Of a stretch of 64,000 nt of DNA, positions 1 through 64,000 are shown one piece after another. The DNA lies in NCBI GenBank assembly GCA_009869945.1, contig WIXG01000242.1, positions 56,803-120,802 on the forward strand. Reading direction: 5' to 3'. The DNA is from Mesaphorura yosii. Taxonomy: Eukaryota; Arthropoda; Collembola; Poduromorpha; Tullbergiidae. The notes under the pieces are model-generated. The model was not told the DNA's origin. It worked only from the letters and a program-made list of their open reading frames with translations, and searched no databases. The position numbers and the translations under genes are program-made. The first letter of the stretch is position 1, and each line of letters begins with the position of its first letter.

Positions 1-1
1 A

Positions 2-196
2 GATTTGGTGCGACAGAAGGATTACGAAATGGAGCATGGTATCTTGACAATTGACGGGGGCGGTGACAGCAATAACTCGGGATTTACTCTTCCAAGAAAA
101 GGTCAAGAGAAGTCAACATCAAGCTGTGCGGGGAATGGAAAAGAGGGAAGAGGCGGATCGAATGGAAGTGGAACGAAGAAGGGATGCTTAATTTAA
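2..196 (+). CDS. 3' end of an unidentified protein-coding gene (partial)
   Basis: An open frame runs in from the left edge and ends at TAA 194-196. The visible tail is hydrophilic and rich in Gly, Ser and Lys, and ends Lys-Lys-Gly-Cys-Leu-Ile. The cysteine is third from the end, so this is not a CaaX prenylation box. No domain is visible and I do not recognise the protein. The low-complexity tail could be the end of a last exon; it could also be chance coding, since only about 64 codons are seen. Confidence 0.35.
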   Translation, partial: DLVRQKDYEMEHGILTIDGGGDSNNSGFTLPRKGQEKSTSSCAGNGKEGRGGSNGSGTKKGCLI

Positions 197-495
197 CTCA
201 TCTTGCATCTAGGCCTGGAGAATAATGACTACATAATTTGACTTATGAATTTTAGTGAGGAATTCGGTAGAACTGGAGCCTGTTTTATCTTAAGGACAAC
301 TCTTTTAATAACTTGTTAAAAGGGTCATTCGGTCGTTACTTAGTGTAAATTGATTAGTGCCATATTAATTTTGAACTGTTGTGGAGTTGAGTCGTTCGAA
401 TAAATGACTGTCTTCATATTATGTTCGGGTTGGCTGTTTAATTATTATAACTTGAAGACTCACGCAATATTACAGAAACTAAGTTACGAATATTC
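197..495. other. intergenic, convergent 3' ends
   Basis: AT-rich sequence between the stop of the partial plus-strand ORF and the stop of IDS1 on the minus strand. It probably holds both 3' UTRs. Nothing else is visible. Confidence 0.5.
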
Positions 496-1851
496 TTACT
501 TCTCTCTTCTGTAAAGTGCATCAATCACATTTAAGAAAGGTTCTTGGGGAATTGACAGTGGCAGGGAGTTGATTTTTGTCAATATTTCATTTCTCTCGTT
601 GTCTTCATGTTTGTAAAATAATTCTTCAAGCGCCAAATCATCGTAAATACTCTTCACCACGTACTCAGCTGTACCGCTTGGTTGGCCATAATGTTTTTGC
701 AGCATTAGAATTTGCGATTTCGAAGCCAATTGGAGCGCCTTCACAATTAGCCAGGTCAGCTTCCCGTCCCGTATGTCTGTACCCACTTTCCCGGTGATTT
801 CCGGATCTCCGTAGCAGTCCAAGAAGTCATCTTGAATTTGGAATAATTCACCGATTCTCAGTGTAATATCTTCCATATCATTTAAGCACTCTTCGTCGTC
901 AATTCCGACCTGCAATTAGCAATTCGTAACTATTCGCGTTTAGCACTGTTTCAGACGACGTTTCCGACATAAGACTGGTGAGTTTCTTACACGAATAAAC
1001 GCATTCGCCACGGGCCAGACAAATGTATAGTGGCTGGTCTTGTATTTCACGAGCGCCTTGTACGTTGCTACGGTGAACCTGAACATGAGGCATGAAAACC
1101 ATGAAATTAACATTCAGACAGTACATCACACTTCTCGATCATTGTCCCTTACATCCTGAAATTCGGCCTTCCATCGCCAGAAACTTTCAGATCCAACGAC
1201 TCCCCGAGGGCGGTGTTCAGGCAGCTCTTATGTGTATATTCCATAAACTTCAAGAAGTAATGTTGTTCGGAGAAATATTTGAATATGATGTAGTTTGCAA
1301 AATGGCCCATTAGGAATGTGTCATTAATAGCTCCTAACCCAACATCATCGCGTTTGTACCAACATGGCATTCCGCGTCTCGTCTCTGAACGGTCCATAAT
1401 GTCGTCTGCTATCAAAGCACTAGCTTGAAACTGCCGAACAAAAGTCAAAGGAATTGAGTGCGGGTTGCGGCTAAGTAAGTAAGTTGAGTGTAATGTGTGA
1501 TGGCTTACAATTTCAATCATCCAACCGCTAACATAGTTCAGAAAATCCTCCTCCTCAGTACGCTCGTGTTTCAGGCTTCGATACATGAAGATGCTGAGGT
1601 ACGCCCTGCAAAATATTAGTGGGATAAGGAGAACTTTGACCCAGGTCGGCTGAGACGCACACACGGACTCACCTCGTTTGTTTCCCGAACGGAACATTTC
1701 TCTCCAGCACGTCCACAAGTTTATGAACTTTATCTGAAATGTCTTTAAATTTAGGCTCGCCCAAAATGTCATTCAGAAGAATTTGCCACACTCGCTTAAA
1801 TTCTGCCTCCACCTTCTTATATTCCTCCTTAACTTTCGCTACGGTACTCAT
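496..1851 (-). CDS. IDS1: farnesyl/geranylgeranyl-diphosphate-synthase-like prenyltransferase
   Basis: Trans-isoprenyl diphosphate synthase, which condenses IPP with allylic diphosphates. Five exons: 1673-1851, 1509-1605, 1153-1430, 991-1078, 496-909, giving 351 aa, the usual FPPS length. The first Asp-rich motif is ADDIMDRSETRRG with both diphosphate-binding arginines. The second is QDDFLDCYGD. The Lys and Arg of the N-terminal substrate loop are kept (VPFGKQTR). The residues five and four before the first motif are Ser-Ala, where vertebrate and insect FPPS normally have Phe-Phe. In avian FPPS, shrinking these residues lengthens the product, so geranylgeranyl or longer products are possible (inference). 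The usual GQ of region III reads GE (LGESLDL). It is the downstream member of a tandem array with IDS2 and IDS3 and lies head-to-head with the terpene synthase, with about 1.5 kb between starts. A TATA-like box and initiator lie upstream. Confidence 0.9.
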
Positions 1852-1940
1852 TTCAGAGTTTCAAGTGCTTGGTGACGAAGGACAATTGAAATCAGTAATC
1901 AGGCGACAAAGCGAATGAATCTCGCAAGTGAATTATCTCG

Positions 1941-1976
1941 ACTGATTTGAGGTGGTGAGCCGCATGACTTTATATC
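1941..1976 (-). promoter_or_regulatory. TATA-like box and initiator of IDS1
   Basis: On the minus strand GATATAAAG (rc of 1968-1976) is followed about 30 bases later by TCAGT (rc of 1941-1945), a good match to the arthropod initiator. The IDS1 start codon is about 90 bases further on. Spacing fits a focused core promoter. This was found by eye only. Confidence 0.5.
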
Positions 1977-3260
1977 AGAATCCCGATTGTGATTAGGGAA
2001 TACCTAATTTCTGTGTTTATAATGTGCATTTTAATGACTACGTGTCAGGATTCACGGAAACATCGTAAACAACGCAATAGAAAATAGAACCGTATATTCC
2101 CCAAAGCGAGTTCGCCAAACTTCCCATACTATTCAGTTGATACGGTCTACAGACGCTGTTGAAGTTTTCATCTTCGATAAGCCATCCGACCTGAAAGTTT
2201 CCACTACTAACCATAAAAATGAATGGGTAATTTGCAGAGACAGATAAAAAGCCATGAGAAAAAATTAATTGTAATGTCTTTACTCCAGCTTTTAAGCCAG
2301 TCTTCACGACGTCACCTACTTGCGCCAGTGGCGATTCTGGTTCAAGAGGGCACAAATTTTGAAATTGCACAGTGTACAATTGAAGCGTTTTGAGTCATTT
2401 TAATGATATTCAATACAATAATGTAAATTGCGAAACTGCTTGTTGATCAATGGTCGTCGGACGCACTTTTCGTGAAACATTGTTTCAACAAAAACCCGAA
2501 AGACCCGAATGCTTTTGTTTTTGTCTTCCTAGATCTTATCAGGACCAGGTGTGTGGGAAGGCTCTAATTACCTTAACTCGAACATATTATTAATTACATT
2601 ATAAGTGTGAAAATCACAGGTTGTGTTTGAAGAAATTAGTAATTCAAAGCGTGGCAAAATGACTTTGACCTTCGGATTGCTGAAACTTGAATGGAAGGTT
2701 GGCGTCGGGCAGATTATTCCAGGCCTTCGGGCTCTGGCATTCGAAAATATTTACTCGATAATATTTGTTTTTGCATGGCTCTTTGGAAAATTTAGAATCT
2801 CCAAAATACACAAAACCAAACTCCGTGGATTCTCTGCATAATTTATTGAATTTACTGAAGCCGCAGTTAAGGGCTTGAGTGTGTCTCAATAGTCATAAAT
2901 ACACGTGGAATGTTTATGACGAATTTATGCTCCTGTTTTCCGCGTTAGGCTCATAAACATTGACCATCTAACATCCTGGAGGATTTCTAAAGAAGTTAGA
3001 AATCTGGAGATTGGCGAAGGCGAGGGATTTGAGTGGTTCTTTGGATTACGAAATGTTTACACACCCCCAAGTTGTACCGTAAATTCGCAATACGGCAGTA
3101 AACACTTTGGTGATTGCGAATTCTGAAATTCTCGCACATAAACCATAAACCATCGCCAGCAACTGTGCTGGGCGCTACACATGGAGCTCGTTGGTGGATA
3201 TTAAGTGCTTGCTAAAGTCGCACACGTGTGTTTAGTAGTAAAGTAACTTTCCATGAGACT
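1977..3260. other. intergenic between IDS1 and TPS
   Basis: Divergent upstream region shared by IDS1 (left) and TPS (right). I see no conserved gene. One minus-strand ORF at 2644-2889 carries a phrase like the end of non-LTR reverse transcriptases (listed separately). Another at 2038-2379 (113 codons) has no recognisable feature. Confidence 0.4.
2644..2889 (-). repeat. possible decayed non-LTR retrotransposon fragment
   Basis: The minus-strand frame contains SPKAWNNLPDANLPFKF. This resembles the C-terminal signature of many LINE-type reverse transcriptases (W-N-x-L-P followed by a hydrophobic/Phe-Lys segment). No catalytic YxDD block or other RT motif is visible nearby, so at most a short relic remains. 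Low confidence: the match is one short phrase. Confidence 0.2.
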
Positions 3261-3263
3261 TGT

Positions 3264-3285
3264 TTATATAATACACTTTATAAAC
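3264..3285 (+). promoter_or_regulatory. TATA-like elements upstream of TPS
   Basis: TTATATAATA and TTTATAAAC lie about 125-145 bases before the chosen TPS start codon. Either could position transcription. A five-codon upstream ORF (ATG 3349 to TAA 3366) sits in the predicted leader and might lower translation. Confidence 0.4.
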
Positions 3286-3409
3286 TTGGGACATCATCCA
3301 TATTTGCCACATTTCACGTCGTTGGACTTGCAAGTATTTTGTACTCAAATGAACAAGTTTGTCTAAAATAACATTTCTGAACAAGTTGCGGACTTTGAGG
3401 CAGTTCAAT

Positions 3410-4630
3410 ATGGGTGACAGCACACCAACCGTGAACAAAATTCAGCCAACCATATTTTCGCTCCCGGAAGTGTCCAGCGATGACCTGGAAATAGAAACAA
3501 TCTCTGACTCCGACGTGAAATTCGTTCATTTCATCCTGCGAAACACTTCTGACGACGGAGCGATCCTGCGCGGAAGGATTCCGATGATGCGTCCACCCGA
3601 GAGCTATAAGCTTCCAGACCCCCAAGCCCTGCAAGTTGGAGTGCAATGGGTCGAAGACTGGATGCTGAAGAATATACTGCTTCGGAAGCACGAAACGGAA
3701 AAGCTGGCCAAGAGTCGCCAAATTGCGCAGGATTTGTTCATTCTCTTCGCGTTCTGCGTGCCCGAGCAATCCCTGGCCGATGAGCAAGTTTACAGGCTGA
3801 TAGCGGGACTTCAGCTCATCTTCGTCGTGGATGACATCATCGAGGAAACGAATCTGCTAGGAAGAAATCAATCTATGGGCATGCTGGCTGCAAATTACAT
3901 TGATCAGGTGTTGAAGGGAAATCACGAGTTCAATCCGGACGAAAACGTGTTCCCATCGCTGAGGAAGGCCGCAAGAGCAGGGCAAGAGCTGATCAAAAAG
4001 GCGCAGGAGTACTCGCCAGATTTTCATTCAAGAAGTGTCCACTTTGCGAATGCCGTGAAGGAAACGTATTTTGGCGTGTACTTGCTGCAAGTGGCTGATG
4101 CAAAACCTGTCGACGCACTGGTGGCTTCAACTTCTGGCGAGGATGGTGATGAAAGAATGTCAGAGGACATTTTTGTCTACTTGAGACGAGCAGACGCTGC
4201 CGGGCTCCCGGCCATTGAAATCGCGCTCTATGCTAAAGAAATTAACTTACCAGCAGAAATTCGCGACAATCTCTTCTTCAAGAAGTGTTTGGAGGTTGTG
4301 CAAGAGACTGTTGGCCACCAAAATGATTTACTGGGATTGGAGAAGGATATCAATAATGACGAATGGAACATTGTCTTGTTCAAGGTAAAAAAGTACGGAA
4401 TTCCAATGCAAGACGCTTTTCAAGCGGTGATTCAGCTTGTGGAGAAATTAATGAAGGAGTTTGTGTATTTAAAGTCAAGACTTCTGAGACTTTACCCGGA
4501 CAATGAAGATCTGGAAGAGTTTTTTGAGATTGTGAGCTCCATTCTGGATGCGAATGGATATTTGCTGCTGTACACCGAGAGACATGGCGACTTGCGGTCA
4601 GCGTTCACGAAACTCCAGGCTCGAGCCTGA
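3410..4630 (+). CDS. microbial-type class I terpene synthase, intronless
   Basis: A 406-aa protein in one exon. Class I terpene synthases ionise a prenyl diphosphate through a Mg2+ cluster and cyclise it. The Asp-rich motif DDIIEE is at residues about 141-146, in the context FVVDDIIEE. The diphosphate sensor appears as VYLRRADAAGLPAIE (Arg about 259-260), as in bacterial and fungal enzymes. The NSE/DTE-like motif is NDLLGLEKD at about 305-313. The NSE Ser/Thr is Gly and the final Glu is Asp, so metal binding may be atypical. The C-terminal Arg-Tyr pair reads Arg-His (YTERHGD). Residues about 230-255 look like an acidic loop insertion. The start is the first ATG in frame; the frame stays open upstream without another ATG. 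Lack of introns between intron-bearing prenyltransferases, plus the microbial motif set, suggests lateral acquisition. It ends 112 bases tail-to-tail from IDS2, with AATAAA at 4700-4705. Confidence 0.85.
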   Translation: MGDSTPTVNKIQPTIFSLPEVSSDDLEIETISDSDVKFVHFILRNTSDDGAILRGRIPMMRPPESYKLPDPQALQVGVQWVEDWMLKNILLRKHETEKLAKSRQIAQDLFILFAFCVPEQSLADEQVYRLIAGLQLIFVVDDIIEETNLLGRNQSMGMLAANYIDQVLKGNHEFNPDENVFPSLRKAARAGQELIKKAQEYSPDFHSRSVHFANAVKETYFGVYLLQVADAKPVDALVASTSGEDGDERMSEDIFVYLRRADAAGLPAIEIALYAKEINLPAEIRDNLFFKKCLEVVQETVGHQNDLLGLEKDINNDEWNIVLFKVKKYGIPMQDAFQAVIQLVEKLMKEFVYLKSRLLRLYPDNEDLEEFFEIVSSILDANGYLLLYTERHGDLRSAFTKLQARA

Positions 4631-4742
4631 ATTTCGTCGTCCATTATTCTTTAATCCTTAACTTGTCTTTCTTAAAGGCAACAAACTTAATAATATGTGA
4701 ATAAATTGGATTACTGCTAAAAACCTTTTACTATGCTAATTT

Positions 4743-6075
4743 TTATTTGTCTCTTCTGTAGATGGCATCCAGCGCATTTAAAAATGGTTCCTGCGGAATT
4801 ACATGAGGCAGAGCTTTAATGTCTGCCACTATTTCCAGTTGTGTCGCGTATTCATGCTTGTAAAACGTCTCATCGATTCCAAGTTCGTCGTAAATCCGCT
4901 TTATCTCACTTTCCGAGGTACTGGGAGGCTTTCCATAATGCTTCTGAATAGTATTTATCTGAGACTCGGACGCCAAGCTAAGTGCTTTCACAATCAGCCA
5001 TGTCAGTTTCCCGTCTCCGATGTCCGTGCCAACTTTGCCAGTGATTTCTGGATCTCCGTAGCAGTCCAAGAAATCATCCTGGATTTGGAACAGTTCACCA
5101 ATTTTCAGAGTGATTTTTTCGACCGCGCTATGACAGCCTTCATCTTCGATTCCAGCCTGGAATTTAGACAATTCAACCTCACTTTCTCACTGATTTTGTT
5201 CTTCCTTTCGCTTACCCGAATCAATGCATTTGCAACGGGCCAATGAAATGTATAGTAGCTAGTCTTATACTTCACCAATGCTTTGTAAGTGGATTCAGTG
5301 AATCTGTGGAAGTCAACACCCGGTCACGTTCACGCCAATTCAGATTATTAAAGAGCTCTCAGGAAATGATCACCCACTTGCTAAAATTGGATGTTCCCTC
5401 ATTGGCCATTTTCAAGTCTAGCGATTCCCCCAAGACGGTGTACAGATTGTTGTACTGATAAGCCTCCAAGAGTTTCAGCATGTAATCTTTGCCAGAGAAG
5501 TATTTGAGCATTATATAATATGCAAAGTGGTCCATCAGAAACGCATCATTCACAGCCTTCATGCCGATGGCGGCGTTCTTGTACCAGCATGAGATTCCTC
5601 TTCTCGTTTCCGATTTATCCATGATGTCGTCCGCGATCAATGCTCCAGCCTGCAGCTGGTTGACAAATGAAGGTATAAATCACCTTATTTATTGAAATTA
5701 TTTTACTTGTTCATATCAGGCGACGTCAACTTACAATTTCTATTATCCATCCACTGATGTAGTTCAGAAATTCATCTTCCTCAGTGCGTGACGGCTTCAG
5801 GCTCTTGTACATGTAGACGCTGAGGAATGCCCTGGAAAAATAGCAATCACTGGTAAAGTTAGTCTGGATTCTTGCCAAAGGCTTAGCTTTTACCTGGTCT
5901 GTTTTCCATGCGGAACGTTTTTCTCGAGAACTTGGACAAACCGGTCGACACTGCTTCGAACTCCTTTCAAATCGGGATCATTCGATAAATCATCGAGAAG
6001 TTTTGCCCACGTCTTTCTAAATTCTACTTTGATTTTCTCAATTCCCCGTCCATCACCTGTGGAATTCTTACTCAT
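4743..6075 (-). CDS. IDS2: farnesyl/geranylgeranyl-diphosphate-synthase-like prenyltransferase
   Basis: Five exons: 5894-6075, 5735-5831, 5378-5655, 5216-5303, 4743-5156, giving 352 aa. Exons 2-5 have exactly the same lengths as in IDS1 (97, 278, 88, 414 nt) and the same phases, so the two are tandem duplicates. Motifs: ADDIMDKSETRRG and QDDFLDCYGD, both complete. The chain-length gate before the first motif is Gly-Ala, again small, which predicts room for products longer than C15 (inference). Region III reads LGESLDL. The exon 3 donor is GTGGGT; a nearby GTGATC would create a stop. An alternative in-frame ATG lies ten codons upstream at 6105, but the chosen start matches IDS1 better. Confidence 0.88.
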
Positions 6076-6178
6076 GATTGAGATTTCAGAAGGTGCCCAA
6101 AACAATTTTCGTAAAATAGCTTTTGTGTATCAAGAAACATTCATGAATGAATAAACGACCGTGAGCTCCCTGTCTAGT

Positions 6179-6186
6179 CTTTATAG
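6179..6186 (-). promoter_or_regulatory. TATA-like box of IDS2
   Basis: The minus strand reads CTATAAAG (rc of 6179-6186), about 105 bases before the chosen IDS2 start codon. No clear initiator was seen at the expected distance. Confidence 0.4.
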
Positions 6187-6983
6187 TAGCACTGATGATG
6201 TAATGAATTTTATCAGGAATTCTGCAGGTAATTTCATTTTGATGATTTAAATGACTTTTTTTATGCTTCCTGCTTGTTTTTCACAATCATTGAGTTCGTA
6301 AAAATGTTATTAACACATAAAACGAGAGGCGCTTGCTTGCGTAAGACCATTCTTCTTCTTGTCTATCCTACACGAAGACGAAAGGCCCAGATTCTTCCAT
6401 GTCTCATTAACCTGGAGTAGAAATCACTTTCCATCGTTGATGTTGATGTTCTATCGTGAATTTCTTTTTACAATTAACGTGCTAATTGAGTGGATTTTCA
6501 CAAGACTCAACCAGGCTCGGGAAGTACAAAGAGTCGTGAAACATGGGAAGCACTTAAATTTAATGTCGCTGTCCTTTTGCTTAGCATTTAATCGATGAAT
6601 AATTTTGACAATTTGTAACGCGCATACTATAATTGCTATACTATAGTTCCTTCTGCACTTGCACACATGATTTCCCGAAATTAAAGATGAAGGCGAGTTT
6701 CATTATTCATAAAACATCGTGTAACGAAATGTAGAAATGTAGCTGCGTGCCTGAATGCAGCATAAACTTCGCACTTTCCTTTCACATGACCGACCACGAG
6801 CCCATAAAGTATCTTTCCTGTCGTTGGCGTATTCCAAAATATCACAAACGGGATTTATGGAACACTTGAACATGGATCATTTATGGGTGTGCATTGTATT
6901 TATTGCAATCGTTCATCTCAGAACAGAGATGACCAAACACGACATAGAATTTACTGTATTAACAAAACAAATCTGCGGAAATT
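6187..6983. other. intergenic between IDS2 and IDS3
   Basis: AT-rich spacer between the IDS2 promoter region and the IDS3 stop codon. ORFs here are short and unrecognisable. Nothing further seen. Confidence 0.4.
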
Positions 6984-8263
6984 TTATTTCTCTCTTCTGT
7001 AAATTGCGTCCACAACATTCAAGAACGGTTCCTGAGGAATGGTGGGTGGCAACGACTTAATATCCGTCAATATTTCCAGTCTCGCCGCGTCCTCATACTG
7101 GTAGAACAGTTCTTCGATTCCAAGATCATCATATACGCGTTTCACTTCTTCCACTCCGACAATGGTTGACTGTCCGTAATGCTTTCGAAGAGTTTCTTCT
7201 TGTGTACTCGATGCCAGTTCAAGTGCCTTCACGGCCAGCCATGTGATCTTCCCGTCTCTGATGTCACGTCCAGTAGGTTTGCCCGTTATCGCCAGTTCTC
7301 CGTAGCAGTCCAGGAAATCATATTGAATTTGGAACAACTCTCCTATTTTCAATGTAATCCTCTCCACAATGTCCAGAGTAGCCTGACCGTCAACTCCAGC
7401 CTGGATGGAAGCGAGGAGTGGAATAGTCTTAATTGTAAGGCCTTTGTCTAATCTGTGCTTACTCGAATCATCGCCGCTGCAACGGGCCCAAAAAATGTGT
7501 AATAGCTTGTCCTGTACTTGACCAAAGTCTTGTAAGTCGATTCAGTGAATCTGTAATTCAAGTTCAACTATATTGCTTCAGTTTTAAAGCAAAAAACGCA
7601 TTCATGTACTCGTACTCTTACTTGCTCAAATCCGGTGCTCCGTCTCCGCCCAGCTCCAAGTTCAACGACTCTCCAAACATTGTGTTAAGTCCATTATCTC
7701 GAAAGAGCTTCACAAGCTTCAAAAGATAATCTTTCCCAGCAAAGTACTTGAATGCGGTGATGTATGCGACGGTTTCCAACAAGAATGCGTCATTAATTGC
7801 ACTCAGCCCGACGTCCGGATGTCGGTGCCAGCAGAGCGTGCCATTGACGTCGCTCCTGGTTTCAGAATCGCTCATAATGTCAGTAAGCATCGCGACACTC
7901 GTTTGCAGCTGAAAATCAACAAAATGATACGGTTAAACGTATTCGGCATAATTTCAAACAATTTGGATTAGAATTTTGATTCGGTTAGGACCTTACCATT
8001 TCTATGATCCAACCAGTAACGTAGTTTAAGAAATTGTCCTCTTCCGTGCGGTTTGGTTTCAGGGTTCGGTATACATAAATGGAGAGAAAGGCTCTCGTCT
8101 GCTTTTCATGTGGAACATTTCTCTCCAGAACTTTTTCCAGCCAATTGATGGTGTACCGAATATCGTGGAATTTCGGGTCACTCAAAACCTCATCCAGAAT
8201 CACACTCCAAGCGTTTTTGAACTCCGCTTCCACTCGTTTGATTTCTTCTTTGCTGACGTTCAT
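6984..8263 (-). CDS. IDS3: IDS-like protein with both Asp-rich motifs altered
   Basis: Third tandem prenyltransferase paralogue, 352 aa, in four exons: 7997-8263, 7622-7908, 7463-7550, 6984-7400. The intron between exons 1 and 2 of IDS1/IDS2 is absent. All frames are open and all splice borders are GT-AG. The first Asp-rich motif reads LTDIMSDSE (DDxxD reduced to TDxxS). The following Arg-Arg-Gly is replaced by Arg-Ser-Asp-Val-Asn-Gly with three inserted residues. The second motif reads QYDFLD, so its first Asp is Tyr. Region III is GESLNL instead of GESLDL. Ordinary IPP chain elongation is therefore unlikely. Insect terpene synthases derived from FPPS-like ancestors also depart from these motifs, so a changed prenyl-diphosphate activity is possible (inference). 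The alternative is a silent or regulatory pseudo-enzyme. The start is the first ATG; the upstream frame is open but lacks one. Confidence 0.85.
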
Positions 8264-8325
8264 GTTGAGGGATTGAGAAGAGGTTTTGTTTTGATTCTGC
8301 TGTTCCACAGTTCACAGACAGCCTC

Positions 8326-8334
8326 AATTTATAG
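8326..8334 (-). promoter_or_regulatory. TATA-like box of IDS3
   Basis: The minus strand reads CTATAAATT (rc of 8326-8334), about 65 bases before the start codon. All three IDS paralogues have such a box, so IDS3 appears to retain promoter structure. Confidence 0.4.
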
Positions 8335-8523
8335 ACTGAAAATCGCAATTAGCATACAAATATTTGTTATTTATTTTATCCGCATGTTCGTCTTGGATCA
8401 TTAATTCACTAATGGCATGAACTTGGGAGTCCCAAGACTTTCCCAAGCATCAAATTAGTGTAGACATGAAGTTCTTGAGCGTGAGAGACAATAAAAATTA
8501 TTTTTCCTTATTTATCCATTTAT

Positions 8524-9831
8524 TTATGAAATCCAGCTAGATGATATCAGCAGACTAACCGCCTTGTCAATGACTTGTCTAAGAAACGAAACGTACGTGG
8601 CTCGGTTGCATTCAAACAGCACATTCAGCTCCAGTTTCATTGGCTGGAATGCCATTAAGAATTTACGAAGTTCTTTGTAAGCTTCCTGATTTCTCGTGCG
8701 ATGGTCACGCCGGTACTCATGCTCGTGTTCCCTGTCACAATCACGGCGCATTCTCCGTCGTTGGCGTCTGTAAAGGAACCGAATTTTTTTCAGCCATATC
8801 GATTGCAGCTGCTTGGACTTGGTTTCAATCTTGTCCGCATATTCAAACCACACTTTCATGAGTGCGAGTAGAAGGAATGACATCGTGGGCATCGCGATGT
8901 ACGCCATAAGGCCCAGTACAGCGTACAGACGGACCGTGCCGTAGAGTTGGATGACAATTGGGAGAAAGATGAATGCAAACACCACAGGGAAGCAATAGCG
9001 GGCGTACCACGAACCGAGGAGAGTGCGATTCAGGAGGGTTTCGACGTTCAGAAACCAGCGCAAGAGCTTGTAATTATGCGCGTACATCTTATGGGCAAGT
9101 TCCGAGTGGTGCTCGTCGTCTTCGTCATTCAAGTCTGTCGCGAAGTCCGCCATGTACTCAAGCCAGAACGATGTGCTCTCCAGAAAAGGTGTGACGATAA
9201 AAGTGAGCATGATGAACATCCCGTAACACAGCCGTAAGAATGCCATGTAAGTCAGCAGACCGCCCAATTCGAACCAGATTGAGTCCAGGCCAACGAAAAA
9301 CTTGAAGTATCGGTACGCGTACCGATTGAAAGGGTCAAAGTCGTGCCAGAAGAACATTCCAAGCGAAAGCGTGTGAGCGATAGAAAGTGGTTCGATCACA
9401 TTCGAGATCATGACGGTCAAAGACCTTCTCGTCTGGTATCCCTTCCGTTGTTGTCGTGTTAAGAATATTTTCTGGAACAGCGTGTCTACTCTGAAGATGT
9501 TGTTGATTATGCATGCGACGGTGTCCACGTCGAAGACGCACGCAAATGCGCAGGCTGAGAGAACAATTTCCAGCGTGACAAACATGAGCACGACGTAAAA
9601 GTGGGCTTGGCTAATGTGGCCCAGCCAGACGTCGTGCCCAAATGATGCAGCAAGGTATACCATCGTGGACGGGATGAGGAGACCGAGAAACTTGTTGAAG
9701 AAACGCTTATGTAAATACTTCGTAGGCCTAAGGATCTTTTCGTTTGGATACCAGTCGTAAGGAAGGAAGCAGAAAAAGGTTAGCAGGGTGAAGGCAAATG
9801 ATAGACGGCGATGTGCCTGTTTCGTCAGCAT
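8524..9831 (-). CDS. multi-pass chemoreceptor-like protein (gustatory-receptor type)
   Basis: A single-exon ORF of 435 aa starting at ATG 9831. About six to seven hydrophobic segments are visible, for example FLGLLIPSTMVYLAAS, YVVLMFVTLEIVLSACAF, MAFLRLCYGMFIMLTF, FPVVFAFIFLPIVIQLYG and a long stretch around AMPTMSFLLLALMKV. A charged Arg/Glu/His-rich loop precedes the last part. Length, the intracellular-type Lys/Arg distribution and the C-terminal LMAFQPMKLELNVLFECN block resemble arthropod gustatory/odorant receptor C-termini. I cannot see the diagnostic TYhhhhhQF motif; the end is poorly conserved. The call is therefore at family level only. Intronless structure suits lineage-expanded receptors. 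Confidence 0.5.
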   Translation of the reverse strand: MLTKQAHRRLSFAFTLLTFFCFLPYDWYPNEKILRPTKYLHKRFFNKFLGLLIPSTMVYLAASFGHDVWLGHISQAHFYVVLMFVTLEIVLSACAFACVFDVDTVACIINNIFRVDTLFQKIFLTRQQRKGYQTRRSLTVMISNVIEPLSIAHTLSLGMFFWHDFDPFNRYAYRYFKFFVGLDSIWFELGGLLTYMAFLRLCYGMFIMLTFIVTPFLESTSFWLEYMADFATDLNDEDDEHHSELAHKMYAHNYKLLRWFLNVETLLNRTLLGSWYARYCFPVVFAFIFLPIVIQLYGTVRLYAVLGLMAYIAMPTMSFLLLALMKVWFEYADKIETKSKQLQSIWLKKIRFLYRRQRRRMRRDCDREHEHEYRRDHRTRNQEAYKELRKFLMAFQPMKLELNVLFECNRATYVSFLRQVIDKAVSLLISSSWIS

Positions 9832-10894
9832 CCTGGAAGTTGAAACTGGTCAAAATTCAGACTCGCCTTCAAGAGGATAATGATTTTTAAGACACAATGC
9901 GGGAAATCGTGTAAGCAATTAAAGGTCTGCGTCCTTGAAAAGAAGTTAAAATTAATTCTGATTTTATTATAGTAGACGTGACCGTGCGATGCATTTTAAA
10001 TTGCTTTTCCAAATATTTACAATCACGCAAGTTTTTTTGGCACGCACAAGGTGAAAGGACAAAAGACATGCTTTCAGTCTTGACATTCGGTTATATTCAA
10101 GTCTTATTCGGTATTTTCAATGCTGAGGTTTATTGTATGAAGTTGACTTTTGAATATTAAAACAATTGCCGTGCCTTTGATCGATGCCCTCAGTAATTGC
10201 TTTTCCGGCGCATACATCGAAGGCTTAATAAATGTTGCAGACACTAATTTTCTATGTTTGAGAACTCAAGTTGATTTATTCTCGCAAATCGTAAACAAGT
10301 ACTCGTTCCAATTCGTTTTGTTTTGTAGACGCCGTAACAAATTGCTATGCTATATTTAGTCTTAACACTAACATATGACAAGCTTTACAACAAGCAAATA
10401 TTTCTCTGTAAAGGCAATAGAAAAGGATGACCTCGGAATAATAAATTATCATTTGCCACAACTAATATAAAGTAATCTTAAAGATAAATTCTGTAATATG
10501 GATATTTAACAAATTAATGTTATAATCTACAAGATTATATTAGTTAACTGTAGTTTTGCGCTAAATTACTCGTGTTCTTCTTCAAAGAATGAAGTACTTC
10601 TGGTTATCTTGTCATCGCTTAACAGTGAACAGGCTATAAGCAAGGCAAAGGCTGTGTTGAGGCGAAATTTGTTTTCCGTTGTACGAAATACCCGTTCGAA
10701 ATTCGTTGCTCAATACCTTCAGAATGAAATGCACAAAGACAAGAACGTGTTCGCCTCTTAATTTGGAGCTACAACATAACGCAATGCGCTTTGGACTTAG
10801 GGCGGTGTTAATTTAAACGTAATGTAAAGGCAGTCAAAAATAATAATACATTAAAGTCGATGTGCCGCTACGTGTCGAGTATTTTGCGTGTAAA
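9832..10894. other. intergenic
   Basis: AT-rich sequence between the receptor start and the 3' end of the RhoGAP gene. It probably includes the receptor promoter and RhoGAP 3' UTR. No gene or repeat recognised. Confidence 0.4.
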
Positions 10895-13800
10895 TTACAC
10901 TGCAACGCCAACTTCTGCAGAATGACGGTGATTACATCTGAGGACCCACGCGGCGCCAGGATTATCACGACAAATGGCAGCGATCAGAGCAGACGGGTCA
11001 ATTCGACGATACCCTGTGTGGATGAATAAAAATTAACTTTTCGTTTCAACCATGGAACGATGTAACTGGCAAGCGAATATGTTACTTACCGATATTTCCT
11101 CCATATTCGTACAGCGAATGAGTTTTGAGTGCCGTGTCACGGTCAACTTGTGTCAACAAACAGCTTAAGTTGGGTGCGTTGCTGCTCTTGCCCGATTCCT
11201 GCTGAGCCAATTTCTGCCCAACAACCCGTCGTTTTGCGTTCATGTTGTTGGAGTTATTGCCGTTTGTGGGGGCTGAACCAACTGCAACTGTCGTGGCGTT
11301 CGGTGGACACGGCACTGACACAACTGAAACGTTTGCGTCACCTTCACGTTCGAGGTACTCTGCTTTGCGGTCGCCTTCCTCCAAGAGGCTGTAATTGAAA
11401 GAGTGAATATGTACAGTAAGACCACTAATGAATTTAATAACGCTAGCTTACAATAGCACAATATCTCCAGCTGTCGACCCGGGCTGAATCGGCAATACGA
11501 CCTCAGGAAATCCTAACTGAGGTGCTGAGACCTTCAAGCTATTGTAAATTGAAGCGGGATGCTGCTTGCTGACTTGTCCATTTGTACTTGATCCTTTGTG
11601 TCCGTTGCCGTTCTGGCCAGATTTGGATGATTTTTGCTTCTTATACCTCGCATTGTCGTTGATTTGCCGCATTTGTGATAGGAGATCCGTTGGAATATTG
11701 AATAGAGTTGCACCATATTTAATAAGAAGAGAAGTTAATTGAACACTTGTCACAGCCCGATTGATCTAAAAAAAATAATTACATTTAGTCATTGAATACA
11801 TGTGACTAGCGAGGGAACTTCTAAGCTTCACCAGAAAATATTTTAGCATTTACCTCCTTATTTTGTGAGCGCAATGCACTACCAGGAATTAAGTTGGGGG
11901 CAAGAATCAGGGCAACATTTCTCAAGCTCATCTTATTGACTTCAGAATTGCGAATAAGGTCTCTCAAAAATTGTATCAGCATTCGTAACACAGCCTGGTG
12001 ACTCTGAGGTAGGAGCAGCAACAGGAGCCTCAGACAGCTCTCTTGATTTCGCTCGCTAATGTGTCCTGTGGAGTAGAAATGAAACAAACCATGCATGATG
12101 CAATAGAACATCAATTCCGTGTGAGTGCGATCTGAAGTGATACTTACCAGCAACGTCAAAAAATGTATCAATCGTATCGCATCCTAGAAGTGGAATCGGC
12201 AGTTCACGAAGGAATTGCTTAAGAAGATTGGCAACATCATGCGACGAGCAATTATTCATAGCAGCAGTAACCTACAAAATTGATGCGTAAAAATGAGGCA
12301 GTTTAATACTGGTAATCAAATCTTTATGGTCAAGTGCGGAATAGACAGCGGGTGGCATGAAAGGAACGAGTCACGCGATGAAGTTATTCATCCGAAAATT
12401 ACTGCTCTTAAACTTCGCGTTCACAAGTAATTGACTACGTACCTGTTCAGGCTCTGTGTAAAGACTAGACTCGAATGTGGCACGCAGGTCGTTAATCTTG
12501 CCCTTGTGACCAGCCATTCGGAACAGACCCTCGTGATCCAGTGATCTCTTCCACAAATGGGTCACCATCTGCGAAAACGGGGAGTAAAATCTTTATTTCT
12601 GTAGCCACATAAATTCTGCTTCATTGGAAGTGAAATGTACCTTCTCAAAAGCAATGGGCACTTCCAGCGAATTATCGCGAGTAATTCTTTTGTCTTTCGC
12701 AAGCAAATTTTCAAGGTTCACGCCGAACACAGAAGTTTGGCTATCTTCAGCTCCGTTGGGCTTTTTGACGCCATTTCCGTTTGCACTGGCATTCTTCTTC
12801 TTCCGACGAAGCTGAATACCCAAATGATCGCATTGTGCGGTCAATTCCATTAGCAACAGTGGATAGATTTTCTTCACGTCATCTTCACTCAAGTCGCTCA
12901 GGCGTGTGAGTCCCGATGGTACAATGTATGAGCACTCATCCTTGAAAATGAAATCATGCCAAAAGTGAGTTGTCAGTTCACCGTGAAATTATGCCATCCT
13001 CATGCTGGTAGCTTACAATTAATTTCTCGTCAGCATCAGCAAAGTTGGAATCTTGTGCGTTGTTTGGTTGATGAACACTCAAGTTCTTTCGATTCAGTTC
13101 TTCCGTGAATCCTCCGTTTTGAGATATAAACACCCCAGACGTGTTGTACGTTCTGGAATTAATTTCGGCGCCTGTATTACTCGATGCTACGACAGTACTG
13201 CTTGTCTTGTTATTCGGTGGGAGAGCCACTGGAACACTTCCAGTGCTGCGACGAGCTTGTAATTGTTGTTTCGGTGGGATGTATCCTTTCATGTAAATGG
13301 TCCCTATATTATGGTAATTGAGCATTTCGATACCTGCAATCGAAGCGTTCACATTAGCAATCAATCATCAATCAACGCGTTTTCAAGGCTACTGAATTAC
13401 CCGAGACAACATCCGTTGCCACTTCGCTCTCACTGCTTGAGTTTCCACGAGCAGGAAATCTTAGAGGTGGGCGGAATAAGTCTTTCGGCTTCCCGTGAAC
13501 ATACGCATTAGAATTTGGATTCGTTGTATCAAATATGGAGACGAACTCTGGGACATGTTGATTTGGCAGAGGAGGAACTGTGTCATCCAACTCATCACCA
13601 GAACTCCCCAAGGATCTGTGGCAAAAACGACGAAATATGATTATTATTAACAACTAACATGATGACTTTGTTCATGATTTCTCTCGCGCTGATACAAATT
13701 TCGCAACTCGAATCAAGTTCCTGTTGAACGTGAAGTAAATTGTGCTGAAGTCAATACTGACAAAAAAAACATGGCTGCGAAGGCAACGTAGGTCGTAGGC

Positions 13801-14622
13801 GACTTGACTAAATTGCATTTCAGACTTACGGTAGGCTCTCCAAATGAGTTGGTGACTCTTGCGACCCTTGACGTCTCGGTGGGGAATGGTCAGAAGTGGT
13901 AACGGAAGAATTATTCAGATATTCAGATGAGCCAAGCGAATCTGGAGTCGCAGAGCGTGATATCTCCTGTGCCACCAAAAAGCAAATGAAAATGAAAAAC
14001 CTGACATACCATATTTCGTTAAAAAGTTAATTGCATTGCACTAAAACCTTACCTTCTCCGTTATATCATTTTGGAAAAAGCTTCGAACATCTGGCGGAGG
14101 TTTGCGATTATGCTTCTTTCTCTTTAACGTAGCATTCAATGTTTGAACACGCTTACGCACGGCATCGGCCTATAATATTTAGCAAATACAAAATGCCAAT
14201 TTTTGTAATGCATTTGCACTGCTAATCCCATCAGGAAATACAGCGAAGCAATTCGATTTTGACAAACTGAGTACCTGATGCGGTTTGAGACTAAGTTTTT
14301 GCACAGCTGGTCCAATGTCATTTTCAGGGAGCGATTTGCCTTGTCTCCATTGTTGAGACAAATCACCCAGTCCAACATCAGCCAGCCAGTCGGCTTCAAG
14401 CTCGCCTGAAATCAGTCAAATATTAGCAAATTCGAACACGCTAACAAAGTCTTCTTCAAAATAAATGACCAATAATTTGTCACCTTCATCGGTAATATTT
14501 CCTCGAAGGTCTTCATCGTCCAGTCTTTCCTTCATGGTGCGTCCAGCTTCAACCCAGAACTCTTCTTCGAGTGAAAATTCGTTGTTGACTGTGACCGACG
14601 TTATGTGACTGACTGAAGTCAT
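10895..14622 (-). CDS. conu: Rho GTPase-activating protein, ARHGAP18/28/40 (conundrum) family
   Basis: Thirteen exons in phase give 849 aa: 14484-14622, 14275-14405, 14053-14169, 13830-13966, 13401-13615, 13017-13333, 12641-12940, 12443-12568, 12148-12271, 11854-12065, 11452-11765, 11090-11388, 10895-11013. The RhoGAP domain covers about residues 420-610. It carries the arginine finger in DHEGLFRMAG, then LLKQFLRELPIPLL and NKMSLRNVALILAPNL. Family-specific blocks also match: ADAVRKRVQTLNATLKRKKH before the domain, YPLLLMELTAQCDHLGIQLRR leading into it, LEEGDRKAEYLER after it and a C-terminal LYEYGGNIGYRRIDPSAL block. Members stimulate GTP hydrolysis on Rho at the cell cortex. The serine-rich stretch between exons 3 and 6 looks disordered. 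The symbol rests on family resemblance to the fly gene; further 5' non-coding exons could lie upstream. Confidence 0.85.
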
Positions 14623-17600
14623 TTTCAGATGGTAAAGTCAAGTAGAAATTTTTGTCACCATTCAATGCAGCGCAGGTCTCAGTGCATCCAGTGTAACGGT
14701 GGTTCGACTGATTATTAAGTCACTTTCTCGCTAATGTTGGCCTTACTACATTATTACATGAATTTTAAGATGATTTGTGCCAAAATGTGTTTCTCCTTTT
14801 CTAGTCTACTGGGCTCGGCCGGCTGCTGCCGCTGCAGTGTAGTTGATTTTTGCGTATTTGCGTTTGCGTTGTTTCACCAAATCTAAAATAAAAATCCACA
14901 ATAAAGTCAACGATAAGTACGCGCATTGTGTTCAAGTCGGGTACGGCTGACAGTAAACATAATTTACGTCTATACAGTTTCATTATTGTATTATCCCATT
15001 ATCGGAGATAAAAATTCATAATCGCAGGCAGCAGCGCAGCAGTTTTATTACTAACAGTATGCATAATAGTAGAAGAATGGTTCAGGGCAGGTAGAGGCAG
15101 AAGATAAAACGCCAGAGAGCTCTTCAGCTTTTGCCACGAGCGCAGAGTGAGAAAGTTTTTTGACGAGCTAATTTCAGTGCTTGGCACGTCGCACGTAACA
15201 AAATAATTCCGTCTCAGTTCAGCGGAGAGAATAGAAACTGACAGCGAATATTTAACAATGCAAAGTTGACACCTTCTTACACCGATTTACCTCAACGTGA
15301 ACAATGACTCAATGAAACTGAAACTGACAAAGCGCATAAGATTATCGCCATCGCACGATTCTATTCTGGGCTTAACAGTTGTATGGCGATAAAAGCAGCA
15401 TCGACGACAAATATTTACGCGATTTACCACAGCCACAGCCAGCTCGGCATTTGATTCCACATTGGGGTTGGGACTCATTTGCTTTGCTGGCTTGATTTGC
15501 GATAAACATTGCAAAATATCATCCGTGTCAGTACGACACTCAACGGTAATAGAAATGCGTTGCAAAATTGGAACTCATAATAGATTCAAAGCGGAACCAA
15601 AACCTAATGTTCTATTACAGCAGCGTAAGTGATTGATTAGATAAAGAACTGGAATCATAAAATTTCTAGTGCATCTTTCCTTGAGAATGCGAACCGGATC
15701 AGTGCAAGAGAACTACATTTAGTTGTTTACACTACCTGAAGCTGAAGAACATTACTAAAGGGAATTAATGATGTTTTGTAGGAATTCCAAGAAAATATTA
15801 AGCGCCACATTAAGCGTTAAGCTTGACTTCAGGATTACGAGCAAACCAAGCAAATTAAATTACAGTTCATCATTGCAAATAAACGAGGCCAATTGCAACT
15901 GCAGCAACCATAATCAAAACTTCCTTCCTTCTTGTGTTGTGTGAATTTGAGTTCAGACAGTTGGACATTAAGCGCAAAGAAATAAGTTCTCTTGTACACA
16001 CAATCAAATTATATGATTTAACATTATCATTAATTTCTGTTAAGTAATTGCAGCTGCTTGCAGTACGAACGTACGATTAGTAGAATCCATTTATGATCCC
16101 AAACTCCAAACCCAAGTTTCATGCTCTGATAACAAAAGTACTTTCTGCTCTTTTCGATCCAAGTAAACAACGAATTACAACTGCGTAACCCAGCCCTACT
16201 GCGTTCTCATAATAGCCAGTAACTCTAATTTTCGACATTGTGAGTGTTCACAAATAAATTTAACCAGGCGATAATGCAATAATTAGACGAATATTGATAA
16301 ATCTAGCGTCACACGGACTGATGAAATGCAATGAATTGACAGGTTACGACTACTAGCTTAACTTACAAGATAATTTTACTTGGATTGGAAGATGGCTTGT
16401 CTTTCAGAGGATGTCACTGATTGCTATTACTGCTTAATATCACTGTTTTGTCACGAATGAACTGGTCAAGTAAAGTCTAAACTAGACAGTTTAGACACAG
16501 ACAGGCATCAACTGAAGACGAGCACAATTAACGAATGAACAGTTTAAATCAAATTCCCGAATTCCAACACCTCTTGTATACTTAAACAATTTTTCAGATA
16601 CAAAACTATGAGACGAGCCAGCCCTCTCATCGAATCACTCATCAGATGGATGTCGTGTCAGTGATGGTGATGAGTTCCACCGCGTCTGGATGAATATACC
16701 GATTATCTTATCAGGAGAGGTTTAAAAATGTGACTGTCAGACTGACAGCCAGCCCAGCCTCACGGCTCAGTGGCCACGTAATCCCAATGCAATTGGCAAT
16801 TATGCAATGCTACAAGAGGAAAGTGTGCTCAATTCGATTTATGGCAGTGGTTTCCAAAATACCCATCCTAAATCAGTAACAAGGAATTGCTCAGCTAACT
16901 AAAATTAGTAATAACATGAATACTAAAGTTATTTATTCGCGTCAACGTCACCAAGAAAATTACGCATGAGCCTCAGGCGACCTTCAGCTAGTAAATTGCC
17001 TGGCTGCAGACGTAAACGTAAACAGCGAATCGAATAAGCGCACAGCGGCAATTTCACAATTCCAAGAGCAAGAACAATTAGCCACTAAATAGCACTAATG
17101 AATAGCGCACCGTGTGCCACGGGTTGGAATGATTGTTGTTCCATCACCAACAAAATGGTCGGTATTGTTATTATTGTGTCCCAATAAATTGCTGTGCATG
17201 ATCAGCATTGTGCAACGGAGACGCACGCGACGGTGCAAGTGCATTCATTAATAAAACAATTTATTACCCCAATTTTTACGACTGTCGATTTCACCAAATC
17301 TAAACTACGCTGACGACTTGGTTGACGGTTGAGCAATTTACCACAATCTTGACCTATATTCTCAAGCGTAAATGTCAAATGTCTCTCTCAATAATTGAGG
17401 TTTCTTCAAGCAGCAATTTCTTGTCTTGCCGCGATCGCGTCGCCGACATTTTACGGCTTTCGGCTTGCATTGCATGCCACTTTAAGCTGCATTTTATGAC
17501 GCTGCTGCGCTGCGTTGCGATTTCACTATTTCTTAGCGCACAAGAAACAATAATGGATTTATACTTGACTCACATTTTCAAACACGAAACAAAAACAATG

Positions 17601-20600
17601 AAATGGAAAGAACACGAACACAAAGACGCCTGGGTTGGGGCTTTGCTTAGACTTGCGTTTTCATGAAAATCTAATTTTTCAACTGATAATTTCGCTGGTG
17701 GTAATTTTTGGGAATGCAAATTGCCAATGAAATTTTGCCTACATTGTGATTTGCATGATGAAGTTCCACTTGTCACTTTGCTCGTGCTTGTGCTGAGTAA
17801 AGGCAGGCAGTGTTTGCACTCGGTTCATGATTCATGAGCGTAAACATTGAGTGACAGTTTCAGCATGGTTCATGATTTTGGTGCCTGATTTCTCTGGTTT
17901 CAGTCCTCAATGCCTCTAATGAGTTTCTTTCTTAGCGTTGGCTTGTAATTATAAATTTCATTTTGATTCTGGCATAATTTCAACCTCAGCATGCGAATGC
18001 GCATAGACAATCGTTAAATTGTGACACGTCGACTCTGGGTGACAGCGATACGAGAGAATGAAATTAAGTATTGTACATTGTATTTTTGTATTAAAAGATA
18101 GTGTGTACTGATTCCGAAGGCAATTTGGCTTGAACGTTTGGGCATTGAGCAGTGGACAAAAAGTTATTGAATATGATTTATTAAGACGGTGAATTTTGAA
18201 TTTAATGAAGAGGAGGATGGACCGAAGCTGTAAAAAGTTGGCGAGGAGATGCGGGATGTGGCTCGTAAATCATATTTAAAGACATAAAAATTTCGCACTC
18301 ACGATGCCAGGCGGTACTCAGTCAGTATGTTCAGTGTGCGAGCGCCCAGTGCCGAGTTGCAGTTAAAAAGATGCAACACTGGCCAAGCAGAAAATCAGTT
18401 GGTGGGAACTCACCCCAACAATTGCGAATTGCCGGTCCGGTCCAAGGCAGAAAGAGCAGAACATTTCCTAACCATGTCTTTATTCCTTAACATCGTAAAT
18501 TGCACTTATCTCATTCGCATGTTGCCCATTCAATTGTTTTGACTTTCTGAAAATTTTACGACTCTGTAATAATTACGTACTTGAGCAAATGCTAGGCAGG
18601 CTGCGTGTAATGAAATGGGACTAGCTGCTACCACTGCTTACCAGTGCGGGTCTGGGCCAGTGCGATCATTGATCACCAAAAATTAACTTGCCATTGTCAG
18701 CCGTCAGCGAACCAGGTGCAGTCGCACTTCATGATCACAGCATAAAGACATCTCCGTCTCAGAACCCGTTGTCTTTTTCGCTCAATTTATTTCAAACAGT
18801 CTGTTTCGTTAAGTTGCAAAAAAGTCTTTCAATGTGTCCGCGTCTGACTGCCGCCGTGTAGCGGGCATGGCAAGATGAAATATTTCCGCCAATAATTCCC
18901 TTGCTGTAAATAATTGGCAGTCAGACACGCAGCACTCCAAAGTTGACACTTGATCTTATAACTGGGATATTTTTATCACCTGCCACTTGCTTAACTGATG
19001 CTAACTGTGCTAGGCTCTGTTCTCTGACCCATTCTCATCATTCCCGTGCTGTGCTACCCAGCAGATCGACACCACGAATCACACGACACGACTTTATCTT
19101 GTAACGGAATTCGAGAGAATCCGACTGACTTGGGATCTGAATGTGTGAACTTGAGTTCGAGTTCGTATTCGAGTTATTGTGTACGCGCAGTGAAGTGGTT
19201 AGCATAAGCGTGTGAAATGCCGAGATGTGTACCAAATTCTGAAACTGGCTCTGACGATGAGGCACTAAATATAAATATCCGCCCATGCCACACTACACAT
19301 AAATCATTTCAACTTCCTCTCTGCCATTGCCATCTTAATTTATGCTGCTGCACAGCACAGCAAGGCACAGAACAAAGTAATTACATAATATCTCAAATCG
19401 TGCGTATAATAATAAATACGAAATGCTCAAACAATTGGAAACCATGAAATGAAATCCTGAACTACGACGGAAAGTGTAGACTTGTGAAACAATGTAAAGA
19501 GACTCACGAAACGATACGACCCTTCACGAGTCACAATGCAATGCAATGAAATAAATAATAATAGAAAATACTTTCATTAACATTGCAGCAAGGTGACGAC
19601 AACGCAACGGGAAGGCAGGAATAATGACACAATCGTACAACGACTCGACTGAATGAAGATGCGACCTCGAACGTCGAGTCATTTTTGGGCTTAATTAAAA
19701 ATCAATCTGTGCCGTGGAATTACTCAATACGAGATTCTAAATATTATGAAATAGCACGCCTCTGCCCATCTTTAGAGATGACAGATGAGAGTTTCTCCAA
19801 GATTCAAGATAAGACAACTGTAATTGCGTGTCAATGGTTGTTGAACATTCCACAAGCGACACGCTTGATGCTGATGTATGAATGACCTTGATTAGCTTGT
19901 GTTGGTGTTGATGTTGACATTAATTAGCTGATTAGCAAGACGTTTGACGACTGTAATTACTTGACTCGGTCTGTATTACGTAATAACGTACACTGTTATT
20001 CACTAACACTGTTAGTCAATTTGTCATGAATGACCCTTTCAAACTCTGTCGCATCTTCTTCATCTTGCCGGCAGCGGCAGCCAGCCTGTCGAGTTTGCTG
20101 AGAAAACCCGACGTGAGAACTTAAACCACACTTCTCTTCTCTAAAACCACGCCGCCATCGCCAAGAAGCAACAGACAAATGCAAGGTGAAAGAAGTAAGA
20201 AAAGTTCACAATTTCCAAGCCCAGTGTGTAACACTACACTACACTAATTCTTTTACTAGCCGCGACCTGAACATGACTTTAACTTCCTGTTCTTTTCTTG
20301 TCACCGCGTGGTAGAATTTCATGGTCACTCTAGACTAAAGACTAAACCAAAGACTGTATTCAAATGTAAGGTGTGTTTCGTGAATTGAGAAGGCAAATTC
20401 GGAAGAAATGACGAGAGATTACGACAAAGTCAAGAGTCAGGACCACAATTCTCATTAGTCATTTAAGTTGACGACGCAAGGCAAAGGCAGTAGGCAAGGC
20501 TGGGCAGACCAGGCCATGTACTTAAGTCAAGCGTGAATACTATTTCCTATCATTTGTGATTGGAGATTGCACGACGTGATACGTGATCTTTCGTGCCAAT

Positions 20601-23600
20601 TAAGGAAACTAGGCTTAACCCGGAGATCCTTCGCGCCTACTTAATTTGGTATCGTGTAGTATGTTGCATTTGCCTTGGCAGAGACAGGCACAACTAATAA
20701 TTACAAATTAGCGTCATTCATTCGCATCGCAAATTACAAAAGAATCTGCCAGCACGCTGCGATCATGCACATGTCACCGTAATCTCCAATTGTTATTGTT
20801 ACGCGCTACCTAACACTACGTTCGCCGTTCGCATAATTGCAAATTTAACCTTCTTCCTCGCATTAGTATCTTCCGTGAATAGATTTTTACCTTTTTAGAG
20901 ATATGGCAGAGGAGGTATTCAATTGATTCCTTTCTCTTATTTATGCGTTGCGTTGTTCGTTGTTAAAAAATCTTAGTTTGGCTGGCTCATCTTCGCAGAA
21001 GATTTACAACAGTCAGTGTTCCTTATTATTCTTGCCCAAAAAGATCAACAATAAAACTCACGCCTACATGCTCCATTCCATGCCATGTTCTGCGTTCTGT
21101 AGCAACAACACGCATTTTATTTTACAACTCTGTTAATTGTACTCTCTTATTATAGTCAATCAGCAGTTGGTCTTCTTCATTTGAATGTTTTCGTACCGTC
21201 GTGCCGTGTACACCGTACTCTTTTATTTCAGTTTTCAATGTCATTTCCCTTTCTCTTGGAACAAGTTAAGTATTCGTATTCGCAACAACTGAGTCAAGAA
21301 AATACCATAAAATCTACAGAACTTGTAATCTTGTTATTATTACGTGGTGTTGTTGAATGAATAACGAAGAGATAAACTGTTGCACAATTCTATTATTCTG
21401 TGACTGTAGCCTGTCGTCAAAATAGGATTTCCTCAGCATACTAATCTCAAGACAAATGATGCACCTTAATTCTGCCCCTTACACCATTGGAATGCTCGAA
21501 TTTTTTTAGCAGTAATTATTGAATGAAATACTTACCGAGCCACGAGACACAAACGGCCGGGTTGGATTCAGAAATTAATAATAATCAAAGATGAAGGCAA
21601 TATTCGACACGGCACCACTTTGTTCTGTTGTTTATCACATTAAGCAGGTTTAACACATCTTGAAACTGTTATTAATAAGGTTGACTTGATCTTGCTGCCA
21701 CGCGCTTTGAATGTTATTTATCCAGCTCCAGAATGGCGATCAGGATAACAAGCCTCGTCAGCTTCTCACTAAAACATAAGACAGACTTTGTTGATAAATC
21801 GTAAAACCATTCGAGTAATCAGCGATATTCAAGTTGACTAAAGGCTAACCTTCAATTCCAGCTTGGGCAGATTTCCCTACTCTGGATCTGAAACACAAAA
21901 TACCGAACTCAACCCTCAAGTTCAAATTCAAAATGCTAAATGCAAATGTGACAGCAACTTGGACTGACGACACTAGTGTGGAATGGACGAGCCCACAGAA
22001 AGAAAGAGAAATCAACACCATTTATTAATTATTGTGAACCTGATCGGTTGGTTCATGTAATTTATGGATTTGCTCTTGACGCTTTTGATTTCTTTTAACT
22101 AAAATATTGTGATACGCTTTATTTAATGAATGAAATGCGTCTATACAACTCGTGGGATGAAGTATCAAGATCATCAAAACAACAATGATGAGGTTCTTGA
22201 GTTGTCACTGTCACATTCGCAGTAAGAGCAATTAAGAAGATTAATAAAAATCTGACCTGACTGCGGTCTGTCCAATATGGCACCAAGTACGTTGACAATT
22301 GTCTTGGTCTGGCAGGTTAGCACGAAGAGCCCATTCAATCAAGATCACCAATTCACCAAATACCACTTTTTATAATCTTTAACAATCCTGTCTTGTCTGC
22401 TGTCTTCGAATCTGTTTGTGTTGTGTGTTGTCTTCTAGGATTCAAATTCAAGTTTAGAGGCCAGGCGAAGCAACAACGCAACTATCGTAAGTCGCAAGGG
22501 TTTATCGGAATTTGTAGAGCACTTTTTGTAATCACTGCAGCTTAAGCTTAACAGCCAGTCACTAACAATGCGCAGCACAGTCTTTTACTTAATTAATTCT
22601 AATATCACAATAAAACATTCAAAACCAGATTTTTCCCTTTCTTGGTCTGGCCTAGCTTGCCTCTTGCCTGTCGTGGTCCTCAGACGTGGTGTGATGGTGC
22701 TTGTTTGGTTGTTGGTTATTATCAATCAGCAACAATAATGTTAAAAAGCTCAATTTACTCCAAGCAAGGCGAAACAAGACCGCAGACTTGACTTGAGTTT
22801 GTACGATTGTACACAAATCTGCTTGTAAACTGTAAAGTAACTGTCTTGACGTTGACTCTTAGCTAGCCAGCATTTAGTTTAGTTTTGTATGGTACTGAAA
22901 CTTGTTTTCTCGCCTGCCGTCTGAGCATTGCTGGCATTGCAGCGAAGATATTTGATACTTTGCATAAAATATGTGCAAATGCAGACCGTGAGCAAGAGAA
23001 CCGCTTCACAAATTCACCCTTTATGTCCCTATTAAATGTATTAAAGCCGCTGCGCCGCTGGTGCAACAATGTTGAGATTTTATTGTGCTTAGGACGGACA
23101 AAGTCTGGTCTGGTCTGGTGTGATGCATGTCTTGCAAGTTGCGCGTATGCGGCGGTGCAACAATGTAATGTACCACGGGCACGGCACGACATGAGGAAAG
23201 GGATCTTGGATCTTATTGTTGCTTTGCTTGGGGGTTCATCCTTTATCTATCTGCTTTCTGCTTTGTATGAAGAAAATTTATTTCGTGCCAGTACCAACGA
23301 CCAGCACCCTGCTCGCCTTGCCATGTCGTGCCTCGGATTCCATGCCATGTCATGGCATGACTCTCTGGTGTAACTTCAATCGTAGACTAATTGGGTGCTT
23401 GACTGCTTGACAACCTTCTTCACTTCAGTGCAGTGCAGCACGGCACGGCGTGGACCGCGCAGGGTGATCGTGATTCGTGATGTGATATCGAATTCCATTG
23501 ATGCTCTGGCATGCGGCTGATGCTCTCACATTATTCATAATCATGCTCTTAAGACCCCTGGATTAAGAAATTTGAAGTAATGCATTGCGGTTGCTTGTGT

Positions 23601-24960
23601 AGTGTGGTGTGGAAGATGATAACAATGACAAATTCTAATTGTACGTCCGCGATTGATGTAAACAAGCCGAGCCACAGGTACTTTCTGAGTATGAACGTGA
23701 GCTTTTCTTAATGCCGTGCTGTTGTTGGCTTCAAAAACAACAATGACGGGATGACAGGATGAAATGGGCACTGACAATGACAACATATGCGTGGAATTCG
23801 GAGTATTTAGATTGGAATCCTAGCAAGACTGAACTTATAAGGCAGGGATTTCGTTTCTGCGCTAAGAAAAGACGCAGTTCATTGCGAGTCATGACTCATG
23901 GCTCGCGAATTCGCATCTTTGTTATCTTTCATGCCGAATTCTCAACACTCAAAGGTCACTCTGATGTGATGCGTCGAAAATCTAAATTCTGTTGAAGTCT
24001 TCGATCTCTTGCTTGCAGCGAGACTTACGAAATGCCACTGGGAAGATCCCAAATCATCCAACTAAACGAGAAAAATCAAGAAAAAGAGGTCCTTTGGCAA
24101 GCTTGAATGGTATTCCATGTTTATGCCCGAGCTTGTAATAAGGCGATAATTTAATACCAAAGTTTAAACTCTTCACGCTTTAACAAGTTAGCCTTGTTAA
24201 CACGTTTAGCAACTATTACATTCTTACCAGTGCCGTTCTCGCCTTTCTGTCAATTGTCCGCCAAGTGGGCAAACATCTTGCACGAAGAAAGAAGTTTCTC
24301 TGCATGCCTTGCTAGACTTCTTTATATTAGCAAATTAATACAATCATCATGCGGTACCTGCAGTGAGATATAATATTGCCTCGCATATTTAAGCACTGTA
24401 CTGGGCCCATTAATGTTTGCATATAAAATTTGTTCATTTAATTTCTGCGTGCGTGCGATGTTTCGTAGACGGTACACAGTTTCCTTTTCTTGTGATAATG
24501 CTAGCACGTCTTCGTCTTACATTTTGCGTATATGCGATTACGATTTGGGATTTGCGAATTCTGACAATCGAAAGCTTATGCCATAACGCATAACCCGACA
24601 ATTGTTATAGTCTGTAGCATAGCACAGCAAAGTGAATTGTTGTAACTTTCTCATTTTACTTTTCCGATGCCTCAACCTCACGTAAGTTTGCCTACTGAGT
24701 TTACTTTGCTAATGTTAAAGATAAAGAACAATGGCTATTGCTATTAAATCTCAATTGTATTTTGCTATGCTGTGCTGTAATTTTTATTACGACTGACGCA
24801 TCAGGATTTCCAACGTGAATGTGAACAAACACGCGAATCCATTTTGTTTCGCACAGGTGCCATTCTTGTAGGATGCGGTGGAGCGTGCAGTGAGTTAGAT
24901 TTCGAAGCAAGCTGTGAGTAATTGCAATTGATCCGGGCATTAATTACTAAATTCGGCAAT
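14623..24960. other. gene-free interval of about 10.3 kb
   Basis: No conserved coding exon recognised on either strand. ORFs are short, lack family motifs and overlap one another in opposite frames. Base composition is AT-rich, with scattered short recurring words such as TGCAATGCAAT and CACGGCACGG. It may hold 5' UTR exons and regulatory elements of the RhoGAP gene on its left or the SDR gene on its right. I cannot identify specific elements by eye, apart from the palindrome at 23341-23359. Confidence 0.4.
23341..23359. repeat. perfect 9-bp inverted repeat with single-base centre
   Basis: CATGCCATG, a central T, then CATGGCATG. It lies in a stretch with several more CATG and TGCC words. It may be chance or a dimeric protein-binding site. 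Confidence 0.5.
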
Positions 24961-26278
24961 ATGCCGACGACTGAATCTGAATCCTACCTGGAAATGGTCT
25001 GGAACTCCATTGTTTACCTGAAAGTATTCATCCTCATGTGGTACTATGCGCTTGAGTACGCCGTGCTCAGATACATTGTGCGAAGACGGAAAGATTTGTC
25101 CAAGGACATTATTCTGGTAAGTTCCCGTTCACAATCATTAAGAGAAAGTATCTGCGCCTGCTTGAATGGAGTGCACTTTAGCCTGGTACTGATCTTGCCA
25201 TGTCCGCAGGTCACCGGTTCCGGTAGAGGAATCGGACGGGAATTATGCCTGGAGCTCAGCAAAAGTGGTGCCAAACTTGTGTGCTGGAGTCGGACAGCCG
25301 CTCCAAATGAAGATTTGGTGCAGAGGATACGAAGACAAGGTGGAACGGCCTACGCGTACACCGTGGACGTTGGAGACAGGCTCCAGGTCGAAAGGGCTGC
25401 GGCACAGGTACGAAAAGAGTCCTTGCACAAGGTCAGTTCGTGATAGAATCCTTGTTAAACTGTAACGTTTCAGGTAAAACGAGAAGTTGGTGACGTGACG
25501 ATGATCATAAACAACGCTGGCCTCATGAAGGTCAGACACATTCTGGACACCAAGCCGAAGGAGGTGGAGGAAATGTTCCAAGTCAACGTGCTCTCGAACT
25601 TTTGGATGATTCAGCAATTCCTGCCCACAATGGTTGAGAAACGTGCCGGACACATCGTCACAATAAACTCTGCCTCCGGGATTTTGCCAGCGTATTCCAT
25701 TGCAGCGTATTGTTCCACGAAACATGCACAACACGGTTTCGTTGAGGCGTTGCGTCAGGAACTCGGTCACCACCCTCTCAAACCAGACATCAAATTCACG
25801 ACCGCATTTCCATTTTACTGCTCGACTGACATGCTTGAACATGGAATTCCAAACACAAGGTGAGACCGCCCGAAAAATTATGCAACTCGTGCTCTGCTGC
25901 GACTCGGCTGGAACTGGATGATAAATTTTGGGTGCCTATTTTCATGTTTAAGGATTCCGTCACTGCTTCCGATTCTTACGCCGACGGAAGTCGCTGAAGT
26001 GATCGTGGATGGAATCCGGCGTGAATTTGAGTACGTGTATGTACCACGCATGATTTATTGGCTGGCAATGTTTTCGTGGTAAATGACTGGACAACTTCCG
26101 TGTCCATCTATACTTAATACGATAATGGCCTTGCTAATGATGATCGGCACTGTATTGCAATTGCAGGATCGTCACTCCAAAGGCAGTCAACGCGCACGGC
26201 GACTTCTTTCAGTTGTACATCGAGCCCATAACAAAGACGAGCAATAACAATCGGGACCAAGCCCAAAAGTTGAAGTGA
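24961..26278 (+). CDS. short-chain dehydrogenase/reductase, SDR16C (RDH10/DHRS3-like)
   Basis: Five exons: 24961-25116, 25210-25407, 25474-25859, 25953-26078, 26167-26278, all in phase, giving 325 aa. An N-terminal hydrophobic segment (residues about 15-40, YLKVFILMWYYALEYAVL) suggests an ER or lipid-droplet membrane anchor. The nucleotide-binding motif is TGSGRGIG. Next come IINNAG, the catalytic Ser in INSASG and the Tyr-Lys pair in YCSTKHAQHGF. The cofactor loop after beta-2 reads CWSRTAAPNED. The family oxidises or reduces retinoids and other lipid alcohols or ketones with NAD(P). The exact substrate cannot be read from sequence; long-chain or isoprenoid alcohols are also possible. The start is the first ATG in the open frame. 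Confidence 0.85.
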
Positions 26279-26534
26279 AACGGCCGCTAAACCCGCGTAC
26301 ACCATTAGCCATCGTTACCTAATGTATCCTATTTTCTGTTCGTTCAGCAAGTCTCGCAATAAGCTTGACCTTATGTTTATTAAGTTTATTTCGTACACCT
26401 TCTAATTAATCACAAATCAATCAAGTCAAATTAGGGAATAAAGCACTCGATTAAGATAAGGCTTAAGATTGGAACTAGTCTACAATTTCGATGTCATCGT
26501 CACACAAGTCTGAACTCTGAAGTCGGCTTATTGC

Positions 26535-28341
26535 CTAATAGTAGTAAGGGTGATTCTCTTCTAAGATATTAGGCTGCTGATACTGGCCTTGTCCTTGGCC
26601 CTGCGATTCAGTCTGCTGCCCATTGTTGTTGTTATTGTTGGCACCGTGGCTGTGGCCGTAGTCTTGATCTTCTGGCTTGCCCGGAGCAGGTGCATCAGGC
26701 AGGTATTGATATTGATACTGGTATTGTTGCTCGTACTCTGCCTCGGCCGCCATCGCTTCCGCGTGAGATCCGTCACCGTCACCTTCGGCGTACTGCTGTT
26801 GCTGCTGCTGATCAAACGGCACATGATCGTATTGCTGCTGTGACTGCTCCTGAATTGCACCCGTGTATGTGTCCATGGTTGGTGGTGATTCAATTTGTGA
26901 CTCAGACTCTGACTCTGACTGCACCTCATTCTGACCCTGATCCCATTGCCTTGAGAATTCACGCCGAACCCTCGCATCGTTAGCCCACTCGTCCTGCTCT
27001 TCCATGTGTTGCTCTTGTTTCTGGACGTGCTCATGTTGTTCGTGGTAAATTGATGGAGGCGGCAACTCAATTTCGTCTTCATACGTATGCAGGTGATTTT
27101 CTGGTGGAGCCTTGTCATGGCCTTGCTCGATGGGCTCTGATTGTGGCACTGTCTCCGGCTGAGCGTTTTGTTCGTGAAATGGTTGAGCTACATCAGTTTC
27201 GCCTTGGCTTGCAGTCTGAGGCTGATCACTTTCTTCTACCTCGTCAAGATCGTCGTCATGTTCTTCTGTTTGAGCATCTTCATGTTCAGTATGTCCATCC
27301 GAATCTATCCAAATTGAAAACATTTCTAAAAGGAGGCCTTGCCAAAGAAACAAGAAAAATTTCCCAAACCTGAAAAGTCCAAGAATCCATAAATTGTGTC
27401 AATAATGCTGCTGAAGAGAGAAGACTCAGAACTGTCATCAAGATCCACACCAGAATCGGAGTCGTGGTCGTCGCCAACCGTGCCGTCAGTTTGTTTTGAT
27501 TCAGGTTCAACAGGGAGGACAGGAGGAGCTGAATCTGAAGCAGGAGCTTGACTATCACCTACATCAATACCACTTGGCACTACAAGCGCATCTTCAGCAG
27601 AATTATTTTCTATCAAAACTAAAGTCGCCACACCACCGAGTACAATGAGCAAGATAAAAAATATGATTTTGTATATCGATGAGTTGTCGCCATTTTCTTC
27701 GTCTTCATCCTCGACCACGACTGGGGCAGGAGTCTCTTTACGTTTGGGCTGAGGCTTCGGGTTGGGCGGCGGCTTTTGCTTTGGTTGTTCCCGAGCTTTG
27801 GGTTTCTCTGGCACGGGCGGAGCAGCAATGAGAGGCTCGTTGAATCCATTGTCATCATTGCTGCTCCCGTTGTCAAAATCTTCTTCAGCCGTTGATCCAG
27901 AATCTGCTTAATAGAAAGTTGGTTGTTCAGAACGACAAAGAGACGACTCAGCGGCGGCATTAATCGTTGGAGTCGACCTTACCGTTGCGTTGCCTGACGA
28001 TAATTGGAGCAGGCGCATCCTCTTCTGCACTTAACAGTTTGAAGGTTTCGGTTTCAACATTTTCGACCCCCACTTCCTCGTCTTTTTGCTGCTGCTTTTG
28101 TTGCAATTCCCGTTCCCGTTGTTCTTGTTGCTCCTGTTGAAGCAACTGCTCCTCTTCATCGTCAATGTTCCGAGTTGCGTAAAATGCGGCTGCAGCTTCG
28201 TTCTTTTCGAAATGCCCTGAAATTGTGACGCGGCAATAGTTGCAAGCTGCCATCTTAATTAAGATTCACTCCCAATGCAATGCAATTACCTTTTTTCTTC
28301 TTTTTGTCTCTTCTTCGCCGTGGCTGATGGGAGTCCGCCAT
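26535..28341 (-). CDS. acidic single-pass membrane protein, junctin/ASPH-like layout
   Basis: My model has four exons: 28290-28341, 27983-28216, 27370-27903, 26535-27304, giving 529 aa. The short cytosolic start is strongly basic (MADSHQPRRRRDKKKKK). A Gln/Glu-rich coiled stretch, a Pro/Lys linker and one membrane span (IIFFILLIVLGGVATLVLI) follow. The long lumenal or outer tail is very acidic and Gln-rich and ends HPYYY. This order resembles the junctin/aspartyl-beta-hydroxylase N-terminal module of the ER, but no catalytic domain is present, so the relation is only suggestive. The exon 4 acceptor is ambiguous: TTTTAG at 27323 also stays in frame and would add six residues. CAG-type repeats encode polyglutamine near 26795-26815. 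Confidence 0.65.
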
Positions 28342-29048
28342 CTTTACGGATTTCCGTCTGAGCTTTATCACCTGCCTTTCTCAATGAAGGCGAGAGTAGA
28401 TTGAGGACGACCTGCCACTCGACTCTCGGCTGCACTGCGACGTAGGTTTGATGTACAGATGAAGTGTGGACAAACAAACGGCATATATTGTGACAAAAAT
28501 TTTGGATGGATCGCGAGTGAGTCTCCTCTTAGCTGATATTACTTCGCATTTAGCCATTATATCCATCCGTGTAGTTCGGTGTTCATGAGAGTTAAATTTA
28601 GATGAGTTATTTATAGAAACCTGGTTTTTCGCAAACAAAAAGTAAAAGCTCCGGGTAGCAGCTGCATTACGTTTCTTGATTCAAGTCAATAACGTCTTCA
28701 ACAACAAATGGTCTTTGCAAGTGAGATGATTCCTCTCCTTATGATATTAAGCATACAAAAAGTATTGCATTGAACTGTACTAACCGAAATCTGTTCATCC
28801 TTCGTCCTGACTCCTGACCATGTGTTTTGTAGATATCGCTTAATGGAGTACGGGAAAAGTGAATAAGGATGTTGAGCAATCATTTCTACGATCACGCGGG
28901 TGAGACAAGCATAAATATTATCAGTACGTGAACATGAAGACCATAAACTGAGTAAAAATTAACTTGTTAGAAAATGAAGTGCGTAAAAACAAGTTTATTA
29001 CAAAATACACAAAACTTCTTACTACTGGAATGAAAGTACAATAAATAA
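28342..29048. other. intergenic
   Basis: Holds the upstream region of the acidic membrane protein and the 3' end of METTL26. Small ORFs here show no family motif. Confidence 0.4.
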
Positions 29049-29690
29049 TCAATATTTCTGAAATATGAGCATCTTGTTATTAGCTGGCATGTCGAATGAC
29101 TTAACGAATTGCAACCGGTTCGCTTGCGCTAACTTAATCAAGTCCGAAGTATCGCGTACACCCCATTCAGGATTCTGCATTCTAAGGGACGCATTGAAAT
29201 TGATGTTGGACTCGGGAGCCAAAACACCATTCACGGAGTAGGGGCCATATGTGATCAGGAAACCTTCGGGTTTCAGAAGATATTGTGAAACTAAAAACAA
29301 GCCTTCGGTGCAGCGCCAAGGCGAAATGTGAATCATGTTTGTACAGAGTATCCCGTCGAAGTGGGACTTGCGATTTGCCAGCAGTGAGTCCTGGACAGGT
29401 TGGGTCACATCGAACTTAATTGGGGGCGAGACATTTGAATGTAGATTCAGGGTGTCAATGTGGGCTTGAATGCTTGTTAAAGATCGGTCATCAATTTCAC
29501 TCGGAAGCCAATGGGCGAAGGGCATTGCCTGTGCAAAATGTGCGACGTGCTGTCCCGTCCCACTCGCTACTTCTAGCACCTGCAGCTTCGCTGCTCCACC
29601 ATTTCTTCCGGATGATCTCAGTTTGAAGAATTCCTTGAGTACTTGCAAAATGAACTCCTTGTTCCGCTCGGCTGCAGGTGCGCTCAACAT
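29049..29690 (-). CDS. METTL26: METTL26-like (UPF0585) methyltransferase-fold protein
   Basis: A single-exon 213-aa protein, close to the family's usual length of about 200. The opening LSAPAAERNKEFIL matches the family's conserved AAERNK start. The SAM-binding motif I is VLEVASGTGQHVAHFA. Conserved blocks continue with HISPWRCTEGLF, LLKPEGFLITYGPYSVNG, LRMQNPEWGVRDT and the C-terminal MPANNKMLIF. Members have a Rossmann methyltransferase fold, but the substrate is unknown. It lies head-to-head with the WDR18 gene, whose start is about 0.8 kb away. Confidence 0.9.
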   Translation of the reverse strand: MLSAPAAERNKEFILQVLKEFFKLRSSGRNGGAAKLQVLEVASGTGQHVAHFAQAMPFAHWLPSEIDDRSLTSIQAHIDTLNLHSNVSPPIKFDVTQPVQDSLLANRKSHFDGILCTNMIHISPWRCTEGLFLVSQYLLKPEGFLITYGPYSVNGVLAPESNINFNASLRMQNPEWGVRDTSDLIKLAQANRLQFVKSFDMPANNKMLIFQKY

Positions 29691-30516
29691 CTTCAGTTTG
29701 GCGACAAATTAACGAGATAGTTTGGTGGTATGTTTTCGACTCAATCCGCCTGTAATGTGGTGATTCCTCAACTGCAATAAATTGCAAAATTGGTAGAATC
29801 GATCGGGGGCCCAAAATTCACGATAAATTTATACTTTAAAAGTTATTTACCTGAAAGTACTGGAACAACCACTACGTGGCAGATATCTGCAGTTCTCGAT
29901 GTCAATTGTCGAGAGAGCTGCGCCGTGCGTTGACAAATGTCGACAGCGCAGTTTCGTGGACCCTTCAATATAGTCAATTTAAGGTAATACCAGTCTTAAC
30001 AACACCTTTAAGGTGACAGTATACAAGAATATGTAAATGACCTTTCGGTAAATAAGAACTACGAATTTTCGCCTGTATGAAATTAGCTCTACAATTTACA
30101 AGAAAATCTGATGTCAATTACTTTTGTATTTATTGACGCACAAATCCTTTGCATTCTGAAGTTCAAACTCGACTGGCGCGCCACGTGCTCGCTTTATTAC
30201 AAAAAATACACGCTACAGGTTGGATTGAGAAACTTTAACTGAATTGACAATTAAACACTGGAGTTAACTCAGTTAAGTGAACTAGAAGGCTGTGATTTGG
30301 CTACATTCATCTGTCGGCGCGTCAGTGACGAGGGAGCAAGTGGCCAATTTCGTTTGACAGCAAACTGCAGGAGGACCAGGTAAATCTTGTGCTTAAACTG
30401 TTGAACAGCTTGATTGGATTCCTATCGCTGTGGATGAATTGAACTGCAATATTGAAAACGAGGGCTGCGCTAAATTAATAATTCTATTGCTGACACAGGT
30501 TCTCGTGAAGTCTTCT
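29691..30516. other. divergent intergenic region METTL26/WDR18
   Basis: It contains a GC-richer patch (GGCGCGCCACGTGCTCGC near 30177) with an E-box-like CACGTG. It is probably the promoter area for both housekeeping genes. The WDR18 frame is open upstream to 30430 without an ATG, so a 5' exon may end there. Confidence 0.4.
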
Positions 30517-31842
30517 ATGGAGGTGCTCGTAACGACAGCTGCAGCTTCGGCAGGCGAAAATAATGAATCCAGAACGAGCTTGATCTTTTGGAACCCCGTT
30601 AATGGCACGAAGATCCTATCGCTCCGTGGATTAACGTCGATTCCGCAACTTCATTCCTTATCATTTATCAAGAACGAAGGTGTTTTGATCGGGGAATCAG
30701 ATAAACCCTTCTTGCATTATTGGCAATGTGGCTCATCGTTGCAGAACTCCGCTAGAATTCTTTGCCCAGGAAAACCCGGGCCTGCAACCGTTTCACCAAC
30801 TGGGCACTACGTCGTGGTCGGGATTAATGATCAAATCTTAATTTGGCAAGTGGAGAGCGGCCGCATAATAAACGTGATCAACTCAGCTCACTTCCGCCCG
30901 ATAACACTTTTAAAGTTTACTACAGACGGATCGTTTCTTCTGAGTGCAAGTCAGGATGGGATCGTTCATGTCTGGTCGTTTGTGCAAATTTCCTCCAAAA
31001 TAAACACTCCAGTCTACACATGGTCCCATCATTCTCTGGCCGTGACGGGGCTACATTTATCTGGCTCAGGAATCGGGAGGAAGTCACACGCGTTCACCGC
31101 GTCCTTGGATCGAACTATGAAAATGTACTCATTGGTGGCGGGCGATCTGCTGCTGTCGGTAGCCTTTCCCAATCCACTGACCAGCATTGCCGTGGATTCG
31201 TGCGACACTCGCGCTTACGTGGGGACCAATTCTGGAGTCATCTACCAATGCAAGTTGACGGCCGTTCCAAGAAATTCGGTGGAGCACCACGTCGGCGCAG
31301 AAGAAACAAGTTCCTGTTCCGTATTTAAGAAACACACTTCGCCAATTTCATGTTTGACGGTCTCAGCTGATGGTCAAACATTGGCTTCGAGTGATGAAAC
31401 TGGAAATATTTACTTGTGGGACACACTAAGCGGCCAGCCGACCAAAACAATTGCGACAAGCCCAGGACAAGCAGGCGGCACGAATAACAAAGTTACAAAC
31501 ATGCAATTCTGGTTGGGTTCGCCAGAGAATTGGAAGTCCGGCCAGCAGAAGCCGACGATTGTCTTCCCGGAAGTTGCGAGGCTAATTGAAAGTCCAGATC
31601 AACCGCAAGAGCGACACGAGTTGGAACATATCGTTACTGTCTGGAATCGAAATCCAAGCTCCGATGATGTCATTGTCGAAGACCAAGGCATGGATGGGCT
31701 CGAAGAATCTGACCGGCAGAAAACGATGGAAATCATTCATCTGAAGGCCCAGCTTGCAAAGGCGGAATCAATTAACAAAAAATTGCATGAATTTTGCGTA
31801 CAGAATATTTTAAGCCATGATGATACAGATTCAAATACTTGA
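30517..31842 (+). CDS. WDR18: WD-repeat protein 18 (WDR18/Ipi3)
   Basis: A single-exon 441-aa protein. The start is ATG 30517, which gives MEVLVTTAA; WDR18 homologues also begin with an MEVVL-like strand. WD repeats are visible as FWNPVNGTKILSLRG, IWQVESGRIINVI with HFRPITLLKFTTDGSFLLSA, DGIVHVWSF, SLDRTMKMYSL and HTSPISCLTVSADGQTLASS with ETGNIYLWDTLSG. The C-terminus is a charged helix (RQKTMEIIHLKAQLAKAES) as in WDR18/Ipi3. The protein acts with PELP1 and TEX10 (Rix1 complex) in 60S ribosome maturation and ITS2 processing in the nucleus. The SBDS gene at 58 kb also serves late 60S maturation, but the distance argues against functional linkage. Confidence 0.88.
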   Translation: MEVLVTTAAASAGENNESRTSLIFWNPVNGTKILSLRGLTSIPQLHSLSFIKNEGVLIGESDKPFLHYWQCGSSLQNSARILCPGKPGPATVSPTGHYVVVGINDQILIWQVESGRIINVINSAHFRPITLLKFTTDGSFLLSASQDGIVHVWSFVQISSKINTPVYTWSHHSLAVTGLHLSGSGIGRKSHAFTASLDRTMKMYSLVAGDLLLSVAFPNPLTSIAVDSCDTRAYVGTNSGVIYQCKLTAVPRNSVEHHVGAEETSSCSVFKKHTSPISCLTVSADGQTLASSDETGNIYLWDTLSGQPTKTIATSPGQAGGTNNKVTNMQFWLGSPENWKSGQQKPTIVFPEVARLIESPDQPQERHELEHIVTVWNRNPSSDDVIVEDQGMDGLEESDRQKTMEIIHLKAQLAKAESINKKLHEFCVQNILSHDDTDSNT

Positions 31843-33220
31843 ACACGTTCATTTTTGTAAGACTAAATTAAATTGCTGATGAGAAACAAGAATGGAATTT
31901 TGTGTGAGAAATAAATCATATTGACTGAATCCGCATAATTCCATCTGCCTAAAACTCAGTGATGTCACTGGATTTGAACGAAAATTAGTCATGTTTCCGC
32001 GTAGACCATTCCATCATCGCGTTTCTTGAGCATTTGCATTCCACCGTGAGAATTGTCAGTTGTGTTACGAAAGATAATCCGAAAATTCCCTGCAAATGCG
32101 TAATATTTAGTTTACTAATTCCAGTATGCCATGCCGGTACAAATATGAATCAATCCAATTTTAGATTGCTGTTCACCGTCACCTCTTCAGAAATTTAACA
32201 ATCGCGAAATAGTTTACTCATGTTTCATGCGTGTTTGGCGATGACTACGACTACGAGTAGTAAGAGTAAAATCTATAGCTTATGATGAATGACGAGCATA
32301 ATCCGGGTTGACGAGTTCGGATCTGAGCCAGGCCAGGGCCGGCAGAGTGGCTCCTAGCTTGGTTCGTTTCTAAGATAAATTGAGTTCAAGTGTTGTGTTT
32401 TAATCGGAATTGGCTTCAACACGTCAACAGCTCGTGCAAGATAACACAAACAGCAGGCATTTCATTGATTTCTCGTTTTCAAGTGCAGTTTTCGCTGCTG
32501 TCAATTTCAAGCGTCCGGTTCACTGAGACTGAGCATAAGCGATTAGCTGGCAACATGTTAATGCTGATATCAGAAATGGCGACATGGGTCTCAGTAATAC
32601 TCGATTATCTATCGCGACAGGCATGAGCTTTGAACTGTCAAGCTGTCATCATCCATCGATCAATTTCTACATTCTACAGCAATTTCTGCCAATGTCGGCC
32701 CCGTGTCGAACAAAATACGATATTCGAGATTAATAGGCAGGAAGGACATTTGCACTCTCAGAAAATTGATCAGCATTCCAGTCCAAGATAGCGGCCACGA
32801 GCTGTTGATTAGCACAGCAGAACGGAAAGGAATGTGACCTTGTTGTCTAATTGCGCATTAAGGCAGCAATGGGGCTTGTTTGAACAGGAATAAACTGCTT
32901 AACTGCTTTGCTTTGTCCTTGCGCTGATTCCAATTGCCAATTGCCGATTCAAAAAGCGATGAACGATTTGAAAACAAAATTCTATTCATTACAAAGCTTA
33001 TCATATGTGTGCTTAATTCCTATATTAAAAATACTTGACTTGTGCAATCAGGGAAATTCATTTCAGTGTGTTTAAACTTATAATAATTTAGTGATAACGT
33101 ATGATAATGGCACGTAATTAACAACAACACTCTAAAATGAAAACGAAATGAATGGAACAATTACAATGGAGACCCAATTTATCGCATTGCCCCGGAATGG
33201 CTTATTCTGATCATACAGAA
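31843..33220. other. intergenic
   Basis: The convergent 3' ends of WDR18 and the EB-module gene flank this stretch; AATAAA lies near 31910. No gene recognised. Confidence 0.4.
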
Positions 33221-35186
33221 TCATACTGACGCCATAATCTTTCCCATGCCTGCGTACAGGGCCAAGAAAGACAGCATGCTCGTGACGGTGAGCCCGCTCA
33301 AGCTGCCGAGCGCTCCAGACGCCCTACGACATTGTTTTCCACCGTTCTCCTCCGCTGGAACCGAATACCCGGCATTACATGAACATTTCCCAATCATTTT
33401 CGCGTCATCAGTCTCGCATGTGGAGAAGCCAAGACACTTCATCTCTCGCCTGCCGATTTCGCCGCCCAGTTCGGAGAGCGTTCCGCAATAGCCGCCCGGA
33501 AGCGATGCGCATGAATTGGCCGATGAATCCCATTCTTGCTGAAGAGGATACTCGCACGTGCATCTACTCGTGACCGGGTTGCAAGTCAAGAACTCCTGAT
33601 CGTTGCAGGCCAGTGTTGACATTGGGTCGCAGGTTTCGTTGTAAGTTGGCAGACAAATTCTGAGTCTGTTTTCCGGAGTATCAGTGCGATGCCTGAAGCG
33701 GACTGAATATCCCGGGTCGCACTCACAGACGCTACGATCTGTGCAGTATGCGTGCTCGGTGCAGTGTTCGTTTGTGGTGCAGTTTCCAGAGACAAGGGCG
33801 ACACAATGATGGCTCTCTGAAGACCATTCTTGACCGTTGGGACAGACGCATCGGGTGCCGTCACACATGAGACCTTCTTCGTGGTTGCAGGGATCAAAAG
33901 CAAGAGAATCGCAGCTGCTGCCTGAGGTCTTCAGACAAAGATTGTCGGACGTTTTGCTGGAGCCAGGCAGACACTCGCATTGTTCGTCGATGCACGCCGC
34001 ATTCTTTACACAGCCGTGATTGAGGAGGCAAGCTTGACCGGCCAAATGCCGGCATCCCTCTGAAGTCTGTTCCATGCCAGATTCGCACTCACAGAGACCA
34101 ATCTCTTCGTCGCCCAGTTTGGTACAGTTGAGATACTCGCCGAGTCCACAGTTGGCATTTGATTTGCAGTGTCCGCCTCGCCTTCCGTGCATATCACCGC
34201 ATAGTCTATTCGGCAATTGGATCTTATTGCGCGACAAGTCGCAGAAACAGCTCCAGGGACCAGTGGATCCATCCTCGTGGCAGGTGGTGCCACCGCCACA
34301 GTCGCTGTCTGTCTCACAGCTCCCACCAGCGAGTTTCTGACATCCCAAGGAGGGGTTGATGATGTTGTACAGTTCATCTGCTCGGCACTCGCACCTTCCG
34401 GACGAACCACAGACAAGTCCTTTGTTCTCGTTGCATTCTGAAGTGGAGGTACAAGTCTGATTGATGCTATTACGACATTGAAAGTGTAATTCGTCGTACT
34501 CCTTGCCAAGAGCGCATTGGCATGAAGCCGAGTTACAAATGGCGTTGTCGATGCATTCGTTATCTTCTGAATTGCAAAAAATGCCACTGTTTGGGGTAAT
34601 GAGACACTTTCCTCTTTTGCCGTTCCAAACACGGCCTGTAAGGCAGAAGCACTGCAGAGGTACGGTGTCGTTCGCTGGATCAGGTGAAATGCAGGAAAGA
34701 CGAGCAAGAACGTTGTCACAGTTGTAGTGATTTGTACAGAACGTGCCGTGAGTTCCTAGACAGTAGAGCTCGCCGGTCGGTGTGAGCGGCTTGGGATTAT
34801 ACTCTGCGTCGCACACGCAGCGGTTGCCATTGCACCGAGAATTTGGGACGCACGTTACAGGGGCCAAGCCGCTGCACGGTGCACCAGCTTGGGAAATGCA
34901 TTCGTTGCTGTCCCTGTCGAGGACGGTCCCTTCTTGACACAGGCAAGTTCCGGGTTGGCCAATTTGGTAGCCATCGACGCAAGTCAGGAACTTGGTACGA
35001 TTACAGTCATTAAGGCCATTACAAAGGTCATTGTAGTTTTGGGCAAAGGAAGGAGTGATGACAGCGAGAAGAGCCAGAGAGATGAAAAGGAACTTGTTAG
35101 CCTGTAATAAATTTATGCAGTTTGTTTAATTACTCTCTGCAGTCTGAAGAAAACGAGAAATGCCACTTGCCATTGACGCTTACCAT
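33221..35186 (-). CDS. secreted or surface cysteine-rich protein with tandem EB/EGF-like modules
   Basis: Two coding exons: 35184-35186, which is only the ATG, and 33221-35101, together 627 aa. The second exon opens with a clear signal peptide core (FLFISLALLAVITPSFA). About ten cysteine-rich modules follow. Each has spaced cysteines of the type C-x-S-x-x-E-C-N followed by R-C-x-C, as in invertebrate EB modules. The C-terminus has a hydrophobic stretch (LGSLSGLTVTSMLSFLALY) after small residues, which suggests a GPI anchor or short membrane tail. Function is unknown; similar arthropod proteins are extracellular. The splice directly after ATG is supported by a GTAAGC donor and a TTACAG acceptor. 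Confidence 0.8.
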
Positions 35187-35760
35187 TTTGCCTTGCAATT
35201 TGCACCAGCCGTAGTCAATTATGACCAACTTATCAGCCAACAGCCAATTATAGAATCAGGTATCTCAAGAAACCCCACTTGAACGTGAGTGTTCAATTTC
35301 AATACGAACGTTGTCCAGCGCAAATCAAGCTTCGAGTCAAACTGAACTTAATCCGAAAATGTGCTCGTATTTTAAGGCAAACGGGTCCACACGCAATCAG
35401 CTTATCAGAAGGTAAGGCCAGTATGTTCGGAACTGTCAAACGCCGAAGTACTCTTGCGCAAAATGTTTGCCTTGCTCATCCTGTTTATCTCGCACATGCC
35501 GGTGCCAATCTGACGTTGGTTCACGGTATCAGTCTAGAAGTGTCGCTCATGAATCATGAAATCACGGCCATTTGTCCAACGTTCAAAGCATCATCGATGT
35601 CGTTTTACGTACCTACCAAGTACCAAAGCGGTTTTTTATTGCGCGCGTCATTGCAGAACGCTGAAATTAATTGACCCAACTAATTATTCATGACGAACTT
35701 GGAAACTAATTGATAACGAAATTGGACGCGTAATTAACAATTCCATCATCGTCACCATTT
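35187..35760. other. intergenic, divergent from EB gene
   Basis: Upstream region of the EB-module gene and 3' flank of the hydrolase gene. A 131-codon plus-strand ORF at 35279-35674 has no recognisable motif and poor protein-like composition. Confidence 0.35.
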
Positions 35761-36835
35761 TTATTGAACCTTATTCAATACATTTGTCAGTACTTCAAAA
35801 AATGATTTCGGGTCTTCCAGTTGTGGATAATGCCCCAAACCGGCCAACTCCGTGATGTCTGTTTTGTCTTCACCGCACAGCTCTTTGATCCAGGGCAGGT
35901 GGGCTTTGGTCGCGACTGGATCTTCCATTCCCCACGTGAAGAACAGCTGTTTGTTCCAGTTCTTCAGTGCACCGTGCCATCGATCGATTAATTTCTCACG
36001 TTCGAATGTGTACTGAATAAGCTTGTCAATGATAAGATGCCCACCAGCACGTTCCATGAGTTTCCACTGATCTTCACCTTGCTCCCTGGTCATCGGATGT
36101 GCTCTTGAAAACACGGAGCCGAGCTGCCATCGAAAAATTGGTTCGCGTGAGAAAAATCCGGCGAAAGTGTGCCCGAATCTGGAGCGAAGCGCCTTCTGCC
36201 CTAGGACAAGTTTCGCCAAGGCCATGTTCATGTTCCCGTTGAAGAGAAGAGCACCTTTGATGTCCTTTACTTTGATTGTTCCTTCCAAATCCCGTGCGAA
36301 CAGCTCTGTTGCAATTGATGTGCCCATATCGTGCGCTATGAAAAAGACGGGCCGCGGGCTTGATGCACTGCTGGAATGACGCAGGATTAATTCTTCAACC
36401 AAGTCAGCTTGCCATGCGAGTTTATAGTCGTGGTCAGTCGCTGGTTTATCAGACAGCCCAAATCCCAGAAAATCAGGTGCAAGAATTGAGTGAGGTGTCC
36501 CAGACTCGATGAGAAGGTCGATTACTTCTCTCCAGTCGTAACTGTTGGTTGGGTATCCGTGAAGAAACACAAGAAGAAGTGGGTCTTGCCTTGGACATGC
36601 TCCGGCCGCGGAATCTGGCGCCGATGGCGGCCCGTCTTTCGGCTCATGGAAGAAGTAATGAATGTTGTGACCCTGAAAACTCAGTTTTTGACCACGGTTT
36701 TCCCATGCTTCTATCCGGGAACTCGAGCTGGGTGGTGATTGGTCTGGATTCTAAACAATTTGATAACCCAATTCCAATTTGTATTAGTAAACAATTGATA
36801 AATGCTGATTATTCTCTTACCGAAACCGTTGCCAT
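35761..36835 (-). CDS. MEST-like alpha/beta hydrolase
   Basis: Two exons, 36821-36835 (MATVS) and 35761-36750, giving 334 aa. Alpha/beta-hydrolase landmarks: the oxyanion loop FLHGYPTNSYDW, then APDFLGFGLSDKP, the nucleophile elbow AHDMGTS with Asp as putative nucleophile, an acidic residue in GMEDPV and the catalytic His in GLGHYPQLEDP. The HGYPTxSYDW, DFLGFGxSDKP and HYPQLEDP blocks match the MEST/PEG1 group and its bacterial haloalkane-dehalogenase/epoxide-hydrolase relatives. Asp in the elbow fits hydrolysis through an alkyl-enzyme ester rather than serine esterase chemistry. The substrate is unknown; a lipid or epoxide is plausible. No signal peptide is visible. Confidence 0.82.
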
Positions 36836-37986
36836 TCGTTGGTGAGTGGCTAAGATTTCTTTTCAAAGCGATATTCCGATAGATTTCTTTCTAAATTGAT
36901 TCAGAATAAAGCTGCCGTACTTTAAAAATATTTCAACAGGTACACAAGTGACGCGATGACACATTTAAATGTGAAAGGGGTTGATGATCATGATCAGTTT
37001 AGTCTGCTGTGTCTTCGTTCAGTGTACCGCACGACTAAACATATGATTAAGACCAAGGTCAACCAGCATATAAAATCTTACATCTCTCTTTGTTTTTAAA
37101 GCATAATCGCATCACACAGTTTCTAAAAACATTGATCTCACGATCTCAGGCAGGTCTCAGGACTCAGGACGCAGGACATGGAAATAATTGAACGAACTGA
37201 TAAACAAAACGTGGTTTTATTATATTCGAATGTAAAGCAACAGCAAAGCAAGAGCAAGACTGTCGAAGGTAACAAGTTCATCAAGTTGAAAATATTCTTA
37301 ATCTATAAACTCCTTTCTAATTTCATGTGATGACATAAATGGTAGTATTCCGCAATTACATAGAACATAGGAGTAACAAGTCCTTAAAATTGATGCGAAC
37401 TATCTCAGGCAATTTATCGATCGCTGTAATCTATTAGTAACTTTCGGATCCTTAGATCCTTCCCCTTATCGTACTTGCGTATAATGATAGCTTAACGTAA
37501 CTTTCCCGTATCGTACTTATACTCAACACCAGCTTTTAAAAAGCTCACTAACAACCCGTACAGGTTGACTGTAATTAGCCTTACACTTTACTTTACTATA
37601 CAAATATCACTAAATCCCTTGTGTTATTTGAGCATTAAATAATTTTTGCACTGAAAGGATAGCAAATAGCAAGAAAAAGTGTCAAATACAATCAGTCAAT
37701 TCAAAAAATCTAATTCTAAGGTCATAGCAGTGATCCAACGTTGAGAATATCATTTTGTGTCCCTAGATTATATGTCGCTCCAGTCGCACAGGTTGAATGG
37801 ATGGACTCGCCATGAATACAAGCACTCGATACGCTTAGAACAATCTCCTGTACACTTTATACGATATCTGCCCGGTAGCATGTTTCTTAATAACTAAACC
37901 TAAATTATCCGCCCTTGTTCGCTGCTTACTGATTGTACATCACGTATTGGTATTGCAATTGCAACTAAATAATTTCACAGTGAATA
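36836..37986. other. intergenic and FATP 3' flank
   Basis: AT-rich; contains the hydrolase upstream region and probably a long FATP 3' UTR. A CTCAGG-rich patch (CAGGTCTCAGGACTCAGGACGCAGGAC) lies at about 37150-37176. No gene seen. Confidence 0.4.
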
Positions 37987-40900
37987 CTACAGTCTCATTT
38001 TACCATCCATTAATTTCGTGTACACTTCATTTGTAATAGGAATATACTTTCCATCATTAAAGACGTAGAGTTTATCAGTTATTTTGGTGATGTCGAAGCC
38101 TTCTTTCTGAAGATCGATCTTCTTCATTTTGTACGTGCCTGCAGAAAGCACGTATACATTTCATCATTAGATTGCGGCTTAATAAAGGACTTATATGACT
38201 TTCGTGTAGTCGTTTTTACCTGTCATATCCATTTGTTTCACAATTCTCAGGAATACAGGTCTTGCGTAGGGAGGAAGGGACTTCGAAATCACTTGAATAA
38301 AATGTTCGAAATCCAATGTTTCTTTGGGGTCGAGAATTGCTGCCATTCCGGCACGCCCTTCCGATTCAGGCACTTCAACACCATACACGACGGCGTCTTT
38401 GAGACCACAGGCGTTACTGACCACCGCTTCGACTTCAGAGGTTGAAACATTTTCGCCCTTCCAACGGAACGTATCGCCCGTGCGATCTTTGAAGTAAAAG
38501 TAGCCGAAATCATCCATGACGAGGATGTCTCCTGTTCTGAATGCGGCGTCGCCCTTTCTGAACACATTTCGTACAATTTTCTTGCTGGTTGATGTGGAGT
38601 CTGCGTAACTGCAAATTAGAACATATTTAACTGGTACATCCAATCATCCAGCTAAGTCTTGATATATAAATTAAAGTGTTTAACTTACCCTTGAAATTCT
38701 CGTACGGGGTGATTTTCCACGATACGCCCAACCAATTCACCCTCTTCATTCGGTCTGCATCTCCAAACTAATCCTGTCCTTGGGTCGCGAAGTGGTTCAC
38801 CAGTCGCTTCGTCAACTTTAATTAATGTGACGGGATAGACGAAAGGCGCAATTCTTGAAATGAATCCAACAGCACCCACGTGATTGTTGATGTTGACTGG
38901 AGAAAAATTCTCGCATAATTTCGGACCTGAACCTAAACATATAACCCGAAGGACTTACTTATATTACAATTTCCTTCGGTAGCGCCATAGAACTCCGATA
39001 CAATCTTAATGTTGAATCGTTTCACGAAATCCTTCCAGATTTGCGGGCGTAAACCATTTCCAAACATCAAACGAACTCGGTGATTCGTCTCGTTTGCGGA
39101 TTTTGGGGCGGTCAGAAGGTATCGGCAGATTTCGCCAATGTATTGAGCGGCCTAGACAGTTGAAAGTGCGTCAGTTTTCGGAAAAGCGGTGTGGCATAGC
39201 AAAACTATAGCTTCAGCTTCTAGTTCCTAAGTGCAATAAATTACTAAAGTACCGTGCAACGGTAGCGCGCACAGTCTTGCCAGTACGAGCTAGCTGAGAA
39301 TCGTTTTCGGAGTACAGTGGAGCAACCATGAACCAGAGCTTGGCTACACGCGAAAAATATATACATTATGGAATTAACCCAACCAGTTTATACACAAATT
39401 GAGCATTAATATGGCTAGAGCATTTACCCAACTCCAATCATACCCCCGGCAGTGTGGTATAACGGAAGAGGATCGTAGATAATTTCGTTATTCGACACAC
39501 CAATGAAATAATGAATCCCCATCGTGAAGAATAGAAATCTACAGTGAGAAAGAAGCAAAGAGTTGCAAACATCGAACTTTATCAAATTTAGATTAGGTAA
39601 AACAGTTTTAGCGTCAGTCGTCCGAGAATTTTTTGTCCCAAAGTCAATTTGTACAACGGTTTCGAAAAAAAATTACAGCTTGAAGTCTTAGGTATATACA
39701 AAATGTTGATGACTTATCCGATCCCAAAACCAGATATACATATATATTCCATGTAATAAAATCTACATATTTGCGCATTTCTACAAGCTTTTCTACCTAC
39801 TGCTTAATTTGAATTTGCTTAATGGTAATTGATTTGTTGTCGTTCATTCCTACCGTCACATTGTATTTCACGCAATCATTCCAGAAACTGGAGGCTGAAA
39901 ACTTTTTGCGTAGTACAACACTGTTGCCAAACACTAGAGCTTGTCCGACTCCAAGAATTCCACCAACTGTGTGATAACTATTGCCGGAAATTGATTAATT
40001 TTGATTCCACGATCGCTCGTCATGTGTTTTAAACATTTGCAATTGTAATCCTTACAGTGGAAGCGGAGCGTACAGAACATCGGACATGTGCAAACCGCCC
40101 ATGACATGACTTGCCATCACAGCAAAGATACAACTAGATAATAATGATTATTAAAGAAGTAAACACATTTAAATGTCTTGAAGTCAGTGAGGAAATGTCA
40201 ACAATAATTAAGATGTCTCTCAAGTCAAAAAGAGGCTTTAAAGTTCGCAAGTTGAGGAGTTGCCTCTCACTTACCGTGAATGCTTAATGACAGCAGCTTT
40301 TGGAAGACCAGTGGTTCCTGAAGTGTAAATGTACACTAACTTATCTGTAAAGGTAATAGGCTCAGAAGGGGTGGGGACGGAGTTTGGTGCTTTGAGCACA
40401 ACATCGTCCAAATCAATTGCATTAGGCATAAGCGCTTCTCCTTTGTGTCCTGAACAAAATAGTGGCAGCTGATCCATCTCGCCCAGGCCCAGAACTTCTT
40501 GAACGGCTGCAAGTAAAAGTTCAAAATCAAATTGCCACATGTTCCTTCATTCATTGATCATTGACAGCAAAAGATATCGAGGTATGGAGCACCTACCACT
40601 TGCTAATTCGTGGCCATAAATTACTAGTTTAGAATTGGCGACTTTGATTGAATGCTTCAGTGGCTCACGTCTTAGATTGAAGTTGATCAATGCTGGAATG
40701 ACACCAACCTGTTCAATTGAGATCAAATAAATATTTTGGAATTAAAATCAATTCTCTCATCATGCGTTCATGAATGACGTCTATTCATGCAACGGCACCG
40801 CAAATTTTTCGTGCATGCATGTTGCAACGTCAATTAAACACTGATTGCACAAACCTATGCAAACAGGTTTTCACACAATGCTCAAAATCAGTCTGATGGG

Positions 40901-42786
40901 TAGCAAAATGCTACTCGTAACTGGTACATTGTAAGTGTTTTCATGTGACGTACCTTGCAAAGTCCCAGCCAAAAGCACACGTATTGTGGCCTATTTTCCA
41001 TAAAAAGCGCCACAGAGTCACCTTTCCTTAGACCTTGACTCGTGAAATAATTTGCAACTTTGTTACTGAATTCATCAACCTAGAAAATGCAACACCACAA
41101 AAGTGAACGCTTGATAATGATCGAGCCGATGGCGTGACGCGACACATGGTATTGATCAAGGCATTTGGCGTTGGTGCCATGTTTCTTACCTGTTTGAATG
41201 TCCACTCCTCATCTTCGAAATAGAAACAAATTCTATTCGGATGCTTCTTGACATTTCTTGCGAAAAGAGACTGGACCGTTGAGTTGGAACGTTGAGCAAT
41301 CTTCACGCAAATTAAAAGTTTCAGATAACGATATCCACCTCTGAGAATGAGACAAGAACTTGGGTTAAAGCTGAACCGAAGCGAAGGCTGAGAATTGAAA
41401 TACAAACTTACTTGATGTCACGGAAGACTGTTTTGTAAACGATGTAAAATGCTCTGTAGTTGATGAGGGCCAAAACGATTAACGCAATTACGCCCAGTTG
41501 AGCTGATATCAACAGAAAGGCTAGCCAGTCTTCTGCGGAGACGATTCCAATGGCAGCCATTGCAGTTACGTAAAAGCTTATAATCTGGACATAAAAAGGA
41601 CACCATTAGAAGGACAGAATTGTAAATCTAATCTGCCGACCAGCCAGCTGATTTGTACCTCGATAATTTCCAACATTCTGAACAGAAAATTGTCTCACTT
41701 GACTAAAACTGCCGTATTTGACTACCTCGCCCCCTGTCTGCCTTGACTGTGTCGAAGGAATGAATTGAAACTCCTACGAGACTTTAACGTAATTCGGTGA
41801 CAAACTTTCTACTAGTTTATCTCGCCACACCACTATGACAAGAAGTGATGCCAGGTTGTCGTGATAATTCACTTAAAATCCACTAATCATGACACCGTAA
41901 TCTTAATTAACGAAAGGCGAGCAAAGTCAAGCGGCCAGAGGTTAAGGTTAAGCCTTCCAACTGACAGACGAACGCGAATACGCGATGCATCTCATCAGCA
42001 CATGATTTGCATTTTGAACTTTACAAGGTTACAATGATAACGAAAAACGAAGAAAGCTTCTGGATTTGTACTCAAGGTCCCGGAGCTCGGACTTTATCGC
42101 CGTATCTCCCTGATCGTGATCGTCATCTTACTCGCTCGTGATTGTGATAGAATGATACAAATTTCTCAACAAGTTACTTACAAGTAGGCTAAGTGTCTGA
42201 GCTGGCGATGTTGGCGGAGGTGTCCACTGCGTCGTCTTCACTGACGGCTTGGATGACTGTACAGGCGAAGGCGCAGGAGCGTGGTTACCATTTGCAATTA
42301 CTTTGTTTACATCATTTGGGGGACTTGGAGCGTCGTCCTGACTGGTACTTGATGTCTTTAAGTAATTGAGGCTGGTTAATGCTGTTGTCAGACAGTTTCC
42401 ACCATTCAAGTTAATACTGTCGATGTAATTTAAACTGGCTTTTTCGTTTTCAGTCTTTTTGGCCGCTGCTGCTGCTTGACTGCTTACACCATTTAACTTT
42501 GTGGTGCCATTTCGGTGAAACAAATTATTATTGACTTTGTGCACACTTCCATTTCTGTACTCGAGACGACATGAACTGTTTGTTGTGGTGCTGGACACGG
42601 AGAATTTCTCGACGCTCAGGTCTTCGTGCTGGTCGGTGAAGCCAAGTCGCTCAGAAATGGCAGCACTAAAGAAACAAAAGCAAATGAGCTTGAATTAGAA
42701 AAATTAAGAAAGGTCTTCAGGAGAAAGACAACTCACATATAATCTTTTGGAATGTATTGACAAATGACTTGCTTTATTTGAAACAT
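37987..42786 (-). CDS. Fatp: fatty-acid transport protein / very-long-chain acyl-CoA synthetase (SLC27A family)
   Basis: Exons: 42737-42786, 42182-42665, 41412-41584, 41190-41340, 40954-41079, 40597-40708, 40275-40506, then cassette A (40056-40133 + 39854-39977) or B (39428-39538 + 39253-39343), then 38959-39151, 38689-38896, 38220-38608, 37987-38138. Either cassette gives 823 aa. The catalytic region carries the AMP-binding signature [23 protein letters not shown] and [14 protein letters not shown] membrane helix ([21 protein letters not shown]) precedes it. The enzyme activates long-chain fatty acids with ATP and CoA and drives uptake at the plasma membrane or ER. The first two exons add about 180 low-complexity residues ahead of the helix. 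They fit by phase and splice signals, but ATG 41560 in the third exon would give a normal 637-aa protein, so the extension is less certain. Confidence 0.85.
39253..39538 (-). other. FATP alternative exon cassette B
   Basis: Two exons, 111 + 91 = 202 nt, with the same entry and exit phases as cassette A. They encode [13 protein letters not shown], then [18 protein letters not shown] and [20 protein letters not shown]. The internal intron is 11 codons further downstream than in cassette A. Including both cassettes would shift the frame, so they should be mutually exclusive. Confidence 0.8.
39854..40133 (-). other. FATP alternative exon cassette A
   Basis: Two exons, 78 + 124 = 202 nt, beginning in phase 2 and ending in phase 0. 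They encode [13 protein letters not shown], then [19 protein letters not shown] and [20 protein letters not shown]. The intron falls inside the PLP/LYH motif. It is homologous to cassette B and occupies the same place in the protein. Confidence 0.8.
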
Positions 42787-45700
42787 TATGAGGAATGAAA
42801 TAACTTTCTGCGCACTGAAATAAACTTCACAAAGCTTCGACGCTAACGGCTAATGACTAACGCTTTGATGGGAACTAAATATCGACTTTTCACAAAATAG
42901 CTGTTTGTTCTCTGTTTGTTTATGTCAACGAAATAAGATCAACTCAACGATCGTGATCACGATATGCATTGTAGACGATCCAATTCTCGAATGGAGTGAT
43001 CATGCAATGGACGCAAACGCGATAGACACTGCAAGTCTCAAGTGCATCAGATCAGAGCAGAACCATGAACTTAAAAGTGAAAGGAATCTGTGCCTTTACG
43101 TGTGCTTGGAGTCATACAATCACCCTTGGTCATCCAACTGACCTGAAATCACACCAAAACTGCTGCAGTAATTTACGTACAACAATTAAACGAGATTCGT
43201 CAGCGTCAGCATGAATGAATCGAATGTACTTTGTCGAGACGAGAATTGATTGGACTCTCCTTTCATTTTCTGCATTGCATGGTACAAGTTATTAGAATGA
43301 TATAATGAACGCATGTACATGCTGTTGCATAATCAGTTAATTTCGATCAAAGTTCACGTTCGCTGCAGAAGTTCACGAACTTTTAACTCAATGAACTGAT
43401 ATCATGCACTGACCACGAACAGGGTCGTCCTTCAAAGGTTCGAGTTCATGGGAATGAGTATTACGAAATTATAGCAGCAGCAAAGGCCGCCCAAAAATCC
43501 CTAGCAAAAATAAGATCGTAGATCTGAACTCCAACTGAACAGAGTCAATTAGTAAAACACAGAATTTGTGCTGAGACGTAAATACTAAATGCTATACACT
43601 AAATTGACAGTGAGTCATCAAGGAAGTCAGTTGCTCCACAAACATGGGAATGACTAAGCAGAATCCATTTTTACACTTTGATGTACTGAAGTTAACGATG
43701 AAAATGAAAATGGAAGTGTATTGTGCATTCCTCGATCACAGATGCTGATCGGCATCTTTGTATCTTGCTAGTTCCTCATCGCAGAATGTAATCTGTGCCT
43801 GCGCCCGCCAGCATGCGATAATGAGATACACTGACCCATATTCCTATTCGTATTCCTAAATTATTTGGCGAGACGATGAGGCTTGAGGCTGATGAGAGTT
43901 CGTGTGATTTGTGAAAATCAAAACTTGAAAAGTGAGTCGCATATTTGGTACATACGTAATGGCAATTACCGCACGAATACTTAATTACGTTACGGCATGG
44001 CACATTTTGCTTGGCTTCAGCAGATCTTGTGCTAGAATTCCACAAAATTGCATTGCACTGCATTATACAAGCCTGGCCTGGCTTCTCAATTAGGTTGAAA
44101 AAGATTTCTGAACCATCTGCGCCTGGAATCCGTAAATTTTGGACTTACGTGTGTTCCAGGTGAAGCAGGACAAACATCGTGTCTGTTCGACACTTAACCC
44201 GTCCAGCACTCATTTTAACCAAATTCTTTAAAACACTACTAAGAATCAATGCTGTGCTCTAAGCTAATGCCCGTTCAATTTAGACTCCAATTGCAGAGTA
44301 AGATCTAAACTCAAGCTTTATGCATGCACCTCTGAACGCCAGCATTCTTCCTAGGAATTCTCAAACCAACTGAATCCTGGCCGGTGCATTACACGAATCT
44401 TGAACCTGAGTTTCAAATATCCCTGTTAAGAGCTCATGCGAATGAAAGAAGTACAGCCGTCGTGTAGGTACAAATTGTAAACAAAACCGGTTTCAATTCT
44501 CAGAATGAACCAATCTTAAATACCTATGCAGTAATAATACCTGTGCCATGCAGACAGAAAATAGTGACAGAGAACACCTGCTCGGATCCTGGAGTCCGCC
44601 TCTTCTTAGGGTATTACCCTCATTGCCATTACATCGCAAATCGCGATGCTTACAGAGTGTCTACAAATTTTAACAGGAACTGTCACAATTCACAAAACTT
44701 CACTTAATAGTTCACCGAACTGCAAGCAGTGAAATTCACGGCACCTGCCAACTTGCACAAGCTAATTCACCTCAGCTGAGCCACAATTAAATCTCAATTG
44801 AATTTAAACTCATACTCACTCACTGCCCGGCGTCCTTCTCCTTCCCATTGCGAAAACACACTGAATTCTATTTCGCTGGGCTGCAAGATTTACGAGGAAG
44901 GGTAGAAATAGAAAAGGTATAATTGGAATTGAAATTATATAAGCAAAACACGGACAAACGACACACGAGTAACAATCTCTTCAGAAATGCAACAATGAGA
45001 ATACATTTTGCACGTGCAAGCGTGGAGTTGAAGTTGTCTGTGGCCTAAATTATTAGACATCGTGCGAGGCATCAACTTCTTTTGTGCCTCCTATGAGGCT
45101 TGGCCGGCGATTGGCGTGCCTGGCATGATTCTTATTACCTGCATACCATAACGCATACACATCGCAATGAAGTGAAGTTGATCAGTACAAATTCTGATGA
45201 GCAAATGCTAAGCGAGGCTAAAATATTAACGAAAAAATAATTCAGTCTCAAAGTCACGGTCCGGACCACAGCAACAAAGTATGGGCTAATGGGCTATGAC
45301 ATGACTCAAAATAACAAATTAAATTCCTGTCAACCTTGAAACTTTGGGGAAATTTACACTTGTTACATAAGAGCAACGAGCTCCAGAGAGGAGAAGTAAC
45401 GTGGCCTTGACTCGTAATGCTTGCTCTCGCAGTTGGAACGTCTTCGGGTCACATGGTGCATAAATCATCGAGAACAAAACGCTATGGTGTTAAATCTGCT
45501 GGGATCTGAAAAAAAATTAGCAAGCCGGGGCTATTTCTCTGCTACCTCATTTTTCTAATATTCATTTTACTACAAATTCTACTTCCACACCTGTGATTAA
45601 CCTCAAATTCCGTATTCCAAGTTTGGAATTTCGTGTCCCAATAAATTGACGCCGCAGTGTAGGCGCAAGTTGTTAGTTGTCAACCTGCAAACTGCCCTGC

Positions 45701-48700
45701 AATTCAGGTTCTCATAACCCAATTAGCCCTACATGAGCACGAATGCATGAGCATTCACGAATTGGAAGATGCAGATTGGTCCTGCACCGGAAGCAAATGA
45801 AAACAGGACTACAGATATCCACAACAGCCCAAGGCAAATAGCGGCCAGTCCTTTTTTGCATGCATTATAATTTTATTGCTCTGTATTCTCGAAGAAAGTG
45901 TGTCATTTTTTTGCAAGGAGACGAGAAGATGAAGACGAGATTCATGACACGAGTCAATCGAGTAAATTCGTCTATTCTATTCTTCTTCGTCTTCAGAATT
46001 GATTACGCAACACGTGTAAAAGTGAAGAGCGCCAAGCGCTTATACAACGAGTTATATGTATCTATTACGATACGAGTTTCTATTAATAGTACTATTATCC
46101 TATTATCACACAATTATGATACACGTCTCTTCAATTTGTGGAGATTCGTGCGTAGACCGCAAACGAGCAGCACTTCTTTGCCTTGGCTTCCGTCTCTTCC
46201 TCACTCATCGCGCTTAAGCACTTGTGAATATTCTAAGCACGTTCATAAGCACGCGTATTCGCGATTCGTGTATCGCGTACGCATTCGCCGCGTACGTCAA
46301 ACGTACGTATGGAATGCCAAACACAGACTCAATGCAAAGCATGTGCGTTTTATCAATTGGCTAGCTTGGCTTGGCGTTTTCTTCCGGGTGATGTGATCAA
46401 GCCAATAAATAAATACGAACAAGAATACGATACTTGGTTCGATATCGAAGGCTTAAGTTACCTGAGTTTGGGTGAAATTATGTTTGCGTTTGAATCCTCC
46501 ATTTCCATATCCATTGTTAATATTCTTGGTAGTTGTTTTAGAAGAAAAGAAATCGATTGTTACGTAATGCTTGGATGCTTGCTTGCTCCCTTCACTCGAG
46601 TCGGGCACAAAGCGATCATAAACTGCAACTATAAGGTTTAATCACTTGTTTACGACCGACTGTTGCCTAATTGCAGTTGCTGTCCGCTTCAGGTAAATGT
46701 TATATAGGTCAGAATATGCTGGCTAGTGAACTGGCCAATATTCACGTGTCATGAAGTATCAACAATCAACAGTGCTAATCTTTTCGGCATTCAGGTTCAC
46801 TGTGCAGTGCACAGGCAGACAGGTGCAGGTGAGTGAACAATAATGCACCATAATTTCACGTATTGTTCCTGGCCAGTCATAACATAACAGAAACAGACAT
46901 AAATCTTGACGAATCTCGTAACTCGACAAACTTTCACTTTTAATAAATTTGTAGCGTACACACGTCCAATGCGTTTAGTGTTTGTGCTCAACGTGGCTAG
47001 CTGCTGCCTGCGGAAGGTGAACAGGCCAGGTGAGCGACCATGCGACGCGACGAGGCAAAGGAACAAGCGACTGTGATGGCTCGATAGCAAGAAAGTGAAA
47101 ACCTTCTTTGTTGTCGTAAACTTGCAATGGCAATAAAGTTATATTTGGTAATTTCTGACACTTTACGACTGATTCCCTATTCACAATTCCAATTTCGGCT
47201 TTTTCGTCGGGTGCCCACTGCAGCGGAAATTCCACGATGAAGAGAATGTTTAGTGTTAAAAATTTTATCGAAAAGTGTCACAGTCACAACTGACGCTCAA
47301 TCAGAGCAGAGCACTGAGCATGAGATTATGAACTACTCTAAATTATGCACACAGCTAAGCGAATCTATTATTCATGTCACAGGTCACACGTAACACATTT
47401 AGCTGCGTTTACGAATTCTCGTGCAACACAAACTGTAGCAGTCTCACGTAACAACATTTTAGAATTCACATGCTCGCTTCGCTGGCGTCATAATCTTTTT
47501 ATACAGCACATTTTGATGCCACAATCAAGTCTAAATTTAGAATCACCGTCTTCCGCCTCCTACTTGTGTTGCGTGGCCTAGACGCTAGGCGCTAGTCTAA
47601 TGACTACTCTATTAGCGTTGTTGCTAGAAATAGACGAAATCACGATTCACAAGTCACGAACACTTTGAGAAAGCCGGACGGACAGACAGGCTCCTTGCAC
47701 TTACTGAAATGAAGGATATGAGACACGGATCTGAACTGAATAACTTTAAAATTGAAAAACCTACAATGCAACTTTTGCCCAGAGCCCAGGTATGGACAGG
47801 TACTATTGCACAAGGGTACCAGTTTCAGGTAATCCCAAAATAGAATCGTAGAAAGTATACATGAAAAAGTCCCTGAGTCCAAGCTGAATCAATTGTATCG
47901 TAAGACTTATTCACTCTTGCCTTCGACCTCAGGCCTTTTCAGGTGTTTACAAACAATGCGAGGATCAGTGAGTCAGGGACTGGAATTTTCCTGACCTGGC
48001 CATCCGGGCCCGATAAGTACAATTACTTGCGTTTTCGCCTTTACAATTTCTATAAGTATACAATAGAATCCTAATGCTTGAATCGTAAATACAATTGCGT
48101 CTTGAACTAGCAACAACGAACAATATTCTCAATTCCAAGAACGCAGCAACGTAGAACGCTGCAATTGAGTGGTGCCTGGTCGTGATGGCCAAGTAAATAA
48201 TTGCACTGCACTGATGAGCAAAGAAAACGCAACGTGGATCGCAGGATCAGTATTTCAAGTTAGAGGTCATGAATCTTGTCAGTCTTGAGTCGCCAGTGCA
48301 GTGCGATGCGGTGCAGAGTCTCAACCACCTTAGCCCGAATGTGTGTCACGGTCACTTGATGTTGCCTTGCGCTTTGTAGCGTGATGTAAACTTCAGTTTA
48401 CTTAAGACTCACTTTGTCATGTGCACGTCGACTCCGAATTATTTAACCCACTATGAGTGTCTAGCACGACACGCACTTTTCAGCGACAATTAACAAGTGC
48501 ATTGCAAACGAGGAATCAGAGAATCAGAGAAACTTCACCTTTAAATTCGCCATTCGTAATCTCTTGCCTCGCCTGCATGAATGTTTGCCTATTGCTTACA
48601 GCTTGCTTCTCGCCATAATAATCAAATGCATCATAAAATTGCTACAAAAAAATAGTTGTTTCACAACAAACCTCATTTCCTTCAACATAGGAAAAAAGTA

Positions 48701-51700
48701 CGTAACATAACATACTCGATGAATGAGTCTGCGAGTTGCACTTGGCTGGGACGTTGTGGCCTGACATTTAAGAGAATGGGAATGTCCGACTGTGGTTGGC
48801 TGGCGGCTGGCGTGGCGTGTACTTAATGGTAAAGTAATCGTATTATGGACAGTGAGCATTTAGCTTAGCATAAACGCAGAGTACTTGGATCCATTCAGAT
48901 TCGCATCTCCTCATTATTAAAGCAACAAGAATCTGGTTTTTCTCATTTTCGTTTCGATATTTGCACACACCAAATTTCGTTAAAGAGCCGGCTGCGTATG
49001 CCGTATGCTTCGGCAAGAACGCAGGATATCGTTGGACTGTAGTACGTTACGCTCCCAAAGCCAAAGTGTTGTAAAAAATATGATAATGCACGAAACAAGG
49101 CCAAATCTTATTATTGTCAAGTGGCTGTGGCAAGCGATCGCTTCACGCGTACGATGTACACTACACAAGTTTGCATTGTATGCTAAAATTGCGGTAATAA
49201 TTATATGCATGAATCTTATTTCTTTTTCCAGCGTGTTAATTATTAACCAAATTAGCCGTTAAATCACTCTGCCTGTTTCTGACACGCAGTACCAGTTCCC
49301 GGTCGTCCCACTATCATGCACTTGTCAATCTCGCCTTTCAAACGTATCATTAACCAATTGGTCAGCAAATATCCGTGAAGGAACACGGAGAATGAAAACG
49401 CTGATGCTCAACATGAAAGTGGGCACGAAACACCAGTACTCAATCAGAAAGATTAAGGAAGAAATAATCCTAGCACTAATTAAAGTAGAAGGTTACGCAT
49501 GATTAGTTTGAACAGCGCGAGCCCAGTCGCAGTCTCGGCTCTCCATTACTTTTTTTGTTGGTAAAGGGTAAACGCTAATCTGCAAATACAAATGGGTGTA
49601 CGGGTTTCCTGTTTATACGAAGACAGACAGGCCTTCGATCATGTCTTCATTTCAACGAATTTCAGCTGCAGACGAATATCGAAGAATTTAGTGATGAATA
49701 CTAAAATAATGCCTTTTCGCTCGCCGGCATTAGCAAAATGTTATTTATGTCGCTTCTCTTGAGTGCATAAAGCATGTGATGCATGTATACATGACTAACA
49801 GATTACTGATGAGATTACTCAAGCCAGGGCTTATTCATCTTAACCACTCAACTCTACGCGCAGCTCGTCAATGCTTATGAAGCGAATGAAATTACGAAAT
49901 CATATGACCATCATACCAAATGCTAAATACAAAATATGCCGGGTAGCAGTTCTACATTACACCTTACGCCTATCTGCAACAATGCGTTAGGAATTAAATG
50001 TAATTATTTACCTGTACGTGGCTCCATGCGGCCCCTTCGCAAATCCAATTGTGTCAGCCATGCTCCGAATATGAGCTAGGGGGAATTGGCCAGCCTGTCG
50101 CACGCGTAGGTGAGAAGAGACTTGCGAAAGTCTGACAAACTTGCGCGTTGTGACTTCGGATTGAATTTGCCGTCTATACTGCTCGCTGTTACTTTTAATG
50201 TGCTATCCAGCACGTTGCTTGCTGTTGCTTAGTATGTGGCTGACGCACTTGAGCTCGATTCAGGAACTGAGGTTGAATTTAATCAGGGAGGTGAGTTTGT
50301 CGCCTTGTTTGTAGTTTATATAATCACAGTTGTAGTACGCACGATACGGTGACAGTGGTTCAATGGGTTCAAACGTCCAATGTCTACCACGGTATACTGA
50401 AAACCAATTAAATCAGATATCAAAGTCTGTTGTCCATGATTCACTGCTCACTTCAGAGTACCGGTAGAGAAATCGCTGCGCTTCACCTGTTTTATTGTTG
50501 CCAAACTTGTTCGTTGCACTTAATTCTATTCTGGCTCTACTCTGACTGGGATCTGGAGTGCTCTCAAACCTGAAGTGGACTGAGCACGCGCTAACGCTAA
50601 CGTCGACGCCAACCCTCGCGTGATAAAGCGCTAATCTTCCTCGTTGACTGTTGACTGATACTCAGAGGTAAATCCGAATGATACATCAGGATCTGGACAT
50701 TGGAGAATTACTTTTAAGTGAAACACAATACGGTATAAACCTAGTGATCAATTACGTAACACAGTCAAGACAAGCTAAACGTTAAATCGTAAAATGGAAT
50801 GTGTTCTTGTTCAGAGTCTTGTCAAACAATCGCCACACACGCACGACGCACAGAAGACGAAGAGTCAAGTTCAGTCAAGAGCAATGTTTAATCAAATCAA
50901 GGCAACGCTCTATACATCGTGTTTGGTGTTCAATTTCAATTTTCTCAAGGAAGTCTGTCAAACGTCGAATTCCAATTAATTGAGTCCACACTCACAACTC
51001 ACCGATCACGTCTTGAATTTTTATCACAGCAAACTGAAGTACTCTTTTGAAAACTTGAAATATAACTGGCAATCATTCACGCACGCTTGGATTTAACTGG
51101 GACAATTTAATCTCCAGTTCCACAATAGCCTCGGCACGGGCACGGCACGACAGATTTGAGACGTAGCTTCCAAATTATTTAAACCATTTCAAGACTTCAC
51201 GAATGGTGTTCGCGTCCTTCTTCGCAAAACTAACCACAACAATAGGCGAACCACAGGAATTATATAACGTACCCAAGAAGACCATCCATTATCGAGTCTG
51301 AAAAACCAGCAAAAGTGATAATGAATGAAATGACTTGCAATTTCAAAATGTATAAGTGTGTTAAATGTATTAGCGTTAGCACACTGGTGCCCGAGTTCAA
51401 GACGTTCTCCACGTTTGTCTTACGTCTTCTTTTCTCTAGTCTTGTAGTTGTAGCTGTGAAGATGGACGCTTGACGCCTGACGTTCTATAAACTTTACTTT
51501 ACCCTCTCATCTAACCATTTCGAAGAATTCTAGCAAAAAAAATCCAACGTACCGCACCACGACCACACTAGATTTAACTTTAGCTACACTGTGGATCAAT
51601 AAAGGCACACTAATCAATTCACTACAGTCCGTAATCGTAGTCAGTTCGAAAATGAGTCTAATTAGCTACAGTAGCATGAAGATGAGAATACGAAATGCCA

Positions 51701-54665
51701 AATGCGGCCTGATCTTAAAGATGCAAATACCAAATACTAACATCAGTTCGTGCCACCGAACTGTTGCGATGTATTTAAAGACACAAGTCTTGTTAGTACC
51801 ACAAATGATTATGTATTTTTTTACTCTCAATTTCTTTGTTGCCAATTTTAGCAGCACAAAAAACCGTTCCATTCAATTTCAATTTCAATGTCAACCCTTC
51901 GCATTCGCTTGCTTGGATTTGCCATTTTCGTTCACGATTGGCATTACTTTGCTAAAATTTAGAATGGATTCTTCTAACATTATGCATCATGGAATCTTTA
52001 TAATACCTTTGTCTATAATTATGAAACAGGGAAAATCCTACTAAGATTTTAATGTATTCACTTTTTATCATTCAATGTACTGTTTAATGAAATCGTGTAA
52101 TAAGTAACATGCGATGCTGACGAGAAGGCGAAGGCGATGTTTCATCACAGAAACATGAAACATGAGATAAAGATAGCGAATAGGTGCTCTTGTGCTCTGT
52201 GGCATGTCACGCTCGCTAATGTGTTAGTACACCTTCAACACGTTTTACTTTACACGCTTGAGCTTGTGGAACTAGCCTCGTACTCGTACTTGTGCGACTA
52301 TGATCGTTACGTGAGATTAATATTGTCACCTCAAGGAAACTTACCACAACACACCAGAAACACTCACGCATATTTAACTAAACAACATAATAGAACATTT
52401 GCATATTTATGATGCTAATTCTGTTCTCGGTAATTCTTTGTTTGCCTTCTGTTGCTAATTATTACGTGCTGCTTGCGTAAAATATGGTTTAAGGTACTCG
52501 TCTCTTGAAAATGAAATGAGCTTTGAATGAAATGAAGAGGTACAAAGATGAAGCTGGGCTGGGCCGCGCCGTGTTGTGTTGTCACAAGACTCAAATCTTC
52601 GACCATGTTCCATAAACTATGAATAGTGCATTGTAGATGCTGACAATTTAATTGCTGATTAACCCGAAGAAGCGAGACGAAGAATTTGTGAATATGCCAC
52701 CTTTCAGGGACGAGCAAGGTGAGGAAAGCATTATTTGCTTTTAGGTCACGTTTTATGGCTTCGTCTCGCCTTTTCATGATTCATCTTCGACACTGACAAT
52801 TTTTAGTATCATGTTGCCACACATGAAGCGCAGAGTATGACTCATTCCACTTCTACGACATTAATTCGCAACCACGTGAATACACGTATGAGAATGAGGA
52901 TGCCTATCGTAAAAAGAGACAACTTAATATCTTCACCATTCCTCTTAATTTTCAAAATTGACAATAACCTTTGCGCTCATGATAAGTGCTAAATTAATTA
53001 CCTTTGAACCGCATAATCTCAAATTGAAGAGTTGTAGCAAAGCCGCAAAGCATATGCGTTGGGCTATGATTGCTAAACTAAAAAGCTATTAAGTTAAGAT
53101 TATAAAGGTGTCTAATGTGTTAACCCAATCCTTAGTTAATTCTAATTTTATGGGCCGTTCGACCTCGAAAACTCCATTTTCTATTGTTCTTCCACATATG
53201 CATTAAGAGGAGCAAAGCATTTGAAGCAGTGACAGGAATGGGGTCAGAGTGTACTTAAATCATATCGGCCAAAATGCGGTCAGATAAGTCAGATTCCGTT
53301 CATGTGTTGGTGATTTTCGATTTTGTGGTGAGCAAAGAGACCCAAGCTAGAGTGCAATGTGCCTTTTCAGACGGGTTCGCGACGGCGACACCAAATTTGG
53401 CAAGTGTCGCAACGCAAGATGTGGACATGGAATACTACTCATGCCTATCTCGTATCCAGCGGTATTGCAAAACAATAAACTAATAATAATGAGACTTGAC
53501 CTTTAACTATTCTAAAGTTAACGACAGCGACATGAGCGTGCCTGTACTAGAATGGAGCCATATTTCACTACAATAGAAATGGCTCATACCTTTATCGTCT
53601 GCTGATCACGCTGCTTTCATGGTCGCTCGATTCCAGTTTGCATCTTGCTTTTGTCGACTACTTGATGATTTGAGCGATGCCGATGTCCGATGTCGTGACT
53701 GTGAGCGCAGATGATTGCTTCTCATCCAATTCAAGTAGATATAGAATTTGGTAAGAAATTCCTCGAGTTTTACTTCCCAAAGGAAGTGATAAATAGTTAA
53801 AACATTAAATTAAAGCATTTAATCAAGCGTGGAGTAGATTGTCTTCAGCGTTGAGCCTGACGGAAATTCCGAGCAATCTCAATTACCCGTCTGCGCCTGT
53901 TCAAAAGTCAAGAACACTAACACCAGGTTGATTCTTATTAAAACTGAACACCGGTAATTAAGTAATCACTTAATTAAATGAACACAGTTAAATCTCACAT
54001 TCTGGATGCACCCTTACACGCCCGAACTCTGAACTGGTCTGGGTTTGAACGGTTGGTGCCTCTCACTCGTCCGTCCTCTAAAGTGAATCACTTGGATTCG
54101 GGGAGTTCCGAATTTTGAGGTTCGTATGTTCTAAATGTCAAGCAAAGTTCTCCCAACTCCGATCCGAAATTCGGAATAAGCATGTCAGGCGCCAGGCAGT
54201 AAGCTCAATATAGAACTCTCTCCGTCCGGTCTCTCGTATCTCTCTTGCATTGTGAAATGGAACATGTGAAAATATTTCAATTTTTACACAGCGGGAACGT
54301 TACTCCTTCGTTGTCTACTTCTGAAGTTGTTTCATGAAGTTTATGATCAAGTATTCGTTATTCAGTGATCCCGGTTTGTGATGTTCCGTATCTATCCTTA
54401 TCATATTAGCCATCCAACCGGTGTACGGACTGAAGCAACATTGTTGTCGTCATCGGCAGGCTGAAGCTTGACATGCTAACGTACGAGTCAAAGTTGAAAC
54501 GGTCAAAACTGTGAACTAATTTAACTTGTAAGGTAATAGCGTTAATGGTCCAGGGTTTTTGAGCACTAACCAACAATTCTACGTGTTCATGTTTCAGGAA
54601 GGAAAATCAGCAACACCACAAAAACCAATCAATTCTGTTATAAATTGCGCGTTGAAATTGACAAG
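42787..54665. other. gene-free interval of about 11.9 kb
   Basis: No conserved coding exon recognised on either strand. The longest ORF (45860-46396, 178 codons) has unlikely composition and no domain. A CpG-dense patch with inverted repeats lies at 46250-46310. The rest is AT-rich with short interspersed repeated words and unremarkable small ORFs. Confidence 0.4.
46291..46307. repeat. CpG-rich inverted repeat
   Basis: CGTACGT, spacer CAA, ACGTACG: a perfect 7-bp inverted repeat. It sits in a run of TCGCG/CGTACG words from about 46255, much richer in CpG than the surroundings. Confidence 0.5.
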
Positions 54666-56250
54666 ATGAAATCAACCCAACATCACTTGGCAAGTATTGA
54701 ACCCGTTGTAAGGAAAGACGTATTACACCTTGACTCACGTTTTTTTCCTTCAGGTAATTAACTTCTTTATGCGCAGTGGGTGTAATGTTTCTAGGAAAGC
54801 AATGACCTTACCTACTTGGCTTGTATTTGTTGCAGGAATCCGCCCTGGAAATCTTATTGAAATAATTGGACCTTCTGGTTCAGGAAAAACATTCTTCCTT
54901 ACATATGCTGTGGCGAGGTAACCGGGCGCTCTTGGGCCTCAGATTTTCTATGTAACTTTTAGAATGATTGGGAATGAATTATTGCGTTGCAGATTTCTCA
55001 CAGAATATCCTAACAAGACTGCCCTTCTTATCGATACAAGAGGTCATTTCAACTACTCAAACCTGACTTCAATTCTTAAGTACCTTGACCCTGAAGCGGG
55101 TGAAATTGTACAGGAGAACGGAAATATAGCACCAAATTCTGTACTTAAGGGTTACCTGAATCGCTTGCACATGGTCAAATCTTTCAGCTGTGACAACTTC
55201 CTCTCTCTGATGACAACGAAAATTGATGAACGACCGGCGGTGGATGTTGCAAAATATTTCATTCAGGCTCCCTCTCCAAAGGCACCTGAAGTCAAACGCG
55301 TTCGTCTTCTGGACAGATTCCGGCTGGTGGACACCACAGCTGCTGACCAATCTCATCTCGCTGACGATCCTCTTCCCAACGCATTTCCTCCTGGCGGTGC
55401 TCCACCCGCCCCCACTCACATCCTGTCCCCGATTGAAGAAATGCTGCTTTGTCGTCCAGATGTGTCCCTTGTAATTTTCGATGCTGTGGATGCATTTACT
55501 CATTCGGCAAAGTTTTACCGAAGTGAACACTGCAGAAATCCTGTCAAATTTCCGAACATTGTCGGTCTTATTAAGGACGTTGTGAATTCAACCAAAACTC
55601 CAGTCATGTGCTCATTGTGTGATTACATTTTGCCCAATCCCGTACTTTTTTCAGAAGCCGCAACTAGCACCGTCAACGCCCCCAAAGACGAAGCAAGAAT
55701 TGATATAGGCCAACTTCCGCCAAGAGATCCTGATATTTCGAAGCAACCAATGGTGCAAATGGATGCCGACCCTTATGCAGATTTTGAAGAATACGAGAAT
55801 TCTCAGCGTTCGAGCAACCTCAGCTCAACATTGTCAAAAAAACCACCAGCTCAAAATATTATTTTAGAACAGAGGGGATTCACACACTCTCTGGAATTTG
55901 CACAAGGCTCGAACCCGAACATGGCCTGGAGAATTGACGAGTTAATAGCAAACAGAACGACACTGCGCGTTGAAATAGGTGTCGTTAAGAAAGAAACTCC
56001 CGGAGAATTCACTCAAGTAGTGGATGCTGATGTTTCACCGGATGGCAATCCTGGCTATCCCTCGGACAAAATAAGGTTTGGAAGTAAAGTCTTGATGACG
56101 ACGGCGCCTTCAAATCGGCCAATGAGAGGGGTTGAATTTACTGCAAAGTATCGACCGATTTCGAGTACACGAAGTTCCAGCATCGGTGTTCCTGAACATC
56201 GTGTCAAGTTCACAATTCTTGACAACATGTTATTTGTAATTTCAGACTGA
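54666..56250 (+). CDS. XRCC2-like RAD51 paralogue
   Basis: Recombinase-family ATPase for homologous-recombination repair in the nucleus; XRCC2 works with RAD51D in the BCDX2 complex. Exons 54666-54707, 54754-54775, 54836-54917, 54993-56250 give 467 aa. The middle intron (54776-54835) is 60 bp without stop codons; if retained, the protein is 487 aa. Walker A is GPSGSGKT in the context LIEIIGPSGSGKTFFL. The following ALLIDTRGHFNYSNLTSILKY matches XRCC2's LFIDTDYHFD region. Walker B is VSLVIFDAVDAF. The end, VKFTILDNMLFVISD, resembles the final beta strands of XRCC2. An insertion rich in Pro and Ala (about residues 135-185) and a C-terminal half longer than the human 280-aa protein make it unusually large. 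Confidence 0.75.
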
Positions 56251-56632
56251 TTTTGTTCACAGCCTTTAAACCACTTCTTAAAGTTACTTCGAGTTTGTTA
56301 ATAAATTTTTCTCAGAGTAATTGATTCCTATGTCTAACGAGGTTTTATTTCTGAAGTTTGTTCTAGAATCTAGGTAAGCTATCAACATCTAGCACCTTGT
56401 TCTCCTTCGTCTCATCTGGAATTAATTTAAAGCGACAGAACAATTAACACCTTTCCAGCGATGCCTTAATAGTCGGGAAAAAGAACGAGTCACATCAGTC
56501 TACATTATCTAGATTTTAAAGTAGGAGCAGAAAAAATAGTACGGATTTGTTTTGAATTGTTGACATTTCTAATCTTAATCTTTCATATTGTCCTCTTAGA
56601 ATTAGCACTAACGCTTGAACTGAACAACGAAT
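56251..56632. other. convergent 3' flanks of XRCC2-like and TPI genes
   Basis: About 380 bases between two stop codons facing each other, with AATAAA near 56300 for the XRCC2-like gene. Nothing else seen. Confidence 0.5.
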
Positions 56633-57642
<1,010 letters not shown>

Positions 57643-57858
57643 CTTGAGTATAGAGATATGTCTTCTTGACGAAAATTGGGTGAGACAAGTGCACTGCCGC
57701 TGTTGGCCTAATTTTAATTGCTGCAATTCGGACGTCAGCACTAATCCCAAATGTCTTGCACAATTTGAACGTAGCGCACTGGTTTCACGTACTGAAGTTG
57801 TGCCAATTATCGAGTAACCTTGAATAAAATTCAAAGCAAAGTTTTTGAGCGAATGCAT
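57643..57858 (-). other. possible N-terminal extension of TPI
   Basis: In frame with TPI and free of stops. It begins MHSLKNFALNFIQGYSIIG and contains several Arg, Ser and Thr with almost no acidic residues, for example FSSRRHISILK just before the canonical start. This composition is that of a mitochondrial presequence. It may equally be 5' UTR that is open by chance. Confidence 0.3.
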
Positions 57859-58068
57859 GGAGTCCACGTGCTTCGTGTATACTGCTTGAAACGAGATTCG
57901 AGACTAATCTACTTTCATCTGTCAAGTAAGATCGCTTCTGTGAGTTAACCATGCTAACTGTACTGTTAACTTTACCCTGCATTTGCTAGGCATAGACACT
58001 CTACGAAATCCGAGGACTGAGCTGCGATTTTTTAAGATCGAACAAGAACTAGATTCCAAACGTCAACA
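57859..58068. promoter_or_regulatory. shared bidirectional promoter region TPI/SBDS
   Basis: Only 210 bases separate the longest TPI ORF start from the SBDS start (426 bases from the canonical TPI ATG). Two housekeeping genes diverge from it. No TATA box is obvious for either gene. Confidence 0.5.
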
Positions 58069-58824
58069 ATGTCGAAAATATTTACACCTACTAATCAAAT
58101 CCGTCTAACAAATGTGGCAATCGTCCGTATCAAGAAAGGTGGCAAACGATTTGAGATCGCCTGTTACAAGAACAAAGTTGTATCATGGAGAAACAAAGTA
58201 GAAAAGGACATCGACGAAGTGCTGCAGACTCATACAGTATTCACAAATGTGTCCAAGGGACAAGTTGCCAAGAAAGAAGATTTAGTTGCTGCATTTGGAA
58301 GTGATAGCCAGACCAACATTTGTAAGGAGATTCTGGAGAAAGGCGAACTTCAGGTGTCGGAGCGTGAACGAGTCGCACAATTCGACACTCTTGGAAAGGA
58401 AGTTGCAAACACGATTGCCGGCTTATGCGTGAATCCTGAAAGTAAACGACCCTACCCAGTGTCAATTATCGAGAAAGGACTCAAAGACATTCATTTTTCC
58501 ATCAAGCAAGGGCGGAGTACTAAACAGCAAGCTTTGGAAGCAATTCAACAACTTAAAGAATCATTTCCAATTGAACGAGCGCAGATGCGGGTTCGAGTGT
58601 CTGCACGTGGAGTTAACAATAAGCTGATCTTGGAAAAAGTAACCAAACTGGGCAAAATAGAAGAAAAGGAAATGGAAGCAAGTGATATTACAATTACAGC
58701 TTTGATTGATCCTGGCAATTTTCGAGCCCTGGACGAACTTGTCAGAAGTGAAACCAAAGGAAAAGGCGTGCTAGAGGTCCTAAATCTGAAAGAAATACTT
58801 GAGGGAGAAGAATCCTTAGAATAA
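58069..58824 (+). CDS. Sbds: ribosome maturation protein SBDS
   Basis: A single-exon 251-aa protein, the normal length. It starts [20 protein letters not shown]. Domain I contains [32 protein letters not shown]. Domain II carries [22 protein letters not shown]. Domain III (ferredoxin-like) follows, with [17 protein letters not shown] works with the GTPase EFL1 to release eIF6 from the 60S subunit in the cytoplasm. No missing segments or unusual residues seen. It is divergent from TPI. Confidence 0.97.
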
Positions 58825-60998
58825 TTTAAAACTTAAACATTTTGGCCTTAATTTCTAGTTACTGGTTAATAATTATTATTGTATGAAACCTTCCAAAGGT
58901 CGATCTCGTGTGAAAATAAGAACAAAATAATTTAACCTTCACTAAATCAAGAGTCGGGTCACAATCACAAAAAAGAAGCAACCTTAGCTCTGCAAACTCT
59001 GCATCACGGCAAAGGTGAGTTGAGAATTCAGTTAAACACAATAATTAACAACATAGGCGCGGCATTCGCTCAGTTAGACCTAACCCTGCGCCTCTTTTCG
59101 CCGAGAGCGGATAAGCGACAAAAGAAAGCTTTAATTTTGAAATTAACCTGCACTGGGACTTATCCATACCTGCTCCGTTTATCATTATGCGCCTGCGAAT
59201 ATGAGTCCCATTCATATTTGATAGAAGACCAAGACAAATTGAAGTTGGAAGAAAGTTGCTCAGTTTGTTGAAGCGAATCCCGTAAGCAACCAAGCTCCCG
59301 TGCTCGACTTTTGTTAAAAGTTAATTTCAACACGCGTTAGCAATTAAACGGTTGCATAATACATTGCGCCCGTCGCCGTCACTGGCGGCGCCGGGATAGA
59401 TGTCCTTTGTTTAAGGCAGTCTTGCTGACAGGAAGAATGGCTATGGTTGCCCTGAACCTCAGTGGATAAGTCCAGCCATGCATGTTAACTTGCTCATTAA
59501 TGCCCAAAGATGATTTTACAATCAGTAACACATGCATTGTTTAGAATGTTTGCAGACCCGGTAATATGACAAGTTCAGAATTACTGCACTTGCCTCTAAA
59601 GTTGCAGAAAGAAGGACGTGAGGGTCGTACACGTGCAGCAGTATTGATTACTTGCAGCAGTATTCAAAGTTACTGATGAATTTAAAGTGTTTTTGTTTCG
59701 AATTTCCAATAATTACTTTTCTGCAAATGTCAACTGAATAACCCCACTTGACTTGCAACCCGTGTACCCGTGCCTGCGCTGCCAAAACGTGTAGCTCCAA
59801 AGCACGAGCATATCAATGTTGGTGTTTACTTTGCTAATGCCGTCCGGGCGTTGAACGAGACGGCAAACGAAAACCAAAAGGAACTATAATTTTAATGCCA
59901 TTTTGAATGTATGGAATTTCCAGGTAGAGGACGACGATGTGACGTAATGTGACGCAGCATTAACATGAGGAGTGTGCCACCGAACTCGTGAGGTCAAACC
60001 AAAGACGCAAGAATACGTGGAAAGCAAGTCTCGCGTTGTGTTTATTAATGAAGGAAGGCAGGGCAAAACATAAAATCGTCGTCAAATACGAAAACGATTG
60101 AATTTTTATTGAACACGAAATTTTTTATTTGAAATGTGAATGACCACGTAATTGTTCAGCAATTTGACAAAGATTATGACTGATATTTGCGTACAAGCTC
60201 TAATTTTCTTTTTCCCCGTTTGTTTTATTTTAGAATTCGTACACTCGAGCAGAAAATGCCAGTTTGGACTGGAATGTGACGTCGACAAAAATTCTTCAGT
60301 TTTGAATAGCATTTCATCGAAACGTCACAAGTTGCATTAAAGTTAAAGTGCTTGTGATTGTGCTGAGCAATTTCTAATGAATTTATTATAGGAAACTGAA
60401 ATCAATACGATCCTAAAGATACATTTCCAATGTAATGAACTCACTCCATAAAAATACGTATAACATTAAGACACGTGGACTATGATTAAATTGAATTTAC
60501 TCAACCTTAAAATAAGAGCAATTAAAACAACACTAGTAATTTCCGATGCTAAGTCGCTCGATATTGGATTTTTGGTCTGCTACAATATAACTTGTTCAGA
60601 AAGTTGCTATTGATAGCATCTATCACAGACACATATTGACGCACTTTGATATTTGTATCATATTATCATTACAGTGTGCTTGTGCAGCGGTTTATCAAAA
60701 TGTGCCACCCTGTCTAACTTTACCCACATTGGCTGGATTTACACTGTAATTATAATCTAACCTAGACTATACTATTGCTAAATAAACTGAAAGCGATTAA
60801 AAGAAATTAAAACATTGAGCTCAGCTCAAATCTAATTTTAACAGTAAAATATAAAAAATGCCAATGACTAAAATCGAACTATGAACTCTTAAACAACATC
60901 AACCATTGACCATTGAAAACCTAATTTAAAGTTCAAACTTAACCTTAACTTCAATCTGTGTCACACCCGTTGGAGACTCTTCCGACTGGTTTTGGATT
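58825..60998. other. intergenic
   Basis: About 2.2 kb between the SBDS stop and the scramblase stop on the opposite strand. AT-rich, with one GC-richer patch (CGTCACTGGCGGCGCCGGG near 59378). No gene recognised. Confidence 0.4.
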
Positions 60999-62531
60999 TC
61001 AGCTGTGTTCGAAGAACTGAATGTCCTGTGAACCGAAAAAAGTTGTAATCGAAAGTTTTGGAACAATGCATGGAGCATGGATGTTTATGGAAGTCGTGAT
61101 TTGTTGTACTTACGAGCATCAACATCATCGCCATCAGAAGCGCCTTGGTTTTGACATCCATTGTCGCAGGGAACTTCACTCCGGGCGTGTCTACTGTCGA
61201 GAAGTAGTCTCGAGTCAGGCTGCCCCAGTACTTGCTTATTTTTCCTATTCGATTTTCATGCGTCGTAAAAACATCCGGTGGAAAAATATGATAATCGTTT
61301 GAGCCGGAAATACTTCCAACCAGGCTGAGACTTGGTCCAATCAATCCCAACGCCGAACTCGGGTTTGTGACTGACGACTGACGACTCGTGCTTTTGCTGT
61401 CGGGTATTTTTAGCTTAAGAAGGAGTCGATCGTATGCATCGTAGATTTGGTACGATTGTCGTAGTGGGATTCCAAGTATCGTTTTTTTCGTGGATGTGGT
61501 CGTTGACCCATCAGCATTGCTGATGGTGTTGGGTTGTTGCATTATTTTGCCTACGAGCTGGCCATGATAACGAACGGAGACTTTCTGTGCACACGCAAAT
61601 AAAGTGTCGATCAATTTATGAAATGGAGTTCAGCAACTTTAAGCAAATTGCGTCGCACTCAGGCGTGTCACGTGTCACGCATGCTTAACAGTTTATGTCG
61701 ATCGTAGCTCGAAAGAATGAGCAAGAAAGAAGGCGCGCTCGATCATTAGCCAAATTGCATATGCAGAATGGACAGTTTGGGAATGTAGGCGTGCTCACAG
61801 TGCGGTGCAGTGTTGTGTAGTTGTATTGTTATGGTTGGACATTGGACTTACTGGAGAATCATGGTGTTGCCCCATCACGTTGATGCCAGAAGGACACGCT
61901 TTAATTTCGAATACTTCCTTCCCATCCTCGCCATTCACAACAAACGTCAGAGATTGATGGGGAAATTGGTTGCGTGGACTCGTGCCGGTCAACAATTTCA
62001 TCATGCCAATTCCATCATACGTCGTTTCGAGAATGCGATAGATCGGCTGTCCCTTCGCGTTGCGTATGATGTAGTTATTTTTTAGGTTGAATATGACTGT
62101 GATCCGGAGAAGAATGCAAATGTGATTGATAAGGGCACAGTTTGGCAGACGCAAGTCGCTGAGGCAGCGAATTTAGTATTTTGTGTGGCTCTTACCATCG
62201 TTCTCGTGCTTTTTCAGGAAAATGTGTTCAATATTCTGGAGTGGCTCGAGTCCAATTGGACATTGTCCTGATTTTGGGTACAGATTGGGCGCTCGTGTGT
62301 GAGCGGACCCAATTCGAGAGTCGAATTCATCGAAGGAGGATCTGATTCCAGGAATGGCACATCTTGAAGCTGGATCAGACAGTTTATAGCTTAATTTGGT
62401 TTAGAGTTTAATTTTACGTTACATTATGTAACCAGAATTAGAATCGTCCTAACACTCATCACTACACCGGCTTAAATGCAAATTATTCAAAAGAGCACGA
62501 ACTTACCATATCTGTCCGGTTTTCGTAGCAT
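60999..62531 (-). CDS. phospholipid scramblase family protein
   Basis: Five exons: 62507-62531, 62196-62369, 61852-62096, 61114-61584, 60999-61025, all in phase, 313 aa, normal for PLSCR. After a variable head comes the family start CPIGLEPLQNIEHIFLKK. Next come YIIRNAKGQPIYRILE, the second half with SVRYHGQLVGKIMQQP and YQIYDAYDRLLLKLKIP, then GKISKYWGSLTRDYFSTVDTPGVKFP. The C-terminal membrane helix is ALLMAMMLML ending in the tail DIQFFEHS. Members move phospholipids between bilayer leaflets or bind DNA or signalling proteins. The cysteine palmitoylation cluster typical of vertebrate PLSCR1 is not seen; only single cysteines precede the helix region. The first exon is short and rests on splice phase. 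Confidence 0.85.
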
Positions 62532-64000
62532 CTTGAGAAAGGTATAAGTAAGACGCGAATGAATTCACAAATCGTTGGCGTTGGCAGCTTGGCTTATCAG
62601 AGTCACGAGCAATGACTCATGGTGTGTGCATAAACACAAAGCATTGGAATCTGTGAAGTCAAATAAAAAAAGGTAGACAAAGTTTAGCAGAATTTAACGT
62701 TACGGAAGTTGAATTCTCAATTTTTCGGGCGCTCACGACACGAGCTAGTGACCAGCGACACCGCACTTCATGACTGATGGTTTGAGGTGGAGTGGCTCTC
62801 TAGAAAAGACTGACTTGCGTTGGAATAGACGACACGTATGATAATGGCACGACAAAGACACAAGCCAGTCACGTCACGTTCATGTATTGTACGGGTACCA
62901 CTAACTAACCGAACCGCCTGTCTATTCGACGTGGGTTTGTTGTGTTCTAGTTAACATAATTTATTATTCATTGAAGTTCCTTTCTTCCTTTCCTTCACGA
63001 ACTCCCAGGAGTACCGTCTCTCCTTTGTATTGCGCCTCTAACTTCTAACTTGGGTTAGCTTGTAGTCAGCCTGCCTAGAGTTCTTGGACATGTCAAACAT
63101 GCTGAATGCTCAACCGAATGACTCTGACTAAAAGCCCACTGGGCATTGGAGTAGCCGGGTGGTGTGACTCCATGAGTATGAGTACGAGCACGAATACAAA
63201 CATTGCCGTCCCAATTTCGACTCGAACGTCGTAAAGAAATCCAATAATTATACTGCGGCCAAATGAATTATGTCGACTGTCAATTGTTCATGCCTTTTGT
63301 CGTGTCCACAGAAATGTATGCATTACGTCTAAAAGCATTTTGTTTGCTTAATGTAATGTAATAGCTGTCCAGCTTTCCTGCCCTGACGGCCTGTCCATCG
63401 TGCGCTGTACTTTCATGTTGTTGCTACAACTGTCATTGCTGTACATTGAGGCTTAAGCTTATGCTTGGTGCCCAAACCAGGCCAGATACACGAATAATCA
63501 CAATGGAGAAAGCTGAAAGCATGAAATGAAAGCAATTATGATTCATTGCCAATCGCACTTGACTCGACGCGCCAGTACAATGCATATCCAAAACAAAGCA
63601 TCGACTTGAATGCGACTGATATCGCACTTATTTTGTCAGATTTGAGCTGGGACAAGCGACCAGACGTGAAAGAAATGTCCCCAGTCCAGCTCGTACACAC
63701 TCTTTCAGTTAGTACAACGTTCTTTGAATACTCTGAATCCGATAAGTCTCAGGTAAGTTTTTAAAGGCAAGCTCTAGCTTTATCACTCAAGTAAATTGGC
63801 ATGAAATCGAAAATCATGGTTGTCATTGTCGTAAAAGTCGTAAGCCGTGATGATTAGAATAATGCAAACTTTTCGGTCTAACATGGAAAGCCCGCCAGCT
63901 GAGTACTGAAGTAGGACTCGAAACTTATAACGAGTGATAGGGCATCCTGACAAATAATCGTGTGCCAAATCGTAGATCTGGGAAATGAAGTGCCGAATTT
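62532..64000. other. right-end non-coding sequence
   Basis: Scramblase upstream region and further AT-rich DNA. A plus-strand frame at 63525-63752 ends at a good GTAAGT donor (CAG|GTAAGT at 63752/63753) but has no clear acceptor or start and no known motif. It could be an internal exon of a gene continuing to the right, or chance. Confidence 0.35.

Follow-up and report, generated by a model that had tools for sequence, protein, structure and literature searches.

Organization of the locus

The window analysed here comprises 64,000 nucleotides of contig WIXG01000242.1 (C242) of the springtail Mesaphorura yosii, and all coordinates are positions within it. Near its start three prenyl diphosphate synthase (IDS) genes occupy the minus strand, with an intronless, plus-strand terpene synthase (TPS) gene separating the first from the second, an arrangement proposed in the initial annotation and borne out by gene models and Pfam searches. 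IDS1 (496..1851; 5 exons, 351 aa; identified by PF00348, GT-AG models and alignment) and IDS2 (4743..6075; 5 exons, 352 aa) are FPPS-type trans-prenyl diphosphate synthase genes; IDS3 (6984..8263; 4 exons, 352 aa) is FPPS-like. The TPS gene, encoding a microbial-type class I enzyme of 406 aa, runs from an ATG at 3410 to a TGA at 4630 (3410..4630) and meets IDS2 tail to tail, the two stop codons being 112 bp apart. All 11 modelled introns of the IDS genes are GT-AG and their frames contain no internal stop. The exon structure thought to be common to the three holds for IDS1 and IDS2 but not for IDS3, from which the first intron is missing.

The cluster is bounded by a 435-aa ORF on the minus strand (8524..9831) that has no Pfam match and that we take, from reading its sequence, to be perhaps a gustatory-receptor-type protein. 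No tailoring gene adjoining the TPS was recognised among the 10 of 24 longer ORFs checked against Pfam, so that others may have been missed; the nearest candidate seen, an exon of a short-chain dehydrogenase at 24922-25440, is separated from IDS3 by some 17 kb. On contig C1048, P450-like ORFs were seen by eye to adjoin a TPS.

The intronless coding sequence of the TPS might suggest bacterial contamination or misassembly, which we regard as extremely improbable. As the initial annotation argued, intron-bearing animal-type genes lie within 2 kb on both sides, and the 120.8-kb contig also carries ordinary animal genes (Ras-family, DUF938, triosephosphate isomerase, SBDS, scramblase). The GC3 of the TPS (0.56) falls inside the range of 7 other window genes (0.38-0.63), and the model used for its paralogue C116a, on contig C116, contains an intron. 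The presence of hemocyanin/prophenoloxidase family gene(s) in the genome supports an arthropod host. A DIOX_N search, with isopenicillin synthase in view as a candidate springtail marker, gave 12 matches. The Ras-family gene sits just upstream of the window.

The TPS is of microbial type

The window TPS matches Pfam PF19086 at 46.9 bits (cut-off 23.7; E 3.7e-12). For 9 M. yosii TPS set against 13 bacterial TPS, hhalign gave 98.7% (E 2.8e-16), whereas the genome's own IDS aligned with TPS at 0.4% (E 0.15); a TPS profile search of 8 IDS from the same genome returned no hit, the best E being 0.092 in that 8-sequence set.

Canonically, a sensor arginine lies 46 residues before the NSE motif and an RY pair follows the motif. 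R259 (4184..4186), which we take to be the diphosphate-sensor Arg, stands at precisely this distance from the NSE motif of the window TPS, and an Arg occupies the same offset in all 32 bacterial TPS rows of the tree described below. The first Asp-rich motif, DDIIEE (D141-E146; 3830..3847), begins with an Asp pair that is invariant against the 13 bacterial TPS. The NSE-type motif, N305-DLLGLEK-D313 (4322..4348), departs from canonical NDxxSxxxE by S309G and E313D, and R391-H392 (4580..4585), 86 residues after N305, replaces the RY pair (Y392H), so that the protein is non-canonical at three motif positions; the RY pair is visible in the shown stretch of 21 of the 32 bacterial rows. Overall identity to the 13 bacterial TPS, which were selected from 80 loci kept in a contig scan, is 19-22%, and yet D141, D142, R259, R260, N305, D306, K312 and R391 are invariant between them. 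As to the class I alpha fold, a predicted structure (pLDDT 62.6, pTM 0.66), possibly biased by the bacterial TPS in its input alignment, resembles solved microbial class I TPS and retrieved terpene synthases in all 50 of the PDB matches listed (best E 2.9e-7).

These data uphold the claim that the TPS is microbial in type and not derived from an animal IDS. The contrary possibility—an insect-type, IDS-derived enzyme with a merely microbial look—has precedents: in the available text of the sources, IDS duplication is the commonest route to de novo insect terpenoids (PMC13143122), and the Folsomia candida TPS is placed nearer to flea-beetle than to non-animal TPS (2018 paper, PMC6275457). IDS3 may itself be on such a path. 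Placement of the TPS inside the animal IDS family is nevertheless contradicted by the profile search (0 of 8 own IDS hit) and by hhalign, a comparison made with the IDS of the M. yosii genome only, and the R259 spacing is exactly microbial; we consider such an origin highly improbable.

A family of TPS-like genes and its bacterial relatives

The genome contains at least 15 TPS-like paralogues, the window copy included. In 11 of 15 the Asp of the NSE motif is lost, and the family may therefore be drifting toward another use. This, together with the altered NSE motif of the window TPS and the change of RY to RH, is what would be expected if the gene were an inactive relic or had a role other than cyclization, such as binding or hydrolysis of prenyl diphosphates. 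Against this stand an intact frame of 406 aa and the retention of D141/D142, R259, N305, D306, K312 and R391 in a fast-diverging family, which point to purifying selection; we judge a relic or non-cyclase unlikely.

Relatives were sought among bacteria. A tblastn search of plasmids gave 2 Streptomyces records (E 0.009 and 0.02); scanning genome contigs with the protein of one yielded no relative, and with that of the other 124, of which 80 were kept. Profile A2 was built on 6 of the 15 TPS. Among 296 Actinomycetota genomes, 20 contained a match to the arthropod profile and 276 did not. In a tree from which C1022, C581, C277, C556f and C959 had been omitted beforehand, 13 arthropod TPS fell on one side of a branch and 32 bacterial rows on the other (98/98). 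The bacterial rows, which include three identical pairs, comprise L073 (from Streptomyces plasmid NZ_CP107797), 7 of the 80 kept loci, 5 of 6 others and all 19 new loci from the search of the Actinomycetota genomes; the separation applies to a tree confined to TPS of this genome and of a single bacterial phylum. Spliced-aligner models for C970, C964, C959 and C1048 were poor and were set aside.

A second tree, of 15 TPS rows (C1022, C581 and C277 omitted), grouped the TPS of C242, C116a and C556f together (91/90). All three have a prenyl diphosphate synthase gene nearby, at a distance of no more than about 5 kb.

The prenyl diphosphate synthases

PF00348 was found above cut-off in 4 of the 5 IDS stretches given to Pfam, including 2 of the 3 from IDS1; the 60-aa first exon of IDS1 had no match. 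Whole IDS1 and whole IDS3 match solved FPP synthases, the best match of IDS1 (E 2.8e-78) being the isoprenyl diphosphate synthase 8a6u, which we take to be a beetle GPP/FPP synthase. Using the site names FARM, SARM, GKxxR (for the IPP site) and RRG as we presume them to apply, IDS1 keeps DDIMD (FARM), DDFLD (SARM), GKQTR and RRG, and alignment indicates that IDS2 keeps its catalytic motifs as well: both carry PF00348 and the FARM DDxxD, SARM DDxxD, GKxxR and RRG elements of FPPS-type trans-IDS. In IDS3 the FARM has become TDIMS in place of DDIMD, the SARM has lost its first Asp (YDFLD), G-K is changed to E-K (EKQTR) and RRG is lost; judged by these changes, IDS3 is probably inactive alone or diverted.

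The residues at positions -5/-4 before the FARM are S/A in IDS1 and G/A in IDS2, versus F/F. Non-aromatic residues occupy these positions in all 6 members of a divergent IDS clade; the IDS of contigs C284 and C71 retain FF. In avian FPPS, according to the available text of two reports, the F112A/F113S substitutions yield products of C20 and longer (PMC10563020, PMC7887238). Synthesis of long chains by the divergent clade is accordingly a possibility suggested by the residues, and one weakened by 8a6u, which has similar residues (it reads QASLLIMDD, with S and L at -5/-4).

Linkage of TPS and prenyl synthase genes recurs

Physical coupling of TPS with prenyl diphosphate synthases, proposed from the window, recurs on two further contigs. 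On C116 the order is TPS-IDS-TPS; on C556 an array of TPS surrounds a divergent, DHDDS-like cis-prenyltransferase, a canonical-looking DHDDS gene being located on C73. With 13 TPS contig loci considered, 2 of the 6 FPPS-family loci proved to be close to one of them, where random placement predicts 0.014 (P ~5e-5, in a test chosen after the pattern had been seen and treating loci as independent). With 2 cis loci added, the 3 of 8 linked were reached in 0 of 200,000 random draws. A third run, with a round figure of 13 prenyl-synthase loci, is not relied on. If the clusters of C242 and C116 descend from one linked ancestral pair, they represent one event and not two. By this simulation non-homologous pathway genes stand side by side on three contigs beyond chance.

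The linkage is not universal: contigs C99 and C144, whose IDS both belong to the divergent clade, gave no TPS match, nor did the IDS-bearing contigs C284 and C71, and 9 of the 13 TPS-match contigs (C277 is outside the 13) show no IDS or cis-prenyltransferase match besides the TPS-like proteins. Such unlinked loci, and the opposite strands of IDS and TPS in the window, which preclude a single transcription unit, would suit a TPS that has come to lie beside an FPPS tandem array by chance, each gene acting alone. Set against the pattern on three contigs and a random-placement P of ~5e-5 or less, we find chance adjacency doubtful.

Discussion

The reading that we favour, and think probable, is that nuclear terpenoid biosynthetic clusters of this springtail-like hexapod couple precursor supply to cyclization. 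The FPPS-derived IDS1 and IDS2 would join IPP to an allylic diphosphate; the TPS would hold the diphosphate of the product through D141/D142, N305/D306, R259 and K312/R391 with Mg2+, and ionise it to give a linear or cyclic terpene. IDS3 might be an inactive partner that tunes IDS1 and IDS2, or else a decaying copy. Clusters C116 and C556 would work by the same coupling, and the products might be among the terpenes that springtails are known to carry on the cuticle or to use as signals; the defensive or pheromonal use suggested in the initial annotation is likewise hypothetical.

In the available text of PMC11321324, higher terpenes of the springtail cuticle, [7]-[9]-terpenes for example, were found in 16 of 23 species tested; the ubiquinone pathway is proposed as source of the [7]-[9]-terpenes with no gene named, and squalene synthase and a putative squalene-hopene cyclase are discussed for other terpene classes. 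The literature on nitidane and curvisetone, in the parts available, names no enzyme. The TPS-prenyl diphosphate synthase clusters offer concrete candidate genes for unusual springtail terpenes, and expressing these genes in a laboratory host would put the question of their origin to the test. A bolder proposal, which we advance tentatively, is that springtail-like hexapods possess terpene clusters of their own, in which horizontally acquired TPS genes were repeatedly wired to duplicated and altered FPPS and DHDDS genes, that these clusters and not a borrowed ubiquinone pathway (PMC11321324) supply and cyclise the chains of the unusual cuticular terpenes, and that the divergent IDS make chains beyond C15.

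Canonical arthropod TPS have already been published; what this genome adds is the clustering of TPS with prenyl synthase genes, a pattern that recurs on two contigs besides that of the window. No paper on an arthropod TPS-IDS cluster appeared, by title, among the best matches in the open-licence literature, and priority is uncertain. The initial annotation's remark that microbial-type TPS are rare in animals must be tempered, given the 15 or more genes found here and the canonical TPS described in the available text on trombidid mites (at most 30% identity to microbial relatives; PMC6275457) and on other arthropods (Chen et al. 2024, PNAS e2413007121, cited in PMC12051294). As here, those are microbial-type families in nuclear genomes with low identity to microbial relatives. 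In mites a distance of 5.2 kb separates one TPS from a gene for an elongation factor, and the available part of the report describes no linkage to IDS (PMC6275457), whereas the window TPS adjoins IDS.

Other systems share part of the arrangement, insofar as the accessible portions of the reports describe them. The diterpene clusters of octocorals (PMC12685057; Scesa 2022 and Grayson 2025, cited there) likewise group terpene cyclases with pathway genes in an animal, but with oxidative enzymes as partners (PMC12685057) instead of prenyl diphosphate synthases. Folsomia candida, also a springtail, has two predicted terpene-metabolism clusters (PMC5490193); its TPS is called nearer the IDS-derived flea-beetle type (PMC6275457), unlike the microbial-type window TPS. 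In flea beetles and termites (PMC13143122) an expansion of FPPS- or GGPPS-type genes likewise feeds terpenoid synthesis; there IDS copies themselves became TPS, whereas here the microbial-type TPS is separate. Finally, on Streptomyces plasmid NZ_CP107797 the terpene cyclase of L073 adjoins a polyprenyl synthetase and a P450, the same adjacency of TPS and prenyl synthase as in the window; the bacterial genes share one strand in operon-like fashion, whereas in M. yosii the TPS and the IDS occupy different strands, and each IDS is an intron-bearing paralogue of the animal FPPS family.

The window locus and its animal setting

The intronless class I terpene synthase (TPS) gene of the window, a 406-aa open frame on the forward strand (3410-4630), lies between the first two of three intact FPPS-type trans-prenyl diphosphate synthase genes on the reverse strand: IDS1 (496-1851; 351 aa, 4 GT-AG introns), IDS2 (4743-6075; 352 aa, 4 GT-AG introns) and IDS3 (6984-8263; 352 aa, 3 GT-AG introns). 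This is the layout proposed in the initial annotation, except that the exon structure it described as shared does not extend to IDS3, which lacks the first intron. Contamination, against which it had argued from the neighbouring genes, is indeed an unlikely source of the TPS, because the intron-bearing IDS genes and Pfam-identified genes share its contig (C242, 120.8 kb, of which the window covers bases 56803-120802, in a genome of 93.0 Mb and 1127 contigs): of 10 further C242 ORFs tested, chosen from 24 longer ones, two have no Pfam match, and the other eight match DUF938, alpha/beta hydrolase, triosephosphate isomerase, SBDS, WD40, scramblase, short-chain dehydrogenase and, for an ORF upstream of the window, the Ras family. 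Genome-wide there are 26 Hemocyanin_M matches, the best of which has as its closest PDB entry AGAP004976-PA, a mosquito gene name, with prophenoloxidases among its top matches; chelicerates are not known to have prophenoloxidase. The insect odorant receptor family 7tm_6 gave two matches in an exon-by-exon search, both below cut-off; Orco is present in winged insects. From this gene content we infer a pancrustacean resembling springtails as the host, and neither a mite nor a fly.

Six IDS copies (the window three and those of contigs C116, C99 and C144) form a divergent clade (support 100/100), separate from the housekeeping-looking FPPS of C284 and C71. The three window copies are monophyletic (100/99) and therefore arose by local duplication; their nearest relative is the C99 copy (88/92), not that of C116, and the C242 and C116 clusters thus did not arise by simple recent copying of one block. 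In alignment IDS1 and IDS2 retain the two Asp-rich motifs and the residues that bind diphosphate, and IDS3 does not; in the structure nearest to IDS3, the solved FPPS 8wd5, the first motif is degenerate too (LNDIME), and motif loss in IDS3 is thus not unique. A further weak IDS-like match, just below cut-off (PF00348, E 7.7e-6), lies at C150:131100-131438.

A microbial-type terpene synthase

By its sequence the window TPS is microbial-type, as first proposed. It matches Pfam Terpene_syn_C_2 (3.7e-12), and among solved structures its closest relative in sequence is the fungal presilphiperfolan-8-beta-ol synthase (3.3e-7); in NCBIfam, a bacterial and archaeal library, its four weak matches, far below cut-offs, are all terpene cyclase models. 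A profile built from six TPS of this genome matches actinobacterial TPS in 20 of 296 genomes (threshold E 0.001; best 3.8e-14) and none of eight IDS from the same genome, the lowest E in this small set being 0.092. Likewise, aligning nine of the genome's TPS with 13 bacterial TPS in hhalign gives 98.7% (E 2.8e-16, 295 columns), and with the IDS set only 0.4% (E 0.15). Among 13 arthropod and 32 bacterial rows placed in one tree, a branch with 98/98 support separates the arthropod TPS from the bacterial ones; the run flagged several long branches and uneven letter composition. Confidence in the fold model is moderate (pLDDT 62.6, pTM 0.66), and of its 190 PDB matches with E of 0.001 or below the best 50 are bacterial or fungal terpene synthases. 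At the N-terminus (window 3482-3586, residues 25-59) three beta strands are modelled, with low confidence, ahead of the helical fold.

The window TPS has D141/D142, R259, R260, N305, D306, K312 and R391 in common with all 13 bacterial TPS compared, and R259 stands exactly 46 residues ahead of N305, an offset at which all 32 bacterial rows have Arg. Departures from the motifs are S309 to G, E313 to D and Y392 to H. The N-D start of the NSE motif is kept in four of 15 TPS-like proteins of the genome (C242, C116a, C175 and C1048) and not in the other 11.

Three related proteins of 551-628 aa, counted from the first Met (C277:45074-47053, C581:2231-4243, C1022:2750-4480), are possibly IDS-TPS fusions. 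The N-terminal half is weakly IDS-like (PF00348 E 1.2e-4 in C277, below cut-off) and the C-terminal half TPS-like (PF19086 E 5.2e-11 in C1022; C581 also above cut-off; no PF19086 match in C277); hhalign values of 17% and 33-35% are no more than suggestive. Fungal chimeric synthases have the opposite domain order.

Recurrence of the clusters

TPS matches, some weak, occur on 13 contigs. C116a and C556f form a group with the window TPS (91/90); identities of 20-25% mark the duplications as old. On C116 an IDS (71.6-73.0 kb) lies between two TPS on its own strand, the two-exon C116a (about 67.3-68.6 kb; motifs DDLAE, NDMIGIRRD) and one whose motifs are degenerate (74.0-75.1 kb). A second, divergent DHDDS-like cis-prenyltransferase on C556 (C556:4881-6135; LDGNRTY and RTSGC, versus MDGNRRY and RTSGE in the C73 copy), which might make Z-configured precursors, has around it six TPS frames, one of them truncated by the contig end. 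The physical coupling first suggested for the window thus recurs: two of six FPPS-family loci lie within about 8 kb of one of 13 TPS loci, versus 0.014 expected under random placement (P 5e-5), and with two cis loci added three of eight, equalled in none of 200,000 draws, in a test that was picked after the pattern was seen and assumes independent loci.

Two P450-like ORFs, recognised by eye (C1048:3913-6200), adjoin a TPS with canonical motifs DDILD and NDLLSFKKE (7654-8826), a possible TPS-P450 cluster. A TPS-like stretch with in-frame stops (C970:10001-13216) is probably a decaying or an intron-bearing copy.

Proposed pathway and known systems

IDS1 and IDS2 most likely supply an allylic diphosphate, which the window TPS would most likely ionise, then cyclise or deprotonate. 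Isopenicillin-synthase-like genes have been reported from springtails, and the 12 genome matches to DIOX_N (PF14226), including C759:14869-15240 and one inside a 362-aa stop-free frame, could be such genes.

According to PMC11321324, higher terpenes, e.g. [7]-[9]-terpenes, occur on the cuticle of 16 of 23 springtail species and are derived by its authors from the ubiquinone pathway; the term 'terpene synthase' does not appear in the paper. The only symphypleonan tested there had no terpenes except cholesterol, which speaks against a general rule. PMC11129290 and PMC11959583 report an irregular prenylated diterpene and a nor-diterpenoid from two other springtail species. Canonical arthropod TPS are already known from mites (PMC6275457) and, as PMC12051294 cites from Chen et al. 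2024, from a fungus gnat; Folsomia candida has two predicted clusters related to terpenes (PMC5490193) and TPS described as flea-beetle-like (PMC6275457), and animal terpene gene clusters are known from octocorals (PMC12685057). Among the best-ranked openly licensed papers listed, we found none with an arthropod TPS-IDS cluster as its title subject. Relative to the published arthropod TPS and animal clusters, what may be new here is TPS-IDS clustering in an arthropod, a variant of a known phenomenon.
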